This document shows, piece after piece, positions 1 to 64,000 of a stretch of DNA of 64,000 bases. The translations under genes and the position numbers were made by a program. The stretch covers positions 62,001 through 126,000 of the forward strand of contig NZ_JAABNR010000005.1 of NCBI RefSeq assembly GCF_009925085.1. Reading direction: 5' to 3'. The DNA is from Stagnihabitans tardus (GTDB taxonomy: Bacteria; Pseudomonadota; Alphaproteobacteria; Rhodobacterales; Rhodobacteraceae). How positions within the stretch are numbered: the first letter of the stretch is position 1; each line of letters begins with the position of its first letter. Below the pieces are notes generated by a model, which worked only from the letters and a program-made list of their open reading frames with translations, was not told the origin of the DNA and did no database searches.

Positions 1-1730
1 CCTTGATGCGGGCCGTGTCGCAGATCGGGATTTGTGAAGCTGCGGAGGGCCCGGGGCTGCAAGGGTCACTCTTGCCGGGGCAGCGGCTTGTGTCGATGGA
101 GGGCGACCTTTGGCGCTGGGACGGGTTCCGGGCCGGGTCGGAGGATGCGCCCTCGGCGGCTGCGGCGCGGCTGCGGCAGCTCAACCGCTTGGTGCAGCTG
201 AAGCGCGACCTGGAGGAGGCTCAGGCCAAGGCCGATGGTGCCGCCCGGGCGCATGAGGCCTTGGCGCAGCGGCTGGCCGATCTGACCCGCGCCGACCAGA
301 TGGCGCGCGAGGCGCGGCGGGCAGCGGATGCGCGGGTGACCGAGGCGAACCGGGCGGCCAGTAGGGCGGACAGTGAACGCTCGATGGCCGAGGGGCGGCT
401 AGAGACGGCGCGGCTGGCGGTGGCGCGGCATGAGGAAGAGGCCTTGCAGGCCGGGCTGCGGCTGGCGGAGGCGGAAAGCGCGCAGAGGGAGCTCGGCGAC
501 CTTGGGGCGGCGCGGGCGCTGGTCGAGGATATGAAGGTGGCGGTCGAGGGCGCGCGGATCGCGATGATGACGCGGCGGGCCTCGCTGGATGAACTCCGCC
601 GCGAGGGTGAGGCGCGGGTCAAGCGGCGGCAGGAGGCGCAGAAGGAGCTTTCCGGCTGGAAGCACCGGCTGGAGACGGCGGGGCGCCGGATGGCCGAGCT
701 GACGGAGCGGCGGGCCGAGGCCGAGGAGGAGCTCGCCGAGGCCATGGAGGTGCCCGAAGAGATCGCCGCCAAGCGCGAAGAGCTGGCCGATGCCATGGCG
801 GAGGCCGAGGCGCGGCGGGCCAGGGCCTCGGATGCCTTGTCGGTGGCGGAAGCGGCTTTGCGGGCGGCCTTCGAGGCCGAGCGCGAGGCGGAACGGGCGG
901 CCGGTGAGGCGCGGGAGGCGCGGGCCCGGGCCGAGGCGCGGGTCGAGGCCTCCAAGGCGGCCAGCACCTATGCGGCGGAACGCATCGCCGAGGAGACCGA
1001 GGGCACGCCAGAGCAGCTTTTGGACACTCTGCGGTTTGACCCCGACCGCATGCCCTCGGTCGAGGAGCTGGAGACTGACGTGGCGCGGCTCCGCCGTCAG
1101 CGCGAGGCCCTGGGGGCGGTGAACCTGCGGGCCGAGGAGGATGCCAAGGCGGTCTCGGGGGAATATGACGCTCTGGTCTCCGAGAAGGTCGACCTGGAGG
1201 AGGCGATCAAGAAGCTCCGCGCCGGGATCGCTGGCCTGAATCGCGAGGGGCGGGAGAGGCTTCTGACCGCCTTCGAGCAGGTGAATGCCAATTTCGGGAC
1301 GCTGTTCACGCACCTTTTCTCGGGCGGCGAGGCGCGGCTTGTGCTGGTGGAAAGCGAGGATCCGCTCGAGGCGGGGCTGGAGATCATGTGCCAGCCGCCG
1401 GGCAAGCGGCTCTCGACGCTGAGCCTTTTGTCGGGGGGCGAACAGACCCTGACGGCGCTGGCGCTGATCTTCGGCGTCTTCCTCGCCAATCCCGCGCCGA
1501 TTTGCGTGCTGGACGAGGTGGATGCGCCGCTCGATGACGCCAACGTCACCCGCTTCTGCGACCTGATGGACGAGATGCGGCGGCGGACCGAGACGCGCTT
1601 CCTGGTCATCACGCACCATGCGGTGACCATGGCGCGGATGGACCGGCTTTTCGGGGTGACCATGGCGGAGCAGGGGGTCAGCCAGCTCGTCTCGGTCGAT
1701 CTGAAGCGGGCGGAGGCCTTGGTGGCGTAA
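1..1730 (+). CDS. smc: Chromosome partition protein SMC, C-terminal part (5' end outside window)
   Basis: This is the C-terminal half of the SMC ATPase that organises and segregates the chromosome as a dimer with ScpA and ScpB. About 575 residues are visible. The first two thirds are Ala/Glu/Arg-rich heptad coiled coil; the last 150 residues are the ATPase half-domain, with the ABC signature LSLLSGGEQT and a Walker B ICVLDEVDAPLDD. The reading frame is open to the left edge, so the TTG at base 3 is not a real start and the hinge and Walker A lie upstream. The gene ends in TAA, two bases before a perfect 20-bp palindrome, and converges on the acyltransferase gene. Identification is secure; only completeness is lacking. 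Confidence 0.95.
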   Translation, partial: LMRAVSQIGICEAAEGPGLQGSLLPGQRLVSMEGDLWRWDGFRAGSEDAPSAAAARLRQLNRLVQLKRDLEEAQAKADGAARAHEALAQRLADLTRADQMAREARRAADARVTEANRAASRADSERSMAEGRLETARLAVARHEEEALQAGLRLAEAESAQRELGDLGAARALVEDMKVAVEGARIAMMTRRASLDELRREGEARVKRRQEAQKELSGWKHRLETAGRRMAELTERRAEAEEELAEAMEVPEEIAAKREELADAMAEAEARRARASDALSVAEAALRAAFEAEREAERAAGEAREARARAEARVEASKAASTYAAERIAEETEGTPEQLLDTLRFDPDRMPSVEELETDVARLRRQREALGAVNLRAEEDAKAVSGEYDALVSEKVDLEEAIKKLRAGIAGLNREGRERLLTAFEQVNANFGTLFTHLFSGGEARLVLVESEDPLEAGLEIMCQPPGKRLSTLSLLSGGEQTLTALALIFGVFLANPAPICVLDEVDAPLDDANVTRFCDLMDEMRRRTETRFLVITHHAVTMARMDRLFGVTMAEQGVSQLVSVDLKRAEALVA

Positions 1731-1731
1731 G

Positions 1732-1751
1732 GCCCGGGGTATACCCCGGGC
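1732..1751. repeat. Perfect 20-bp palindrome between convergent genes
   Basis: GCCCGGGGTATACCCCGGGC is its own reverse complement and starts directly after the smc stop codon. The 18-bp core recurs at 57405-57422, also between convergent genes. It can fold as a hairpin on either strand and may end transcription both ways, though no T-run follows. Confidence 0.7.
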
Positions 1752-1760
1752 TACGCGGCT

Positions 1761-2636
1761 TTACCGTTGCGCGCCCAGGTCCAGCGTGTGCTGCCGGAGC
1801 CAGGCCAGGAAGCCGCGCGGGTTGCCCTTCCACTTGGCCAGCTCATCGGCGGAGAGGGGCTCTCCGATGATCGGGCGCTGGGGTTTGAAGAGGCTGCGGC
1901 GGATTTCATAGAGCAAGAGGCCCTGGCGCAGGGTCGCCGAAATGAGGTTGGCGATCTGGTAGGCGCGGGAGTTCTGACCGGGGAAGAAGATCGGCAGGAT
2001 CGTCGCACCCGACTTCGAGATCATCTTGTGGGTGAAGACGTTCCACTCACCCTCCACCGCCTTGCCGAAGAAGGTCTCGGAGCAGGCGACGCGGCCGGCG
2101 GGGAAGAGGATGATGACCCCGCCGCGCGCCAGGTGGGCCATGGTCTCGTCGCGCATCTGCAGGCCCAGCTCGCGGGAATTGTCCTCATGCGGGAAGGGGA
2201 CCGGGATCATGAACTCTTCGATCTCGGGGATGCCGGTGAGCAGACTGCGGGTCAGGATCTTGAAGTCGCCCCGCACGCGGCTGACCATCTCGGCCATGAT
2301 CATGCCATCGACCAGGCCCGAAGGGTGGTTGGCCACGACGACGACGGGGCCGGTGGCGGGGATGCGGGCGATCTCCTCGGGCGGGGTGTCCAGACGGATG
2401 CCCATGTGGCGCACGGCCTTGGACCAGAAGGCCACGCCAACCGGGGCGCCGGATTTCTCGAAAGACCGGATCAGGCGCAGGAGCGTGACCTTGGCGGTCA
2501 GCCATTCCAGGGTGCGGATCGACCAGACCTTGAAGGGGTTCTTGAAGGTCCCGGCATAGGAGAGCCTGCGCATGTCATACTTGCGCCCGACCCCACGGTT
2601 CGGGTCGCCCGTCGCGATGCGCGTGCTGTCGGTCAC
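1761..2636 (-). CDS. Lysophospholipid acyltransferase, PlsC / hemolysin-like subfamily
   Basis: This 291-residue protein probably transfers an acyl chain to a lysophospholipid-type acceptor at the inner membrane face. Residues VVANHPSGLVDG contain the family His-Asp catalytic motif with five residues between H and D, as in the hemolysin-like acyltransferases rather than the HX4D of classic PlsC; FPAGR is the second conserved block. It starts at GTG and is the last gene of the minus-strand ptsIIA-hpr group, 20 bases after hpr, so it is probably co-transcribed. A later ATG (MRRLSY) is possible, since the site before the GTG is weak. It could be an ornithine-lipid acyltransferase; the substrate cannot be told from sequence. 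Confidence 0.8.
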   Translation of the reverse strand: MTDSTRIATGDPNRGVGRKYDMRRLSYAGTFKNPFKVWSIRTLEWLTAKVTLLRLIRSFEKSGAPVGVAFWSKAVRHMGIRLDTPPEEIARIPATGPVVVVANHPSGLVDGMIMAEMVSRVRGDFKILTRSLLTGIPEIEEFMIPVPFPHEDNSRELGLQMRDETMAHLARGGVIILFPAGRVACSETFFGKAVEGEWNVFTHKMISKSGATILPIFFPGQNSRAYQIANLISATLRQGLLLYEIRRSLFKPQRPIIGEPLSADELAKWKGNPRGFLAWLRQHTLDLGAQR

Positions 2637-2656
2637 TTCACTTCGTTCCCAAGTCT

Positions 2657-2923
2657 TCAGCGGTCTTCGCCGAAACGGTCTGCCACCAGGGCCGCAAGCG
2701 CAGCGCCAAGTTCCGCCGCCTGTGCCCCGCTGGTTTCGACCTCAATAGTCGTTCCCCGGCTGGCTGCCAACATCAAAAGCCCCATGATGCTGTCGCCCGA
2801 CACCGTCATCCCCTCACGCGTGACCTGGGCACCGGCGTCGTATTCCTCGACGACCTCGACGAACTTGGCCGAGGCGCGGGCGTGGAGGCCCTTTTCATTC
2901 ACGATTTTCAAGGTCTGAATCAT
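2657..2923 (-). CDS. ptsH: HPr phosphocarrier protein
   Basis: A small phosphocarrier of 88 residues that relays phosphate from EI to EIIA. GLHARAS carries the active-site His14, and GDSIMGLL holds Ser45, the equivalent of the Ser46 phosphorylated by HPr kinase. Both sites are therefore intact, matching the hprK gene nearby. Its ATG overlaps the TGA of the EIIA gene, so translation is coupled. No EI gene and no sugar-specific EIIB/EIIC gene lies in the window, in line with the regulatory PTS of alphaproteobacteria. Confidence 0.95.
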   Translation of the reverse strand: MIQTLKIVNEKGLHARASAKFVEVVEEYDAGAQVTREGMTVSGDSIMGLLMLAASRGTTIEVETSGAQAAELGAALAALVADRFGEDR

Positions 2924-3318
2924 GCACCGCTGCCAAGGTCGAGGCTGTTGATATACTTGCGACCGGCATCCAGCGAGGCGGCCACCGCATCATTGATGGA
3001 CAAAGCGCGGGATTTCGCAAGCTTGATCAGCATGGGCAGGTTGGCGCCGTAGATGATCCGACGCTCGGCCCCGGCCGTGCAGGCCAGGAGCGACAGGTTC
3101 GAGGGTGACCCACCGAACATGTCGGTCACCACCACCACGCCCGCGCCCTTGTCCACCGCATCGGCGGCGGCGCAGATCTCGGCCTGTTTCAGGCCCCGGT
3201 CACAGTCATCCTCGATCGAGATGGCCTGCATGTCTTCCTGGTGCCCCACGACATGTTCGACCGCCGAGAGATACTCTCGCGCCAAACCACCATGAGCTAC
3301 GATGACGACGCCGATCAC
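2920..3318 (-). CDS. PTS EIIA component, mannose type (regulatory)
   Basis: This 132-residue protein accepts phosphate from HPr on His9 in the motif VIVAHGG. It also has the mannose-type EIIA signature [12 protein letters not shown] near residues 63-74. The start is a GTG overlapping the rapZ stop as GTGA; the same frame stays open far upstream but that part is a shadow of rapZ. With no EIIB/EIIC partner in sight it likely has a signalling role, as described for ManX/EIIA-Ntr-like proteins of alphaproteobacteria. The family is certain; the regulatory role is inferred from context. Confidence 0.92.
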
Positions 3319-4223
3319 GCGCGAATGACCCCCTCGGTCAGGGCATGTGCCCGCCGTTCCAGTTCCCGGTGTCGTTTTGACACTTGCCACCCGGATTCCG
3401 CAAGCAGTTTGGATAAATTTTCTGCAACTGCAACAGACCTGTGTTGGCCGCCGGTACAGCCAAAACCAAGGGTCAGGTGCGATTTCCCCTCGGCCATTTG
3501 GGCTGGAAGGAGAAAGGCGACCAGGTCTTGCAACTTGTGGAGGAAGGGCGCGTAGAGCGGGTCGGCGGCGACATGGGCCGCCACCGCTGCATCGCGGCCA
3601 TCTTTCTCCCGCAGGGCGGGAACCCAATAGGGATTCGCCAGGAATCGGCAGTCGAAGACCATGTCCATTCCCCGGGGCAGGCCGCGCTTGTAGCTGAAGC
3701 TTTGCACCGAAATCGTAAGACTTTGTGTAGCGCCCTGGCCGAACCACTGGCCGATCTCGGCCTTCAGGTCATGCGGCGTCAGCTCTGACGTGTCGATCAG
3801 GTGGTCGGCGCGGACGCGGATCGGGGCGAGAAGGTCCAGCTCGCGCTCTACCCCCTCGGTCGGGGTCGTGGCCTCGGGCAGGGGGTGGCGGCGCTTGGTC
3901 TGGCTGTAGCGGCTGACCAGGACGGCGGGGGCGCAGTCCAGATAAAGGACCTCCAGCGTGACGGAAGGGTCGCGGGTCAGGGTGTCGATCAGCTCGATGG
4001 CCGAAGTCGCGGAAAAATCGCGGTTGCGCACATCGAGGCCAAGCGCGATGGGCCGGTCCAGCGGCGGGCCGTCCAGAAGCCGGGGAATCAGCGACAAGGG
4101 CAGGTTGTCGATGACCTCGTAGCCAAGGTCTTCGAGCGCGTGGAAGGCGGTGGAGCGGCCCGCGCCCGAGGGCCCGGTCACGAGGACCAGGCGATGCGGG
4201 GCAGGGGCGTCGGTGACGGTCAT
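3315..4223 (-). CDS. rapZ: RapZ/YvcJ family nucleotide-binding protein
   Basis: A 302-residue P-loop protein. [11 protein letters not shown] (residues about 15-25) is the Walker A motif, and [16 protein letters not shown] is the conserved C-terminal block of the family. In E. coli RapZ is an RNase E adaptor that directs decay of the GlmZ small RNA; in alphaproteobacteria the target is not established, so the function should not be copied across directly. It sits 7 bases after hprK and overlaps the EIIA start, which fixes it in one operon with the PTS genes. Confidence 0.93.
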
Positions 4224-4230
4224 TTCGGCC

Positions 4231-4647
4231 TCAAGCGAAGCGGGAACCCTTCAGATAGCACAGGATTGCGGCATTGAGATGATCATGCGACGGGCGAAAC
4301 ACAAGGGGCAAGGGGATGCCCAGCACGGTGATGTGACGCAGGGGCGGCAGGCGGTCGGGCTCGGGCTGGTCAAGGTCGATGACGAGGGTCACCTGAGCCT
4401 CCTCGCGGTGGGGGGCGCGGAGGAGGCCGATGCCGCGCGCCTCGACCAGGCCCTTCAGCGGATCGGGGGCGCGGGCGAAAAGCGCGCCGTCGCGGGCCGT
4501 GACTTCGGTCCGGTCGTCGGCGACAAGGTCGCAGCCCAAGGCCATCAGGTTCAGCGCCAGGGCCGATTTCCCCGCGCCAGAGCGCCCGAGGATCAGGAGA
4601 CCCCGGTCTGCGAGGGCCACGCAGGAGGCATGGAGCGTCTCAGGCAT
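4231..4647 (-). CDS. hprK: HPr kinase/phosphorylase, short alphaproteobacterial form
   Basis: Only 138 residues, against about 310 in Firmicutes: the N-terminal domain is absent and only the kinase domain remains, which is normal for alphaproteobacteria. [14 protein letters not shown] (residues 19-32) is the P-loop, and a DDRTEV block follows near residue 44. It probably phosphorylates Ser45 of the HPr encoded two genes downstream. No earlier start codon exists in frame before the chvG stop (codons run TGC GCG CCG and so on), so the ATG at 4647 is the start. The 33-base gap to chvG suggests one transcript with the two-component genes. Confidence 0.93.
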
Positions 4648-4680
4648 CGGAAGCCCAGCGGATCTCCGAGCCGGCGCGCA

Positions 4681-6378
4681 TCACACCGGCAGGCCCACCA
4701 CGAAACGGGCGCCCAGAGGCTCGGAGGTGATGTCGGCTTGCGTCGGGCGGATGTTCTCGGCCCAGATCACGCCGCCATGGGCCTCGATGATCTGCTTCGA
4801 GATGGCAAGCCCCAGGCCCGAATGGTTGCCGAAGTCGTTCTTGGGCCGCTCGGAGTAGAAGCGTTTGAAGATCTTGGTCAGGGCCTGTTCGGGGATGCCG
4901 GGGCCGGTATCCTCGACCACGATCAAGACGCGGTTGTCGCGCTTGCGGGCCCAGACGCGGACCGCGTCGCCCTCTTCGCAGAAGGAGATCGCATTGGTGA
5001 TCAGGTTGACGAAAACCTGCGCCAGACGCGCCTCAAGCCCCGTCACGCGGATCGGTTCCTGCGGGAAGTCGGTGATGAACTCCACCCCCTTCTCGCCCGC
5101 CTGCTGACCCAGATACTCGGTCAGATTGGTGAGCGTCTTCAGAAGGTTGAACTCTTCTTCCTCTTCCTTCACCAGCTCGGAATCCAGCCGCGAGGCATTG
5201 GAGATGTCGCTGACCAACCGGTCCAGCCGCCGCACGTCATGTTCGATCACGTCGAGCAGCTTCTCCTTGTGCTCTTCCTTTTTCACCATCCGCAGCGAGC
5301 CAACGGCCGAGCGAAGCGAAGCGAGCGGGTTCTTGATTTCATGGCTGACATCGGCCGCGAACTGCTCGTTGGCGTCGATCCGGTCGTACAAAGCCGAGAC
5401 CATGCCGCGCATGGCAATCGACAGGCGACCAATCTCGTCGGGGCGGGCGGAGAGGTCGGGGATGCGGACCCGGCCCGGGGCCATCGCGCGGCTGTCGCGG
5501 TCGCGGCCAATCTCTGCGGCCGCGGCAAGGTCAGACAGCGGGTTGGCGATGGTCGAGGCCAGGACCAGCGAAAGCCCGATGGACACGAGGATCGCCACGA
5601 CGAACATTTGCAGGATCTGCTCGCGCTCATCCCGGACCAGGCGGTCGATCTCACCCTCGGCGGAGGTCACGCCGACCAGGCCCACGACCGCGCCGTTCAG
5701 CTTGATCGGCGCCGCCACGGCGAATTGCGTGCCGCCCTCTGGCCCCTGGGCGGAAATCTTGGCGATTCCATCGGTTTGCGCGGTTCCGAGCAGCCCACGC
5801 ACCAGTTCTTCTCCGGTCTTGGCGCCGGACTGCGCCTGGCCGCCCGAAAGAAGCGAGGAAATGCCGTCCCAAACCATGTTCAGGAAATCGGTGATGACGG
5901 TGGAATGAAGGCCGCTGCGGCTTTCATTGCGGGGGGCGCCGATGGCACGGGCCAACAGCTTGCCCGAGGAATCAAAGAGATAGGCCGAGGATCCCTGGGC
6001 GACCGTCGCCGCCTCGAGCCCCCGGGCCAGGTCTTGCTGCCCCGGGGCGAGACCGGCCGAGATCACATCGGCAATCAGCCGCGCTTCGTTGACCAGGCCG
6101 TCTTCGCGCTGGTTCACCAGGCTGTCGCGCGAGGGGTTCATGAAGAGAACCCCCGCGACCAGGACCACCAGGCCCATCAGGTTGAAGACGATGATCTTGC
6201 GCGCGAGCGGCGAGTGGTTCAGCGAGATCAGACCGCGTTTGCGCCGACCGTCGCGCAGCGAAGGCTCCACCGCGCCCTCGGGCGCCTCCCAGTCTTCGCC
6301 CAGAAGCAGGTCCCCGGGCGCGTCTTCGCCCTTGGGATCGCCTTTCTGCGACATGCGGATTTGCGGGATCGCGGTCAT
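4681..6378 (-). CDS. chvG: Sensor histidine kinase ChvG (ExoS family)
   Basis: Inner-membrane sensor of 565 residues. Order: charged cytoplasmic tail of about 60 residues; first membrane segment about 61-80; periplasmic sensor domain to about 255; second membrane segment about 257-279; HAMP linker; HisKA domain with phospho-acceptor His346 in ADVSHEIKNPL; HATPase domain with N, DTGPGIP and GLGLAIS boxes. ChvG/ChvI pairs of Agrobacterium and Sinorhizobium respond to acid or envelope stress and steer envelope and carbon genes. It lies 1 base after chvI and upstream of hprK, an arrangement repeated across alphaproteobacteria that ties the two-component system to the PTS. Confidence 0.93.
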   Translation of the reverse strand: MTAIPQIRMSQKGDPKGEDAPGDLLLGEDWEAPEGAVEPSLRDGRRKRGLISLNHSPLARKIIVFNLMGLVVLVAGVLFMNPSRDSLVNQREDGLVNEARLIADVISAGLAPGQQDLARGLEAATVAQGSSAYLFDSSGKLLARAIGAPRNESRSGLHSTVITDFLNMVWDGISSLLSGGQAQSGAKTGEELVRGLLGTAQTDGIAKISAQGPEGGTQFAVAAPIKLNGAVVGLVGVTSAEGEIDRLVRDEREQILQMFVVAILVSIGLSLVLASTIANPLSDLAAAAEIGRDRDSRAMAPGRVRIPDLSARPDEIGRLSIAMRGMVSALYDRIDANEQFAADVSHEIKNPLASLRSAVGSLRMVKKEEHKEKLLDVIEHDVRRLDRLVSDISNASRLDSELVKEEEEEFNLLKTLTNLTEYLGQQAGEKGVEFITDFPQEPIRVTGLEARLAQVFVNLITNAISFCEEGDAVRVWARKRDNRVLIVVEDTGPGIPEQALTKIFKRFYSERPKNDFGNHSGLGLAISKQIIEAHGGVIWAENIRPTQADITSEPLGARFVVGLPV

Positions 6379-6379
6379 C

Positions 6380-7081
6380 TCACTCTTCGTTGTAGCGATA
6401 GCCGATGCCGTAAAGCGTCTCGATCGCGGAGAAGTCGCTGTCGACCGCCTTCATTTTCTTGCGCAACCGCTTGATATGGCTGTCGATGGTGCGGTCGTCG
6501 ACATAGACCTGATCGTCATAGGCCACGTCCATCAGCTGATCGCGGCTTTTCACGAAACCGGGCCGCTGGGCCAGGGCCTGCAAGAGCATGAACTCGGTCA
6601 CGGTCAGGGAGACGTCTTTCCCCTTCCACAGCACCGAATGGCGCAGCGGGTCCATGCGCAGGTTCCCCCGCTCCATGATCTTGTTTTCCTCGGTGACGGC
6701 CACTTCGCCGGTCACGATGGCATCCTGGCGGCGCAGAAGCGCGCGGATGCGTTCGACCAGAAGCCTTTGCGAGAAGGGCTTCTTCACATAGTCATCCGCC
6801 CCCATCCGAAGACCCAGGACCTCATCGATCTCGTCGTCCTTCGAGGTCAGGAAGATCACCGGCATCGTCGTCTTGGTGCGCAGACGCTGCAGAAGATCCA
6901 TCCCGTCCATGCGGGGCATCTTGATGTCGAGGACCGCCATGTCGGGCAGCCTTCGGTTGAACGCGTCTAGCGCGGATTGTCCGTCGTTGAAGGTTTCGAC
7001 TTCGAAACCTTCGGCTTCCAAAGTCATCGAAACGGACGTCAGGATATTCCTGTCGTCGTCCACAAGGGCGATCCTGGCCAT
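6380..7081 (-). CDS. chvI: Response regulator ChvI (OmpR family)
   Basis: A DNA-binding response regulator of 233 residues: receiver domain with acidic pair DDD at 8-10, phospho-acceptor Asp52 in VLDIKMP and Lys at about 102 (VKKPF), then an OmpR-type winged helix from about 135. It is the first gene of the minus-strand operon chvI-chvG-hprK and is divergent from pckA across 348 bases. In rhizobia, ChvI is reported to influence pckA, so the shared intergenic region is a natural place for its binding; that is inference here. Confidence 0.94.
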
Positions 7082-7244
7082 GCTGGCGTGTCCTTACTGC
7101 TCGGTCTTATTTTTTCCACATCATCGCTGCTTGACCCCCGAGAATCAACACTCAAGTGCGAATCACCGCCATCTGCCCCCTCAGTGACGCGAAAAAACCT
7201 GAAGAAATGGCTAATATGCCTCACCGGGGGCGAGGCCATGCCTT

Positions 7245-7277
7245 TGGTTGCGCTAACCTGAAGATGGTTGCGCTAAC
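7245..7277. promoter_or_regulatory. Tandem 13-bp direct repeat upstream of pckA (putative operator)
   Basis: TGGTTGCGCTAAC occurs at 7245-7257 and again at 7265-7277. The 20-bp period places both copies on nearly the same DNA face. The 348-base chvI/pckA gap holds nothing coding that I can support; a 115-codon frame across it runs into pckA out of frame. The repeats look like binding sites of a regulator of pckA or chvI, identity unknown. Confidence 0.45.
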
Positions 7278-7429
7278 AGGCGCAATGAGTGCTTTTCTCC
7301 TTGGAAATCCTGATGTTATAGCGAAATCACCGCCAACTCCCACGGCCCGGGACGCGGCGGTGGCAGCCCAAGGCCCGGCTGTCACATTTCACAAAGGACG
7401 CCGCACTGACGCGGCAAGGAGCTTGCAGG

Positions 7430-9022
<1,593 letters not shown>

Positions 9023-9031
9023 AAACAGGAG

Positions 9032-9051
9032 GTTCCCGCCTGCGCGGGAAC
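9032..9051. terminator. Hairpin after pckA
   Basis: GTTCCCGC and GCGGGAAC form an 8-bp stem with loop CTGC, 10 bases after the pckA stop, followed by a weak T-run (GCCTTTGTC). It probably ends pckA transcription. Confidence 0.6.
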
Positions 9052-9075
9052 GCCTTTGTCCATGTGAGACGGGCT

Positions 9076-9096
9076 GCTCCGGGCTTGACCCGGAGC
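9076..9096. repeat. Palindromic element between convergent pckA and mltB
   Basis: GCTCCGGG and CCCGGAGC flank the loop CTTGA. The same design (arms around CTTGA or TCAAG) occurs at 57356-57376 and, degenerate, inside the 3' end of znuC near 53980-54002. It ends 4 bases before the mltB stop and may act as terminator for the minus strand. Confidence 0.55.
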
Positions 9097-9100
9097 CTCA

Positions 9101-10261
9101 TTAGAGCTTGCCCAGAAGCGCGGGCGTCGGCCAGCCATCGGCCGGCATCCCCGCCTTGGCCTGTTCCTTCTGCACCGCCGCCCGCGTCATGGCGCCCAAG
9201 ACCCCGTCGATCTTGCCGACGTCGTAACCCTTGGCCGCCAGCCGCTGTTGCAGGGCCTTCATCTGGTCTGCCGACAGGCCCGGCTCGGGATCGCCCGCAT
9301 CATAGGGCGCCGCGCCTTCGATCCTGGTGGCGAAATAGGCCGCCGTCGTCACATAGACGAAGCTCTTGTTCCATTCGAAGAGCACCTTGTAATTCGGATA
9401 GGCCAGGAAAGCCGGACCCTTGCGCCCCATCGGCAAAAGCAGGCTGGCTTGCAGGTTGGCAAGATCGCCCTCCCGGGCGCGAACCCCCATCTGCGCCCAT
9501 TGGCTGGCGGGCAGCGCCTTGTCGATTCCGGCCTGGGACCAATCCATCTGCTCGGGCACCACGACCTCTTGCAGCCAGGGCTCGTTCGGCCGCCAGCCGT
9601 GGTATTGCAGCATATGCGCCGCCGAGAGGATCGCATCCGGCGCCGAGGTCTTGAGCGTGATCAGCCCGTCGCCGTCGCCATCCTCGCCGCGTTCCAGGAT
9701 ATCCTTGGGCAGCATCTGGACCTGGCCGATCTCGCCCGCCCAGGCGCCCTTGGTCACGCCCGGTTCGAAATCGCCCATCGCGGTCAGGGCGATGGCGGCG
9801 AGGACCTGGGGCTGGAAGAGCTCGGGTCTGCGGCAATCATGGGCGAGTGTCATCAGCGCGTTGCGGGTGTCGAAATCGCCCTGGACCGCGCCGAAATCGG
9901 TCTCGAAGGCCCAGAAAGCCAGGATCATCCCGCGCGGCACCCCGAATCGCCGCGCTGCCTCGTCGAAGCTGCGGTCATGTTTCTTGGAATAGACCCCGGC
10001 ATTCTGCAGGCGGCTCTTGGAAATCAGGGCTTGGCTGAATTCGATGAAATTCTTGCGGAAAAATCCCTGGCCCCGGTCGGCCTTGAGGACCGCCTTGTCG
10101 ACCTGCGCTCCGGCCATGAAGGCCTCGATGGCGCTTTCCGCAAGGCCCATGGCGCGGGCCTCGGCGGCCATGGCGGCCTTGAAGTCCTTGAAATCGCCTC
10201 CACAAGGGGCAGAAAGGGCAGGCAGGGCCGAAGCCAGAAGCAAAGCCAGAGCAAGACGCAT
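9101..10261 (-). CDS. Lytic murein transglycosylase, MltB family, with PG-binding domain
   Basis: Periplasmic enzyme cleaving the MurNAc-GlcNAc bond with formation of 1,6-anhydroMurNAc. Of 386 residues, 1-18 are a signal peptide (LALALLLASALPALSA); the transglycosylase domain follows with catalytic Glu120 in FWAFETDFG; residues about 327-386 are a PG_binding_1 domain (GLSADQMKALQQRLAAKGYDVGKIDG region). The frame is open 375 bases further upstream, but the signal peptide fixes the ATG at 10261. Monocistronic by spacing and convergent with pckA. The family is clear; which of several MltB paralogues it is cannot be decided. Confidence 0.9.
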   Translation of the reverse strand: MRLALALLLASALPALSAPCGGDFKDFKAAMAAEARAMGLAESAIEAFMAGAQVDKAVLKADRGQGFFRKNFIEFSQALISKSRLQNAGVYSKKHDRSFDEAARRFGVPRGMILAFWAFETDFGAVQGDFDTRNALMTLAHDCRRPELFQPQVLAAIALTAMGDFEPGVTKGAWAGEIGQVQMLPKDILERGEDGDGDGLITLKTSAPDAILSAAHMLQYHGWRPNEPWLQEVVVPEQMDWSQAGIDKALPASQWAQMGVRAREGDLANLQASLLLPMGRKGPAFLAYPNYKVLFEWNKSFVYVTTAAYFATRIEGAAPYDAGDPEPGLSADQMKALQQRLAAKGYDVGKIDGVLGAMTRAAVQKEQAKAGMPADGWPTPALLGKL

Positions 10262-10423
10262 GACATCCTCCAAAATCCGCCCGCAGCATAGCGCGGGAGC
10301 CTGCGCGGGGGAACCTTTTTGACTGTGGCGCCCCGGCCACGCGGTCTTCACATCTGTGCCACAAGCTGCGGATAACTTGTCTTTAACCTTTCCTCGGCGA
10401 GACTGTTTCCAATGGAGGCGGAG

Positions 10424-10774
10424 ATGCAGGAATTCCTTTCGAAAGAAGTCCTTGCCGGACTGGAAACGGCCCGGAAGTCGCGTGAACGCAAACAGTCCCG
10501 CCTGCGGATCCAGGTGGGTGAGGCGGTCTTCCCGGTGTTGCGCTTCTGGCACGATGGCTGCGTGCTGGATGGAAAGCTTTCGCCGAAACTGCGCGGCCTG
10601 GTCGATCTTTACGACGGATCGCGGCATGTCTTCCAATGCCTGATCGTCGCCACCACGGGGGATGGCGACGAAATCACCTGTGAGTTCAAGAGGTTGACCC
10701 CGGTGACCGATGCCCCCGCGCTGGATTTCTGGCGCGACGACAGTGGCCCCGTGGCCTATCTGCCCAAGGCGTGA
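10424..10774 (+). CDS. Conserved small protein of unknown function
   Basis: Not recognised. A 116-residue soluble protein with no signal peptide or membrane segment. The N-terminus is basic and helical (ARKSRERKQSRLRIQ), then short alternating hydrophobic stretches suggest beta strands, with a WHDGCVLDGKLSP segment near the middle. The layout loosely recalls PilZ-like domains but no diagnostic motif is present. GGAGG at 10414-10418 lies 5 bases before the ATG at 10424, favouring this start over the ATG at 10412. Its stop directly abuts the stop of the convergent lyase gene with no spacer. Confidence 0.75.
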   Translation: MQEFLSKEVLAGLETARKSRERKQSRLRIQVGEAVFPVLRFWHDGCVLDGKLSPKLRGLVDLYDGSRHVFQCLIVATTGDGDEITCEFKRLTPVTDAPALDFWRDDSGPVAYLPKA

Positions 10775-11923
10775 TCACTGCAGGTCGGCGAAAGCCGCCT
10801 GCAAGCGCGCCACGGCATCGACGATCTGGGCATGGGGCATGGCCAGGTTGAAGCGCAGGTAGCTCTCGCCGCCCAGACCAAAGCTCTCGCCATAATTCGC
10901 AGCGATTCGCGCGGATTTCTCGACCCGGGCGATGAACTCGGCCTTCTCCATCCCCGTGCCGGAGAAATCGACCCAGGCGAGGTAAGTCGCCTCCAGCCCC
11001 ACCGACTTCACCCCCGGGATGGCATTGACGCCTGCGTCAAAGACCTTCCGGTTGCGGTCGAGGTAAGCCACAAGCGCATCGACCCAGGCCGCGCCCTCGG
11101 GGCTGTAAGCCGCCGTTGCCATATGCATGCCGAAGGAATTGGGCGAGATCCCCATCTTCATCATCACCGCGCCGAACTTCTTCTTCAGCTCCGGCTCATG
11201 GATGATGACATTGCCGATATGGCTGCCCGCGATGTTGAAGGTCTTGGTCGTGGCCGTCATCATCACGACCCGATCATCCAGCGTCGCCAAGGGGATATGG
11301 CGATGCCCCGGCATCACCAGGTCATGGTGGATCTCGTCCGAGACCACCACCAGCCCATGCCGCGCCGCAAAGTCCAGGACCCCGCGCAGCTCTGCCTCCG
11401 TCCAGACCCGGCCGCCGGGATTGTGCGGCGAGCAGAGGATCAGCATCTTCGCCGTCCCGTCCATCTGTGCATCCCAGGCGGCGAAATCCATCTGGTTGTC
11501 CTTCAGCGGGCATTCCACCACCCGCCGCCCCGCCGCCGAGATCACCCGGGCAAAGGCGTGATAGACCGGGGTCATCAGGACAACCCCATCCCCCGGCGCG
11601 GTAAAGGCCTCGACACAAAGCGCCGTGCCGTTCACCAGCCCATGGGTGGTGAAGATGTCGCTCTTGTCCAGCGACCAGCCGTGGCGCGTCTGCATCCACC
11701 AGCGGATGGCCTCCAGATAGGCGCGGTCGTCGCCGAAATAGCCATAGACCCCATGCGCGGCCATGGCCTCGACCGCCTTTTGCACACAGGCCGGCGGGCG
11801 GAAGTCCATGTCGGCCACCCACATGGCCAGCCCGTCCCGGGGCGAGACGCCATAAGCGCCCTCCATCCCATCCCACTTGACGGAATGGGTGCCGATGCGG
11901 TTGATGATCTCGTCGAAGTCCAT
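10775..11923 (-). CDS. PLP-dependent aminotransferase / cystathionine beta-lyase, PatB/MalY type
   Basis: A fold-type I PLP enzyme of 382 residues. Lys227 in TATTKTFNIAG is the Schiff-base lysine; SPHNPGG near 165-171 and SDEIHHDL near 195-202 are cofactor-binding blocks. The DEIHxDL signature and WxADMDF near the N-terminus match the MalY/PatB group of C-S lyases, which act on cystathionine or cysteine, rather than plain aminotransferases. No partner gene adjoins it, so the true substrate is open. Confidence 0.85.
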   Translation of the reverse strand: MDFDEIINRIGTHSVKWDGMEGAYGVSPRDGLAMWVADMDFRPPACVQKAVEAMAAHGVYGYFGDDRAYLEAIRWWMQTRHGWSLDKSDIFTTHGLVNGTALCVEAFTAPGDGVVLMTPVYHAFARVISAAGRRVVECPLKDNQMDFAAWDAQMDGTAKMLILCSPHNPGGRVWTEAELRGVLDFAARHGLVVVSDEIHHDLVMPGHRHIPLATLDDRVVMMTATTKTFNIAGSHIGNVIIHEPELKKKFGAVMMKMGISPNSFGMHMATAAYSPEGAAWVDALVAYLDRNRKVFDAGVNAIPGVKSVGLEATYLAWVDFSGTGMEKAEFIARVEKSARIAANYGESFGLGGESYLRFNLAMPHAQIVDAVARLQAAFADLQ

Positions 11924-12094
11924 GTCTTTGCCCCTGTTCGGTCGTTTGTTCCAGATAACTCAAAGGAAACGGGAAGTCATTCTGGATTTTAGCTGAAAGC
12001 CGGTAAATCGTCCCTAAACGAGGAAATCCGCAGAACTTCCTCCCTGTTTCCCATCGCCCTTGCGCGCCTGACCCCCAATGTCTAAACCCATGCC

Positions 12095-12616
12095 ATGATC
12101 CGTCCCATCCTGATCCACCCCGACCCGCGCCTCAAGAAGGTCTGTGATCCCGTCACAGGGGTCACCGAGGACCTCTCGCGCCTGGCCCGCGACATGCTGG
12201 ACACGATGTATGACGCCCCCGGCATCGGTCTGGCCGCCCCGCAGATCGGCGTGATGAAGCGGCTGATCGTGATGGATTGCATGAAGGCGCCCGAAGTCGC
12301 CCGGCCTCTGGTGCTGTTCAACCCCCAGGTCACCTGGTCGTCGTCCGAGGTTTCGACCTATGAGGAAGGCTGCCTCTCGATCCCCGAGCAGTACGCCGAT
12401 GTCACCCGCCCCGCCGCCGTGACCGTGACCTGGATGGACGAGACGGGCGCCGCCCGGGAAGAGACCTTCGAGGGGCTGTGGGCGACCTGCGTCCAGCACG
12501 AGATCGACCATTTGAACGGCAAGCTCTTCATCGATTACCTTGGCCTGATGAAGCGCCAGCTGATCACCCGCAAGATGGAAAAGCTCAAGCGCGAACGCGC
12601 GCGGTCCGGCCCGTGA
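12095..12616 (+). CDS. def: Peptide deformylase (copy 1, active site complete)
   Basis: Removes the formyl group from the N-terminal Met of nascent proteins. Of 173 residues, all three motifs are intact: GIGLAAPQ (43-50), EEGCLSIP with metal ligand Cys93, and QHEIDHLNG with ligands His135 and His139 and catalytic Glu136. First of four genes joined by 4-base overlaps: def, def2, def-like, fmt. The TGA overlaps the GTG of the next gene (GTGA at 12613-12616). The 171-base gap before it holds no other gene that I can see. Confidence 0.95.
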   Translation: MIRPILIHPDPRLKKVCDPVTGVTEDLSRLARDMLDTMYDAPGIGLAAPQIGVMKRLIVMDCMKAPEVARPLVLFNPQVTWSSSEVSTYEEGCLSIPEQYADVTRPAAVTVTWMDETGAAREETFEGLWATCVQHEIDHLNGKLFIDYLGLMKRQLITRKMEKLKRERARSGP

Positions 12617-13065
12617 TCCTGCCGCTTCGCCTCTGGCCCGACCCGGTGCTGTCGCAGGTCTGTGCGCTGGCTCCGGTCGATGCCGGAACGCTGGCCCTGG
12701 CCGAGGACATGCTGGAGACGATGTATGCCGCCAAGGGACGGGGCCTCGCCGCGCCCCAGGTCGGCGTCCTCTCGCGCCTCTTCGTCATGGATGAGACCTG
12801 GAAGACCGGCGAAAAGACGCCCGAGATCTTCCTGAACCCCGAGATCATCTGGACCTCGCCCGAGACGGCGCCCTCGACCGAGGGTTGCCTCTCGATCCCG
12901 GGGCAGGAGGTGACGGTGATCCGCGCGAAGTCGATCATCCTGCGCTGGACCATGCCGGACGGCGCCATCGCGGCGCAGAAGCTGACCGGCTTCCGCGCCA
13001 TCTGCGCCCAGCACGAGATCGACCACCTGAACGGCATCGTGACCCTGACCAAGGCCCCGCAATGA
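12613..13065 (+). CDS. Peptide deformylase (copy 2, active site complete)
   Basis: A second deformylase, 150 residues, starting at GTG inside the stop of copy 1. Motifs: GRGLAAPQ, EGCLSIP with Cys92, QHEIDHLNG with His134, Glu135 and His138. The usual second Gly-Ile of motif 1 is Gly-Arg, outside the catalytic set. It lacks the basic C-terminal helix seen in copy 1 (KRQLITRKMEKLKRERARS). It is probably catalytic, though its shorter C-terminus could alter ribosome docking. Confidence 0.9.
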   Translation: MILPLRLWPDPVLSQVCALAPVDAGTLALAEDMLETMYAAKGRGLAAPQVGVLSRLFVMDETWKTGEKTPEIFLNPEIIWTSPETAPSTEGCLSIPGQEVTVIRAKSIILRWTMPDGAIAAQKLTGFRAICAQHEIDHLNGIVTLTKAPQ

Positions 13066-13562
13066 TCCGCCCCTGCTTGCCCTTTCCCCATCCCGTGCTG
13101 AAGGCCGTGGCCGCTCCGGTGCCTGCGATCACCGACGAGATCCGCGCGATCTGGCGCGACATGGTCGACACGATGGAGGCGATGCCGGGTTACGGCCTCG
13201 CCGCGCCGCAGATCGGGCATAGCCTGCGGTTGGCCGTGGTGGATTGCAGCGAAGAGCGCGGTCAGGCCGTTCTGATGGCCAACCCGGAGGTGCTTCACGC
13301 CTCGGGTCAGCTGCGCGAGCATGAGGAGGCCTCGCCCAACCTGCCCGGCGTTTCCGCCAAGATCAGCCGCCCTCGCGCGGTGACGGTGCGGTTTCTGAAC
13401 GCGGCGGGCGAGGTGGAGGAGCGGGATTTCGTCCTCCTCTGGGCGACCTCGGTGCAGCATCAGATCGACCACCTGAACGGCAAGCTCTATTTCGACCACC
13501 TGTCGGCTCTGAAGCGCAACATGCTGATCACCAAGGCACAAAAACTGGCGAAACGCGGATGA
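13062..13562 (+). CDS. Deformylase-like protein with inactivated site (copy 3)
   Basis: A third deformylase-fold protein, 166 residues, with GYGLAAPQ conserved but two key changes: motif 2 reads EEASPNLPG, so the metal ligand Cys is Ser91, and motif 3 reads QHQIDHLNG, so catalytic Glu is Gln134. His133 and His137 remain. Loss of both metal-binding Cys and general base should abolish normal deformylation. The frame and the basic C-terminal tail ([16 protein letters not shown]) are intact, and overlaps with both neighbours (ATGA on each side) keep it translated, so it is not a decayed pseudogene. A role as a binding or regulatory homologue is inferred. Confidence 0.9.
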
Positions 13563-14443
13563 AACTGGTCTTCATGGGCACGCCGGACTTCTCGGTCCCG
13601 GTCCTTCAGGCGCTGGCCAAGCACCATGAGGTCGTGGCGGTCTATTCCCAGCCGCCGCGTCCGGCCGGGCGGGGCAAGGCCGACCGCGCCTCCCCGGTGC
13701 AGCAGGCGGCCGAGGCCCTGGGGATTCCGGTCCGCCATCCTGTCAACTTCAAGACCCCGGAGGCGGTGGCCGAGTTTGCCGCCCTCGGCGCCGATATTGC
13801 CGTCGTCGTGGCCTATGGCCTGATCCTGCCGCAGGTGATCCTCGATGCGCCGAGCCTGGGCTGTCTGAACATCCATGCCTCATTGCTCCCCCGCTGGAGG
13901 GGCGCCGCGCCGATCCACCGCGCCATCATGGCGGGCGACAAGGAAACCGGCATCTGCATCATGCAGATGGAAGCGGGGCTGGACACCGGCCCCGTGCGCC
14001 TGACCCGATCCACCCCCATCGGGGCGGAGGAGACGACGCAAGACCTCCATGACCGCCTGTCACAGATGGGCGCCGAGATGATCGTCGAGGCGCTGGAGAC
14101 CATGCCCCCCGCTGTGCAGCAGCCCCCGGGCGAGACCTATGCCACCAAGATCGACAAGGCCGAGGCCAAAGTGGATTGGACCCGTCCGGCTGTCGAGATC
14201 GACCGACTGATCCGTGGGCTTTCCCCCTTTCCGGGGGCCTGGACCATGGTGGGCGGGGAGCGTGTGAAGCTCCTCCGCTCCCGCCTTGCGGAAGGCCAAG
14301 GCGCGCCGGGGCAGGTCCTGCAAGGCTTCACCATTGCCTGTGGCGAGGGCGCGGTGGAAATCACCCTTGCGCAGCGCGAGGGCAAGAAGCCCAGCCCCGC
14401 CGCCGATATCCTGCGCGGGCTGACCCTGCCCGCGCGGCTCTAG
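13559..14443 (+). CDS. fmt: Methionyl-tRNA formyltransferase
   Basis: Formylates Met-tRNAi with 10-formyltetrahydrofolate, the step whose product the deformylases later clear. 294 residues: the N-terminal domain has [11 protein letters not shown] and the [16 protein letters not shown] block with the HxSLLP formyl-folate motif ([10 protein letters not shown]); the C-terminal OB-like domain follows from about 205. The ATG overlaps the stop of the deformylase-like gene. It ends one base before the stop of the convergent ecm gene. Confidence 0.96.
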
Positions 14444-16393
14444 TCACTCCGCCGCGAGCGCCGGGGTTTCCACCAGGTCCACGATCTGCCCCATGATCCG
14501 GGTCAGGTCGAAATCCTTGGGCGTATAGACCTCGGCCACGCCCATCGCCCGCAAGGCCGCCACGTCGCCCTCGGGGATGATGCCGCCGACCACCACGGGC
14601 ACCGAGACCCCCGCCGCCGCCAGCCCCTCCATCACCTCGGCCACCAGGGGCAGGTGAGAGCCCGAGAGGATCGAGAGCCCCAGCACATGCGGTCCCTCGG
14701 CCACCACGCCCGCCACGATATCGGCAGGCGTCTGGCGGATGCCGTCGTAATGGATCGCCATGCCGCAGTCCCGCGCCCTTGCGGTGATCTGCTCGGCCCC
14801 ATTGGAATGGCCATCAAGCCCCGGCTTGCCCACCATCAGCTTCATCTGCCGCCCCAAGCGCCCCGACACCGCCGCGACCCTTTCGCGGATCGGCTCCAGC
14901 CCCTCGGTGCGGTTCGAGGGAGACACCGAAACCCCGGTCGGCGCACGATATTCCCCAAAGGCCGCCCTGATCGCCGCCCCCCATTCCCCCGTCGTCACCC
15001 CGGCCTTGGCGGCAGCAATCGAGGCGGGCATGATGTTCTCACCCCCCACCGCCGCCTGGCGCAAGGCCATCAGCGCGCGGTTCACCGCCACCCCATCGCG
15101 CCCCGCCCGCCAGGCATGGAGCCTTGCGATCTGGTCCGCCTCTGCCGCCGGATCGGCCTCGAAGACCGCATCGCCGGTGGTCAGGGGCGAGGGCTCTCCG
15201 CCCGCCCAGCGGTTCACGCCGACCACGACCTGGGCGCCGCTTTCGATCCGCGCCAGGCGTTCGGCATTCGATTCGACCAGCCGCGATTTCATATGCGGAA
15301 TGGCCGCCACCGCGCCGCCCATGGTCTCGATCTGCGCGAGCTCTGCCTTGGCCTCGGCCACCAGGGCGGCCACCTTGGCCTCCATCACCGGGTTGCCGTC
15401 GAAGAGGTCGCCATATTCCAGGAGGTCGCTTTCATAGGCCAGGATCTGCTGCATCCGCATCGACCATTGCTGATCCCAGGGACGCGGCAGGCCAAGCGCC
15501 TCGTTCCAGGCCGGAAGCTGCACGGCCCGGGCGCGGGCGTTCTTCGACAGGGTCACGGCCAGCATCTCGATCAAGATGCGCGCCACGTTGTTCTCGGGCT
15601 GCTGCTCGGTCAGGCCGAGGGAGTTCACCTGGACCCCATAGCGGAAGCGGCGATGGCGTTCCTCGGTGATGCCATAGCGGTCACGGCAGAGCTCGTCCCA
15701 CAGCTGCACGAAGGCGCGCATCTTGGCGATTTCGGTGACGAAGCGGATGCCCGCGTTCACGAAGAAGGAAATCCGCCCCACCATCGCCGGGAAATCCTCG
15801 GCCGGAACCTTGGCACGCAGGTCGTCCAGCACGGCAATCGCGGTTGCAAGCGCATAGGACAGCTCCTGCACCGGCGTCGCGCCGGCCTCTTGCAGGTGGT
15901 AGCTGCACACATTCATCGGATTCCACTTCGGCATCGCTTTTGCCGTCCAGGCGGCGATGTCGGTCGTCATCCGCAGCGAGGCCTTGGGCGGCGAGATATA
16001 GGTGCCGCGCGAGAGGTATTCCTTGATCAGGTCGTTCTGCACCGTGCCTTGCAGAGAGCTGACATCGGCCCCCTGCTCCTCGGCCACCGCGACATAAAGC
16101 GCCAGGAGCCAGGGCGCCGTGGCGTTGATCGTCATCGAGGTGTTCATCTGCCCCAGGGGAATCCCGTCGAACAGCGCCCGCATGTCGCCCAGGTGGCTGA
16201 TCGGCACGCCGACCTTGCCGACCTCGCCCCTCGCCAGCACATGATCGGCGTCATAGCCCGTCTGGGTCGGCAGGTCGAAGGCCACGGAAAGCCCGGTCTG
16301 CCCCTTGGCCAGGTTGCCGCGATACAGCGCGTTCGAGGCCGCAGCGGTCGAATGGCCCGCATAGGTGCGGATCAGCCAGGGTTGGTCTTTCAT
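14444..16393 (-). CDS. ecm: Ethylmalonyl-CoA mutase (MeaA family, B12-dependent)
   Basis: Converts (2R)-ethylmalonyl-CoA to methylsuccinyl-CoA in the ethylmalonyl-CoA pathway. 649 residues in one chain: a mutase barrel beginning PWLIRTYAGHSTA, then a C-terminal cobalamin domain with the base-off His in LDGHSNGAEQI and the GGxIP-type loop VVVGGIIP. The RTYAGHST start and single-chain length fit MeaA/Ecm better than methylmalonyl-CoA mutase (about 720 residues). I chose the ATG at 16393, preceded by GAGG, over a frame-open ATG at 16441. Together with ccr, 2 kb away, it marks this carbon-assimilation route. Confidence 0.9.
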   Translation of the reverse strand: MKDQPWLIRTYAGHSTAAASNALYRGNLAKGQTGLSVAFDLPTQTGYDADHVLARGEVGKVGVPISHLGDMRALFDGIPLGQMNTSMTINATAPWLLALYVAVAEEQGADVSSLQGTVQNDLIKEYLSRGTYISPPKASLRMTTDIAAWTAKAMPKWNPMNVCSYHLQEAGATPVQELSYALATAIAVLDDLRAKVPAEDFPAMVGRISFFVNAGIRFVTEIAKMRAFVQLWDELCRDRYGITEERHRRFRYGVQVNSLGLTEQQPENNVARILIEMLAVTLSKNARARAVQLPAWNEALGLPRPWDQQWSMRMQQILAYESDLLEYGDLFDGNPVMEAKVAALVAEAKAELAQIETMGGAVAAIPHMKSRLVESNAERLARIESGAQVVVGVNRWAGGEPSPLTTGDAVFEADPAAEADQIARLHAWRAGRDGVAVNRALMALRQAAVGGENIMPASIAAAKAGVTTGEWGAAIRAAFGEYRAPTGVSVSPSNRTEGLEPIRERVAAVSGRLGRQMKLMVGKPGLDGHSNGAEQITARARDCGMAIHYDGIRQTPADIVAGVVAEGPHVLGLSILSGSHLPLVAEVMEGLAAAGVSVPVVVGGIIPEGDVAALRAMGVAEVYTPKDFDLTRIMGQIVDLVETPALAAE

Positions 16394-16409
16394 CAAGGGC
16401 CTCGATTCT

Positions 16410-16433
16410 GATGCGCAATTTTGTTGCGTCATC
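16410..16433. promoter_or_regulatory. Imperfect inverted repeat in ecm promoter region
   Basis: GATGCGCAA and TTGCGTCATC face each other across 5 bases, 17 bases upstream of the ecm start. The TTGCG/CGCAA half-sites resemble those of the palindrome in front of ccr, which suggests a shared regulator of the two pathway genes. Not proven. Confidence 0.35.
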
Positions 16434-16523
16434 GACTTCATGCCAGAAATTTTCCACCCCTGTCAATCGCCGCATTGCAGCATCACAATTTGCACCCCCC
16501 GCCCGCCCGTGCCATCAGGGCCC

Positions 16524-17876
16524 ATGACCCAGCCGATCACCCTGCCGCTTTGGCTTTTGCTGCTGATCCTCGCCTTTGCGGCGACCTCCTTTGCGTCGAA
16601 TTTCCTGTTTCCCTCCGTCCGCTGGTTCTTCCGCAGCCGGATCGAGCGCGGCATCGCGCGGCTGAACCAGGGCCTCGCCCGGCCCATCGACCTCTTCAAG
16701 CTGGCCAAGCGCCAGGACGGCATCGCGCGGCTGGCCTATGACCCAAAGGTCCTGCAAGCGGTCACCGAACATGCGACTGAGCGCGGCATCCCGCCCCAGG
16801 TCGCCTTCCAGGAGGCCCGGGCCTATGCGCGCGAGATCGTGCCAGCCTTCTCCGCCACGATCTATTTCGGCGTCGCCCTAAGGCTCGCGCGCTGGCTGAC
16901 GAAGAAGCTCTACCGCGTCCGGTTCGGCCAGGTCGAAGAGGTGCTGAAGAGCATCGACCCCCGCGCCACCGTGGTTTTCGTCATGAACCACCGCTCGAAC
17001 ATGGATTACGTGCTTCTCACCTGGCTCGTCTCGGGCCAGGCCTCGATTTCCTATGCCGTGGGGGAATGGGCGCGGATCTGGCCGTTTTCGCGCTTCATCC
17101 GCGCGACGGGGGCTTATTTCATCCGGCGCGGCAGCCGCAGCGCGCTGTATCGCAAGGTCCTGGCCCGCTACGTCCAGATGGCGACCGAAGAGGGCAACAC
17201 CCAGGCCATCTTCCCCGAGGGCGGCCTGTCGCTGGATGGCAGGCTTGCCAAGGCGAGGCTGGGGCTTCTGACCTATATCATGCAGACCGAAACGCCGCGC
17301 GACGTGGTCTTCATTCCCGTGGGCCTGGCCTATGACCGGGTGCTCGAGGACCAGATCCTGACCGAGGCCGCCGCCAGCGGCTCGCGGCGTTTTCGCGTCG
17401 GGCCCCTGCGCGCTTTGCATTACGCGCTGATCGGGCTGCGCAGGCTCTTGTTCCCCGGGGTCTGGAGCCTCGGCACCGCCGCTGCCGCCATTGGCCGCCC
17501 GGTCTCGCTGGCGGAGTTCATGGCCGGCCCCGACCCCTCGGCCGAGGCATTGGGAGAGCGGCTGATGGCCGAGATCGGCCAGGCCATCCCGGTGCTTCCG
17601 GTGCCGCTGGTCGCCGCCTGCCTGCCGCAGCCCTCGCGTGAGGCCCTGGTCGCCGCCTGCGAGGCGCGTCTTGCCCTGCTTGTGGCCGAAGGCCGCGACA
17701 TCAAGCTGGCGCCGCAGGGGATGGAGGCCACGGTGACCGAAGCCCTGGCCATCCTGCACAGCCGAGGGCTGGTCCGCGGCCTGGCGCCTTTGCCCGAAAA
17801 AGCCGCCATTCTGGGCTTCTACGCCGCATCGCTGCAACAGGGCCAGCAAACAATCCCGCTGGATCAAAAACTTTGA
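16524..17876 (+). CDS. Membrane acyltransferase (glycerol-3-phosphate / lysophosphatidate type)
   Basis: A 450-residue phospholipid acyltransferase. Residues 9-30 are an N-terminal membrane anchor; NHRSNMDY holds the HX4D catalytic pair His156-Asp161; IFPEGGLS is the acceptor-binding block. The long C-terminal part (LVAACLPQPSREAL onward) resembles PlsB-type enzymes, so it may acylate glycerol-3-phosphate. The ATG at 16524 precedes the hydrophobic anchor; the frame is open to 16365 but the extension is not protein-like. Divergent from ecm. Confidence 0.8.
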   Translation: MTQPITLPLWLLLLILAFAATSFASNFLFPSVRWFFRSRIERGIARLNQGLARPIDLFKLAKRQDGIARLAYDPKVLQAVTEHATERGIPPQVAFQEARAYAREIVPAFSATIYFGVALRLARWLTKKLYRVRFGQVEEVLKSIDPRATVVFVMNHRSNMDYVLLTWLVSGQASISYAVGEWARIWPFSRFIRATGAYFIRRGSRSALYRKVLARYVQMATEEGNTQAIFPEGGLSLDGRLAKARLGLLTYIMQTETPRDVVFIPVGLAYDRVLEDQILTEAAASGSRRFRVGPLRALHYALIGLRRLLFPGVWSLGTAAAAIGRPVSLAEFMAGPDPSAEALGERLMAEIGQAIPVLPVPLVAACLPQPSREALVAACEARLALLVAEGRDIKLAPQGMEATVTEALAILHSRGLVRGLAPLPEKAAILGFYAASLQQGQQTIPLDQKL

Positions 17877-17947
17877 TTGATTGGACAAGACTCCGACTTT
17901 AGCCTTCGGCCACCGGGTCAACCGGACATTTCAACGAGGGATAAGCC

Positions 17948-18292
17948 ATGAACTTCAAAGCCATCCTCCTCGCGGGTGTTGCAGCCCTGTCGCTGTCTGC
18001 CTGCGTCGAGACCACCACCTACACCACCTCCAGCGCCAACAAGCATGTCCTGGTGATCAACAACTCCGGCAAGACGGTGCGCGAGTTCTACGGCTCGAAC
18101 GCGGGCAGCGATTCCTGGGAAGAAGACATCCTCGGCTCCGACATGCTGGCCTCGGGCTCGTCGGTCGACATCAACTTCGAAGACGGTTCGGGCTATTGCA
18201 CCTTCGACTTCAAGGCGGTCTTCACCGATGGCTCTTCGGTCGTCGAGCCTGGCATCGACGTCTGCTCGGTCTCTTCGGTCACCATCAACTGA
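17948..18292 (+). CDS. Small secreted lipoprotein of unknown function
   Basis: 114 residues with a lipoprotein signal: MNFKAILLAGVAALSLSAC, lipobox LSAC with acylated Cys19. The mature part is acidic and beta-rich, with VINNSGKTVREFYGSN, DSWEEDILGSD and GYCTFDFKAVF segments and two further Cys that could pair. AGGGAT lies upstream of the ATG. I recall similar small proteins as common in Rhodobacteraceae, but know no function. Monocistronic between the acyltransferase and ccr. Confidence 0.8.
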   Translation: MNFKAILLAGVAALSLSACVETTTYTTSSANKHVLVINNSGKTVREFYGSNAGSDSWEEDILGSDMLASGSSVDINFEDGSGYCTFDFKAVFTDGSSVVEPGIDVCSVSSVTIN

Positions 18293-18321
18293 TCGCTGCA
18301 ACGCGGCAGTAATAAAGTTTC

Positions 18322-18362
18322 AAAGTTGCGCGCTTAATTGTTGCAATCGTGCGCGCAACTTT
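18322..18362. promoter_or_regulatory. 41-bp nested palindrome upstream of ccr
   Basis: Outer arms AAAGTTGCGCGC (18322-18333) and GCGCGCAACTTT (18351-18362) are perfect complements. Inside, ATTG (18337-18340) and CAAT (18344-18347) share exactly the same centre at 18342. It lies 58 bases before the ccr ATG. It may be an operator for a dimeric or tetrameric regulator, or form an RNA hairpin in the leader. Confidence 0.5.
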
Positions 18363-18420
18363 ATATCTCAAGGTTCAACGCCCCGCGATTCTGCGGTGCG
18401 GCGAACCTTGGGAGGCCCCG

Positions 18421-19710
18421 ATGGCACTGGATGCGCAAACCCCGCTGGCTTACGACGCCCCGGTGAAAGACCTTTACGCCCTGGGCGAGATGCCCCCGTT
18501 GGGCCATGTGCCCGCGCAGATGTACGCCTGGGCGATCCGGCGCGAGCGTCACGGCAACCCCGACAGTGCCATGCTGGTCGAGGTCGTCGATACGCCCAAG
18601 ATCGACAGCCACGAAGTCCTCGTCATGGTCATGGCGGCGGGGGTCAATTACAACGGGGTCTGGGCCGCGCTCGGCACCCCGATCTCGCCCTTCGACGGCC
18701 ATGGCGCGCCCTTCCACATCGCGGGCTCGGATGCTTCGGGCATCGTCTGGGCGGTCGGCGACAAGGTCAAGCGCTGGAAGGTCGGTGACGAGGTCGTCAT
18801 CCATTGCAACCAGGACGATGGCGACGACGAGGAATGCAACGGCGGCGACCCGATGTTCTCGCCCAGCCAGCGAATCTGGGGCTATGAGACGCCCGACGGC
18901 TCTTTCGCGCAGTTCACCCGCGTCCAGGCCCAGCAGCTGATGCGCCGCCCCCAGCACCTGACCTGGGAGGAGAGCGCCTGCTATACCCTGACGCTCGCCA
19001 CCGCCTACCGGATGCTCTTCGGCCACAAGCCGCATGAGCTGCGGCCGGGCCAGAACGTGCTGGTCTGGGGCGCCTCGGGCGGCCTTGGGTCCTATGCGAT
19101 CCAGCTGATCAACACGGCCGGCGGCAATGCGATCGGCGTGATCAGCGACGAGGACAAGCGCGATTTCGTCATGGGGCTGGGCGCCAAGGGCGTCATCAAC
19201 CGCAAGGACTTCAAGTGCTGGGGCCAGATGCCCACGGTCAACACGCCCGAATACAAGGAGTGGTTCAACGAGGCCCGCAAGTTCGGCAAGGCGATCTGGG
19301 ACATCACCGGCAAGGGCAACAACGTCGACATGGTCTTCGAGCACCCGGGCGAGCAGACCTTCCCGGTCTCGGTCTTCGTGGTCAAGCGCGGCGGCATGGT
19401 GGTGATCTGCGCGGGCACCACGGGCTATAACCTGACCTTCGACGTGCGCTACCTGTGGATGCATCAAAAGCGCGTCCAGGGCAGCCACTTCGCCAACCTC
19501 AAGCAGGCCAGCGCGGCCAATCAGCTGATGATCGAACGCCGCCTGGATCCCTGCCTGTCGGAGGTCTTCCCCTGGGCCGAGATTCCCGCCGCCCATATGA
19601 AGATGCTGAAGAACGTCCACAAACCGGGCAACATGGCCGTGCTGGTCCAGGCCCCCCGGACCGGCCTGCGCACCTTCGAAGACACGGTCGAGGCCGCCCA
19701 AGCGCGCTGA
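18421..19710 (+). CDS. ccr: Crotonyl-CoA carboxylase/reductase
   Basis: Reductive carboxylation of crotonyl-CoA to (2S)-ethylmalonyl-CoA with NADPH, the defining step of the ethylmalonyl-CoA pathway. 429 residues of the medium-chain dehydrogenase/reductase superfamily: N-terminal GroES-like domain, Rossmann fold with VWGASGGLGSYAIQL near residues 217-231, and the FEHPGE and NQDDGDDEECNGGD segments that mark Ccr among quinone-oxidoreductase-like enzymes. GGGAGG lies upstream of the ATG at 18421. The frame is open upstream to 18349, inside the palindrome, so that extension is rejected. Confidence 0.96.
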   Translation: MALDAQTPLAYDAPVKDLYALGEMPPLGHVPAQMYAWAIRRERHGNPDSAMLVEVVDTPKIDSHEVLVMVMAAGVNYNGVWAALGTPISPFDGHGAPFHIAGSDASGIVWAVGDKVKRWKVGDEVVIHCNQDDGDDEECNGGDPMFSPSQRIWGYETPDGSFAQFTRVQAQQLMRRPQHLTWEESACYTLTLATAYRMLFGHKPHELRPGQNVLVWGASGGLGSYAIQLINTAGGNAIGVISDEDKRDFVMGLGAKGVINRKDFKCWGQMPTVNTPEYKEWFNEARKFGKAIWDITGKGNNVDMVFEHPGEQTFPVSVFVVKRGGMVVICAGTTGYNLTFDVRYLWMHQKRVQGSHFANLKQASAANQLMIERRLDPCLSEVFPWAEIPAAHMKMLKNVHKPGNMAVLVQAPRTGLRTFEDTVEAAQAR

Positions 19711-19728
19711 TCCCATTGGCAAAATTCC

Positions 19729-19760
19729 GCCCCGCCTGCTGATTGCAGGCGGGGCTTTTC
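19729..19760 (+). terminator. Rho-independent terminator of ccr
   Basis: An 11-bp perfect GC-rich stem (GCCCCGCCTGC with GCAGGCGGGGC) around a 5-base loop TGATT, followed by TTTTC, 18 bases after the ccr stop codon. A textbook terminator. Confidence 0.9.
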
Positions 19761-19864
19761 ATTTTGCGACGGAAAATTAACCACTCCCGTGTTGAACTGG
19801 CGTTGCAAGATGTCAGGATCAAGTGGATTGTTGCGGCATGGGAAACAATAAGCCCGGGGAGCAT

Positions 19865-20032
19865 ATGGGTTTCGAGTGGATTTTCGATGTCTTGCGGGAC
19901 CTGAAATCATTTGCCTCCGCGAATGACATGCCCGCCCTGGCCCATAAGGCCGATGAGGCGATTGCCGCCGCCCGTGCCGAGCTTGAGGCGCGCAGCGATG
20001 CGCCCAAGGAGAAGCCCGACCAGTTGCATTAA
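19865..20032 (+). CDS. Small hypothetical protein
   Basis: Unrecognised 55-residue protein starting MGFEWIFDVLRDL: one amphipathic helix, then an Ala/Glu-rich helix, charged tail. GGGGAG precedes the ATG by about 3 bases, rather close; an alternative ATG at 19838 (MGNNKPGE) would add 9 residues. It follows the ccr terminator and precedes the helicase by 43 bases. Codon use looks coding, but support is moderate. Confidence 0.55.
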   Translation: MGFEWIFDVLRDLKSFASANDMPALAHKADEAIAAARAELEARSDAPKEKPDQLH

Positions 20033-20075
20033 GCCCGGGCTGGCCCCCGCTGGCGCTCTCGTCTAGGGTCGCGCC

Positions 20076-21596
20076 ATGACACTCCCTGCGATCACCTTCT
20101 CCGACGATCAGGCCGAGGCGCATGATCGCGTCGCCTCCGAGCTTCTGTCCGCTGGCATCGATCTGGACAATGGCGACCTCGTGCCCCTGGCGGAGGGCAA
20201 GACCTCGGTCCTGGCCGTGATGGGCAAGGCGGGGTCCGGCAAGACCATGCTTCTGGCCAGTCTTTACAAGGACTTGCGCGCGGCTGGGGTCGAAATCATC
20301 TCGGGCGAATATGAAAGCCGCCGGAAGAAGGAACGGCGCAGCCTGGCGGTTCTGGCACCGACGAACAAGGCGGCCTCGGTCCTGCGGCTGCGCGGCGTGC
20401 CCGCGACGACGATCCACCGCATCCTTTATACGCCGCTTTACGACCCGCAATACGAGGCCATCGCGGAATGGCTGGCAGGCAACCTGCCCCGCCCCAAGGC
20501 CGAGACCCTGACCGACCTCGCGCTCGACCGCGCCCATGCCTTCTATCAGACCACCCCCTCGATCCCGGGCGCCCTGGCGGCTGCGGGGCTCAGGGGTTCG
20601 GACTTCATCAAGGGCTGGAAGCGGCGGGAAGAGCCCCTGGACGTGGGCTTCATCGACGAATCGTCCATGCTGGACGAGCGCCAGTTCGACGACCTGCGCG
20701 AGATCTTCCCGACCCTGGTCCTTTTTGGCGACCCGGCGCAGTTGGCCCCGGTGCAGTCCAGTGGCATGGTCTTCGACAAGCTGGGTGACAACCGCAAGCT
20801 GACCCTGTCGCGCATCCATCGGCAAACGCAGGACAATCCGATTCTGGACCTCGCCCATGCCCTGGCCGATGACAGCCTGACCTTCGACAGCTTCGAGGAC
20901 ATGATTCGCGATGCCGCCCGCAAGGATGACCGCGTCGTCTGGTCCGAGAGGGTCTCTTCCGACCTCATGGCGCGCTCCCCCGTCCTGGTCTGGCGCAACG
21001 TCACCCGAATCAAGCTGATCCAGGCCTTCCGCTCGGCCCATGGCGCGCCGGAGGACGAGCTCCTGCCGGGCGAGCCCCTGATCTGCGACGGGATCGAACT
21101 GCCGCTGAAACACCGCAAGAAGCGCATCGACCTTGAAGCGCGCGGCCTGATCAAGGGCGCGCAGGTCATCTACCTCGGCCCCGGCACCAAGGCGGGCTTC
21201 GCGAAACTGCATGTCGTGGGCGCTGAAGAGCCCCAGGTTTCGGCCGCCAGCATCATCAAGATCGAGAAGCCGGACGAGGAAGAGCCCTTCATCCCCTCCG
21301 CCGCCACGATGGGAGCCACCTTCCTGCATGGCGCGGCGGTGACGATCCACAAGGCCCAAGGGTCGCAATGGAGCGAAGTCCAGGTCTTCGCCCCCGACCT
21401 TTTCGCCGCCGCCCAGGCCGGACGATCCGAGGCGGGCATCCCGCTGTGGAAGCGCTTGGCCTATGTCGCCATCACCCGCGCCGAAAAGCGCCTGCATTGG
21501 GTGGTCCGCAACCGCCTCGCCCTGCCGAAATCCCCCTTGGGCATCAGTGACCTCATCGCCCGCCCGGCGCCGCTCAGCCTCGAAAGCGAAGAGTAA
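20076..21596 (+). CDS. ATP-dependent superfamily 1 DNA helicase (RecD/UvrD-like)
   Basis: A 506-residue SF1 helicase. Walker A is GKAGSGKT (50-57); motif Ia LAPTNKAA; Walker B GFIDESSMLD near 190; motif III FGDPAQLAPV; the C-terminal UvrD_C_2 region has VTIHKAQGSQW and YVAITRAEKRL. This order fits RecD2/Dda-type 5'-3' helicases, but it lacks the N-terminal extension of RecD2 (over 700 residues). It is not part of a recBCD set here. Probable role in DNA repair or replication-fork processing; the precise partner is unknown. Confidence 0.85.
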   Translation: MTLPAITFSDDQAEAHDRVASELLSAGIDLDNGDLVPLAEGKTSVLAVMGKAGSGKTMLLASLYKDLRAAGVEIISGEYESRRKKERRSLAVLAPTNKAASVLRLRGVPATTIHRILYTPLYDPQYEAIAEWLAGNLPRPKAETLTDLALDRAHAFYQTTPSIPGALAAAGLRGSDFIKGWKRREEPLDVGFIDESSMLDERQFDDLREIFPTLVLFGDPAQLAPVQSSGMVFDKLGDNRKLTLSRIHRQTQDNPILDLAHALADDSLTFDSFEDMIRDAARKDDRVVWSERVSSDLMARSPVLVWRNVTRIKLIQAFRSAHGAPEDELLPGEPLICDGIELPLKHRKKRIDLEARGLIKGAQVIYLGPGTKAGFAKLHVVGAEEPQVSAASIIKIEKPDEEEPFIPSAATMGATFLHGAAVTIHKAQGSQWSEVQVFAPDLFAAAQAGRSEAGIPLWKRLAYVAITRAEKRLHWVVRNRLALPKSPLGISDLIARPAPLSLESEE

Positions 21597-21605
21597 CCCC
21601 TTTCG

Positions 21606-21635
21606 CTTTCAATTTGGCTCAAATATCTCTCGGGG
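21606..21635 (-). repeat. Interspersed GATATTTG repeat, copy 1
   Basis: Read on the minus strand it begins CCCCCGAGAGATATTTGAGC and continues to TTGAAAG. It belongs to the family also at 40634-40659, 40668-40694, 50297-50325 and 62778-62806, all within about 120 bases of a gene 3' end. This copy lies 10 bases after the helicase stop. Confidence 0.6.
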
Positions 21636-21679
21636 GTCTGGGGGTGGAAAACCCCCAGCGCGTCCCACAGGAGCCCAAC

Positions 21680-21916
21680 ATGACCGCCGTATTCGTCCAG
21701 TTCCGCTGCACCCCCGGCCAGACCTATGCGGTGGCCGATGCGATCTATGACCGCGAAGTGGTCTCCGAGCTCTATTCGACCAGCGGAGAATACGACCTGA
21801 TTGCCAAAGTCTATATCCCCGAGGGCGAGGATGTCGGCCACTACCTCTCGAAGCGGCTTTTCGACATCCCGGGCATCGTGCGGACGCTGACCACGATGAC
21901 CTTCAAGGCGTTCTGA
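21680..21916 (+). CDS. Stand-alone Lrp/AsnC ligand-binding (RAM) domain protein
   Basis: 78 residues covering only the effector-binding half of an Lrp/AsnC regulator ([19 protein letters not shown], then [21 protein letters not shown]); the helix-turn-helix is absent. Such SARD-type proteins form rings and may bind amino acids or modulate full-length Lrp proteins. CAGGAG at 21668-21673 sets the ATG at 21680; a longer frame from 21614 covers the repeat and is rejected. Convergent with the uspA gene. Confidence 0.85.
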
Positions 21917-21935
21917 GAGGCCAGGACAGGAAGAA

Positions 21936-21966
21936 GGTGCGGCGGGGCTCCTCTCCCCGCCGCACC
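21936..21966. terminator. Bidirectional terminator hairpin
   Basis: GGTGCGGCGGGG and CCCCGCCGCACC form a perfect 12-bp stem with a 7-base loop, midway between the convergent RAM-domain and uspA genes. CCCCCAAAAGG follows on the plus side. Confidence 0.75.
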
Positions 21967-21986
21967 CCCCAAAAGGTCCGAGGCGC

Positions 21987-22853
21987 CTAATGCGCCATCA
22001 GGACGGGGATCTCCGCGCCTTCCAGAACGGCCCGCGTTGCCCCGCCCAGAACCGCCTCGCGCAGGCGCGAATGGCCATAGGCGCCCATGACCATCAGGTC
22101 GCAGCCCTCGTCCCGCGCATGCCGCGCCAGCACTTCCGAGACCTTGGGCGCGGTCTTGGCCAGGACCGAGACCTGGGCCTTGATGCCGTGGCGCACGAGG
22201 TATTGGCAGAGAAGCCCGCCCGGGTCCGAGCGCTCCGGCCCGCGCTGGGGCGGATCGACCACGGTGACATCGACCAGATCGGCCAGCTTCAGCAAGGGCA
22301 GGGCGGCCTTGGCCGCCGCCAGGGCCTCGGCGGACTGGTTCCAGGCCAGAAGCACGCGCTTGGGCGCCGAAAGGCTCTCCAGCATCGCGGCATTCCCCGC
22401 GATATCGCCCGGCACGATCAGCACCGGGGAACGCCCCTCGAACAGCGCCGCCTCGACCGCCGCTTCGGCACGGTAGGTCTGGCCCTGGCCATAGGGCCGG
22501 GCCTGGACGACGACATCGACAAAGCTTGCCGCATTGCCGATCACGGCGGTCAGCCCGCCCATCTCGGCCACGGCGGTATCAAGCCCCCAGCGCAGGGCCG
22601 GGTCGATCTCGCGCAGCGCCGCCTCGGCCGCCTTGGCCGCCGCGCGGGCCTCGGTCTCGGCCTCTTCCAGCGAATAATCGGCCAGCAACGCCCCGGCGCC
22701 CAGATAGGAATAGCCGATCTGCGCCTGGTCGACGCCAAGGGCCAGCACATCCAGATGCGCGTCGCAGCCCAGGGCGAGCCGTGCCGCCGCCGTCACCGAG
22801 GCTTCGGCCGTCGCGGGATCGGTCACCACGGTCAGAATGGATTTGAATCCCAT
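21987..22853 (-). CDS. Tandem-domain universal stress protein (UspA family)
   Basis: 288 residues made of two Usp folds. The C-terminal half has the ATP-binding signature [21 protein letters not shown] (the G-2X-G-9X-G-S/T type); the N-terminal half begins [13 protein letters not shown] and looks degenerate. AAGGAG precedes the ATG. It is divergent from ccoN, and an FNR-like box 71 bases upstream suggests induction under low oxygen together with the oxidase, as seen in other Rhodobacteraceae with usp next to cco. Confidence 0.9.
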
Positions 22854-22923
22854 GCCAAACTCCTTTTCTCGCCCAGTTTCGGGCCGTCATGCGCAACCAT
22901 CGCCTGCAGCCACAGCCCCCGCC

Positions 22924-22937
22924 TTGATGCGGATCAT
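22924..22937. promoter_or_regulatory. FNR-like box, uspA side
   Basis: TTGATGCGGATCAT matches TTGAT-N4-ATCAA at nine of ten fixed bases. Placed at -41.5 it would start uspA transcription near 22889, giving a leader of about 36 bases. Confidence 0.65.
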
Positions 22938-22955
22938 GAAGCCCCTCGCCTGCGG

Positions 22956-22969
22956 TTGACATGGATCAA
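22956..22969. promoter_or_regulatory. FNR-like box, ccoN side
   Basis: TTGACATGGATCAA matches the FNR consensus with one change. It is exactly 32 bp from the uspA-side box. A class II promoter here would start near 23004, 72 bases before ccoN. Confidence 0.75.
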
Positions 22970-23075
22970 GGCGGTTTTGCGCTGCGGCTGCGAAATCTGG
23001 TCCGTCAGAAACCCGTCCCCCCGGGGGGCACGCTGCCGCCCAGGGAATCGGGTCAAGGGACGAAGGGACAAGAAA

Positions 23076-24683
23076 ATGTGGGATTACGCCAAATTGATCG
23101 TGCTGGCGGCGGTGGGGTTCCTCGCCGCGCTGGCCGCCAATTATGCACATGATCTTCCCTATATGGTGAACGCCATCGAAGTGATGATCGCAGCCGCGAT
23201 CACCTTCATCGTGGTGTTGCGCGGTATGGGGGAGACCAAAACCAAGACCAATCCGAACGAATACAATGACGGCGTCGTGCGCGCCGGGGTCATCGCCACC
23301 GCCTTCTGGGGCGTGGTGGGCTTCCTTGTCGGGGTGGTCATCGCCTTCCAGCTCGCCTTCCCCAGCCTCAACCTGGGCGGCATCACCGAGGGCATCCTGA
23401 ACTTCGGGCGCCTGCGCCCCCTGCACACCTCGGCGGTGATCTTCGCCTTTGGCGGCAACGCCCTGATCATGTCGGCCTTCTACGTGGTGCAGCGCACCTC
23501 GGCCGCGCGGCTCTGGGGCGGCAACCTCGGCTGGTTCGTCTTCTGGGGCTGGCAGCTGATGATCGTCCTGGCCGCGTCGAGCTATATCCTCGGCGGCACC
23601 CAGGGCAAGGAATATGCCGAGACCGTCTGGTATATCGACATCTGGATCGCCGTGGTCTGGGTCGGCTTCCTGGCCGCTTTCGTGGGCACGCTGGTCATGC
23701 GCCGCGAGCCGCATATCTATGTCGCCAACTGGTTCTACCTGTCGATGATCGTCACGGTGGCCATGCTGCACATCGTGAACAACCTGGCCATCCCGGCCTC
23801 GATCCTCGGCTCGCAAAGCTACCCGATCTACTCGGGCGTGCAGGATGCCATGGTGCAATGGTGGTATGGCCACAACGCCGTGGGCTTCTTCCTGACCGCC
23901 GGCTTCCTTGGCATGATGTATTACTTCGTGCCCAAGCAGGTCGAGCGGCCGGTCTTCAGCTATAAACTCTCGATCATCCACTTCTGGGCGCTGATCTTCC
24001 TCTATATCTGGGCCGGTCCGCACCACCTGCACTATACCGCGCTGCCCGAATGGGCCTCGACGCTGGGCATGGTGTTTTCGGTCATCCTCTGGATGCCCTC
24101 CTGGGGTGGCATGATCAACGGCCTGATGACGCTCTCGGGCGCCTGGGACAAGCTGCGCACCGATCCGGTCGTCCGCATGATGGTCATCGCCATCGGCTTC
24201 TATGGCATGTCGACCTTCGAAGGCCCGGTCATGTCGATCAAGGCGGTCAACAGCCTCAGCCACTACACGGACTGGACCATCGGTCACGTCCACTCGGGCG
24301 CCCTGGGTTGGAACGGGATGATCACCTTCTCGGTGCTTTACTTCCTGACGCCGCGCCTGTGGAACCGTCAGGGGCTCTACTCCCTGAAGCTGGTCTCCTG
24401 GCACTTCTGGCTCGCCACCATCGGGATCGTGCTTTACGCCGCCTCGATGTGGGTCACCGGGATCATGGAGGGCCTGATGTGGCGCGAAGTCGACGCCAAC
24501 GGCTTCCTCGTGAACGCCATCGCCGACACGGTCGCCGCCAAGTTCCCGATGTATGTGGTCCGCGGCCTGGGGGGCACGCTGTTCCTCGCCGGTGCGCTGA
24601 TCATGGTCTATAACCTGTGGATGACGGTGCGGGCCCAGCCTGCCAAGGCTGCCAGCCTTGCCGCCGCCATCCCGGCCGAATGA
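23076..24683 (+). CDS. ccoN: cbb3-type cytochrome c oxidase subunit I
   Basis: Catalytic subunit, 535 residues and about 12 membrane segments, holding heme b and the heme b3-CuB centre where oxygen is reduced. Visible ligands include RPLHTS with the low-spin heme His, [18 protein letters not shown] with CuB His pair, and [13 protein letters not shown]. The ATG at 23076 (MWDYAKLIV) follows AAGGGACAAG; the long upstream open frame is a shadow of uspA. First gene of ccoNOQP. The oxidase has high oxygen affinity and works in microaerobic respiration. Confidence 0.97.
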
Positions 24684-24695
24684 AGGAGGCCGGAC

Positions 24696-25421
24696 ATGGC
24701 AATTCTTGACAAACATGGCGCCATCGAACGCAACGCCAGCCTGCTTCTGGTGCTGTCCTTCCTGGTCGTCACCGTCGGCGGCCTGGTGGAGATCGTGCCG
24801 CTGTTCTATCTGCAGAACACGATCGAAGAGGTCGAGGGCGTGCGGCCCTATACCCCCCTGGAGCTGGCGGGTCGCCAGATCTACATCCGCGAAGGCTGCT
24901 ATGTCTGCCACAGCCAGATGATCCGTCCGATGCGCGACGAGGTCGAACGCTATGGCCATTACTCGCTGGCGGCGGAGTCGAAATACGACCACCCGTTCCA
25001 GTGGGGATCGAAGCGCACCGGGCCCGACTTGGCCCGCGTGGGTGGCAAGTATTCCGACGCCTGGCATGTGGACCACCTGATGGACCCGCAAGCCGTCGTG
25101 CCGGAATCGGTGATGCCGAAATATCCCTACCTGATGACCTCGCCGATCTCGGCCGAGTACATCTCCGACCAGATGTGGGCCAACCAGGTCGTCGGCGTCC
25201 CCTATACCGAGGAGATGATGACCGCCGCCAAGGAGGACTTCGCCGCCCAGGTCAATCCTGATGGCGACACGGCCGGCCTGATGGAGCGCTATGGCAAGGT
25301 CACCGTCTCGAACTTCGACGGGCAAGCCGAGCTGACCGAGATGGATGCGCTGGTGGCCTATCTGCAAGTCATGGGGACGATGGTCGACTTCTCGACCTTC
25401 ACCCCCGTTGCAAGCCGATAG
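24696..25421 (+). CDS. ccoO: cbb3 oxidase subunit II, monoheme cytochrome c
   Basis: 241 residues with one N-terminal membrane anchor (about 14-38) and a periplasmic c-type heme site CYVCH (68-72); later Met ligands are available in the RPMRDE and VMPKYPYL segments. It passes electrons from CcoP to CcoN. AAGGAGG at 24683-24689 precedes the ATG by 6 bases. Confidence 0.97.
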
Positions 25422-25430
25422 GAGGCGATG

Positions 25431-25619
25431 ATGACCTACGAAATCCTCGCCGCTTTCGCACGCAGCTGGGCCGTGGTCGGGTTGCTGGCCTTCTTCGTGG
25501 GGATGGTCCTTTGGATCTTCCGCCCCGGCAGCCGCAAGCTGCACGAAGATGCCGCCAACCTGATCTTCCGGCATGACAAGAACCCCGGGCCCTTGCCCGG
25601 CCAGTCCAAGGAGGTTTGA
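25431..25619 (+). CDS. ccoQ: cbb3 oxidase small subunit
   Basis: 62 residues with one membrane helix (about 9-30: FARSWAVVGLLAFFVGMVLW) and a short charged cytoplasmic tail. CcoQ stabilises the complex, and in Rhodobacter sphaeroides it has been linked to redox signalling to PrrB. GGAGG at 25421-25425 is 5 bases from the ATG at 25431 and only 2 from the alternative ATG at 25428, so I prefer 25431. Confidence 0.92.
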   Translation: MTYEILAAFARSWAVVGLLAFFVGMVLWIFRPGSRKLHEDAANLIFRHDKNPGPLPGQSKEV

Positions 25620-25622
25620 GCC

Positions 25623-26561
25623 ATGGCCAAACCAATCAAGGAAGACCACAAGTCCGACAAGGTCGGCACGACGGGTCACGAATGGGACGGCATCCAGGAG
25701 CTGAACAATCCGCTGCCGCGCTGGTGGGTCTGGGTCTTTTACCTGACGATCATCTGGGGCGCGGCCTATACGGTCGCCTACCCGGCCTGGCCCCTGATCA
25801 CCGGGGCGACGCCGGGGGTTCTGGGCGCCTCGGTGCGGGCCGATGTCGCGGCCGAGATCCAGAGCTTTGACGACAAGAACGGTCCGATCAAGGCCAAGCT
25901 CGTGGCCGCCGACCTGACCGCGATCGAGGGCGACGAAGAGCTCAAGTCCTATGCCATGCAGGCCGGCAAATCGGTCTTCATGAACAACTGCGCCCAGTGC
26001 CACGGCTCGGGCGCGGCGGGTGTGGCGGGCAAGGGTTACCCGAACCTCCTCGACAACGACTGGCTCTTTGGCGGCGACATGACCGCGATCCACACGACCA
26101 TCACCCATGGCGTGCGCAACACGGTCGATCCCGATGCCCGCAACGTGGGTCTCGTGATGCCCGCCTGGTCTGACAAGGCCTCGGGTCCCCTGGCGGATGC
26201 GGCTTCGGCCAAGTTCACCGAGGAAGAGCTGGGCAGCGTCGTGCATTACGTGCTTAAGCTCTCGGGCCAGGAGGCGGATGCGGCCAAGGCCACGGCGGGG
26301 ACGCAGCTCTTTGCCGACAACTGCGCCGCCTGCCATGGCGAAGACGGCAAGGGCAACCGCGACATGGGCGCGCCCAACCTGACCGACGCCGTCTGGCTTT
26401 ACGGCGGCGACGAGGCGACGCTGACCGCCACGCTGACCCTTGGCCGCCAGGGCGTCATGCCCGCCTGGGGCTATGCCGGAGAGGGCGTGGCGCCGCGTCT
26501 GACCGAGGACCAGATCCGCTCGGTCGCCGTCTATGTCCATTCCTTGGGCGGCGGCGAGTAA
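25623..26561 (+). CDS. ccoP: cbb3 oxidase subunit III, diheme cytochrome c
   Basis: 312 residues: membrane anchor at about 34-57, then two cytochrome c domains with CAQCH (123-127) and CAACH (234-238). Axial Met candidates are VMPAW (about 179) and VMPAWGY near 290. It receives electrons from soluble cytochrome c. AAGGAGG precedes the start. Last gene of ccoNOQP, followed 20 bases later by a UUCG-loop terminator. Confidence 0.97.
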   Translation: MAKPIKEDHKSDKVGTTGHEWDGIQELNNPLPRWWVWVFYLTIIWGAAYTVAYPAWPLITGATPGVLGASVRADVAAEIQSFDDKNGPIKAKLVAADLTAIEGDEELKSYAMQAGKSVFMNNCAQCHGSGAAGVAGKGYPNLLDNDWLFGGDMTAIHTTITHGVRNTVDPDARNVGLVMPAWSDKASGPLADAASAKFTEEELGSVVHYVLKLSGQEADAAKATAGTQLFADNCAACHGEDGKGNRDMGAPNLTDAVWLYGGDEATLTATLTLGRQGVMPAWGYAGEGVAPRLTEDQIRSVAVYVHSLGGGE

Positions 26562-26581
26562 ATCAGCCGGTATCGGCGGGG

Positions 26582-26603
26582 AAGGGGGCCTTCGGGCCCC
26601 CTT
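26582..26603 (+). terminator. Terminator of ccoNOQP with UUCG tetraloop
   Basis: AAGGGGGCC, loop TTCG, GGCCCCCTT and then TTCC form a perfect 9-bp stem capped by the very stable UUCG loop, 20 bases after the ccoP stop. It should separate ccoNOQP from the following sequence. Confidence 0.92.
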
Positions 26604-26635
26604 TTCCTTTGGCGCTTCCCCGGGCGCTTGCGGGC

Positions 26636-26649
26636 TTGACCTGAATCAA
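26636..26649. promoter_or_regulatory. FNR-like box 1 between ccoP and ccoG
   Basis: TTGACCTGAATCAA, one change from TTGAT-N4-ATCAA, 33 bases after the ccoP terminator. Tandem with the next box (33 bp apart). Confidence 0.7.
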
Positions 26650-26668
26650 ATGCGGAAAAATGCGCCAC

Positions 26669-26682
26669 TTGATGCAGGTCAA
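26669..26682. promoter_or_regulatory. FNR-like box 2 between ccoP and ccoG
   Basis: TTGATGCAGGTCAA, one change from consensus. If used as a class II site it would start transcription near 26717, about 245 bases before ccoG and just at the beginning of a run of hairpins. Confidence 0.7.
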
Positions 26683-26699
26683 GGAAAAGCCCTGACGAA

Positions 26700-26865
26700 T
26701 CGGCGAATGTGTCTTTGCCGGGGAGCTTCCGGCGGGCACCGATCCCCTCCTGTTCGCGCGGTTCCTGGGGGATCGGTGCCGTCTTTCCCCTCCCTGCCCG
26801 GGACACCCGGCAAACTCTTTACCACTCCCCTCATCAAGCGGTCCCTCGGGGCCGCTTGATCAATT
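26700..26865 (+). ncRNA. Candidate FNR-controlled structured small RNA
   Basis: This 401-base gap between ccoP and ccoG (26562-26963) has no convincing coding frame. After the ccoP terminator and two FNR-like boxes come three hairpins: 26717-26733 (GCCGG/CCGGC with a GGAGCTT loop), 26735-26780 (perfect 13-bp stem GGCACCGATCCCC around a 20-base loop) and 26833-26860 (ATCAAGCGG with CCGCTTGAT, plus wobble). A separate FNR-like box then serves ccoG. The layout suggests an independent oxygen-regulated RNA; a long ccoG leader is the alternative. No clear T-run follows the last hairpin, which weakens the case. Confidence 0.35.
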
Positions 26866-26897
26866 CTGGCCCTTGGGTTTGCCGAAAGCGCGGGGGC

Positions 26898-26911
26898 TTG
26901 ACCTAGGTCAA
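26898..26911. promoter_or_regulatory. FNR-like box of ccoG
   Basis: TTGACCTAGGTCAA is a perfect palindrome, part of CTTGACCTAGGTCAAG, 52 bases before the ccoG start. A class II start would fall near 26946. Confidence 0.75.
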
Positions 26912-26963
26912 GGCCGCCCCCCTCGCCGCAGTGCAGAAGATCAAGGCGAACAGGATGGGTCAC

Positions 26964-28409
26964 ATGCAAGAATCCGAATCTCCCAAGCTTTATGCCGCCC
27001 GCGAACCGATCTTCCCCCGCCGCGTGAAGGGCACCTTCCGGACGCTGAAATGGTGGCTCCTGGCCGTCATGCTGGGCATCTATTACCTGACGCCCTGGAT
27101 CCGCTGGGACCGGGGCCCCGCGATGCCCGACCAGGCGGTGCTTCTGGACCTCGCCAACCGCCGCTTCTTTTTCTTCATGATCGAGATCTGGCCGCACGAG
27201 TTCTATTTCGTCGCGGGCCTCTTGATCATGGCGGGGCTGGGGCTCTTCCTCTTTACCTCGGCGGCAGGCCGGGTCTGGTGCGGCTATGCCTGCCCGCAGA
27301 CCGTCTGGACAGACCTTTACATCCTGGTCGAGCGCTGGGTCGAGGGCGACCGCAACGCCCGCATCCGCCTGCACCGCCAGAAATGGGACCTGGAGAAGAC
27401 CTGGAAGCGCCTGTTGAAGTGGACGATCTGGCTGGCCATCGGCCTCGCCACCGGTGGCGCCTGGGTCTTTTACTTCACCGATGCGCCGACGCTTCTGGGT
27501 CAGCTTCTGACCTTTACCGCCCATCCGGTCGCCTATGGCACCATGGCGGTCCTGACCTTCACCACCTTCTTCTTCGGCGGCTTTGCCCGCGAGCAGGTCT
27601 GTATCTACGGCTGCCCCTGGCCACGCATCCAGGCCGCGATGATGGACGAGGAAACCATCACCATCGGCTACCGCTCCTGGCGCGGAGAGCCGCGTGGCAA
27701 GCAGACCGTGGCGGGCAATGGCGATTGCATCGACTGCATGGCCTGCGTGAACGTCTGCCCCATGGGCATCGACATCCGCAACGGCCAGCAGCTGGCCTGC
27801 ATCACCTGCGGCCTGTGCATCGACGCCTGCGACAGCATGATGGACAAGATCGGCAAGCCGCGCGGCCTCATCGGCTACCTGGCGCTCACCGATGAACCCC
27901 TGGAACGCCAGGGCCTGAAGGACAAACCGATCTGGAAGCACATCCTGCGGCCCCGGACCATCGTTTACACGGTGCTTTGGGCGGGCATCGGGATTGCCCT
28001 GGTCGCGGCGCTCTTCCTGCGCGCCAACCTCGATGTCTCGGTCAGCCCGGTGCGCAACCCGATGTTCGTGACCCTGTCGGATGGCTCGATCCGCAACACC
28101 TATGACCTGCGGCTGCGCAACAAGCATGGCGAAGACCGCTGGTTCACCTTCACGGCCTTTGCCCCGGCCGATGTGACCCTGACGCTGGAGGGCACGGAAG
28201 AATTCCGCGTCCTGGTCAAGGCGAATGAGACCAAGGAGCAGCGGCTTTACATCACGGCCAAGGCGGATACCGTGGCAGCCAAGACCGACAACCTGCCGGT
28301 GCGGCTCTGGATCACCGATGCCGAGGGGCCGAGCCTGCCACCTGTGACGGATATTCCCAAGGCCGAACGCGTCTACAAGGACACGGTCTTCCACGGAAAG
28401 GTTGAATGA
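26964..28409 (+). CDS. ccoG: Cytochrome oxidase assembly iron-sulfur protein CcoG (RdxB/FixG)
   Basis: 481 residues. About five membrane segments, FeS ligands in WCGYACPQTVW and CIYGCPWPR, then a 2x[4Fe-4S] ferredoxin domain with CIDCMACVNVCPMG and CITCGLCIDACD, and a C-terminal Ig-like periplasmic domain. CcoG is reported to act as a cupric reductase feeding copper into cbb3. AGGA at 26952-26955 favours the ATG at 26964 (MQESES) over 26955. First gene of ccoGHIS. Confidence 0.95.
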   Translation: MQESESPKLYAAREPIFPRRVKGTFRTLKWWLLAVMLGIYYLTPWIRWDRGPAMPDQAVLLDLANRRFFFFMIEIWPHEFYFVAGLLIMAGLGLFLFTSAAGRVWCGYACPQTVWTDLYILVERWVEGDRNARIRLHRQKWDLEKTWKRLLKWTIWLAIGLATGGAWVFYFTDAPTLLGQLLTFTAHPVAYGTMAVLTFTTFFFGGFAREQVCIYGCPWPRIQAAMMDEETITIGYRSWRGEPRGKQTVAGNGDCIDCMACVNVCPMGIDIRNGQQLACITCGLCIDACDSMMDKIGKPRGLIGYLALTDEPLERQGLKDKPIWKHILRPRTIVYTVLWAGIGIALVAALFLRANLDVSVSPVRNPMFVTLSDGSIRNTYDLRLRNKHGEDRWFTFTAFAPADVTLTLEGTEEFRVLVKANETKEQRLYITAKADTVAAKTDNLPVRLWITDAEGPSLPPVTDIPKAERVYKDTVFHGKVE

Positions 28410-28410
28410 C

Positions 28411-28896
28411 ATGACGACGCTTCCTGCAAAACCCGTGCGGCCCTTTACCGGCTGGCACATGCTGGCCCTGGCCCTGGGCTTCTTCGGGGTCATCATCGCG
28501 GTCAATGTCGTCATGGCCTGGCAGGCGATCGCGACCTTTCCCGGGCTCGAGGTCAAGTCGAGCTATGCCGAAAGCCAGAACTTCGACAAGGTCCGCGCCG
28601 CCCAGGTGGCGCTGGGCTGGAAGGTCTCTCCGGGCTACGACAGGGCCAAGGATCAGCTCCGGCTGAGCTTCCTGGACCGTGCTGGAGAGCCGGTGGTTCT
28701 GAAGGACATCTCCGTCCTGGTGGGCCGTCCGACCGAGACGAAGGAAGACCGCAATCCGGTGATGCGGATGGCCGAGGATGGCGCCTATGTGGCGGATGAA
28801 AAGCTGCCTCTGGGCAAGTGGATGATCCAGATCAAGGCCCATGCCCAGGATGGCACGCTTTATCAGGCGCGCAGCTATTTCTATGTAAGGGACTGA
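28411..28896 (+). CDS. ccoH: cbb3 oxidase assembly protein CcoH (FixH)
   Basis: 161 residues with one membrane helix near 14-36 (HMLALALGFFGVIIAVNVVMAW) and a periplasmic beta domain with the GWxVxPGYDRAKD segment of the FixH family. CcoH binds CcoN early and is needed for stable oxidase. The ATG is 1 base after the ccoG stop; the TTG at 28402 is not needed. Confidence 0.93.
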   Translation: MTTLPAKPVRPFTGWHMLALALGFFGVIIAVNVVMAWQAIATFPGLEVKSSYAESQNFDKVRAAQVALGWKVSPGYDRAKDQLRLSFLDRAGEPVVLKDISVLVGRPTETKEDRNPVMRMAEDGAYVADEKLPLGKWMIQIKAHAQDGTLYQARSYFYVRD

Positions 28897-28900
28897 GATC

Positions 28901-31084
28901 ATGACCATGGTCGAGGAACACGCCAGTTTCGCCGCTTGTCCGGCCTGCGTCGTCGTCTCTCCGGCCGACCGGGTGGCCGCGATCCGGTCGCAGGCTGCGC
29001 GGATGATGCTGTCCCTGCCGGGGGCCGAGGGCGCGGCCTGCATCGCGGCGGTCGAGGCCGCCTTGCGGGCGACGCCGGGCGTGCGCTCGGCCCGGGTGAA
29101 CCTCAGCCAGAAGCGCGTCTCGGTCGAGGCCGATCCCCATGTCATCGCCGCCGACCTGATCCCGGTCCTGGCCGCCGCGGGCTACGAGGCGCATGAGCTG
29201 GACGCGGGCATGCTCTCGATGACCGAGACCGACCGGCAGGGGCGCGAATTGCTCATGCGGATCGGGGTGGCCTTCTTCAGCATGATGAACATCATGCTTC
29301 TTTCGGTCGCCGTCTGGTCGGGGGCCGAGGCCGCGACGCGCGACCTCTTCCACTTCCTCTCGGGCGCCATCGCCCTGCCGACCGTCCTCTTCTGCGGCCA
29401 GCCGTTTTTCCGGTCGGCTTGGGGTAGCCTCAGGCAAGGCAAGCTCGGGATGGATGTCCCGATCTCCCTGGCGCTGATCCTGGCCTCATCGATCTCGGTC
29501 TATGAGACCCTGCATTCCGGCGAAAAGGCCTATTTCGACGCTGCCGTGATGCTGTGTTTCTTCCTGCTGATCGGCCGCTTCCTCGACCACCGTTCCCGCG
29601 CCTTGGCGCGGTCGGCCGCCGAGGAACTGGCCGCGCTGGAGGTCCCCCGTGCCATCGTCCTCGACGGCGGGAAGGAAGTCGTCCTGCCCATCGCCCAGGT
29701 CGCCGTGGATGACCTGGTCCTGGTGCGCCCGGGTGGCCGGATGCCGGTGGATGGCGTCGTGATCCATGGCACCTCGGAAATCGACCGTGGCCTTCTAACC
29801 GGGGAAAGCCTGCCCGTCTTCGCAGGCCCCGGCACAATGGTCAGCGCCGGAGAGGTCAACCTGACCGGCCCCCTGACGCTGCGCGTGACGGCTGCCGGGC
29901 GGGACTCGTCGCTGCACCGCATGGCTGACCTGGTCGCCGTCGCCGAAAGCGCCAAGAACCGCTATACGACCCTGGCCGACCGGGCCTCGGCGCTTTACTC
30001 GCCCATGGTCCACCTTCTGTCCTTCTCGGCCTTCGGCTATTGGATGTGGCAGACCGGGGGGGATATCCGTTTCGCCGTCAATATCTCGGCCGCCGTGCTG
30101 ATCATCACCTGCCCCTGCGCCCTGGGCCTGGCCGTGCCTGCCGTGGTGACGGCGGCTTCGGGCAAGCTCTTCCGCAAGGGCGTGCTGATCAAGAACGGCA
30201 CCGCCTTGGAGCGTCTGGCCGAGGTCGATTGCGTGGTCTTCGACAAGACCGGCACCCTGACCATGGGCGCGCCGGAGCCGCTGGGTCTGGATGCCCTGCC
30301 CGAAGAGGCCCGCGCCGTCGCAGGCGCCCTCGCCCGTGCCTCCTCCCATCCCCTGGCCCAGGCCCTGGCCTCGCGCCTGCCGACCACCGAGGTGACCGAG
30401 CTGCGCGAGGTTCCGGGTTATGGCGTCGAGGGCCTGTGGAACGGCCAGCCCGTCCGCCTGGGCCGCGCCGAATGGATCGGTGCCACGCCCCTGGCCCTGA
30501 CGGCGACTTACCTCCTTATGGCGGGCCAGACCCATGCCATCGGCTTCACCGACCAGATCCGCCCCGGCGCCGAGGCCGCGATTGCGGGGCTGCGGGCGCA
30601 GGGGATCGCCGTCAAGCTGGTCTCGGGCGATACGAAGGCCGCCGTGGGCGCCTTTGCCGACCGGGTGGGCATCACCGATTGGGTCGCGGGCGCCCTGCCT
30701 GCGGAGAAGGCGGCGCTGGTGCAAGAGATCACCGCCCAGGGCCACAAGGTGCTGATGGTGGGCGATGGGCTGAACGATACGGGCGCCTTGGCTGCGGCCC
30801 ATGTCTCGATCTCTCCGGCCCAGGCCTTGGACGCGGCGCGGGTGGCCTCGGATATCGTGCTTCTGGGCCGTGACCTCTCGGCCATCGCCGATGCCGTCCA
30901 TATTGCCCGGCAGGCCAGCCGCCGGATGGTGGAGAACTTCGGCATCTCGGGCGCCTATAACGTCATCGCCGTGCCCCTGGCCTTGGTTGGGGCTGCGACG
31001 CCCCTGGCCGCCGCGCTGGCCATGTCCTTGTCTTCGATCACTGTCTCCCTCAACGCCCTAAGGTTGCGCCAATGGAAATCCTGA
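28901..31084 (+). CDS. ccoI: Copper-exporting P1B-type ATPase for cbb3 assembly
   Basis: 727 residues. Moves Cu(I) across the inner membrane for insertion into CcoN. Catalytic marks: membrane copper site CPC (404-406) in ITCPCALG, phosphorylated Asp448 in DKTGTLT, and GDGLNDTGAL. The N-terminal metal-binding domain is unusual: where CxxC is expected (GMTCAAC-type) there is GAEGAAC, keeping only Cys47, while a separate CPAC lies at 13-16. The ATG follows the ccoH stop by 4 bases. Its last 13 bases overlap ccoS. Confidence 0.95.
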   Translation: MTMVEEHASFAACPACVVVSPADRVAAIRSQAARMMLSLPGAEGAACIAAVEAALRATPGVRSARVNLSQKRVSVEADPHVIAADLIPVLAAAGYEAHELDAGMLSMTETDRQGRELLMRIGVAFFSMMNIMLLSVAVWSGAEAATRDLFHFLSGAIALPTVLFCGQPFFRSAWGSLRQGKLGMDVPISLALILASSISVYETLHSGEKAYFDAAVMLCFFLLIGRFLDHRSRALARSAAEELAALEVPRAIVLDGGKEVVLPIAQVAVDDLVLVRPGGRMPVDGVVIHGTSEIDRGLLTGESLPVFAGPGTMVSAGEVNLTGPLTLRVTAAGRDSSLHRMADLVAVAESAKNRYTTLADRASALYSPMVHLLSFSAFGYWMWQTGGDIRFAVNISAAVLIITCPCALGLAVPAVVTAASGKLFRKGVLIKNGTALERLAEVDCVVFDKTGTLTMGAPEPLGLDALPEEARAVAGALARASSHPLAQALASRLPTTEVTELREVPGYGVEGLWNGQPVRLGRAEWIGATPLALTATYLLMAGQTHAIGFTDQIRPGAEAAIAGLRAQGIAVKLVSGDTKAAVGAFADRVGITDWVAGALPAEKAALVQEITAQGHKVLMVGDGLNDTGALAAAHVSISPAQALDAARVASDIVLLGRDLSAIADAVHIARQASRRMVENFGISGAYNVIAVPLALVGAATPLAAALAMSLSSITVSLNALRLRQWKS

Positions 31085-31236
31085 CGATCCTCATTCCGGT
31101 CTCGCTGCTCTTGGGGGCGGCTGGGCTTGGCGCCTTTGTCTGGGCCATGCGGACGCATCAGTTCGACGACCTGCAAGGCGACGCCAACCGCATCTTGCTC
31201 AAGGATTTCGACGAGAAGCCCGCCCAGGACGACTAG
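31072..31236 (+). CDS. ccoS: cbb3 oxidase maturation protein CcoS
   Basis: 54 residues, starting MEILTILIPVSLLLG inside the end of ccoI in another frame. One membrane helix with FVWAMRTHQFDDLQGDANRIL, the typical CcoS motif (W-x6-Q-F-D-D-L). Needed for heme and copper loading of CcoN in R. capsulatus. Its TAG lies in the palindrome CTAG, whose other strand supplies the stop codon of the convergent FAH gene. Confidence 0.95.
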   Translation: MEILTILIPVSLLLGAAGLGAFVWAMRTHQFDDLQGDANRILLKDFDEKPAQDD

Positions 31237-31895
31237 GCGATGGTGACCGAGGCCGGCGAGAGCCCCTCGATCGTCACGACGCAGCTCTGCCCGCGTTGCA
31301 ATGCGCCGACGCCTGCGGGCGTGCCGGTATAGATCAGGTCTCCGGGCGCCAGGGTCACGAGGCTGGAGAGATAGGTCACGATCTCGGGCACCGACCAGAT
31401 CATCATGGACAGCATCGAGCTCTGGCGCTCCACCCCGTCCACGGTCAGGCGGATCAGGCCATCGCCCAGGGGGCCGGGGCGGATCGCCCCCATGACGGCC
31501 GAGTTGTCAAAGGCCTTGGACATGTCCCAGGGCCGCCTTTGCGCCTTGGCCTCGGCCTGAAGATCGCGGCGGGTCAGGTCGTTTCCGGCGGCAAAGCCGA
31601 AGATATGGGCTTCGGGATCGGCGATATCGGCGCCGCCCTTGCCAATCGCGATGACCAGCTCGGCTTCGTGATGCAGGTCATGGGTGCCGGGAGGATAGGG
31701 GATCACCGCGCCCGACTGGACCACGGCATCCGCAGGCTTGGTGAAGAAGAAGGGCAGATCGCGGCTGTCGCCCCCCATCTCGGCCACATGGTCGGCATAG
31801 TTCCGCCCGACGCAGAAAATGCGGCGGACGGGGAACAGCCCGCCGCCTTCGACGGGCACGCCCACCGGCGGGGCAGGGGGGAGAACCCAGCTCAT
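31233..31895 (-). CDS. Fumarylacetoacetate hydrolase family protein
   Basis: 220-residue FAH-fold hydrolase or decarboxylase acting on a beta-keto acid. FCVGRNYADH opens the domain; HHEAELVIAIG carries the metal-binding glutamates; GFAAGNDLTRRDLQ and TGTPAGVG are conserved. The single-domain form resembles fumarylpyruvate hydrolases/acylpyruvases (YcgM-like). The ATG at 31895 overlaps the carboxypeptidase stop (ATGA), so the two are co-transcribed, without obvious functional link. Confidence 0.85.
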   Translation of the reverse strand: MSWVLPPAPPVGVPVEGGGLFPVRRIFCVGRNYADHVAEMGGDSRDLPFFFTKPADAVVQSGAVIPYPPGTHDLHHEAELVIAIGKGGADIADPEAHIFGFAAGNDLTRRDLQAEAKAQRRPWDMSKAFDNSAVMGAIRPGPLGDGLIRLTVDGVERQSSMLSMMIWSVPEIVTYLSSLVTLAPGDLIYTGTPAGVGALQRGQSCVVTIEGLSPASVTIA

Positions 31896-33361
31896 TCGCC
31901 TATCGTGAAGCACTGGACGGCGCGGGCCTGCAGCTTGCGGCAGGCAAGGTCGGCGGCATCGCGGTTCAGCCCCAGGACCACGGCGTCATAGCCATTCGAC
32001 CGCGACACGACCTTCGACGTGCCCCCATCCAGCGCCGCGCTCTCCAAGAGCCTCACCTGGATCAGCGCCTTTTCGGCCACCATGGAATTCGGATAGCGCC
32101 CGATGTTGATGCCCCATCCAGCCCCGCCCGAGGTCGCAACCCGCGTCACAACCTCTGGCTTGGCGGGCACCAGGGCCAGTTCGGCATCCTGATCGGTAAA
32201 GACCGGCGCATTGCGCGCCTTGGTTTCGGCGGCGGCGTCCAGCGTCTGCGGCTCTTCGGCGGCAGAGGCCGTCACGGTCAGCTCGCCCTGGGCGGTGGCC
32301 ATGGCCACGGCATCCTCGATGCCTGTCAGGTCCAGGGTCTCGGAGCCCGGCTTCTTCTTCGGCCGCGGAGATGTCGCGACCGCGACCTGGGTGGCCGCCT
32401 CAGCGCCCTCTTCCTCGGCCACCACGGTATCGTCGGGCGTGGGCGGCTCCTGGTCGGCGGTCTCTGGCTTGACCACGGCGGCCCCCGGCTTGGCCTTGGA
32501 GAAGCCCAGGTCCAAAAGCTCGGCCACCTTGCGGTTGCGCGCATCGGTCGAGGTCTCGCCGAAGACGGTCACGATCAGCCGCACCCCGCGCCGCTCGGCG
32601 CTTGCGGTCAGGTTGAAGCCCGCCTCGCGGGTATAGCCGGTCTTGATCCCGTCGGCGCCGTCATAGGCATCCAGGAACTTGCGGTTGGTGTTGGCGACCT
32701 TGGCCACGCCCGCATCCGTCGTCCGGCGCGAGAAGATGTTGTAATACTGCGGGAAATCGTAAAACAGCCGCCGCCCCAGCACGGACATGTCGCGCGCGCT
32801 TGAGACATGGCCCTTGGCGGGCAGGCCGTTGGCGTTCTTGAAGACCGAGTGCTTCATCCCCAGGGCCTTGGCCGTCTGGGTCATGCGCTTGCCGAATTTC
32901 TCGGGGCTGCCCGAGAAGTAATCGCCAATCGCCGCCGCCGCGTCATTGGCCGATTTCACCGCCGCCGCCCGGATCAGGTAGCGCAGCGCGATCTTCTGCC
33001 CCGCCTTCAGCCCCAGCCGCGAGGGGTCCTGGTTGGCCGCGTTCTTGGACACGGTGATCATCGTGTCGAGGCTCACCCGCCCTGCCTCGATCTCCTGGAA
33101 GGCGATGTAAAGCGTCATCATCTTGGTCAAGGAGGCCGGGGGCAGCGCCTTGTCGGCATTCTTGGCAAAGAGCGTCTCACCCGTGCGGGCGTCCATCACA
33201 TGGGCCGCAAAGGTCGCGGCCTGTGCCTGTGCCAGAACCAGGGCGCCGAGCAAGAGCCCCAGAATCCAAGCGTGAAAAGGCTTCAGGAACCTGCCCGTCA
33301 AAAGATGTGCCAATCTCTGCCTCGTCTCGGACGCGCCCCCTTTGCGAGGGTCACTGTTCAT
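31892..33361 (-). CDS. D-alanyl-D-alanine carboxypeptidase with C-terminal SPOR domain
   Basis: Penicillin-binding protein of the PBP5/6 type that trims pentapeptide stems. 489 residues: signal segment at about 31-48, then serine motif SLTK (77-80), SAN (137-139) and KTG (240-242). A low-complexity linker of about 100 residues follows, then a C-terminal SPOR-like domain (from GWGINIGRYPN) for binding denuded glycan at the division site. The start MNSDPRK lacks a clear ribosome site; a slightly later start is possible. Confidence 0.9.
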   Translation of the reverse strand: MNSDPRKGGASETRQRLAHLLTGRFLKPFHAWILGLLLGALVLAQAQAATFAAHVMDARTGETLFAKNADKALPPASLTKMMTLYIAFQEIEAGRVSLDTMITVSKNAANQDPSRLGLKAGQKIALRYLIRAAAVKSANDAAAAIGDYFSGSPEKFGKRMTQTAKALGMKHSVFKNANGLPAKGHVSSARDMSVLGRRLFYDFPQYYNIFSRRTTDAGVAKVANTNRKFLDAYDGADGIKTGYTREAGFNLTASAERRGVRLIVTVFGETSTDARNRKVAELLDLGFSKAKPGAAVVKPETADQEPPTPDDTVVAEEEGAEAATQVAVATSPRPKKKPGSETLDLTGIEDAVAMATAQGELTVTASAAEEPQTLDAAAETKARNAPVFTDQDAELALVPAKPEVVTRVATSGGAGWGINIGRYPNSMVAEKALIQVRLLESAALDGGTSKVVSRSNGYDAVVLGLNRDAADLACRKLQARAVQCFTIGE

Positions 33362-33490
33362 TATTTGAAGACAGAGTAACACGGGCGCTTGAAGAGGAAA
33401 ACCCAAAGATTTCCAAGGGTTCACGGGGGTTCTTGAACCGTGGCACTTTTGCCTGACCCGCAGATATGGTGGTTAAATATTTCCTGCCGT

Positions 33491-34186
33491 CTACCTATTG
33501 TGGGTAAGGGTGGCATTAACCACATCCGGCAATTCCGCCAGCCGCTGGATCACGCGAAAGCGCGGCGCATCGGTCGGCGGGTCGGCGCGCTCGTAGGACC
33601 AGGTCAGCTCATGGGGGATGTGAACGCCCCAGGCCCCGGCTTGCAGGGCGGGAATGACGTCGGATTTCAGGCTGTTGCCCACCATCATCGCATGATCCGC
33701 CCCGGCACCGTGACGCGCAAAGGCGCGGGCATAGGTTTCGGGCGTCTTGTCGCTGACGATCTCGACCCCATGGAAGAGGTCGCCCAGGCCCGACTGCGCC
33801 AGCTTGCGCTCCTGGTCCAGAAGGTCGCCCTTGGTGATGACGATGACGCGGTGATCCTGGGCCAAGGCCCGGACGACCTCTTCGACATCGGGCAGAAGGT
33901 GGATCGGATGGCGCAGCATCTCGCGCCCCTCGGCCAGGATCTCGGCGATGACCGAGGCCTTGACCTGGCCTTCCGTCGCCTCGATCGCCGTCTCGATCAT
34001 CGAGAGCATGAAGCCCTTCACCCCGAAGCCGTAATGCCCCAGGTTGCGCTTTTCCGCCTCGTGCAGGCGCTCGGTCAGCCCCGGATCGCCGCCCAGAAGC
34101 GCGATGAACCGCGCCTCGGTCAGGCGGAAGAAGGTCTCGTTCTGCCACAGCGTGTCGTCGGCATCGAAGCCTATGCAGGAAATCAT
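33491..34186 (-). CDS. HAD family hydrolase
   Basis: 231 residues with motif I FDADDTLW (nucleophile Asp near residue 7), motif II VITKGD, and motif III/IV Lys and GNSLKSD. The WQNE cap and length fit YjjG-like nucleotide phosphatases. AAAGGAA precedes the ATG. The substrate cannot be inferred. It is the only gene between the carboxypeptidase and clpS. Confidence 0.85.
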   Translation of the reverse strand: MISCIGFDADDTLWQNETFFRLTEARFIALLGGDPGLTERLHEAEKRNLGHYGFGVKGFMLSMIETAIEATEGQVKASVIAEILAEGREMLRHPIHLLPDVEEVVRALAQDHRVIVITKGDLLDQERKLAQSGLGDLFHGVEIVSDKTPETYARAFARHGAGADHAMMVGNSLKSDVIPALQAGAWGVHIPHELTWSYERADPPTDAPRFRVIQRLAELPDVVNATLTHNR

Positions 34187-34283
34187 CGCCTGTTCCTTTA
34201 CCAGCCCGTGTCGCGAGGCCTTTTAACGGTTCGAAAATGCTTTATATTGCACAAAACCCCAAAGCGAAAACCGGAGCCCGGCC

Positions 34284-34625
34284 TTGACCGCATTTCCTGA
34301 CATGATGTCCGATGGGCCGAAGGGGCCGGGTCAGGATACCTCGCTTCTGACCAAGCCGAAAGCCAAGACCGAGCGGCCGCCGCTTTACAAGGTCATGCTC
34401 TTGAACGACGACTACACGCCGATGGAATTCGTGGTCCATGTGCTGGAGCGGTTCTTTGGCCTGAACCATGCCCAGGCGTTTGAGATCATGCTGACGGTCC
34501 ACAAGAAGGGCCTCGCGGTGGTTGGGGTGTTTTCGTTTGAGGTCGCCGAGACCAAGGTCGCCCAGGTGATGGATTTCGCCCGCCGTCACCAGCACCCGCT
34601 GCAATGCACGATGGAAAAAGAATAG
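34284..34625 (+). CDS. clpS: ClpS adaptor of the ClpAP protease
   Basis: N-end-rule adaptor that hands substrates to ClpA. The core has [12 protein letters not shown] (N-degron pocket residues Asn-Asp-Asp), HVLERFFG, and [19 protein letters not shown]; about 113 residues. CGGAG at 34272-34276 sits 7 bases before the TTG at 34284, so I use TTG; the ATG at 34302 lacks a ribosome site but would give the common MMSDGP start. A TATATT -10-like element lies 30-40 bases upstream. clpA is not adjacent here. Confidence 0.92.
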
Positions 34626-35588
34626 GTGCGAAGCGCCCGTCTTGACCTGGCCCGGGAAGAGGGTCTTTTCGCGCCTGGCTCTTGCATCGTCATGCGTCCG
34701 CGGGTTGGCGACGACCTGTCCTCCTTTGGCCAAGCCGCTGTTCTGACGGGCTTTCGCCCTGATCACGACCATTTTGCCGCCCAGGGCTTCCAGACCGAGG
34801 CCATGGCGGTCGATGCCGTCCTGGTCTGCCTTCCCCGGGCCAAGGACCTCGCCCTTGCCATGGTGGCCCAGGCGGTGACCCTGGCCCCCCTGGTCGCCAT
34901 CGACGGACAAAAGACCGACGGTTTCGACGGCATCGCGCGCGAGCTCCGCGCGGCCGGGTTCCAGCTGTCGGATACCTTGTCCAAGGCCCATGGCAAGCTT
35001 GCCACCTTCGCCTCCCGCCCCGCGCCTTCGGAGTGGCAGGCCCAGCCCCGCGACATCGGCGGCTTCTTCACCCAGGCCGGGGTCTTTTCGGCCGACGGCC
35101 CGGACGAGGGCTCTCGTCTTCTGGCCGAGGTCCTGCCCAAGGACCTCCCCGCCAAGGTCGGCGACCTCGGAGCGGGCTGGGGATATCTCTCCCGGGCGAT
35201 TCTCTCCCGCCCCGGGGTCAAGTCGCTGGACCTGGTCGAGGCCGAGGCCCTGGCGCTCGATTGCGCAAGACTGAACATCGACGACCCCCGCGCCGCCTTC
35301 CACTGGGCCGATGCGACGAGTTTCCGCGCGCCGCGCCTTTGGGGCGCTGTGGTGATGAACCCGCCCTTCCATGTCGGCCGCGCCCCGGACCTCGCCCTGG
35401 GTCAGGCCTTCATCCGCGCCGCCCACCGGGGCCTCGCCCCCGATGGCACGCTTTACATGGTGGCCAACCGCCACCTGGCCTATGAGCCCCTGCTGACCGC
35501 CCTCTTCCACAAGGTCGAAGAGATCGGCGGGTCAGGTGGCTTCCGCGTCTCGAAAGCCGCCTTCCCGAATAAGCGTCACTCCGGGTAG
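34626..35588 (+). CDS. 16S rRNA (guanine-N2) methyltransferase, RsmC-like
   Basis: 320 residues with two MTase-like halves: a degenerate N-terminal one and a C-terminal SAM-binding domain with VGDLGAGWGYLSRA and catalytic NPPF in VMNPPFHVGR. This matches RsmC, which methylates G1207 of 16S rRNA. It starts at GTG directly after the clpS stop. Its last 13 bases overlap the convergent lipoprotein gene. Confidence 0.85.
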   Translation: MRSARLDLAREEGLFAPGSCIVMRPRVGDDLSSFGQAAVLTGFRPDHDHFAAQGFQTEAMAVDAVLVCLPRAKDLALAMVAQAVTLAPLVAIDGQKTDGFDGIARELRAAGFQLSDTLSKAHGKLATFASRPAPSEWQAQPRDIGGFFTQAGVFSADGPDEGSRLLAEVLPKDLPAKVGDLGAGWGYLSRAILSRPGVKSLDLVEAEALALDCARLNIDDPRAAFHWADATSFRAPRLWGAVVMNPPFHVGRAPDLALGQAFIRAAHRGLAPDGTLYMVANRHLAYEPLLTALFHKVEEIGGSGGFRVSKAAFPNKRHSG

Positions 35589-35959
35589 CGCGCCTTGCAG
35601 GCCGCCAGCGCGGGCGCCATGGCGGCGGCCATCTGGTCCCGGCGTTCGACCATCGAATCAAGCTTGGCCTGCTCGGCCCGCAGGTCCAGCGACACCGGGC
35701 GGCGGACCTCTTGCGCCACGTCGTCGAAGCACATCTGCGGCTTGGGCGTCGGGTTGGCCTCGGTCGGGCGCGGGGTGCAATCGACCCATTCGGGCATCAT
35801 CTCGACCCGGGTCTCATAGCCATAGCCCCGCGCGATATTGCCCCGCGTCTCGGCGATCAGCCGGTCCAGGGTCGCCAGGTCGCTCGAGACCCCGCGGATG
35901 CATTGCTCTTGCGGCGTGCCACAGGCGGCCAGCGCCAAAAGGATCAGGAACCGTTTCAT
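35576..35959 (-). CDS. Small lipoprotein of unknown function
   Basis: 127 residues with a short lipoprotein signal MKRFLILLALAACG (lipobox LAAC, Cys13). The mature part is helical and charged, with two further Cys and a VDCTPRPTEANPTPKPQMCFDD loop. GGAGGTG before the ATG at 35959 fixes the start; the open frame to 36007 is rejected. No function recognised. Confidence 0.8.
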   Translation of the reverse strand: MKRFLILLALAACGTPQEQCIRGVSSDLATLDRLIAETRGNIARGYGYETRVEMMPEWVDCTPRPTEANPTPKPQMCFDDVAQEVRRPVSLDLRAEQAKLDSMVERRDQMAAAMAPALAACKARYPE

Positions 35960-36067
35960 CGTCACCTCCAATGCCCCCTGATAGGCCGATGCGCCTTGAT
36001 ATGCCATGTCAGCCCACGTTGAGCCGACTTCACCTTCCTGCTAGCACTGGGCGAAAGGGAGAACGTC

Positions 36068-36913
36068 ATGGCCGATTTCGACGACAACAAGGCGCGTGCG
36101 AGCGCCTGGTTCAAGAGCCTCCGCGACCAGATCGTCGCGGCCTTCGAAGAGCTGGAGGGGCCCGATGGCGCCCGCTTCGAGGTCTCGCCGACCCAGCGCC
36201 CCGATGGCGGTGGTGGCATCATGAGCGTGATGCGCGGGGGCCGCGTCTTCGAGAAGGTCGGCGTCAACTGGTCCGAGGTCCATGGCAACCTCGCCCCCCG
36301 CGCCCAGTCGGCGATGGCGGCGCGTGGCGTGCCGGGGATGGCGGAGGACCCGCGCTTCTGGGCCAGCGGGATTTCGCTGGTGGCGCATATGCAGAACCCC
36401 CATGCGCCTGCGGTGCACATGAACACGCGGATGTTCTGGACCCCGGGTGCCTGGTGGTTCGGCGGTGGCAGCGACCTGAACCCCTGCATCGAATATGCCG
36501 AGGATACCGCCGCCTTCCATGGCGTCCTGCAGGCCGCCTGTGACACGCATGGAGCGGATGTTTATCCCATGTTGAAAGCCTGGGCCGATGAGTATTTCTT
36601 CATCCCGCATCGCAAGCGGGCGCGGGGCGTCGGCGGGATCTTCTATGACGACCTGAACACCGGCGACTGGGAGCGCGATTTCGCCTTCACCCAGGACGTG
36701 GGCCGCGCCTTCCTGCCCGCTTTCCTGCCGATCACGCGCGCCCGGATGGACACGCCCTTTACGGAAGGAGACCGCGAGACCCAGGCCATCCACCGCGGGC
36801 TCTATGCCGAGTATAACCTCGTCTATGACCGCGGCACCAAGTTCGGGCTGGAGACCGGGCATGACGCCAATGCCGTGCTGATGAGCCTGCCGCCGATGGC
36901 GAAATGGCACTGA
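36068..36913 (+). CDS. hemF: Oxygen-dependent coproporphyrinogen III oxidase
   Basis: Oxidative decarboxylation of coproporphyrinogen III to protoporphyrinogen IX using O2. 281 residues with conserved VHMNTRMF, WWFGGGSDLNP and FIPHRKRARGVGGIFYDDL. AAGGGAGA precedes the ATG. It overlaps cobS by 10 bases. An aerobic counterpart would be paired with hemN elsewhere. Confidence 0.96.
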   Translation: MADFDDNKARASAWFKSLRDQIVAAFEELEGPDGARFEVSPTQRPDGGGGIMSVMRGGRVFEKVGVNWSEVHGNLAPRAQSAMAARGVPGMAEDPRFWASGISLVAHMQNPHAPAVHMNTRMFWTPGAWWFGGGSDLNPCIEYAEDTAAFHGVLQAACDTHGADVYPMLKAWADEYFFIPHRKRARGVGGIFYDDLNTGDWERDFAFTQDVGRAFLPAFLPITRARMDTPFTEGDRETQAIHRGLYAEYNLVYDRGTKFGLETGHDANAVLMSLPPMAKWH

Positions 36914-37632
36914 ACAGCTTTCTTCTGGCCGTCCAGTTCCTGACCCGCCTGCCCGTCTCGCCCGCCTATTCCGAGGCGGCGATGGCGGCCTCGCCGCGTT
37001 GGTATCCGGCAGCGGGGGTCTTGGTTGGTGCGGTTGGCGCCCTGGTCTGGGGGCTTGCGCCCTGGCCGCCCCTGGTCTCGGCCCTGGTGACGCTGGCGGT
37101 GATGGTGGCCGTGACGGGGGGGCTGCACGAGGACGGGCTGGCCGACACTTTCGACGGGCTGGGCGGTGTGCGTCCGAAAGAGCGCGCGATGGAGATCATG
37201 CGCGACAGCCGGATCGGGACTTATGGGGTCCTGGCGCTGGTGGTCTCGCTGGGGGTCAGGGGGGCGGGCTTTGCCGAGCTTCAGGCCTTGCCCTTCGTGC
37301 TGGTGGCGGGGGCTGCGGCCTCGCGCGGGGCCATGGTCTGGGCCATGGCCACAAGCCGCTATGCCCGCGCGACCGGGGCGGGCAGCGCGGTGGCGGGGGG
37401 GATCGACGCGGCGACGGTGAGGGTAGCAGCGGTGACGGTGGCGCTGGCCCTTGTGCCCCTGCTTTTCGTTCTGCCGCTGGGCCAGGTGGCCCTTGGCCTG
37501 CTGGGCCTTGGCCTGGGCGCCTGGGCCATTCGCGCCTGGTATCAAAGGCGCCTGGGGGGCTATACCGGGGACTGCCTCGGCGCCGTGCAGCAATGCGCCG
37601 AGATCGGTTTCATCCTCGGCCTATTGGCCTAG
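36904..37632 (+). CDS. cobS: Adenosylcobinamide-GDP ribazoletransferase (cobalamin synthase)
   Basis: Joins alpha-ribazole to adenosylcobinamide-GDP, a last step of cobalamin assembly. 242-residue membrane protein of at least five helices; QFLTRLPV at the N-terminus and HEDGLADTFDG (Mg-binding Asp residues) are diagnostic, with YTGDCLGA near the end. Translation is coupled to hemF. It converges on and overlaps the DMT gene by 12 bases. B12 made here serves Ecm among others. Confidence 0.95.
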   Translation: MALNSFLLAVQFLTRLPVSPAYSEAAMAASPRWYPAAGVLVGAVGALVWGLAPWPPLVSALVTLAVMVAVTGGLHEDGLADTFDGLGGVRPKERAMEIMRDSRIGTYGVLALVVSLGVRGAGFAELQALPFVLVAGAAASRGAMVWAMATSRYARATGAGSAVAGGIDAATVRVAAVTVALALVPLLFVLPLGQVALGLLGLGLGAWAIRAWYQRRLGGYTGDCLGAVQQCAEIGFILGLLA

Positions 37633-38505
37633 GCGCAAGAGCGCTCCGACGCCCACGAGGATCAGCGCCATGCCGATCCCCTGGCGCAAGGTGGTCTTCT
37701 GCCCCATCCGCATCGCCAGGCCCTGCGCAAAGATCACCTCGACCAGGGCCAGCGTCCGCACATTGGCCGCCGAGGTCAGCGAGAACCCCAGGAACCAGAA
37801 CTGCGAGGCAAAGGCGCCGAGGAAGCCCGCCGTCAGGGACTGCCTCCAGACGGTGAAGGAGGCCACCAAGGCGCGGCGATCGAAGATCCCCAGCCAGATC
37901 AGCAGCATCCCCGTTTGCATCGCCAAGGAGATCACCAGGACCGAGGAGGCGCGGATCAGGTAGCCGCCCTCCAGCCCCAGGATCGCGCCGCGAAAGGCCA
38001 CGGCCGAGAGGCCAAAGAGCCCGGCGGCCACCAGCCCCGTCCCCGCCGCCCCCATGTCGCCGAGCCGTGTTCCGGGCTTGACCGTCATCACCAGCACCCC
38101 CGCCACCGCGACCGCGATGGAGAGCATCGCGACCGAGGAGGGCACCTCGGCGAGGAGAGCCGCCGAGACCAAGGCGACCAGCACCGGCTCGGTCTTGAGC
38201 CAGGCGGTGGTGACGGCGAAATTCGCCCGCTTCATCGTGACCAGCATCAGCGCCGTGGCGCCGATCTGCGCCGCCGCGCCCAGGGCCGTGAACCAAAGCG
38301 TCGAGGCCCCGGCTCGAGGCCGGGGCAGCGGCTCTCCTGTGGCGAGGGCGACGCCCAGAAGGAACAAGCAGGCAAAGGGCAGGCCAAACAGGAACCGCAC
38401 CTGGGTTGCGCCAAGGGTCCCGATGGCCCGGGTCAGCCCCTGTTGCGCCGCGTTCCGCCCGGTCTGGGCGGCTGCGGCCACCAGGGTCACAAGCGCCCAG
38501 ATCAC
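37621..38505 (-). CDS. EamA-type DMT superfamily transporter
   Basis: 294-residue membrane protein with ten predicted helices in two EamA repeats, the second starting near AAGTGLVAAGLFGLSAVAF. Likely exporter of a small metabolite; substrate unknown. It starts at GTG after a GGGGGG stretch, 7 bases after the hemE stop, so it may be co-transcribed with hemE. Confidence 0.8.
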   Translation of the reverse strand: MIWALVTLVAAAAQTGRNAAQQGLTRAIGTLGATQVRFLFGLPFACLFLLGVALATGEPLPRPRAGASTLWFTALGAAAQIGATALMLVTMKRANFAVTTAWLKTEPVLVALVSAALLAEVPSSVAMLSIAVAVAGVLVMTVKPGTRLGDMGAAGTGLVAAGLFGLSAVAFRGAILGLEGGYLIRASSVLVISLAMQTGMLLIWLGIFDRRALVASFTVWRQSLTAGFLGAFASQFWFLGFSLTSAANVRTLALVEVIFAQGLAMRMGQKTTLRQGIGMALILVGVGALLRLGQ

Positions 38506-38512
38506 CCCCCGA

Positions 38513-39541
38513 TCATCCTCTAATCGCTTCCATCAGCTGGGTGACATGGTCCGGATTCGCCTCGGGCGTGATGCCATGGCCGAGGTTGAAGATATGCGCC
38601 CCGCCCTTGAAGGCCTGGACGATCCGCTTGGCCTCGGACACCAGGCGCGGGCCGCCTTCGACCATCAGCTTGGGGTCGAGGTTGCCCTGCACGCAGCCGT
38701 CCTTCTGCACATGGGCGGCCGCCCAATCGGCGCTGACCGAATTGTCCAAGGCCACGCAATCGGCCCCCGTGGCCTTGGCGAAGCCCTCATAGCGGGCGCC
38801 CGCCTCACGCGGGAAGGCGATGATCGGCAGACCCGGGTGACGGGCCTTGAGCTCGGCGATGATCTTGCGGGCAGGCGCCACGGCGAAATCGTCGAAATCG
38901 GCGCCCTGGAGCGTGCCGGCCCAGCTGTCGAACAGCTTGACGACCTCGGCCCCGGCCATGACCTGGGCCGAAAGATACTCCACCGTCGCCTCGGTGATCA
39001 GGTCGATCAAGGCGGCAAAGGTCGCCCGGTCTTCGGATTTCAGGCGATGCGCGGGGCCCTGGTCCGGCGTGCCACGACCCGCCACGACATAAGAGGCCAC
39101 GGTCCAGGGCGCGCCCGCAAAGCCGATCAGGGTGGTCTCTTTCGGCAGCTCGCGCTTGAGGATCTTCACCGTCTCATAGATCGGCGCCAGGGTCTCATGC
39201 ACATCCGAGGCCGCGCGCAGGCTGCGCAGTCCCTCGGGCGTGGTGACGGGCGTCAGGCGCGGCCCCTCTCCGGTCTCGAACCACAGGGGCACGCCAAGCG
39301 CCTGGGGCAGAAGCAGGATATCGGCGAAAAGGATCGCGGCGTCGAAGCCATAGCGGCGGATCGGTTGAAGCGTGACCTCGGCGGCCAGCTCGGGATTGTA
39401 GCAGAGCTTCAGGAAATCGCCCGCCTGGGCCCGGGTGGCACGATACTCCGGCAGGTAGCGCCCGGCCTGTCGCATCAGCCAGACGGGCGGCACCGCCTGG
39501 GTTTCACCGCGCAGCGCCTTCAGGATGGTCTTGTCGCTCAT
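38513..39541 (-). CDS. hemE: Uroporphyrinogen decarboxylase
   Basis: Removes four acetate carboxyls from uroporphyrinogen III. 342 residues; [16 protein letters not shown] is the N-terminal signature with catalytic arginines, GFAGAPWT and the [14 protein letters not shown] block are conserved. The ATG at 39541 starts [10 protein letters not shown]; the further upstream open frame is not conserved-looking. Divergent from hemC across 131 bases. Confidence 0.96.
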
Positions 39542-39590
39542 GCTCTTGCCCTTCTGGCCCCAGATTGCCCTTGGGCCCCAAGGCGGCCCG

Positions 39591-39629
39591 CTTGACACAT
39601 GCCTTGCTGCATGGCGCGAAAGTGTCAAG
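39591..39629. promoter_or_regulatory. Inverted repeat in the hemE/hemC divergent promoter region
   Basis: CTTGACAC (39591-39598) and GTGTCAAG (39622-39629) are perfect complements across 23 bases; ATGC and GCAT lie inside. Each arm also contains TTGACA, a -35-like hexamer pointing to one of the two genes. May be a shared regulatory site. Confidence 0.4.
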
Positions 39630-39672
39630 TGCGGCGATTGCCTCAGGCGTCATCCGGCGTTAACAATGCCGC

Positions 39673-40608
39673 ATGACCCAAAGCTCGCCCACCCCCGCAG
39701 AACCCCTGAAGATCGGCACCCGAGGCTCTCCCCTGGCTCTGGCCCAGGCGCATGAGACCCGTGGCAGGCTCGGCGCCGCCTTTGGACTGCCTGAAAGCGC
39801 GTTCCAGATCGTGGTGATCAAGGTCACCGGCGATGCGATCCAGGACCGGGCCTTGAAGGACATCGGCGGCAAGGGGCTCTTCACCCGCGAGATCGAGGAG
39901 GCGCTTCTGGAAGGCTCCATCGACATCGCGGTCCATTCAATGAAGGACATGCCGGTCGATCAGCCGGAAGGCCTGGTGCTGGACTGCTACCTCCCGCGCG
40001 AGGATGTGCGCGACGCCTTCGTCTCGCTCTCGGCCAAGGGCCTGACCGACCTGGCCCCGGGTTCGGTGCTGGGGTCCTCGAGCCTACGGAGGCGCGCCCA
40101 GGTGGCCTTGCGCCGCCCCGACCTGCAGCTGGTCGAGTTCCGGGGCAATGTGCAGACCCGGATGAAGAAGTTGGGCGAGGGCGTCGCCCATGCGACCTTC
40201 CTGGCCATGGCGGGGCTGAACCGCCTTGGCATGGCCGATGTGCCGCGCACGGCGGTCGAGCCCGAAGAGATGTTGCCTGCCGTGGCCCAGGGCGCCATCG
40301 GCATCGAGCGCCGGGCGTCGGATGACCGCGTGGCCGCGATGCTCTCCGCGATCCACCACCGCGACACCGGTCTTCGTCTTGCGGCGGAACGGTCCTTCCT
40401 GAAGACCCTGGACGGCTCCTGCCAGACCCCCATCGCGGGGCTGGCGCTCTTGGACGGCGGCCTCTGGCTGCGCGGCGAGATCCTGCGGCCCGATGGCTCT
40501 GCCGCAATCGCCGGAGAGCGGCGCGGGGCGGTGACCGATGGCGCCGCAATGGGCGCCGACCTCGCGCGGGAGCTTCTGGCCAAGGCCGGTCCCGGCTTCT
40601 TCGGTTGA
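39673..40608 (+). CDS. hemC: Porphobilinogen deaminase (hydroxymethylbilane synthase)
   Basis: Polymerises four porphobilinogens. 311 residues: IGTRGSPLALAQA near the N-terminus, SMKDMP, GSSSLRRRAQ and Cys250 in LDGSCQTPIAG, which binds the dipyrromethane cofactor. hemE and hemC diverge here, while hemF-cobS lies 2.7 kb away, giving a small tetrapyrrole region. Confidence 0.97.
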   Translation: MTQSSPTPAEPLKIGTRGSPLALAQAHETRGRLGAAFGLPESAFQIVVIKVTGDAIQDRALKDIGGKGLFTREIEEALLEGSIDIAVHSMKDMPVDQPEGLVLDCYLPREDVRDAFVSLSAKGLTDLAPGSVLGSSSLRRRAQVALRRPDLQLVEFRGNVQTRMKKLGEGVAHATFLAMAGLNRLGMADVPRTAVEPEEMLPAVAQGAIGIERRASDDRVAAMLSAIHHRDTGLRLAAERSFLKTLDGSCQTPIAGLALLDGGLWLRGEILRPDGSAAIAGERRGAVTDGAAMGADLARELLAKAGPGFFG

Positions 40609-40610
40609 CT

Positions 40611-40625
40611 GGGGGCGCTGCCCCC
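40611..40625 (+). terminator. GC-rich hairpin after hemC
   Basis: GGGGGC and GCCCCC around GCT, 2 bases after the hemC stop, followed by AAACCCCC without T-run. Confidence 0.5.
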
Positions 40626-40633
40626 AAACCCCC

Positions 40634-40694
40634 GGGATATTTGAGCCAGTGTGAAAGGGCATGCCCCCTCTTTCATACTGGCCCAAATATCCCC
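40634..40694. repeat. Two inverted copies of the GATATTTG repeat forming a long hairpin
   Basis: Copy 2 runs 40634-40659 on plus and copy 3 runs 40694-40668 on minus; they pair along about 26 bases with three mismatches and an 8-base loop. Located between the convergent hemC and MFS genes, so it can end transcription from both sides. Confidence 0.65.
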
Positions 40695-40713
40695 GCCGGA
40701 GGCTCCGACCTCC

Positions 40714-41874
40714 TCACCCGCGCTGCGGCCTCAGGATCAGCGCGCCCATCAGGCTGAGCCCGGCGCCCAGGATCGCCGCGAGGGCATAGCCTTGCAGCGC
40801 GGTGCCCAAGCCGAAGCAGGTGGCGGCCATGGCGTCGCCTGTGACCTTCATCAGGGCCATCAGGGCGGCGGCTGTGCCCGGCCGGGCCGACAGCGCGTCT
40901 TGCAGGACCGAGATCGGCAGGGTCAGGGTCAAGGCGCCTCCCATGGCGGCGGGCAGGACCAAAAGCCAGAGCCAGGGCGTGCCGGCAAGGAAGGGTATGC
41001 CCACCAGGTGGATGGCATAAAGACCCGTGCCGATCAGGATCAGCCTTTCGCGGGGCAGGCGCAGGACCAGGGGCAGGGCCAGCATGAAGGGCACCTCCAG
41101 CCCCGCCACCAGGGCGCCATAAAGCGGGGCCGAGGCGCCCTGGCCCGCCTGGGTCAGGGTCAGGCCGAGGACGGCCCAATAGACCGCTCCGGGTGCCGTC
41201 ACGGCGCCAAGGGCCAGGATCGTGCGGAGGAGGCCCGGATCGGCCAGCTCCCGCAGCGCCGCCCGCAGCGACAGGCCCGAGGGGCGGTCGCTGGCTGAGG
41301 CGGCAGGCCAGGCGCGCCAGGTGATCGCCGCCATGACCAGCGCCAGGCCCAGGGTGACCGGATAGATCGCCAGCGGCCCCACGCCTTGGGCCGAGGCCCA
41401 GGACCAGAGCGGCAGGACCAGGAGGAAGGGCGCGGCGAAGAGCGCCCTGATCGTCGACTGGATGGCGTCGCGCTGGGGATGCGCCTCTGCCGCCAGGCGG
41501 CTTTGCGCGAAGAGCTGGCCGAACAGCGTGTTGGCCGGGAACAAAAGCCCCTGGGCCAGGAGGAAGGCGGGCAGCGATGGCGCCAGCACCATCACCCCGG
41601 CCCCTGCCATCATCAGCCCGCAGGCCCCCAGCGCAATCCCGCGCCGGTTGGCCGTCTGGTCCGCTCTTATCCCCGCCGCCAGGGCTGCCGTCACCGAGAC
41701 GACCGAGGCCAGGACCATGAGCCCCGCATAGCCGCTGTCTCCAAGGCCGAAGGTCGTGACGGCCAGCACCGGCACATAGGGCCCGAAGGCGCAGGCCAAG
41801 GCACCTTGCAGCACCATCAGCACCGCCACCATCCGCAGGACGGGGTCGCGCCAGATCAGGGCAAAGCTATCCAT
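40714..41874 (-). CDS. MFS transporter (sugar transporter-like), downstream copy
   Basis: 386 residues, about 12 membrane helices. The N-terminus is FALIWRDPVLRMVAVLMVLQGAL, followed by GPYVPVLAVTTFGLGDSGYAGL. It resembles the SetA-like sugar efflux group. The start overlaps the stop of the upstream MFS gene by 8 bases. The two proteins align in overall plan and in the LFAQSRLA/FIALARLA segment, which points to an old tandem duplication. Confidence 0.8.
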   Translation of the reverse strand: MDSFALIWRDPVLRMVAVLMVLQGALACAFGPYVPVLAVTTFGLGDSGYAGLMVLASVVSVTAALAAGIRADQTANRRGIALGACGLMMAGAGVMVLAPSLPAFLLAQGLLFPANTLFGQLFAQSRLAAEAHPQRDAIQSTIRALFAAPFLLVLPLWSWASAQGVGPLAIYPVTLGLALVMAAITWRAWPAASASDRPSGLSLRAALRELADPGLLRTILALGAVTAPGAVYWAVLGLTLTQAGQGASAPLYGALVAGLEVPFMLALPLVLRLPRERLILIGTGLYAIHLVGIPFLAGTPWLWLLVLPAAMGGALTLTLPISVLQDALSARPGTAAALMALMKVTGDAMAATCFGLGTALQGYALAAILGAGLSLMGALILRPQRG

Positions 41875-43078
41875 GCGCGGCCCGGGGCGGCATGAGCCAG
41901 GCCCTGCGATCCACCAGCCACAGAGCCGCCACGCCCACCAGGCTGACGCAAACCCCTGTCAGTGCCGCCGCCTCGAAGCCGCCAAGCGCCGTGCCCTGGG
42001 CAAAGACCAGCGCCGTGATCACGTCCGAGGCGAGCTTCTGCACCGCCAGCATGGCCGCCGCTGTCCCCGGCCTCCCGGTCATCAGGTCCTGGTAATAGGG
42101 GATCGGCGTCGTGATGATGATCGCCCCCCCAACCCCCGCGAAAAAGGTCCCGACCCAAAGCCAATGCGTATCGGCCCAGAGCGGCAGCGCCGCCAGGTGG
42201 ACGGCGTAAAGCGTCACGCCGATTGCCGCCAGCCCCAGGCGTGAGAGATTGCGCGCGAGGTGCGGCAGGATCAGCATGGCCGGAACCTCCCACCCCGCCA
42301 CGAGGCCCACGTAAAGCGCCACGTCCGAGGCATCGCGCAGGGGCGAGGCATCGAAGACCAGGCTGACCAGCACCATGTAAAGGTTGCCGGCCGAAGAGAT
42401 CATCCCCAGCAGCACGACCCGCAGGAAGATCGGCGGCTTCACGATCTCGACCAGGGCCTGGTGCAGGCGCAGGCCCGAGCGCTGGTCGGTCATTCCGCCA
42501 TCCTGCGGCCAACGCGCCCAGATCATCAGGCTCAGGCCCAGGCTCGCGATCCCCGCCGTGACATAGACCGCCATTTCTGACAGGCCGAAGCCAAAGGCAA
42601 AGGTCCAGAAGATCAGCATGCCGAGGAAGGCGAAGGACAGGTTCGACCGCAGCGTCCCCATGACGGCGTCGCGGTCCTGATCCTGCGGCGCGGCAAGGCG
42701 GGCCAGAGCGATGAACTGGCCGTAAAGGCTGGAGGCCACGGGCAAAAGCACGCCGTTGAAAGCCAGAAGCGACCACTTTCCCGGAAAGACCAGCATGACG
42801 CCGATCCCCAGGGTCGAGCAAAGCGCCGCCGTCAAGGCGATCTTCCGTCGCTTGCCGTATTGGTCGCCGAGGACCCCGATCAACACCGAGGAGACCACCG
42901 CCACCGCCGAGGCCAGGGTCAGGAGCCAGGAGAACTCGGTCCGGGTCAGGCCGATGCGCTCAATCGCGATGACCGACTGGTAGGGGTAAAGCGAGGCATT
43001 ATGCGCGCCAAAGAGCAGAAGCGCATAAGAGATGAACCGCAGCGTCGGGTGACGCAGCACATAGCGGATGGAGGTCAT
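41867..43078 (-). CDS. MFS transporter (sugar transporter-like), upstream copy
   Basis: 403 residues and about 12 helices, starting MTSIRYVLRHPTLRFISY; GDQYGKRRKIAL is the MFS loop 2-3 motif. First of two tandem MFS genes on minus. The region upstream contains the perfect palindrome GGAAAACGTTTTCC, of LacI-operator type, and a LacI-family gene lies 3.4 kb away, so sugar-dependent control is likely. Direction of transport is not known. Confidence 0.82.
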   Translation of the reverse strand: MTSIRYVLRHPTLRFISYALLLFGAHNASLYPYQSVIAIERIGLTRTEFSWLLTLASAVAVVSSVLIGVLGDQYGKRRKIALTAALCSTLGIGVMLVFPGKWSLLAFNGVLLPVASSLYGQFIALARLAAPQDQDRDAVMGTLRSNLSFAFLGMLIFWTFAFGFGLSEMAVYVTAGIASLGLSLMIWARWPQDGGMTDQRSGLRLHQALVEIVKPPIFLRVVLLGMISSAGNLYMVLVSLVFDASPLRDASDVALYVGLVAGWEVPAMLILPHLARNLSRLGLAAIGVTLYAVHLAALPLWADTHWLWVGTFFAGVGGAIIITTPIPYYQDLMTGRPGTAAAMLAVQKLASDVITALVFAQGTALGGFEAAALTGVCVSLVGVAALWLVDRRAWLMPPRAAHG

Positions 43079-43108
43079 GGGATCGGCAAACCGGGAGCTT
43101 CGTGAGGC

Positions 43109-43122
43109 GGAAAACGTTTTCC
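43109..43122. promoter_or_regulatory. Perfect 14-bp LacI-type operator
   Basis: GGAAAACGTTTTCC, centred on CG, is a perfect palindrome of the kind bound by LacI-family repressors. It sits 31 bases before the MFS start and 119 before the GMC oxidoreductase start, between divergent genes. Confidence 0.65.
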
Positions 43123-43240
43123 TTGGCGACAGGGTAAAGTCGGGCCGGGCCAAAGTCCAGACCGCGTCCGACATGATCTGTCGGGAAAAGCACAACGATC
43201 CGTGAAGAGGCTGCTAAATTGCGCAAAAAAGGGGGCGGGA

Positions 43241-44833
43241 ATGGACGTCGATTACATCATCGTGGGCTCGGGGTCTTCGGGTTCGGTCCTGGCCAATCGG
43301 TTGTCCGAAAAGCACCGGGTCACCGTGCTGGAGGCGGGGGGGAGCGATCTTCTTCCTTACGTCCAGCTCCCTTTGGGTTATGGGAAGCTCTTCTACGACC
43401 CCGCCGTGAACTGGATGTATGCGACCGAAGCTGATCCTGGCCTGGCGGGCAACCGCGACCACTGGCCGAGGGGCAAGGTCCTGGGCGGGTCCTCTTCCAT
43501 CAACGCCATGGTCTATATCCGCGGCCACCGGGCGGATTACGACGAATGGGGGCAGGCGGCGCCGGGCTGGGGCTGGGAGGAGATGCTGCAAGCCTATCGC
43601 GCCATGGAGGACAACGAGGCGGGTGCGGATGCCTATAGGGGCAAGGGTGGGCCGCTGTTCATCAGCCGGAACCGCAAGGGGCTCCATTGGCTGGTCGAGG
43701 ACTATATCGCCGCCTGTGGCGAGGCGGGCCTGCCCTATAACCCCGACTTCAACGGCGCCGAACAAGAGGGCGCGGGCACCTACCAGATGACGATCAAGGG
43801 CGGTCGCCGGAACTCGGCCGCGCGGGCCTTTCTGCGGCCTGCCATGGGGCGCAAGACGCTGCAGGTTCTGACGAAAGCCCATGTCACGCGCGTGCTCTTC
43901 GAAGGCAGGCGCGCGGTGGGGGTCGAATATGTCCAGGGGGGCGAGACGAAGACGCTGAAGGCGCGCGAGGTGATCCTCTCGGGCGGAGCGATCAACTCGC
44001 CGCAGCTGTTGCAGCTGTCGGGCATCGGGCCGGGGGAGGTTCTCTCCAAGGCCGGCGTGCCGGTCCTGGTCGATAACCCCCATGTGGGCCGCAACCTGAA
44101 CGACCACCAGGGCATCAACTACACCTGGGAGATGAAGGTCGCGACCTATAACGGCATCCTGCGGCCCTGGTGGGGCAAGGCCTTCGTGGGCCTGCAATAC
44201 CTGCTGACGCGGGGCGGGCCGCTCGCCAAGTCGATCAACCACGGCGGCGGCTTCTTCCGCACCTCGGCGGATGAACCCCGGCCCAATATGCAGCTCTATT
44301 TCCAGGCGTTTTCGACCCTGATCCCCCGGAACGGAGAGCGCCCCTTGCTGACGCCCGACCCCTTCCAGGGCCTCTCGATCGGCCTGTCGAACTGCCGCCC
44401 GACCTCGCGCGGGCATATCCATATCCGCAGTGCGGACCCCTTCGCCCATCCCGAGATCGTGGCCAATGCCTTCTCCACCGAGAAGGACGTGGCCGAGATG
44501 CTGCTGGCCGTCCGCTACCTGCGCACCATCGCGGCGCAGCCCTCCTTCGCGCGCTGGATCAAGCAGGAGCTGCGGCCGGGCCCTTCCGTGACGAGCGATG
44601 CCGACATGATCCAGGACTTCCGGGAGCGTTCGGGGACGGTCTATCACCCCTCCTGCACGGCGCGGATGGCGCCCGAGGGCGAGGGCGTCCTGGACCATCA
44701 CCTCCGCGTGCGCGGGGTCGAGGGGTTGAGGGTCTGCGACGCCTCGGCCTTCCCCAACCTGATCGCGGGCAATACCAATGCCCCCGCCATGGCGCTTGGC
44801 TGGCGGGGGGCTGAGCTTATCCTGAAACGCTGA
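43241..44833 (+). CDS. GMC-family FAD-dependent oxidoreductase (choline/alcohol dehydrogenase-like)
   Basis: 530 residues. GSGSSGSVLANRLSE (9-23) is the FAD dinucleotide motif, RGKVLGGSSSINAMVYIRG the GMC signature 1, GAINSPQLLQLSGIG signature 2, and YHPSCTARM holds the catalytic His. It oxidises an alcohol or polyol of unknown identity; it lacks the betB/betI neighbours of true choline dehydrogenase. GGGGGCGGGA precedes the ATG. Divergent from the MFS pair and overlapping the convergent alpha-glucosidase gene by 17 bases. Confidence 0.88.
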   Translation: MDVDYIIVGSGSSGSVLANRLSEKHRVTVLEAGGSDLLPYVQLPLGYGKLFYDPAVNWMYATEADPGLAGNRDHWPRGKVLGGSSSINAMVYIRGHRADYDEWGQAAPGWGWEEMLQAYRAMEDNEAGADAYRGKGGPLFISRNRKGLHWLVEDYIAACGEAGLPYNPDFNGAEQEGAGTYQMTIKGGRRNSAARAFLRPAMGRKTLQVLTKAHVTRVLFEGRRAVGVEYVQGGETKTLKAREVILSGGAINSPQLLQLSGIGPGEVLSKAGVPVLVDNPHVGRNLNDHQGINYTWEMKVATYNGILRPWWGKAFVGLQYLLTRGGPLAKSINHGGGFFRTSADEPRPNMQLYFQAFSTLIPRNGERPLLTPDPFQGLSIGLSNCRPTSRGHIHIRSADPFAHPEIVANAFSTEKDVAEMLLAVRYLRTIAAQPSFARWIKQELRPGPSVTSDADMIQDFRERSGTVYHPSCTARMAPEGEGVLDHHLRVRGVEGLRVCDASAFPNLIAGNTNAPAMALGWRGAELILKR

Positions 44834-46415
44834 GCGTCCCGGTCACCGGCAGGAAGACCGCCGCATTGGGGGCCAGCGAGAGCTTGGCCCCTTGCAGAAC
44901 CCCGCCCAAGGAGGGGCCCACGGGCGAGGCCACGCCCTCGACGCCCAGGCTGCGGCCTTCGGGCGAGAGGTTGAAGACGCAAAGCAGATCGCCCCGGGTG
45001 AAGGCCAGGATCGGCTCCGGCGTGTCCAGGAAGGTGGTCTTGCCATCCTTCAGGGCCGAAGCCTTCCGGAAGGCCAGCATCGCCCGGTAATGCTCCAGCA
45101 CCGAGCCCTGAGCGCCGTCCTGCGCCGCCACGTTCCGCGCCAGTTGCGGCGCCTTGACCGGCAGCCAGGGCGTGGCCGTCGAGAAGCCGCCATTGGCGCT
45201 GTCATCCCAGACCATGGGCGTCCTGGTGTTGTCGCGGCCAATCGGCTCGGGCCAGAAGTTGATCCCCTGCGGGTCGGTCAGTTCCTCGAAATCCAGCTGC
45301 GTGTCTGTCTGGCCGATCTCTTCGCCCTGCCAGAGGCAGATCGAGCCTTCGAAGGACAGCAAAAGCGCCCCCGCCTGCTTGGCAATCGCGTCCTGTGACA
45401 CCCCATGCTTGGCCCAACGCGAGGCATGGCGCACCACGTCGTGGTTGGAGAAGGCCCACATCGGCCAGCCCTCCGGCGCGCCCTTGAAGAAGTCGCTGAT
45501 GCGCGTGCGGAAGAACTCCGCCGAATAGTCATAGCCCATCATTTCAAAGCTGTAGCACTGATGCAGCCGCCCCGGCGCCGTATACTGGCCCATCATGGCG
45601 ATGGCATGGTGGCTTTCGCCCATCTCGCCCACCGAGGCCCGGTCGGGGTAGTCGTCCAGGATCCGCCGGATCCGCTCCATCCACAAAAGGTTTTCGGGCT
45701 GGTTCTTGGAGAACAGGTGATACTGCATGCCGTAGGGATTGCCCTCGGGCTCCTTCTTGACCCGGTAATCCGCCGCATCGTCGCGCAGAAGCGCGTCCTT
45801 GTAGAAGTAATTCACCGTGTCGAAGCGGAAGCCATCCACGCCGCGATCCAGCCAGAAGCGCAGCACGCCCTCCATGTAATCGACCACCTCCGGGTTGCGG
45901 AAGTTCAGCTCGGGCTGCTCGGGCAGGAAGGAGTGCATGTAATACTGCTTCCTGCGCGCATCCCATTGCCAGGCAGGTCCTCCGAAGACCGACAGCCAGT
46001 TGTTCGGCGGCGTGCCATCGGGGCGGGGGTCCTGCCAGATGAACCAATCCGCCTTGGGGTTGGTGCGATCCTTGCGGCTTTCCGCAAAGAAGGGATGCTG
46101 GTCCGAACAATGGTTCAGCACCTGGTCGATGATGACCTTCAGCCCCAGCGCGTGGGCCCGCGCCACCAGGGCGTCGAAATCCTCCAAAGTGCCGAAGACC
46201 GGATCGACATCCTTGTAGTCGCTGACGTCATAGCCCATGTCCTTCATCGGGCTCTTGAAGATCGGGCTCAGCCAGACGCAGTCGCAGCCCAGGGCGGCGA
46301 TATGGTCCAGCCGGCGCGTGATCCCCTTCAGGTCGCCCACCCCGTCGCCATTATCGTCCTGAAAGCTCCGGGGATAGACCTGATAGGTCACCGAGCCACG
46401 CCACCACTCTGCCAT
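44817..46415 (-). CDS. Alpha-glucosidase, glycoside hydrolase family 13
   Basis: 532 residues, cytoplasmic, hydrolysing alpha-1,4 or alpha-1,1/1,6 glucosides. GH13 regions: DQVLNHCSDQHPFF, GFRFDTVNYF with nucleophile Asp about 199, SVGEMGE with the acid Glu, and SNHDVVRHASRW. It is closest in form to AglA of rhizobia and Rhodobacteraceae. No aglEFG transporter adjoins it; the two MFS genes may supply substrate. The upstream region holds a LacI-like half-palindrome and the divergent side has the LacI gene on the same strand 80 bases away. Confidence 0.9.
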   Translation of the reverse strand: MAEWWRGSVTYQVYPRSFQDDNGDGVGDLKGITRRLDHIAALGCDCVWLSPIFKSPMKDMGYDVSDYKDVDPVFGTLEDFDALVARAHALGLKVIIDQVLNHCSDQHPFFAESRKDRTNPKADWFIWQDPRPDGTPPNNWLSVFGGPAWQWDARRKQYYMHSFLPEQPELNFRNPEVVDYMEGVLRFWLDRGVDGFRFDTVNYFYKDALLRDDAADYRVKKEPEGNPYGMQYHLFSKNQPENLLWMERIRRILDDYPDRASVGEMGESHHAIAMMGQYTAPGRLHQCYSFEMMGYDYSAEFFRTRISDFFKGAPEGWPMWAFSNHDVVRHASRWAKHGVSQDAIAKQAGALLLSFEGSICLWQGEEIGQTDTQLDFEELTDPQGINFWPEPIGRDNTRTPMVWDDSANGGFSTATPWLPVKAPQLARNVAAQDGAQGSVLEHYRAMLAFRKASALKDGKTTFLDTPEPILAFTRGDLLCVFNLSPEGRSLGVEGVASPVGPSLGGVLQGAKLSLAPNAAVFLPVTGTLSVSG

Positions 46416-46473
46416 CACCGCTCCTGTCCGCCGCCGGATTCGGGGGCAGGATAGGACGAGGCCGTGGCGGATT

Positions 46474-46486
46474 CAAACCGCTTTCG
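46474..46486. promoter_or_regulatory. Imperfect LacI-type operator upstream of alpha-glucosidase
   Basis: AAACCGCTTT inside CAAACCGCTTTCG is a CG-centred near palindrome, one mismatch per arm, 59 bases before the glucosidase start and 11 before the LacI gene stop. It resembles the site at 43109. Confidence 0.4.
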
Positions 46487-46496
46487 CAAGGCTGGC

Positions 46497-47567
46497 TCAG
46501 GCCCCTGACACCGGGCGCAAGGTCGTCACCTGGCCCGAGCGCAATTCCTGCACCGAGCCGCGCCAATGGACCGGCCCTGTGACCAGCATCGGCCCGCCAA
46601 GCTGCGGCGCATGGCCCGCCATCAGCGACAAGAGCCGATCCGCCGCCCGCACGCCCATGGCCGAATAGGGCAGGTCCACCGTGGTCAGGGGCGGATCCAG
46701 GGTCTCGGCCACCATGCGGTGATTGTCGAAGCCGGCCACCGAGATGTCCTGCGGAATGCGCAGACCCATCGCCGTCAGGAGCTGGTAGACCTTCGCCGCC
46801 ATCCGGTCGTTTCCGCAGCACAGGACGGTCGGCGGCTCGGGGTTGTGCAAGAGCCGGTCCAGCGAATCCCACAGCAGTTGCATCTCGCCTTCCTGGTCGG
46901 TGAAGTCGCAATCCTCGACCAGGTCGGGATCGATCTCGATCCCGGCATCCTTCAGCGCGGCCCGATAGCCCGACAGCCGCAGCCGACCCGCGACGATTTC
47001 GGGGCGCAGCGTCAGGAAGCCGATGCGCCGGTGCCCGGCCCGGATCAGGCGCTGCACCAGGTCATATTGCCCGCGCCAATCGTCGGGCAGCACCGAGGCC
47101 GTGCCCGCGTTGTCAAAGCAATTGACCATGACCATCTGCATGGGACCGCGCAGGCGGGGCAGGCTGATCGCCTGGTGATACTCGGCCACCAGGATGACCC
47201 CGGCAAAGCGTTGCGCCGCAAAGGTGGCGAGAAGCGTGCCAAGCTGGCTCATGCCAGGACCCGGGTCGCCGACCAGCATCACGACACCCGCCTCCGCCAG
47301 AACACTGCGGATGCCCTGGACGATCAGAAGTTCGGGCAAGCCTATGGGCTCTTGCGGGTCGATGCGCATCGACAGGGCGCGGCTGATCACCCCCACGACC
47401 GGAGGAGCTCCCTTGATCAGAAACCCGTGCCTGTACCGCAACGCCGCTATGGCCGCGTTGATGGCCATGGCGGTTTCGGCGCTGACCATCGACGTGCCGT
47501 TCAAGAATCTGCTGACGGTTCGGACCGATACCCCAGCTTTGCGCGCAACATCCTCTATCGACGCCAT
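46497..47567 (-). CDS. LacI-family transcriptional regulator
   Basis: 356 residues: N-terminal helix-turn-helix ASIEDVARKAGVSVRTVSRFLNG (2-24) with the hinge helix, then a periplasmic-binding-protein-like effector domain (VVGVISR to WRGSVQELRSG). It likely controls the adjacent alpha-glucosidase and the MFS/GMC genes. The open frame extends 550 bases upstream on minus but is a shadow of the AhpD-like gene; MASIEDVA at 47567 is the start. Confidence 0.92.
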   Translation of the reverse strand: MASIEDVARKAGVSVRTVSRFLNGTSMVSAETAMAINAAIAALRYRHGFLIKGAPPVVGVISRALSMRIDPQEPIGLPELLIVQGIRSVLAEAGVVMLVGDPGPGMSQLGTLLATFAAQRFAGVILVAEYHQAISLPRLRGPMQMVMVNCFDNAGTASVLPDDWRGQYDLVQRLIRAGHRRIGFLTLRPEIVAGRLRLSGYRAALKDAGIEIDPDLVEDCDFTDQEGEMQLLWDSLDRLLHNPEPPTVLCCGNDRMAAKVYQLLTAMGLRIPQDISVAGFDNHRMVAETLDPPLTTVDLPYSAMGVRAADRLLSLMAGHAPQLGGPMLVTGPVHWRGSVQELRSGQVTTLRPVSGA

Positions 47568-47667
47568 GCTTATCTCCGAAGCGCGGTCCCCCCCTTCATA
47601 AGTGACTCGCGGGCGTCTGTCGAATGGTCTGGATGGTCTTTTAACACATAATGAAAAACAAATATGA

Positions 47668-47681
47668 TTGACCTGGATCAA
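47668..47681. promoter_or_regulatory. FNR-like box upstream of the AhpD-like gene
   Basis: TTGACCTGGATCAA, one change from consensus, 48 bases before the ATG; a class II start would be near 47716. The same box type as in the cco region. Confidence 0.65.
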
Positions 47682-47729
47682 GGCCGCCCGCGCCAAGTTC
47701 GCGCAAGAAGGCGGCAAAAGGAGACTGGC

Positions 47730-48074
47730 ATGACTTACAAGACCGACACCGCCGAGCTGCGCAGCGAACTGCGCGCGCTTCACAAGCTGAACCCTGAAAC
47801 CGCCAAGGGTTTCAACGCCTTGTCCATGGGCGCCATGACTGACGGCCCGCTGGACAAGAAGACCCGCGAATTCGTGGCCCTTGCCATCGCGGTCACCCAG
47901 CGCTGCCAGCCCTGCATCAACCTTCATGTCGAGGCCCTGATGAAGGTCGGCTCCACGCGGGAAGAAATGGGCTCTGTCCTGGCCATGTGCGTCCAGATGG
48001 GGGGAGGGCCCGCGCTCATGTATGCCGCCCATGCGCTGGGCGTTTGGGACGAATACGCGGCGCCTGCCGAATAG
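47730..48074 (+). CDS. AhpD-like carboxymuconolactone decarboxylase family protein
   Basis: 114-residue all-helical protein with CQPC (59-62) and His66 in RCQPCINLH, the redox motif of AhpD-type peroxidase partners. A length near 115 and the LDKKTREFVALAIAV segment are typical of the family. AAAGGAGA sets the ATG at 47730. The FNR-like box suggests induction at low oxygen. Physiological substrate unknown. Confidence 0.88.
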   Translation: MTYKTDTAELRSELRALHKLNPETAKGFNALSMGAMTDGPLDKKTREFVALAIAVTQRCQPCINLHVEALMKVGSTREEMGSVLAMCVQMGGGPALMYAAHALGVWDEYAAPAE

Positions 48075-48133
48075 CGCGACGGAAGCGTTCCGGTCCTGCG
48101 TATCACATGCAGGAAACAAAATATGAGGACATC

Positions 48134-48571
48134 ATGAAACCCTTCCTTCCCGCCACCTTCGCCCTTTTGCTGGCCAGCGCGGCCTTGGCGCAAGACATGG
48201 TCCCCGGCGGCCATTTCGTCACGAACTGGGACCTCGACGGCGACGGCGCCGTCAGCCTCACCGAGGCGACAGAGCGCCGTGGCGACATCTTCACCACCTT
48301 TGACGCCGATGGCGATGGCGCGCTCACCGAGGCGGAGTATGTGGCTTTCGACGAGGCCCGCGCCGCCGACCAGGCCGGAATGGGCAAGGGCCACGGCATG
48401 GGCCATGGCAACCCCGAGGAAATGGGCATGATGCGGGCCTTCAACGATGCCGACGGCGATGGCCGCGTCACCCGCGAAGAGTTCCTGGCGCGCGTCCCCG
48501 ACTGGTTCGCCAAGATGGACCGCAATGCCGACGGCGCCGTCACCCCCCAGGACTTCGGACCCGGCAACTAA
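48134..48571 (+). CDS. Secreted EF-hand calcium-binding protein
   Basis: 145 residues with a signal peptide (1-19, ending ALA) and four EF-hand loops: DLDGDGAVSLTE, DADGDGALTEAE, DADGDGRVTREE and DRNADGAVTPQD. A Gly/His/Met-rich linker (GMGKGHGMGHGN) lies between the second and third. Periplasmic calcium binding is likely; no enzymatic domain is present. GAGGA precedes the ATG at 48134. Confidence 0.88.
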   Translation: MKPFLPATFALLLASAALAQDMVPGGHFVTNWDLDGDGAVSLTEATERRGDIFTTFDADGDGALTEAEYVAFDEARAADQAGMGKGHGMGHGNPEEMGMMRAFNDADGDGRVTREEFLARVPDWFAKMDRNADGAVTPQDFGPGN

Positions 48572-48628
48572 CCGCGTGGCCTTGCAAAGCCAGGTGACAG
48601 AATCGCCAATCGCGGTCAGGACTTGGGC

Positions 48629-49414
48629 ATGAAACGCGCCCCAGTCCTGACCCAAGCCCTCGTCCTGATCCTCTGCCTCCTCGCCGCCTGTGCCCCGCGC
48701 ACGACGACCGAGGCGCCAAGCTTCCCCGTCGTCGCACCACGGTTCGGCGACAGCGACCCGGTGGACTGGGCGCCGCAGGACCATCCGTTGACCCATCCGG
48801 TCCACGGCATCGACGTCTCGACCTGGCAGGGCGACATCGACTGGCGGGCGGCCCGGGCCGCTGGCGTCAACTTCGCCTTCCTCAAGGCGACCGAGGGCGG
48901 AGACCGCCTGGACCCCGCCTTCCGCCAGAACTGGGCGGCGGCCCGGGCGGCGGGCGTGCCGCGCGGCGCCTATCACTTCTTCTACCACTGCCGCTCGGCT
49001 GCCAGCCAGGCGCGCTGGTTCATCGCCCATGTGCCCGCTGACAACCAGGCCCTGCCGCCCGTGCTGGACATGGAGTGGAACGCCCATTCCCCCACCTGTC
49101 CGGGCCGCCTCCCCGCAACCGAGGTGCGCTCCGAGGCGCGGATCTTCCTCGATGCCGTGACCCGCGCCTATGGACGCCGCCCGATCCTTTACACCACGGT
49201 GGATTTCTACGCCGACAACCAGCTCTGGAAGCTGCAAGGCGTCGATTTCTGGCTGCGCTCGACGGCGAAACACCCGTCGGACAGCTTTCCGGGTCAGCAC
49301 TGGCTGATCTGGCAGTATACCGCGACCGGCCAGGTGCCGGGCATCGCGGGGGATGTCGACCTCAATGCCTTCGCAGGCTCGCGCCGTGATTTCGCCGCCT
49401 GGGTGGCCCGCTAG
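48629..49414 (+). CDS. Lipoprotein lysozyme of glycoside hydrolase family 25
   Basis: 261 residues: lipobox LLAAC with Cys21, then a GH25 muramidase domain starting HGIDVSTWQGDIDW; catalytic Asp and Glu are in VLDMEWN, and IWQYTATGQVPGI, WLIWQ and DLNAF close the barrel. It cuts beta-1,4 MurNAc-GlcNAc bonds, here from an outer-membrane anchor. The ATG at 48629 (MKRAPV) is preferred to the TTG at 48623. Confidence 0.9.
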   Translation: MKRAPVLTQALVLILCLLAACAPRTTTEAPSFPVVAPRFGDSDPVDWAPQDHPLTHPVHGIDVSTWQGDIDWRAARAAGVNFAFLKATEGGDRLDPAFRQNWAAARAAGVPRGAYHFFYHCRSAASQARWFIAHVPADNQALPPVLDMEWNAHSPTCPGRLPATEVRSEARIFLDAVTRAYGRRPILYTTVDFYADNQLWKLQGVDFWLRSTAKHPSDSFPGQHWLIWQYTATGQVPGIAGDVDLNAFAGSRRDFAAWVAR

Positions 49415-49527
49415 GCCCCGCCGCCGTCGATTTAACCTGCGTTAACGCTTCTTTCACTTCGTTTTCACAGGGCCCGGGCGCAGCCTGTCCCTGCGTGGTT
49501 GACACGCGATTTCGAACGGAGACTTTC

Positions 49528-49770
49528 ATGAGCCGTTTTGTCATCGATCTGGGCGATGTTCCGCTCTCCAAGGAGGCCACGGCGGCCTTGAATGCCGATC
49601 TGCAGAAGGTGGCCCTGTCGCATATCGCCGGGCTGCAACTCGACAAGCCCTGGGTGGTGAAGTTCCCGCGCGACTGGCTGGGCTTCATCCTGCGCAAGGA
49701 CTTCGAGGCGATCATCGAGGGCCAGAGGGCGCTCGAGAAGGGCCTCTTGCAGACCACGGGGCGCATGTGA
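49528..49770 (+). CDS. Unknown 80-residue protein, first of a coupled pair
   Basis: Not recognised. MSRFVIDLGDVPLSKEATAA opens a soluble protein with a predicted helix at about 17-35, a basic-aromatic patch (KPWVVKFPRDWLGFILRKDF) and a helical end. ACGGAGA precedes the ATG at 49528. Its TGA overlaps the ATG of the Cys-rich gene as TGATG, so the two are translationally coupled and probably act together. Confidence 0.65.
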   Translation: MSRFVIDLGDVPLSKEATAALNADLQKVALSHIAGLQLDKPWVVKFPRDWLGFILRKDFEAIIEGQRALEKGLLQTTGRM

Positions 49771-50177
49771 TGGCCCGGGGCGAGGGAGACTTCGCCCCGG
49801 TGCTTGCCTGCCCCTCGGCCCCCGCCACCCCTGGCGCCGGGCTCCTGGGCGTGGCGACACCGGATGGCCATATCGCCTATCTGCGAACCTTGATGCAGGT
49901 CGATGCCGATTTCCTGGCGACGGCCCGGGCGGCCGGCGTGCCCGAGGCGCGGATGCGCTTCACCCATGAATGCCAGACCTCCGCCTGCCGCCAATGGACG
50001 GGCAGCGCCTGCGGGGTGATCACCCGCGTGCTGGATGCCATGGGCCCGGGCCTGAGCCCTCCGGCCAAGCTCAGCCCCTGCCCGATAAGGGGCACCTGCC
50101 GCTGGTTCGCCCAGGAAGGCCCGGTGGCCTGCACCGCCTGCGCCGAGGTCCTGACCGACACGCGCGAGCCCGCCTGA
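49770..50177 (+). CDS. Unknown cysteine-rich protein, second of a coupled pair
   Basis: Not recognised. 135 residues with eight Cys: 14, 68, 73, 81, 104, 110, 121 and 124. The C-terminal half reads THECQTSACRQW, CPIRGTC-RWF and CTAC, a spacing (C-x4-C-x7-C, C-x5-C-x10-C-x2-C) that suggests a metal or Fe-S site. No signal peptide, so it is likely cytoplasmic. It starts in the stop of the 80-residue gene. Confidence 0.65.
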   Translation: MARGEGDFAPVLACPSAPATPGAGLLGVATPDGHIAYLRTLMQVDADFLATARAAGVPEARMRFTHECQTSACRQWTGSACGVITRVLDAMGPGLSPPAKLSPCPIRGTCRWFAQEGPVACTACAEVLTDTREPA

Positions 50178-50296
50178 GGCGGCGGCTCGCCCGATCTGCG
50201 GGGCGCGCTTGACCAAGGTTTCCCCGACCCCAGCGCCCCAAAGGCGAAAGGCGGCCCCGCTCCCGGGCCGCCTTTCATCCATCCAAACCGCCCAGG

Positions 50297-50325
50297 CTTT
50301 CATTGGTCCCCAAATATCCACGGGG
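50297..50325 (-). repeat. Interspersed GATATTTG repeat, copy 4
   Basis: Minus strand reads CCCCGTGGATATTTGGGGAC then ending in ATGAAAG. It lies between the convergent Cys-rich gene and the dehydrogenase gene, ahead of two more palindromes. This 262-base gap (50178-50439) contains no credible gene. Confidence 0.6.
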
Positions 50326-50330
50326 TTTCC

Positions 50331-50352
50331 AAAGGGGAGCGTGCTCCCCTTT
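50331..50352. terminator. Near-perfect palindrome AAAGGGGAGC/GCTCCCCTTT
   Basis: Two 10-base arms separated by GT, ending in TTT. Likely bidirectional terminator of the convergent pair. Confidence 0.65.
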
Positions 50353-50363
50353 GGGCAGGGGGT

Positions 50364-50385
50364 GCGGGGGGCGGCAGCCCCCCGC
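50364..50385. terminator. GC hairpin, 9-bp stem with GGCA loop
   Basis: GCGGGGGGC and GCCCCCCGC pair perfectly. Third hairpin of this intergenic cluster. Confidence 0.55.
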
Positions 50386-50439
50386 TTCCGGCGTGTCACG
50401 CGCAAGGCCGCCAGGCCGAAGCCGCGTGACGCGCAAGCT

Positions 50440-52938
50440 TCAGTCGTTCTTGCGGATGCGTTCGTTCTTCGGATCGAAGGGGCTGTCCTCGACCACGACC
50501 GCATCCCATTCCTGGCGCAGCATCTTGACCTTCAGCTTGGTGCCCACCTCGGCCAGGTCGGGACGGACATAGCCCATGCCGATCTGCTTGCCGAAGGCCA
50601 CCGAATAGCCGCCCGAGGTCAGGCGCCCGACCTTCACCCCATCCACAAGGATGGCTTCCTTGCCCCAGGGATCGGCATCCGCAGGCCCGTCGATCAGCAC
50701 GGTGACGCATTTCGACCGGATCCCGGTCTCCAACATCTTTGCCTTGCCGCGGAACTCTTTCGACAGGTCCACGAAGCGGTCCAGGGCGGCCTCCAGCGGC
50801 GTCGCATCGCGGCCAAGCTCGTTGCCGAAGGCGCGGTAGCTCTTCTCCTGGCGCAGCCAGTTCTGTGCGCGGGCACCGACCGCCTTCAGACCGTGCTTCT
50901 CACCCACCGACCACAGGAGGTCCCAGAGATAGCGGCCGAATTCGATCGGGTAATGCAGCTCCCAACCGAGCTCCCCCGTATAGGCCACGCGGATCGCGCG
51001 GACCGGGCACATGCCAAGCTCGATGTCGCGATAGCTCAGCCAGGGGAAGCGCTTGTTGCCCAGCACGGTATCGGGCTCGGCATCCTTGACCAGGTCGCGC
51101 AGCAAAGCCCGCGCATTCGGACCGGCGAGCGCATAGACACCCCATTGCGTCGTCACGTCATGGATGTCGATATAACCGCCACCCGCCGCCATCCAGTCTT
51201 CCGCCGCCTTCATCATGAAATCAGCGTCATAGGCGGTCCAGGCGCCGGCCGAGATCAGGTAATACTCATGCTCTTTCAACCGCACGATGGTGTATTCGGT
51301 GCGGGTCGTGCCGGCCTCGGTCAGGGCATAGGTCAGGTTGATCCGGCCCACATTCGGCAGCTTGTTGCAGGTGAAGTGGTCGAGGAAAGCCGTCGCCCCC
51401 GGACCGCGCACCAGGTGCTTGGTGAAGGCCGCCGCATCGATCACGCCCACCGTGTTGCGCACGGCCTTGGCCTCTTCGACCGCATATTGCCACCAGCCGC
51501 CACGGCGGAAAGACCGCGAGTCGTGGTCGAAGTTCGCCGGAGCATCCTTCGGCCCGTAGTAGTTCGGACGCTCCCAGCCGTTCACCTGGCCGAATTGCGC
51601 GCCCATCTCCTTCTGGCGGTCATAGGCGGGGGCCGTCCGCAGCGGGCGGCAGGCTTCGCGCTCTTCGTCGGGGTGGTGCAGGATGAAGACGTGGTTGTAG
51701 CACTCTTCGTTCTTGCGCGCGGCATATTCGGTGGTCATCCAATTGCCGTAGCGCTTGGGGTCGAGGGAGGCCATGTCGATCTCGGCCTCCCCGTTCACCA
51801 TCATCTGCGCGAGGTAATATCCCGTGCCACCCGCCGCCGTGATGCCGAAGCTGAAACCTTCCGCGATCCACATGTTCCGCAGGCCGGGCACCGGGCCCAC
51901 CAGCGGGTTGCCGTCGGGCGTATAGCAGATCGGGCCGTTGAAATCGTCCTTCAGACCCACGGTTTCCGAGGAAGGAATCCGGTGGATCATCGACATGTAT
52001 TCCGCCTCGATCCGTTCCAGGTCGAGCGGGAAGAGGTCGGCGCGGAACGACTCCGGCACGGCATATTCAAAGCGCGCCGGGGCGCCGTATTCATAGGGCC
52101 CGAGGATCCAGCCGCCACGCTCTTCGCGGACATACCACTTGGCATCGGCGTCGCGCAGGACCGGGTGCTCCGGGTTGTTCTTGCGATAGGCCTGCAGCAT
52201 CGGATCGGGCTCGGTCACGATATACTGATGCTCGACCGGGATGGCGGGGATCTTGACGCCCAGAAGCTTGGCGGTCCGCTGGGCATGGTTGCCTGTCGCG
52301 GTCACGACATGCTCGGCCACGATCTCGAACTTCTCCTCGGAAGGAACCAGGCGCCCGCCGATCTCGACCATGCGCGTGCAGGAAACCACCCACTCCGACC
52401 CGGTCCAGCGATAGCCATCGACCTGGATCTTGCGCTCGATCGTGGCGCCATGCTGACGGGCGCCCTTGGCCATGGCCTGGGTCACGTCGGCCGGATTGAT
52501 ATAGCCGTCCTGCGGGTGATAGAGCGCGCCCACCAGGTCCTCGGTCCGCACCAGCGGCCAGCGGTCCTTGATCTCCTTGGGGCTAAGGAATTCATGATAG
52601 ACACCGGCGGTCTCGGCCACCGAGGAATAGAGCATGTATTCGTCCATCCGCTCCTGGCGCTGCGCCATGCGCAGGTTGCCCACGACGGCGAAACCGGCGT
52701 TCAGACCGGTTTCGGCCTCCAGCCCCTTGTAGAAATCCACCGAGTATTTGTGGATATGGGTGGTCGCGTAGCTCATGTTGAAGAGCGGCAGCAGGCCCGC
52801 GGCATGCCAGGTGGACCCGCTCGTCAGCTCGTCGCGTTCCACCAGCATCGTGTCCCAGCCCGCCTTGGCCAGGTGATAGGCGATGCCATTGCCGACGGCA
52901 CCGCCGCCGACGACCAGAGCTTTGACATGGGTTTTCAT
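50440..52938 (-). CDS. FAD-dependent dimethylglycine/sarcosine dehydrogenase-like enzyme with GcvT domain
   Basis: 832 residues: N-terminal DAO-type FAD domain with VVGGGAVGNGIAYHLA (8-23), HAAGLLPLF region where the family carries covalent FAD His, a connecting DUF1989-like/FAO_M segment, and a C-terminal folate-binding GCV_T domain (GVIDAAAFTKHLVRG, GELGWELHYP). It oxidatively demethylates a methylated amine such as dimethylglycine and passes the one-carbon unit to tetrahydrofolate. The exact substrate is unclear. GGAG precedes the ATG at 52938. Confidence 0.87.
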   Translation of the reverse strand: MKTHVKALVVGGGAVGNGIAYHLAKAGWDTMLVERDELTSGSTWHAAGLLPLFNMSYATTHIHKYSVDFYKGLEAETGLNAGFAVVGNLRMAQRQERMDEYMLYSSVAETAGVYHEFLSPKEIKDRWPLVRTEDLVGALYHPQDGYINPADVTQAMAKGARQHGATIERKIQVDGYRWTGSEWVVSCTRMVEIGGRLVPSEEKFEIVAEHVVTATGNHAQRTAKLLGVKIPAIPVEHQYIVTEPDPMLQAYRKNNPEHPVLRDADAKWYVREERGGWILGPYEYGAPARFEYAVPESFRADLFPLDLERIEAEYMSMIHRIPSSETVGLKDDFNGPICYTPDGNPLVGPVPGLRNMWIAEGFSFGITAAGGTGYYLAQMMVNGEAEIDMASLDPKRYGNWMTTEYAARKNEECYNHVFILHHPDEEREACRPLRTAPAYDRQKEMGAQFGQVNGWERPNYYGPKDAPANFDHDSRSFRRGGWWQYAVEEAKAVRNTVGVIDAAAFTKHLVRGPGATAFLDHFTCNKLPNVGRINLTYALTEAGTTRTEYTIVRLKEHEYYLISAGAWTAYDADFMMKAAEDWMAAGGGYIDIHDVTTQWGVYALAGPNARALLRDLVKDAEPDTVLGNKRFPWLSYRDIELGMCPVRAIRVAYTGELGWELHYPIEFGRYLWDLLWSVGEKHGLKAVGARAQNWLRQEKSYRAFGNELGRDATPLEAALDRFVDLSKEFRGKAKMLETGIRSKCVTVLIDGPADADPWGKEAILVDGVKVGRLTSGGYSVAFGKQIGMGYVRPDLAEVGTKLKVKMLRQEWDAVVVEDSPFDPKNERIRKND

Positions 52939-53050
52939 CAGGGGGACTCCGCGAAAGGTTTGCCCCATATGTGCCCGACGGGGGCCGACTTGGGCAAGTC
53001 AGCGCGACGTGAGGCGGCGAAAAACGACATGGGGCGTAAAAACCGACGCG

Positions 53051-53149
53051 TGAGAGGGGCATGGGGGGCTCCCGCCCCGCTTCGGGAACTTACGCGGCGC
53101 CACTGGCGCCACGGTTTGCCTCCGCACCCCGCCCCCCATGCCCCTCTCA
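53051..53149. repeat. 99-bp element with perfect 19-bp inverted repeats
   Basis: TGAGAGGGGCATGGGGGGC at 53051-53069 is the exact reverse complement of 53131-53149. Inside is a further hairpin (GGCGCC ACT GGCGCC at 53096-53110). The right arm includes the znuB stop codon. Its form is that of a miniature inverted-repeat element or a large bidirectional terminator; no flanking duplication is visible. Confidence 0.5.
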
Positions 53150-53932
53150 GCCCTGGCGGCGGAGGCTGGCGGCCAGGGCGAAGAGGCCAGCGGCGAGGGC
53201 GGCGATGGAGGGGCCTGCGGGCGTGTCCTGGTTCAGCGAGAGCGCCAGCCCCGCGATCACCGAAAGCGCGCCGACGCCCGAGGCCAGCGCCGCCATCTGT
53301 TCGGGGCCCCTGGACAGCGCCCTTGCGGTGGCGGCGGGGATCAGGAGGAGGGCCGCGATCAAAAGCGCTCCCACCAGCTTGATCGCCACGGCGATGACGA
53401 CGGCCAGGGCCAGGGTCAGCCAGAGCCTCTCGCGGTCGGGGTCGATGCCGCTGGCCCGGGCGAGGTCGGGGTCCAGCGTCGCCGTCAGCATCCCCTGCCA
53501 GCGCCACAGAAGCAGCGCCAGGACCGAGGCCGACCCGCCCCAGACCAGGGCCACCTCGGTCCAGGTCACGGCGAGGATATCGCCGAAGAGATAGCTCTCC
53601 AGCGAGACATTCACCCCCTTGACGAAAGAGATCGCCACAAGCCCGACCGCCAGCGCGCCATGTGCCAATACGCCGAGCGTCGTGTCCACCGCCCAACCGC
53701 GCGCCGAAAGCGTCGCCACCGTGACCGCCACGCTCAGCGCCACGGTCAGCGTGCCAAGGCCCACCGGCAGCCCGGTCGCCAGGGCCAGGGCTACGCCCAG
53801 GATCGAGGCATGGGCCGTGGCATCGCCGAAATAGGCCATGCGGCGCCAGAGGACGAAGGCGCCAAGCGGCCCGGTGGCCAAGGTCAGGCCAAGCCCCGCC
53901 AGGCCCGCGCGGATCAGGAACTCAGGAAGCAT
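53147..53932 (-). CDS. znuB: Zinc ABC transporter permease
   Basis: 261-residue membrane subunit, about eight helices, of the ABC-3 family; the RMAYFGDATAHASILG segment carries the coupling EAA-like motif. The start ATG at 53932 follows AAGGAG and overlaps znuC by 11 bases. Third gene of zur-znuC-znuB. Confidence 0.94.
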   Translation of the reverse strand: MLPEFLIRAGLAGLGLTLATGPLGAFVLWRRMAYFGDATAHASILGVALALATGLPVGLGTLTVALSVAVTVATLSARGWAVDTTLGVLAHGALAVGLVAISFVKGVNVSLESYLFGDILAVTWTEVALVWGGSASVLALLLWRWQGMLTATLDPDLARASGIDPDRERLWLTLALAVVIAVAIKLVGALLIAALLLIPAATARALSRGPEQMAALASGVGALSVIAGLALSLNQDTPAGPSIAALAAGLFALAASLRRQG

Positions 53933-54860
53933 CTGGGGTCTCCTTTCCTGATGCAAACTTCACCCCCAACTCCCCGCCGTCCCGGGCTTGCCTCGGGACC
54001 TCGACCCGATGCCGCCTTTCGTGGTCATGCCCGTGGTGGTCGTGCCCGTGGTCATGGTGTCCATGCCCGCTGTGACCCGTGACCTCGACCGCGTGCCCAT
54101 GCCCGTGGTCATGGTGCCCATGCGCCCCATGGTCATGGACCCCGTCATGGCTGTGGTCATGCCGGTGCTGATACAAAGCCAGTGCCCCCTGCGTCCCCAG
54201 GCCAAACAGTGCCCGATACTCCGGAGCAGCCGAGACCACCCTTGGCGTCCCCTCGCAGCAGATATGGTGGTTCAGGCAGACCACGCGGTCCGAGGCCGCC
54301 ATGACCACATGCAGGTCATGAGAGACCATGAGCACCGCCGCCCCGGTCTCGGCCCGGACCTCGGCGATCAGCCGGTAGAAGGCCGCCTCGCCCGGTTGGT
54401 CCAGCCCCGAGGTCGGCTCGTCCAGCACCAAAAGCTGCGGGCGGCCCAGAAGAGCCCGCGCCAACATCACCCGCTGCAACTGCCCGCCCGAGAGGCCCGA
54501 CAAAAGCCTCGGCCCCATACCCGCCATGCCCACGCGCTCCAGCACCTGCGCCGCCTCGGCATCCTTGACCCGAACCGGCAGCGACAAAAAGCGCCGCACC
54601 GTCATGGGCAGCGACCGGTCCAGGGCCAGCTTCTGCGGCACATAGCCCACCCGCAGGCCGGGCGCCCGCACCACCTGGCCGCCCGCCGGGATCATCCCTA
54701 GAAGCGCCCGCATCAGCGTGCTCTTCCCCGAGCCATTCGGCCCCAGGACCGTGACGATCTCGCCCTGGCGGATCGCGAAATCGACGCCGGTCAGGACCTC
54801 GGTCGCACCAAGCGTCACGCGCAGGTCATGGGCCTGCAACAGGGGGGTCCTATCCAGCAT
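53922..54860 (-). CDS. znuC: Zinc ABC transporter ATPase with long histidine-rich tail
   Basis: 312 residues. ATPase core: Walker A GPNGSGKST (40-48), LSGGQLQR signature (123-130), Walker B LLVLDEPTSGLD (143-154), switch His181. Beyond residue 230, where ZnuC normally ends, a tail holds 23 His between 232 and 284, mixed with Asp and Gly. Its last part (VEVPRQARDGGEL, about 286-298) is encoded by a palindromic repeat. The tail probably binds or buffers zinc on the cytoplasmic side. It overlaps zur by 11 bases. Confidence 0.93.
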   Translation of the reverse strand: MLDRTPLLQAHDLRVTLGATEVLTGVDFAIRQGEIVTVLGPNGSGKSTLMRALLGMIPAGGQVVRAPGLRVGYVPQKLALDRSLPMTVRRFLSLPVRVKDAEAAQVLERVGMAGMGPRLLSGLSGGQLQRVMLARALLGRPQLLVLDEPTSGLDQPGEAAFYRLIAEVRAETGAAVLMVSHDLHVVMAASDRVVCLNHHICCEGTPRVVSAAPEYRALFGLGTQGALALYQHRHDHSHDGVHDHGAHGHHDHGHGHAVEVTGHSGHGHHDHGHDHHGHDHERRHRVEVPRQARDGGELGVKFASGKETPDAS

Positions 54861-55356
54861 GGGCTTCCTCCTGGCAGGCGGGGCAGAGGCCCAGGGCCTC
54901 GATCGTCAGCCTTTCGACCGCAAAGCCGCCCGCCGCATGAGCAACCGTCGCCGCCACGGGCGCGCCCTCGGCCTCTGACACCGATTGGCAGGCGCGGCAG
55001 ATCAGGAAGACCGGGGCATGGGCCTCGCCCGGATGCATGCAGGCGGTGAAGGCGTTCAGGCGGCGGATGCGATGGGCGAGGCCATGCTCCTCCAGGAACT
55101 CCAGCGCGCGATAGGCCACGGGGGGCTGGCGGCCATAGCCCTCGGCGGCCAGGCGCTCCAGCACGTCATAGGCGCCCAAAGCCCGGTGGCTCTCCAAGAG
55201 GATCTCCAGCGTCCGGCGCCGCACCGGGGTCAGGCGCTGACCCGAGGCCGCCAGTTGCGCCTCGGCCAGCGCCATGACATCGCCCGCGCAGCGCGCATGG
55301 TCATGAGGGGCAAAGGCAAGGCCGGGAGCGGCGCAGCCGGGGCAGTCGTCATGCAT
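54850..55356 (-). CDS. zur: Zinc uptake regulator, Fur family
   Basis: 168 residues. Represses zinc uptake when zinc is bound. Fur-fold with winged helix (SGQRLTPVRRRTLEILLESH, YDVLERLA) and C-terminal Cys pairs CRAC and CPAC forming the structural zinc site; extra CPGC near the N-terminus. Start ATG at 55356 (MHDDCPGC). First gene of zur-znuC-znuB and divergent from znuA over 75 bases. Confidence 0.93.
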   Translation of the reverse strand: MHDDCPGCAAPGLAFAPHDHARCAGDVMALAEAQLAASGQRLTPVRRRTLEILLESHRALGAYDVLERLAAEGYGRQPPVAYRALEFLEEHGLAHRIRRLNAFTACMHPGEAHAPVFLICRACQSVSEAEGAPVAATVAHAAGGFAVERLTIEALGLCPACQEEAHAG

Positions 55357-55371
55357 GAGGGGGCCTTGACA

Positions 55372-55409
55372 TGTTATACTATCACATCGTAGGGCGTTAC
55401 AGTATAACA
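55372..55409. promoter_or_regulatory. Two Zur boxes in the zur/znuA divergent promoter
   Basis: TGTTATACTATCACA (55372-55386) and CGTTACAGTATAACA (55395-55409) are 7-1-7 near palindromes of TGTTATA-N-TATAACA. Centres are 23 bp apart. Each lies close to one of the two starts, so zinc represses both units. Confidence 0.8.
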
Positions 55410-55431
55410 TTCCCAGCGAAGTGAAAACCCC

Positions 55432-56253
55432 ATGCGCGCTTTCCTTGCACTCCTGTTGACCGCCTCTCCCGTCCTGGCCGAGGCGCCCAAGGTCATCACC
55501 GATATCCCCCCCGTCGCGGGCCTGGTCGCGGCGGTCATGGGCGACCTGGGCCAGCCCGTGGTTCTCCTGGACAAGGGCGGCGACGAGCATGACCTGGCCT
55601 TGAAGCCCAGCCAGATGGAGGCCATGACCGAGGCGGACCTCGTGGTCTGGATGGGCGAGGACCTGACCCATGAGCTTGGCCATGCGCTGGAAGCCGTCGA
55701 GGTGCCGAAGCTGACCCTCTTGGAGGCGCCCGAGACGCTGAAGATGGATTACCCCGAGGGCGGCGTGAACCCCCATGCCTGGCTTTCCCCGGTCAATGCC
55801 AAGGCCTGGACCGGGCTGATCGCCGCCCGCCTGTCGGAGCTCGACCCGGAGAATGCCGCGACCTATGCCGCCAATGCCGAGGCCGCCTTGGCCGAGATCG
55901 ACGCGCTCGATGCCAAGCTGGCCGCGCAGCTCACGGGCCTGAAGCCCTTCCTGACCTATCACGACGCCTATGGCTACCTGGCCGCGCATTACAAGCTGCC
56001 CTACCAGGGCGGACTGGCGGCCGGAGAGGCCCATGCCCCCGGCGCCGCCCGCCTGGCCGAGGTCGAGGCCCGGGTGAAGTCCGGCGAGATCGCCTGCATC
56101 TTCCCCGAAGAGGCCCATGACCCCGCCCTGCTGGAGGCCTTCGGCACGCTCGGCCCGGCGCTGAACCCCGTGGGCTCTGACCTCGACCCCACGCCCCAGG
56201 CCTGGGCGATCCTGATGCAGCGCCTGGCCGATGGGCTTGCCACCTGCCGCTGA
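55432..56253 (+). CDS. znuA: Periplasmic zinc-binding protein
   Basis: 273 residues with a signal peptide (about 1-16, ending LAEA). Zinc ligands expected at His53 (DEHDLALKPS), His115 (GVNPHAWLSP), His177 (TYHDAYGYL), Asp250; Cys222 and Cys272 may pair. The long His-rich acidic loop that most ZnuA proteins carry before the second His is absent, leaving ordinary sequence (60-114). Delivers Zn to ZnuB. Confidence 0.93.
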   Translation: MRAFLALLLTASPVLAEAPKVITDIPPVAGLVAAVMGDLGQPVVLLDKGGDEHDLALKPSQMEAMTEADLVVWMGEDLTHELGHALEAVEVPKLTLLEAPETLKMDYPEGGVNPHAWLSPVNAKAWTGLIAARLSELDPENAATYAANAEAALAEIDALDAKLAAQLTGLKPFLTYHDAYGYLAAHYKLPYQGGLAAGEAHAPGAARLAEVEARVKSGEIACIFPEEAHDPALLEAFGTLGPALNPVGSDLDPTPQAWAILMQRLADGLATCR

Positions 56254-56374
56254 GGGCCATTCTTTGCCGCAAAAGAGGCGCCAAGGCAGCGGTAAGGTCG
56301 CTGCCCGCGCCAGGCAGAGACTAAGCCTTGACCCCGAAGGCCGGGCGGGCCACCAAGGCGGAAAGGAGACCGCC

Positions 56375-57346
56375 ATGATCACCCGCCAGGCCTTTGGAAC
56401 CACCGCCTCCGGCATTCCGGTGGAAAAGATCACCCTGCAGGCCCATGGGCTGACCGCCAGCTTCCTGACCAAGGGCGTGACCCTGCAATCGGTGCGGCTG
56501 GAGGGGGTGGCCCATGACCTGACGCTGGGGTCTGATACGCTCTCGGATTACGAGGGCAAGATGCGCCACCATGGCTCCCTGGTCGTGCCCGTGGTGAACC
56601 GGCTCTCGGGCGGGCGGGCGCGGGTCAACGGGGCAGAGCTGGCCTTCGAGCGGAACCAGGCGGGCAAGCACACGCTGCACTCCGGCGCGGCGGGCGGGCA
56701 GCACAAGGTCTGGGAGATCGAGCAGCTGACCGAGACCCATGTGACCCTGGGCCTGCGCCTGCCCGATGGCGAGGGCGGCTTCCCCGGCAACCGCCATATC
56801 CGCGCGCGGCTTTCCATCGGCCCGGGCCCCGCGCTGCGGATGGAGGTCACGGCCGAGACCGATGCCCCCACGCTCTTCAACGCCGCCAACCATTCCTACT
56901 GGAACCTCGACGGGACCGAGACCTGGGCCGGCCACGAGCTGCGCATCGCCGCCAACCACTATCTGCCCACGACCGAGGACTTCACCCCGACCGGAGAAAT
57001 CGCCCCGGTCGCCGGAGCCATGGACTTCCGCCGGGGTCGCGTCGTGACCCCCGAGGATACCGTTCTGGACACCAACTTCTGCCTCTCCGGCGGGCGCCAG
57101 GCCCTGCGCGAGGTCCTGTGGCTGCGCGGCCGCGATGGTGTCTCCCTGACGGTGGCGACGACGGAAAGCGGGATCCAGGTCTATGACGCCCGCAACGCGG
57201 CGCGGCCCGGGCGCGGCTTCCACGAGGGCCTGGCCATCGAGGCCCAGGCCTGGCCCGACGCGCCCAACCACCCGGGCTTCCCCGCCATCGACCTGCGCCC
57301 CGGCGAGCCCGTGACGCAAGTGACCGAGTGGCGCTTCAACCGCTGA
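56375..57346 (+). CDS. galM: Aldose 1-epimerase
   Basis: 323 residues, interconverting alpha and beta anomers of glucose or galactose. VVNRLSGGRAR and HTLHSGAAGGQHKVW are binding blocks, NAANHSYWNLDG carries catalytic His and GFPAIDLRPGE... the catalytic Glu region (AIEAQAWPDAPN). AAGGAGA at 56363-56369 sets the ATG at 56375. Monocistronic, convergent with yebC. Confidence 0.92.
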   Translation: MITRQAFGTTASGIPVEKITLQAHGLTASFLTKGVTLQSVRLEGVAHDLTLGSDTLSDYEGKMRHHGSLVVPVVNRLSGGRARVNGAELAFERNQAGKHTLHSGAAGGQHKVWEIEQLTETHVTLGLRLPDGEGGFPGNRHIRARLSIGPGPALRMEVTAETDAPTLFNAANHSYWNLDGTETWAGHELRIAANHYLPTTEDFTPTGEIAPVAGAMDFRRGRVVTPEDTVLDTNFCLSGGRQALREVLWLRGRDGVSLTVATTESGIQVYDARNAARPGRGFHEGLAIEAQAWPDAPNHPGFPAIDLRPGEPVTQVTEWRFNR

Positions 57347-57355
57347 CCGCAGGAG

Positions 57356-57376
57356 GTCCCGGGTCAAGCCCGGGAC
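57356..57376. repeat. Palindrome with TCAAG loop after galM
   Basis: GTCCCGGG and CCCGGGAC around TCAAG, 9 bases after the galM stop. Same design as the element at 9076-9096 and the sequence inside the znuC tail. Confidence 0.6.
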
Positions 57377-57404
57377 AGCGCAGCCCTGCCGCCCCAACCC
57401 GTAG

Positions 57405-57422
57405 CCCGGGGTATACCCCGGG
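57405..57422. repeat. Second copy of the CCCGGGGTATACCCCGGG palindrome
   Basis: CCCGGGGTATACCCCGGG is identical to the core at 1733-1750, and four more bases on one side (GTAG) also match the reverse complement there. Between convergent galM and yebC. Confidence 0.7.
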
Positions 57423-57493
57423 TTCACCCAACCCCAAAGTCGGCAGAACCACGCCCCCGTCCTGCCGCCGCCCTCACAGTCGGCAGGGCCACC

Positions 57494-57538
57494 GCGCATG
57501 ACAAGGCCCGGACCTCTGGTCCGGGCCTTGTCATGCGC
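57494..57538. terminator. Perfect 21-bp terminator hairpin between galM and yebC
   Basis: Positions 57494-57514 and 57518-57538 are exact reverse complements with loop TCT; the stem includes AAGGCCCGGACC/GGTCCGGGCCTT. A strong bidirectional terminator, 15 bases after the yebC stop. Confidence 0.85.
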
Positions 57539-57552
57539 CACCCGAAGGGGTC

Positions 57553-58293
57553 TTAAAGCTGCGCGGCGACATCCTCGGGGACGTCGAAATTATGGGTGAC
57601 CGACTGCACGTCGTCATCCTCTTCCAGGAGATCCACCAGCCGCATCAGCTTTTGCGCGGTCTCGAGATCGACCTCGGTCAGGGTCTGCGGCTTCCAGATC
57701 AACTTGGCCTCGGTCGATTCGCCCAAAGCCTTTTCCAGGGCCTCGGAAACCGCGCTCAGCTCTTCGACCTTGCAATAGATCCAATGGCCCTCTTCGTCGC
57801 TTTCGACATCATCGGCCCCGGCCTCCAAGGCCGCCATCATCACCTCGTCGGCCGTCCCCGCCTTGGCCGGATAGGTGATCTCGCCCACCCGGTCGAAGCC
57901 ATGGCTGACCGAGCCGGTCTGGCCCAGGTTCCCGCCGCATTTCGAGAAGTACGAGCGCACATTCGACGCCGTGCGGTTCAGGTTGTCGGTCAGCGCCTCG
58001 ACGATGATGGCGATGCCATTCACCCCATAGCCCTCATAGCGGATTTCCGTGTAATCGCCCGCATCGCCCATCTGGCTCTTCTTGATGGCGCGGTCGATCA
58101 CGTCCTTGGGCATCGAGGCCGCCTTGGCCGCCTTGACCGCCAGGCGCAGGCGCGGGTTCATGTCCGGGTCAGGCATGCCCATCTTGGCCGCCACGGTGAT
58201 TTCCTTGGACATCTTGGAAAACATCTTCGAGCGCGCCGCATCCGCCTTGCCCTTGCGATGCTGGATGTTCGCCCATTTGGAATGGCCTGCCAT
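57553..58293 (-). CDS. YebC/PmpR family protein
   Basis: 246 residues starting [15 protein letters not shown], the diagnostic YebC opening. The family was long annotated as transcriptional regulators; recent work gives members a role in relieving ribosome stalling at proline runs. AAAGGAT lies before the ATG. Single gene, followed by a 21-bp hairpin terminator. Confidence 0.95.
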
Positions 58294-58361
58294 GTCCCCG
58301 ATCCTTTGTCAGAAGTTGAGGCCCTTTACACCAGCAGGGCGGGCTGCTGCAAGGGCAGGGG

Positions 58362-59054
58362 TCAGGAGAGGCGGCGGACGCAGGCCTCGGGGCCCTTTGG
58401 ATCGACGGCAAACAGGTGCGGCCGTTTCAACAGATAGGCGCGCCAGGTCTTTTCGGGTTGCGTCGAGATGTTGATGCCGATGCGCCGGAAGATCTCCGGG
58501 TTGAGCAGGTTCATCCGAATCTTGCCCCCGCGCTCGGAAATGAGGCGGCAGACCTCCTGGTCGATCGCCGAGGCTGTAGCCTTCGGCTTGGCGATCGGGG
58601 CTGAGACTGGGCTGATGACCGGCATCGGTTCCGCCTTGGGAGGAGCGGGCTTGCTCGGCTCGACGGTGGACAGTACCTGAAACCCCGTGCAGGCTTCGCG
58701 GAACCTGGGCGGGGCCTGCGGGCCGCCCATCCCCACCACCTCCAGCCCGTATTCCCGCAGCTTCAGGGCCAGGTGGCTGAAGCCTCCGTCCGATGAGGCG
58801 ATCACAAACCGCGCGACCTTGTCCCGCAGCGCCAGCTCCATCGCGTCTACAGTTAACTGGAGGTCGGACGAATTCTTGTCCATGCCGGAGTGGAAGGCGC
58901 GCAGTCCGGCAATCTCGGACCAGGCCTGCAGGTGCTTCGTGTCCGCATAGGCGCGGCGGATCGTCACCTCTCCGAGAGACTGTGCATGGGCCAGGATCTC
59001 GGGGTAACGGTTGGCCGCCACATTGTCGGCGTCGATCAGAAGGGCAATGGTCAT
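58362..59054 (-). CDS. NYN-domain RNase-like protein with C-terminal LOTUS/OST-HTH domain
   Basis: 230 residues. The NYN (PIN-like) domain spans about 1-120 with acidic candidates Asp8, Asp10, Asp64 and Asp89 (LLIDADNV, KNSSDLQLTVDAMEL, ASSDGGFSHL). A Pro/Ala-rich linker at 131-165 leads to a LOTUS-type winged helix (about 166-230) ending PHLFAVDPKGPEACVRRLS. This is the LabA/MARF1-like architecture. Likely RNA cleavage or binding; target unknown. Confidence 0.88.
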   Translation of the reverse strand: MTIALLIDADNVAANRYPEILAHAQSLGEVTIRRAYADTKHLQAWSEIAGLRAFHSGMDKNSSDLQLTVDAMELALRDKVARFVIASSDGGFSHLALKLREYGLEVVGMGGPQAPPRFREACTGFQVLSTVEPSKPAPPKAEPMPVISPVSAPIAKPKATASAIDQEVCRLISERGGKIRMNLLNPEIFRRIGINISTQPEKTWRAYLLKRPHLFAVDPKGPEACVRRLS

Positions 59055-59117
59055 CGGGCAATCCAGGGCGCATGGAACGACACCAGATTGCCCGCAGATT
59101 CGGGCAGGAATTTGGCC

Positions 59118-60902
59118 TCAGGGATAAAGCGGCCAGATCACCGGGATCAGGAAAGAGGCCACGAGCCAGGTGATGATGTTCAAGGGCACGCCGATCCGGG
59201 TGAAGTCGAGGAACTTGTAGCCCCCCGGGCCATAGACCATCATGTTGGTCTGATAGCCAATCGGCGTCGCAAAGGCCAAGGTGGCCGAGAACATCACCGC
59301 CACGACGAAGGGCCGGGGGTCGACGCCCAACTGGTTGGCCAGCTCGATCGCAATCGGCGTATAGATCACCGCCACGGCGTTGTTGGACAGGAACTCGGTC
59401 AGGATCAGGCCCATGAGGTAAATGGCCAGGATCAGCATGAAGGGCGAGAGCCCCTCCATCCAGGGCTTGACCGCTGTCACGATCATCTCGACCGCGCCCG
59501 AGGCGTCCAGCCCCGCCCCCACCGCCAGCATGGCGAAGATCATCGCCATCAGGCGGCCATCGACGAAGCCCAGGGCCTCGTCGCTGTCGATGCAGCGGGC
59601 GATCAGGATGATCCCCACGGCCAGGAAGGCCAGGACCTGGATCGGCGCCACGTCGAAGGACGAAAGCGCGATGACGAAAACCAGCGCGCCAATCGCAATC
59701 GGCGCCTTGGTCCGGCGATAGGCCCGGGCCGTCGGATGCGAGATATCGACCAGGTCCATGTCGAGCGCCAGGCGCTTGATGTCCTCGGTCGTGCCCTCGA
59801 TCAGAAGCGTGTCGCCGACCTGGACCTCGACATCGTCCATCTGGCGGCCGATGTTCTTGTCCTTGCGGTGCAGCGCCAGGGGATAGACCCCATAGCGCCG
59901 CCGCAGACGCAGCGCGCCCAGCGTCTGGCCCACCATCTTGCAGCCCGGAGTCACCAGGACTTCGACCGTCTCGGTTTCCACAGAGGACAGCTTGTCGGCG
60001 ATGCGCATATCGGTGCGGTTCTGCATCTCCAGAAGCTCCGAGACCTCGGTGCGCAGGACGACGCGGTCGCCAGGCTCCAGCACCACCGGGGCCAGGTTGC
60101 GCCGCAGGCTGGCATCGCCGCGCAGGACGTCGATGACGCGAACCCCGTTGCGCTTGAACTGGCCCACGTCCAGCACCCTCTTGCCGATCAGCACCGAATC
60201 CTCGGGGATGGCGACCTCGGTGAAGTATTTCCGCTTGTTCCGGTCGCCGAGCAAAGCCGCCATCGACTGGCGGTCGGGCAGAAGCCGGGGCGCCGCGATC
60301 AGCATGTAGATCCCGCCCACCAGGGTGATGGCAATGCCCAGGGGCGCGATCTCGAACAGCGAGAAGGGCTCCATCCCCTGTTTCGTGGCCACGCCATCCA
60401 CCAGGATATTGGTCGAGGTTCCGATCAGCGTGATCATCCCCCCCAGCACGGTCATATGCGACAGGGGGATCAGGAAGCGCGAGGGCGCCTTCCCCAGTTT
60501 CGCCGCGATCTGGATGACGACCGGGATCATGACGGCGACCAGGGGCGTGTTGTTCATGAAGGCCGAAGCCACGGCGACGAAGCCAAACAGCACCAGGATC
60601 GTGGCCTTGGGATAGGTCTCGACCCGGGATTCCGCCATGCCGATCAGCATTTCGACCGCGCCCGTCCGCACAAGGCCGCCCATGACCATGAACATCAGCG
60701 CGATGGTCCAGGGGGCCGAGTTCGAGAGCACCGCCCCCGCCTCCTTGATGGGCAGAAGGCCCGTGACCATCATGACGACCGCGCCGCCGATGGCGACGAC
60801 CTCCATCGGATAGGTCTCGCGCACGAACATGGTGAACATGACCAGCATGATCCCCAAAGCCATCCAGGGATGCCACTCGGGCGCGAATTCCAGGCCAAAC
60901 AT
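59118..60902 (-). CDS. SLC13/DASS anion transporter with two RCK_C (TrkA-C) domains
   Basis: 594 residues. An N-terminal membrane half (first about 190 residues), then two RCK_C domains in the middle (about 198-275 and 285-360), then a second membrane half; ATKQGMEPF and VGIILIARCID fit the DASS/SAC1 group, whose members carry sulfate, phosphate or dicarboxylates. GGAGG lies before the ATG at 60902. Substrate undetermined. Confidence 0.85.
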   Translation of the reverse strand: MFGLEFAPEWHPWMALGIMLVMFTMFVRETYPMEVVAIGGAVVMMVTGLLPIKEAGAVLSNSAPWTIALMFMVMGGLVRTGAVEMLIGMAESRVETYPKATILVLFGFVAVASAFMNNTPLVAVMIPVVIQIAAKLGKAPSRFLIPLSHMTVLGGMITLIGTSTNILVDGVATKQGMEPFSLFEIAPLGIAITLVGGIYMLIAAPRLLPDRQSMAALLGDRNKRKYFTEVAIPEDSVLIGKRVLDVGQFKRNGVRVIDVLRGDASLRRNLAPVVLEPGDRVVLRTEVSELLEMQNRTDMRIADKLSSVETETVEVLVTPGCKMVGQTLGALRLRRRYGVYPLALHRKDKNIGRQMDDVEVQVGDTLLIEGTTEDIKRLALDMDLVDISHPTARAYRRTKAPIAIGALVFVIALSSFDVAPIQVLAFLAVGIILIARCIDSDEALGFVDGRLMAMIFAMLAVGAGLDASGAVEMIVTAVKPWMEGLSPFMLILAIYLMGLILTEFLSNNAVAVIYTPIAIELANQLGVDPRPFVVAVMFSATLAFATPIGYQTNMMVYGPGGYKFLDFTRIGVPLNIITWLVASFLIPVIWPLYP

Positions 60903-60992
60903 GCGAACCTCCGTCACCAACCGCGTCGATACCCGACCCGGTTTGACGTGATTCTTTCGCGGCGACAAGAAAATTCTACAATAAAGGTCGTG

Positions 60993-61880
60993 TTAAGCAG
61001 GAATATGCCTTACGCGCGGTTTCACCAGCGTCATTCCTGCCAAAAGCACCACCATGGCGGCCCAGATCCAGGGCGAGGGGCGCTCTCCGAGGAACAGCAT
61101 CGCGAAGGTCACGCCGGAAACCGTGGTGACATAGGAGGACTGGCTGGCAAAGACCGCCCCGGTGCGGGCGGCGAGCCAGACGAAGGTGGCGTACAAAAGC
61201 CCGTGCAGCGCGGACGAGATCGCCAGGGCCGCATCGGGCCAGGTCGCTCCGGGGATGTAGCCTTGCCCCGTCACCAGCATCAGGACGCCCACCATGCAGG
61301 CCGCCACGCAAGAGACCCCGAGCATGGCCGAGATGGCATCGAGGCCGCCAAGCCCCTTGTGGGCGACATAGGTGTTCTCCAGCGCATAGCAGAGCGGTCC
61401 GATCATCGCGATGGGCAGGAAGGCCAGCATCGCCCGGTCGGGCAGGGAGGATTGCGGCAAGGCGATCATCAGCACCCCGGTCAGCCCCAGGGCCAGGCCC
61501 ATGGCGCGCTTCAGGTCGAAATGGTCCATCTTCAGCGCCAGGTTGATCGGAAAGGCGATCAGGGGAATGGTCGAGATGATGATCGACATGATCCCCGAGG
61601 GAAGCTGCGCCGCCGAGGTATAGAAGGTGAAGTTCGGCACCACGGTGCCCAGAAGCGCCACCATGACGAAAAAGCCCAGGTGCTCGCGCCGCCAGCCGAT
61701 GCCGCGACGACGCACCAGGGTGATCAGACCCAGGACCAGGATGCAGGTCACAAGCTGCCAGAAGACCAGCCCAAAGGCCGGATGGCCCGAGGAGGTCGCG
61801 ATCTTGCCCAGGGGCTGGGTCATCCCCCAGCCCGCGCCAAGCGCCAGGACCAGGCCGCGCTCTTTCCAGCCGTGGCTCAT
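60993..61880 (-). CDS. EamA-type DMT superfamily transporter
   Basis: 295 residues, ten helices in two EamA halves; LALGAGWGMTQPLGKIA opens the first. Probable metabolite exporter. The ATG overlaps the ymdB stop (ATGA), so it is translated with ymdB. Not closely similar to the DMT protein at 37.6 kb. Confidence 0.82.
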   Translation of the reverse strand: MSHGWKERGLVLALGAGWGMTQPLGKIATSSGHPAFGLVFWQLVTCILVLGLITLVRRRGIGWRREHLGFFVMVALLGTVVPNFTFYTSAAQLPSGIMSIIISTIPLIAFPINLALKMDHFDLKRAMGLALGLTGVLMIALPQSSLPDRAMLAFLPIAMIGPLCYALENTYVAHKGLGGLDAISAMLGVSCVAACMVGVLMLVTGQGYIPGATWPDAALAISSALHGLLYATFVWLAARTGAVFASQSSYVTTVSGVTFAMLFLGERPSPWIWAAMVVLLAGMTLVKPRVRHIPA

Positions 61881-62683
61881 GGTCCCGACTGCTTCAGCTT
61901 GCCGCCCTGGCGGACCATCTCGATGCGGGTGGCGCGGCCGGTTTTGTCATCGGTTTCCACATAGACGCCCGAGAGCGTGGCCTCCCCCTCGGCCGGCTCG
62001 AACCGGCCCGAGGCCATGCCGGTGATGAAGCGCCGCAGCGGTTCAAGCTTCTGCATGCCGATGACGCTGTCATAATCCCCGCACATGCCCGCATCGGTCA
62101 GGTAGCCCGTGCCCTTGGCCAGGATCATCGCATCGGCGGTGGCGACATGGGTATGGGTCCCCACGACCAGGCTCGCCTGTCCATCGACCCAATGCCCCAT
62201 GGCCATCTTCTCGGAGGTCGCCTCGGCGTGGATCTCCACGACCGAAGCCTGGACCGCGCCGCCATGGGTCTTCAGGACCTCTGACACCGCCGAGAAAGGA
62301 TCGTCGAAGGGGCGTTTCATGAAGACCTGGCCCAGGACCTGGGTGACCAGCACCCGGCGACCCTGGGTCGCCTCGAAGACCCGCGCCCCCTTGCCCGGGG
62401 CGACCTTGGAGAAATTCAGCGGCCGGATGATGCGGGGCTCCTGTTCGATGAACTGGAACATGTCCTTCTGGTCGAAGGCATGGTCCCCCAGCGTCACGCA
62501 ATCGGCGCCAGCGGCCAGGATGCCGCGCGCATGCTCGGCCGTGAGCCCCGCGCCATTGGAGGCATTCTCGCCGTTGACCACGACGAAATCGAGCCCCCAG
62601 TCGCTGCGGAGCTTGGGAAGGCGGTCGGTGATGGCCACCCGCCCGGTTTTGCCGACGACATCGCCGAGGAAAAGGATACGCAT
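61877..62683 (-). CDS. YmdB family metallophosphoesterase
   Basis: 268 residues of the TIGR00282 family. LFLGDVVGKTGR, VVNGENASNGAGLT, GDHAF and HTHVATAD supply the bimetal site. YmdB of Bacillus subtilis hydrolyses cyclic nucleotides and influences RNA turnover and biofilm; role here unknown. It is followed by a DMT transporter gene in a coupled unit. Confidence 0.9.
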   Translation of the reverse strand: MRILFLGDVVGKTGRVAITDRLPKLRSDWGLDFVVVNGENASNGAGLTAEHARGILAAGADCVTLGDHAFDQKDMFQFIEQEPRIIRPLNFSKVAPGKGARVFEATQGRRVLVTQVLGQVFMKRPFDDPFSAVSEVLKTHGGAVQASVVEIHAEATSEKMAMGHWVDGQASLVVGTHTHVATADAMILAKGTGYLTDAGMCGDYDSVIGMQKLEPLRRFITGMASGRFEPAEGEATLSGVYVETDDKTGRATRIEMVRQGGKLKQSGP

Positions 62684-62777
62684 GGGCCTGCGTTACCCTT
62701 TGGGGCGCCTTGGCGCAATCCTGAACGCGACCTCTGGTGTCGGCCGCTGGAGGGGCCGCCTGCCCCTCCAGACCTCC

Positions 62778-62806
62778 CCGGGGATATTTGGGTCAGTATG
62801 AAAGAG
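62778..62806 (+). repeat. Interspersed GATATTTG repeat, copy 5
   Basis: CCCCGGGGATATTTGGGTCA followed by GTATGAAAG, 3 bases before the stop of the minus-strand epimerase gene. Confidence 0.65.
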
Positions 62807-62808
62807 GC

Positions 62809-63738
62809 TCAGAGGCCGCCGGGCAGGGCGGTCAGGGCCTCGATCACGGCTTGCAGGGAGGTGTGGCGGGGCTGGTAGCCGATCAGGCGGCGGGCCTTGT
62901 CGATCGCGTGACAGGGGGAGCGGGCGATGTGCTCCCAGGTGGCCTCGGCATCCTCGGGGCTCTGGCTCTTGGCCCAGGTCTCGAAGGGGGCGAAGCTCAG
63001 CGCGGGTTCGTGGCCGAAGTGGCGGTAAAGCGCCTCGGCATAGTGGCGGAGGTTCAGGGCTGCGGGGGAAACGGCGTTGAAGGATTCCCCCACGGCGGTG
63101 CTCCAATGGGTCAGGGCGCCCAGGACGGCCTGGGCCACATCCTCGGCATGGACATGGTGGACGGTCTCCAGGCCGAAGTTCGGCAGGGTCAGCGGGCGGC
63201 CAGCGGCGATGTCGCGGAAGACCTGAGGGTTGAAATTGCCCGCCGGGTTCAGAGGCACCCAGCCGGGGCCCACGATATGGCCGGGGCGGATGACGGTGGC
63301 GGGCAGGCCGCCCTTGCGGGCCTCGGTCAGGATCAGGTCCTCCAGCAGGCTTTTCTGGATGCCGTAATCGCCGAAGGGCTGGCGGGGGTCTTCCTCGCGC
63401 GTGGGGGAGGGGCCGGGGCGGCCATGGACCCAGATCGTGCCGATATGGATCAGGTGGGTGATGCGTCCCCGCAGCGCCTGGGCCAGGGCTTCATGCTGGG
63501 CCGGGGTGAAGCAGATCATGTCGATGACCGCATCCGGGGTTGTGGCGGCCACGGAATCGGCGAAATCCGGGGCCGCGCGGTTCATCGTCACCTGGGTGAC
63601 CTGGTCCCAGGCGCGGTGGGGCAGGTAGGGCCGCGACTGGCCGCGCGTCACATTGGTGACCTGGTGGCCCGCCTGGACCAGCATGGGCACGAGGTAAGTT
63701 CCCACATGGCCCGCCCCGCCGATGATCGTGATGCGCAT
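62809..63738 (-). CDS. NAD-dependent epimerase/dehydratase family protein
   Basis: 309-residue extended SDR. MRITIIGGAGHVGTYLVPML carries the GxxGxxG Rossmann motif (7-13); the YGIQKSLLE segment provides the catalytic Tyr-x3-Lys. Substrate not identifiable. GGGAGAC precedes the ATG at 63738. Divergent from the helicase gene at the right edge. Confidence 0.88.
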   Translation of the reverse strand: MRITIIGGAGHVGTYLVPMLVQAGHQVTNVTRGQSRPYLPHRAWDQVTQVTMNRAAPDFADSVAATTPDAVIDMICFTPAQHEALAQALRGRITHLIHIGTIWVHGRPGPSPTREEDPRQPFGDYGIQKSLLEDLILTEARKGGLPATVIRPGHIVGPGWVPLNPAGNFNPQVFRDIAAGRPLTLPNFGLETVHHVHAEDVAQAVLGALTHWSTAVGESFNAVSPAALNLRHYAEALYRHFGHEPALSFAPFETWAKSQSPEDAEATWEHIARSPCHAIDKARRLIGYQPRHTSLQAVIEALTALPGGL

Positions 63739-63785
63739 GACTGTCTCCCATTGCACGGGCTGTTCCCGGCACTATCCTTGGCCCC

Positions 63786-64000
63786 ATGACGCTGTTGCCG
63801 CAAGCCTTGACGGAGTGGTTCCAGGCCCAGGGCTGGGCCTTGCATCCCCATCAGCTTCAGATGCTGGACCGGGCGGGGGAGGCCTCCACCCTGCTCATCG
63901 CGCCGACCGGGGGCGGCAAGACCCTGGCGGGCTTCCTGCCGACGCTGGCCGAGCTTGGGGCCGCGCCCGCCAAGGGGCTCCATACGCTCTATATCTCGCC
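63786..64000 (+). CDS. DEAD/DEAH-box helicase, Lhr-type, 5' end (truncated by window)
   Basis: Seventy-one codons are visible: MTLLPQALTEWFQAQGWALH, HPHQLQML (Q-motif-like), then APTGGGKTLAG, a Walker A motif, and LHTLYIS (motif Ia). This is the start of an Lhr/ligase-associated DExH helicase of DNA repair. It runs off the right edge. Confidence 0.85.
   Translation, partial: MTLLPQALTEWFQAQGWALHPHQLQMLDRAGEASTLLIAPTGGGKTLAGFLPTLAELGAAPAKGLHTLYIS

What the first reader, a model, noticed from the sequence alone, without database searches (positions are those of the whole stretch)
26604..26911. Structured, FNR-flanked interval between ccoP and ccoG: candidate oxygen-regulated small RNA
ccoNOQP ends in a perfect UUCG-loop terminator. 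Yet two FNR-like boxes (26636, 26669) follow immediately, 33 bp apart, and a third, perfectly palindromic one (26898) sits just before ccoG. Between the pair and the third box lie three hairpins, one with a perfect 13-bp stem, and no coding frame. A pair of regulatory sites that far from ccoG, behind a terminator and in front of stable hairpins, is best explained by a separate RNA of about 150-170 bases. Rhodobacter sphaeroides has an FnrL-dependent sRNA (PcrZ) as precedent; I claim no homology.
Basis: partly seen in the sequence, partly recalled or inferred. Interest (0 to 1): 0.75.

Follow-up and report, generated by a model that had tools for sequence, protein, structure and literature searches.

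The report
Oxygen-regulated small RNA beside cbb3 oxidase
Between two gene clusters for a respiratory enzyme used at low oxygen lies a short hairpin RNA gene, conserved in much of a bacterial family and apparently kept under the low-oxygen regulator FNR whichever promoter serves it; what it regulates is still unknown.

Summary
Hairpin 26735-26780 belongs to a family-wide RNA: 193 of 394 family genomes, none of 285 other genomes of the class. Twelve of 13 stem pairs change on both sides, the 17-base loop is nearly fixed, and G·U outnumbers A·C 77:15, so the cco strand is transcribed. It is very probably the published, untested "HRC-8-4 motif", guessed to be a riboswitch (PMC8632094).

New here: in 86 of 144 loci the hairpin lies within 137 nt of the ccoP stop, and none of these has a perfect FNR box upstream; of the other 58, 57 have one, mostly with class II promoter spacing. 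The state changed at least 11 times. So the RNA is made either as the ccoNOQP 3' end or from its own FNR promoter, which fits an FNR-dependent small RNA better than a leader riboswitch.

Corrections: predicted start 26717 and length about 75-80 nt, not 150-170; hairpin 26833-26860 was seen only in the three closest genomes.

Targets are open; weak leads are the Shine-Dalgarno regions of petB and lon and the 5' end of ccoG mRNA. No transcript has been seen.

The parts
25623..26561 (+). ccoP, last gene of ccoNOQP
   Evidence: ORF; Pfam FixP_N and Cytochrome_CBB3
26578..26607 (+). Hairpin after ccoP, terminator-like, that closes ccoNOQP in this genome
   Evidence: Perfect 13-bp stem; not listed by the strict terminator scan; loci with this arrangement have T-rich tails after the first hairpin
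26636..26649 (+). FNR-like box 1 (upstream box of the pair)
   Evidence: Perfect match; also in the two closest relatives L002 and L003
26669..26682 (+). FNR-like box 2, predicted activator site of the RNA gene
   Evidence: Perfect match; a perfect box in 57 of 58 loci of this arrangement
26705..26710 (+). Predicted -10 element GAATGT
   Evidence: A at 24 and T at 28 after the box are favoured in the 57 promoters; inferred for the window
26717..26795 (+). Predicted small RNA (about 75-80 nt); start inferred, 3' end uncertain
   Evidence: Position 35 after the box is A in 56% of the 57 promoters (G here), 41.5 bp from the box centre; fold z -2.7
26735..26780 (+). Conserved hairpin (very probably the HRC-8-4 motif)
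   Evidence: Covariance model, E 1.2e-12 here; 193 of 394 family genomes; covariation
26749..26765 (+). Nearly invariant loop, here CCTGTTCGCGCGGTTCC
   Evidence: Family form exact in 97 of 144 unique loci, this genus form in 13
26898..26911 (+). FNR-like box of ccoG
   Evidence: Perfect match; 123 of 126 loci have a perfect box before ccoG
26946..26955 (+). Predicted 5' end of ccoG mRNA, GCGAACAGGA, complementary to the loop's 5' half; candidate pairing site
   Evidence: 10-nt complement; GCGAAYAG-type complement at this offset in 18 of 123 loci, 13 of them this genus
26955..28409 (+). ccoG (start at 26955 or 26964)
   Evidence: ORF; Pfam Fer4_18 and FixG_C

Best explanation
The interval holds a gene for an FNR-activated small RNA, about 75-80 nt here. 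Its conserved part is one hairpin whose stem covaries and whose 17-nt loop is nearly fixed (5'-CCUGUUCGCGCGUUUCC-3', with one U replaced by G in this genus). At low oxygen FNR binds a box centred 41.5 bp before the RNA's start and switches it on together with ccoNOQP and ccoG. In relatives with no terminator between ccoP and the hairpin, the same RNA is the 3' end of the FNR-driven ccoNOQP transcript, freed by termination or processing. I infer that the loop acts in trans by pairing with mRNAs, most likely at ribosome-binding sites. Shown by comparison: the RNA structure, its strand, and the either/or link with an FNR box. Inferred: start, 3' end, actual FNR dependence, trans action and targets.
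For: Covariation in 11 of 13 (51 rows) and 12 of 13 pairs (109 rows). G.U 77 against A.C 15. FNR box in 0 of 86 loci directly behind ccoP and in 57 of 58 others (first count 0 of 85 and 57 of 59). At least 11 changes of state on supported branches, box going the same way in 10 of 11 independent pairs. -10 and start signals at class II spacing after the box in the 57 promoters. The next gene varies and is convergent in three loci, while ccoG has its own FNR box in 123 of 126. Three tandem copies in one genome with identical loops and different stems. Motif in 192 of 355 family genomes with ccoP and 1 of 39 without. An FnrL-like protein is encoded in this genome.
Against: No transcript, northern or RNA-seq was available. 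The T-run after the hairpin here is weak and no terminator was listed. The loop has no conserved full complement, hvrB leaders show no excess complement, and the target leads are modest. A simple YAnnnT test for a -10 element is met by the RNA promoters (25 of 57, shuffled mean 10) but not by the ccoG promoters (10 of 123, shuffled mean 23). About half of the family genomes have no match, although strict filters may miss some.
Confidence: 0.72

Rival explanations
1. Terminator-embedded riboswitch or protein-controlled attenuator for the next gene (ccoG or hvrB), as speculated for HRC-8-4 by Brewer and colleagues.
For: Terminator-like stem with a conserved tip; a LysR gene is often next on the same strand (44 rows among the 52 loci of that ORF cluster). 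This is the published guess.
Against: ccoG has its own perfect FNR box between hairpin and start in 123 of 126 loci. The next gene is a convergent DUF2270 gene in L113, L164 and L193 (Pfam run on L113 only). The element also sits directly behind ccoP in 86 of 144 loci.
Confidence: 0.1
2. Only a transcription terminator or 3'-end stabiliser of ccoNOQP, with no regulatory role of its own.
For: In 86 of 144 loci it is the hairpin behind the operon, followed by moderately T-rich sequence (mean 3.5 T of 8).
Against: A nearly fixed 17-nt loop is not needed for termination. In the other 58 loci the operon has its own terminator-like hairpin (T-rich tail, 49 loci) and the element has its own FNR box (57 of 58), even with more than 1 kb between them.
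Confidence: 0.1
3. The RNA binds a protein or another structured RNA through the loop (sponge or scaffold) rather than pairing with mRNAs.
For: The loop is better conserved than base-pairing seeds usually are (usual level recalled), and no strong conserved mRNA target was found.
Against: Complements of the loop's 3' half next to start codons are about twice as common in genomes with the RNA, while a permuted control is flat.
Confidence: 0.2

Closest known systems
HRC-8-4 motif (Brewer et al. 2021, PMC8632094; section 22 and passages read, figure not held)
   Same: Same place between ccoNOQP and ccoGHIS, same order (Rhodobacterales), same architecture: strong stem, conserved tip, U-run; hvrB often next.
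   Different: They propose a riboswitch or HvrB binding; 'FNR' does not occur in their main text. I add the FNR promoter dichotomy, the strand evidence and the small-RNA reading.
NarS, enterobacteria (from a passage of PMC8139620)
   Same: FNR-linked small RNA from the 3' end of a respiratory transcript, narK.
   Different: Other gene, other phylum class; alternation with an own-promoter form is not mentioned in the passages seen. No sequence comparison was made.
FnrS, enterobacteria (from a passage of PMC8139620)
   Same: FNR-activated independent small RNA expressed without oxygen.
   Different: Over 30 repressed mRNAs are reported for FnrS; none is known here. No sequence comparison was made.
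PcrZ, Rhodobacter sphaeroides (from passages of PMC8139620 and PMC4263372)
   Same: Low-oxygen small RNA of the same order, dependent on FnrL.
   Different: PrrA control is direct and FnrL possibly indirect; other locus (recalled). No sequence comparison was made.

Membership tests
HRC-8-4 motif | Located mainly between ccoNOQP and ccoGHIS | tested here: met
   ccoP found upstream in 134 of 144 loci (85 directly behind plus 49 further) and ccoG downstream in 126 of 144
HRC-8-4 motif | Rhodobacterales only | tested here: met
   193 of 394 family genomes; 0 of 285 class genomes outside the family
HRC-8-4 motif | Strong stem, conserved tip, run of U | tested here: met
   Stem and loop. The U-run is only moderate: mean 3.5-3.7 T in 8
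HRC-8-4 motif | Match to the published consensus letters (their Fig. 5B) | not testable with these tools
   Figures are not held; identity rests on place, order and architecture
FNR-controlled small RNA | FNR site at an activating position before the RNA | tested here: met
   57 of 58 loci not directly behind ccoP; promoter signals at class II spacing. FNR binding itself not tested
FNR-controlled small RNA | Separate RNA seen in cells, FNR-dependent | not testable with these tools
   No expression data at hand
FNR-controlled small RNA | Pairs with mRNAs in trans | tested here: inconclusive
   Full loop: no conserved complement. Start-codon-linked half complement: 2-fold more in genomes with the RNA, p 0.0024, paired difference p 0.05
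FNR-controlled small RNA | Hfq dependence | not tested
   None
Cis-acting riboswitch or attenuator | Regulated gene follows on the same strand in one transcript | tested here: not met
   Next gene varies, is convergent in three loci, and ccoG has its own FNR box in 123 of 126. Same-strand hvrB loci remain compatible
Rfam families | Score above a family's gathering threshold | tested here: not met
   0 matches in the window; interval best 18.4 bits against 123

The most novel reading that the evidence does not exclude
A family-wide FNR small RNA has switched at least 11 times between being the ccoNOQP 3' end and being a gene with its own promoter, keeping its loop. The loop's 3' half (CGCGUUUCCU) covers the Shine-Dalgarno sites of a small set of mRNAs, among them cytochrome b of the bc1 complex (petB) and Lon protease; its 5' half covers the 5' end of ccoG mRNA in this genus. 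At low oxygen it would tune the bc1-to-cbb3 branch of respiration and the assembly of the oxidase.
Probability: 0.22. Interest if true: 0.82.

Novelty: new member of a known kind. Interest (0 to 1): 0.62.

Why it matters
It turns an untested riboswitch candidate into a testable oxygen-responsive small RNA shared by much of the Rhodobacteraceae. It is also a natural experiment on how 3'-end RNAs and independent small RNA genes interconvert: the RNA seems to stay under FNR whichever promoter serves it. One dRNA-seq experiment in one species of each type would check this directly.

Tried and rejected
Rfam: no match at gathering threshold in the window; a permissive scan of 26560-26960 gave six sub-threshold matches, the best MH_s15 with 18.4 bits against 123.

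Whole-loop complement as target: 15 sites in the own genome at up to 3 mismatches, one of them the locus itself, against 42 for the reversed control. In 101 genomes, my hand tally gives about 100 family matches (about 37 of them the hairpin itself) against 41 controls, and 29 against 15 in other families, so no family-specific excess. I opened the 14 other own-genome sites; none lay at the start of the longest ORF covering it.

CGCGAACAGG next to ATG: uninformative, because CTG TTC GCG reads as a Leu-Phe-Ala codon run and the reversed control is then unfair.

hvrB leaders: no excess complement (mean longest 5.4 against 5.0 shuffled, 42 loci).

ccoG as a general target: complement at the predicted mRNA start in 18 of 123 loci (shuffled mean 0.12), but 13 of these are one genus; among named loci 11 of 37 with the hairpin and 2 of 38 without a recognised one have it. 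At best a lineage-specific target.

petB and lon: four genomes each, all with the RNA. Of the start-codon-linked sites I fetched all 69 with gap up to 5 in genomes with the RNA, all 22 in genomes without it, and 9 with larger gaps in genomes with it. Larger-gap sites in genomes without the RNA were not fetched. The RNA-positive label comes from strict filters and may miss some genomes.

Rows dropped: of 159 loci given to the hairpin finder, L027 holds none, and L156, L222 and L243 failed my loop-and-stem rule although the model finds them. The 155 left gave 144 unique. Not all 193 positive genomes were fetched; the match listing was cut. The 140-nt cut between the two anatomies was set after seeing the data; the gap runs from 137 to 178 nt.

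Full report
OBSERVATION. The window lies in a Rhodobacteraceae genome; its nearest named relatives here are Rhodobacter sp. KR11 and an uncultured Pseudorhodobacter (CcoG 88-89% identical). The hairpins are real and the + strand of 26700-26900 is unusually stable (z -4.9, 0 of 200 shuffles).

THE CONSERVED THING. A DNA search of 147 relatives matched 28 genomes; apart from the three closest, most matches cover just the hairpin 26735-26780, nearly always at the ccoP-ccoG junction. I aligned 51 sequences and built a covariance model. It hits 193 of 394 family genomes, drawn from 393 genera, and in the own genome only this place clearly (next best E 0.065). In 289 genomes of the class 2 matched, both of the family; two more family genomes did not; so 0 of 285 others. 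Stem pairs change on both sides in 11 of 13 (51 rows) and 12 of 13 (109 rows, seven of them weak or opposite-strand matches); slid controls fall far below. The loop CCTGTTCGCGCGTTTCC is exact in 97 of 144 unique loci. In the 102 strong rows G·U pairs outnumber A·C 77 to 15, as expected for an RNA read in the cco direction and not for a DNA cruciform. The motif goes with the oxidase: ccoP is found in 355 of 394 family genomes; the motif is in 192 of these and in 1 of the other 39 (G344, 73% complete, ccoG beside the motif, listings compared by hand).

TWO ANATOMIES. In 86 of 144 loci the hairpin lies within 137 nt of the ccoP stop, and none of these has a perfect FNR box in the 300 nt before the loop. 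In the other 58 the hairpin is 178 nt or more from ccoP (48 loci) or ccoP was not found in the fetched stretch (10), and 57 have a perfect box; the last, L149, has one with a mismatch. By the first count the figures were 0 of 85 and 57 of 59; I moved L238 because it has three tandem copies and the first lies about 62 nt after ccoP. Shuffled upstream sequence holds a box in 0.05% of stretches. The first hairpin after ccoP has a T-poor tail in the first group (mean 0.95 T of 8, 84 of 85 loci) and a T-rich one in the second (3.94, 49 loci; p 5e-18). In the first group the two hairpins abut, so this mainly says that no terminator stands between them. On a ccoP tree of 129 loci the state changes 25 times, at least 11 on well-supported branches; the box follows the state in 10 of 11 independent pairs (p 0.002), and in 7 of 8 on a ccoG tree of 113 (p 0.016, run before L238 was moved). 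The rest do not differ.

PROMOTER. Aligned on the box, the 57 RNA promoters favour A at 24 (84%), T at 28 (61%) and A at 35 (56%) after the box. The FNR promoters of ccoG (123 loci) also favour A at 24 (90%) and 35 (50%), with A rather than T nearby; a YAnnnT test is met by the RNA promoters (25 of 57, shuffled 10) but not by those of ccoG (10 of 123, shuffled 23). Position 35 is 41.5 bp from the box centre, the class II FNR distance (recalled). In the window this gives -10 GAATGT at 26705-26710 and a start at 26717. The predicted RNA is about 75-80 nt; its 3' end is inferred from the hairpin. The box pair 33 bp apart is kept in the two nearest relatives. An FnrL-like protein with the cysteine run CGDCQIRHRAVC is encoded in the genome (Crp-family domains).

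NOT A LEADER. ccoG has its own perfect FNR box in 123 of 126 loci. The next gene is ccoG within 550 nt in 77 of 144, a same-strand LysR-type gene in many (52-locus ORF cluster, 44 rows downstream; Pfam run on the L017 member), and a convergent DUF2270 gene in three (L113, L164, L193; Pfam run on L113). L149 lies beside what I read as a cation transporter and L174 beside a metal P-type ATPase (names by reading). Named confirmation: in Paracoccus sp. SMMA_5_TC the match begins 59 nt after ccoP, followed by an FNR box and ccoG.

WHAT IS KNOWN. Brewer et al. 2021 describe HRC-8-4 with the same place, order and architecture and guess at a riboswitch or HvrB binding; I read section 22 and passages, the figure is not held. 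'FNR' does not occur in that main text. In the library only that paper holds 'HRC-8-4', and only it holds sRNA, ccoG and ccoP together. Other searches listed no account of this RNA. Two small-RNA surveys in the family gave no hit for the locus terms that I searched in their main text (PMC5107571, PMC4809877; supplements not seen). In PMC4263372 I saw passages only; they name FnrL-bound sRNAs of R. sphaeroides (RSs0019, RSs2461) and do not place one here. NarS, FnrS and PcrZ come from passages of PMC8139620.

TARGETS. The whole loop has no conserved complement. Its 3' half next to a start codon (AGGAAACGCG, up to 12 bases, ATG) occurs 96 times in 28 genomes with the RNA and 38 times in 23 without it (3.4 against 1.7 per genome, p 0.0024; two self matches removed). 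I saw this split before choosing a control; a permuted control, fixed before its count was seen, gives 88 and 70 (p 1.0). The odds ratio is 2.0 (p 0.005), the paired difference only p 0.05, and 0.08 in near-complete genomes; relatedness is not corrected. Among the genes behind the fetched sites two recur in four genomes each, all with the RNA: cytochrome b of the bc1 complex and Lon; a fumarylacetoacetase recurs in two. Shared ancestry of leaders could also explain this. Separately, ccoG mRNA would begin with GCGAACAGGA in the window, the complement of the loop's 5' half. These are leads from an exploratory search.

VERDICT. An RNA gene kept under FNR: very likely. A trans-acting small RNA: likely. 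Targets: open.

Noticed in passing
window 26833-26860: A further long hairpin (ATCAAGCGG...CCGCTTGAT), seen in the window and its two closest relatives only; an 8-base inverted pair CGGCAAAC/GTTTGCCG encloses it (by eye). No T-run follows; role unknown.
   Followed up: partly
L238 (G257:C42): Three tandem copies of the hairpin about 91 nt apart, with identical loops and different, still paired stems.
   Followed up: partly
window 47668-47681: A fifth perfect FNR-like box, 47 nt before the ATG of a 115-codon reading frame (47729-48074) that I read as a carboxymuconolactone decarboxylase/AhpD-like protein (no family search run).
   Followed up: no
window 22956-22969: Perfect FNR-like box before ccoN; its leader holds no complement of the loop of 9 nt or more.
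   Followed up: partly
L116, L127, L136, L137, L154, L178: With a long spacing between box and hairpin, the predicted RNA has an extra 5' part with a GGGGCCCTCCCCC-type run, which could expose a CCUCCC anti-Shine-Dalgarno motif.
   Followed up: no
L101, L109: Luteovulum azotoformans and Cereibacter changlensis have a diverged hairpin right behind ccoP with an altered loop.
   Followed up: no
L149, L174: Copies of the hairpin away from the usual junction, each still with an FNR-like box upstream (one mismatch in L149, 203 nt away in L174).
   Followed up: partly
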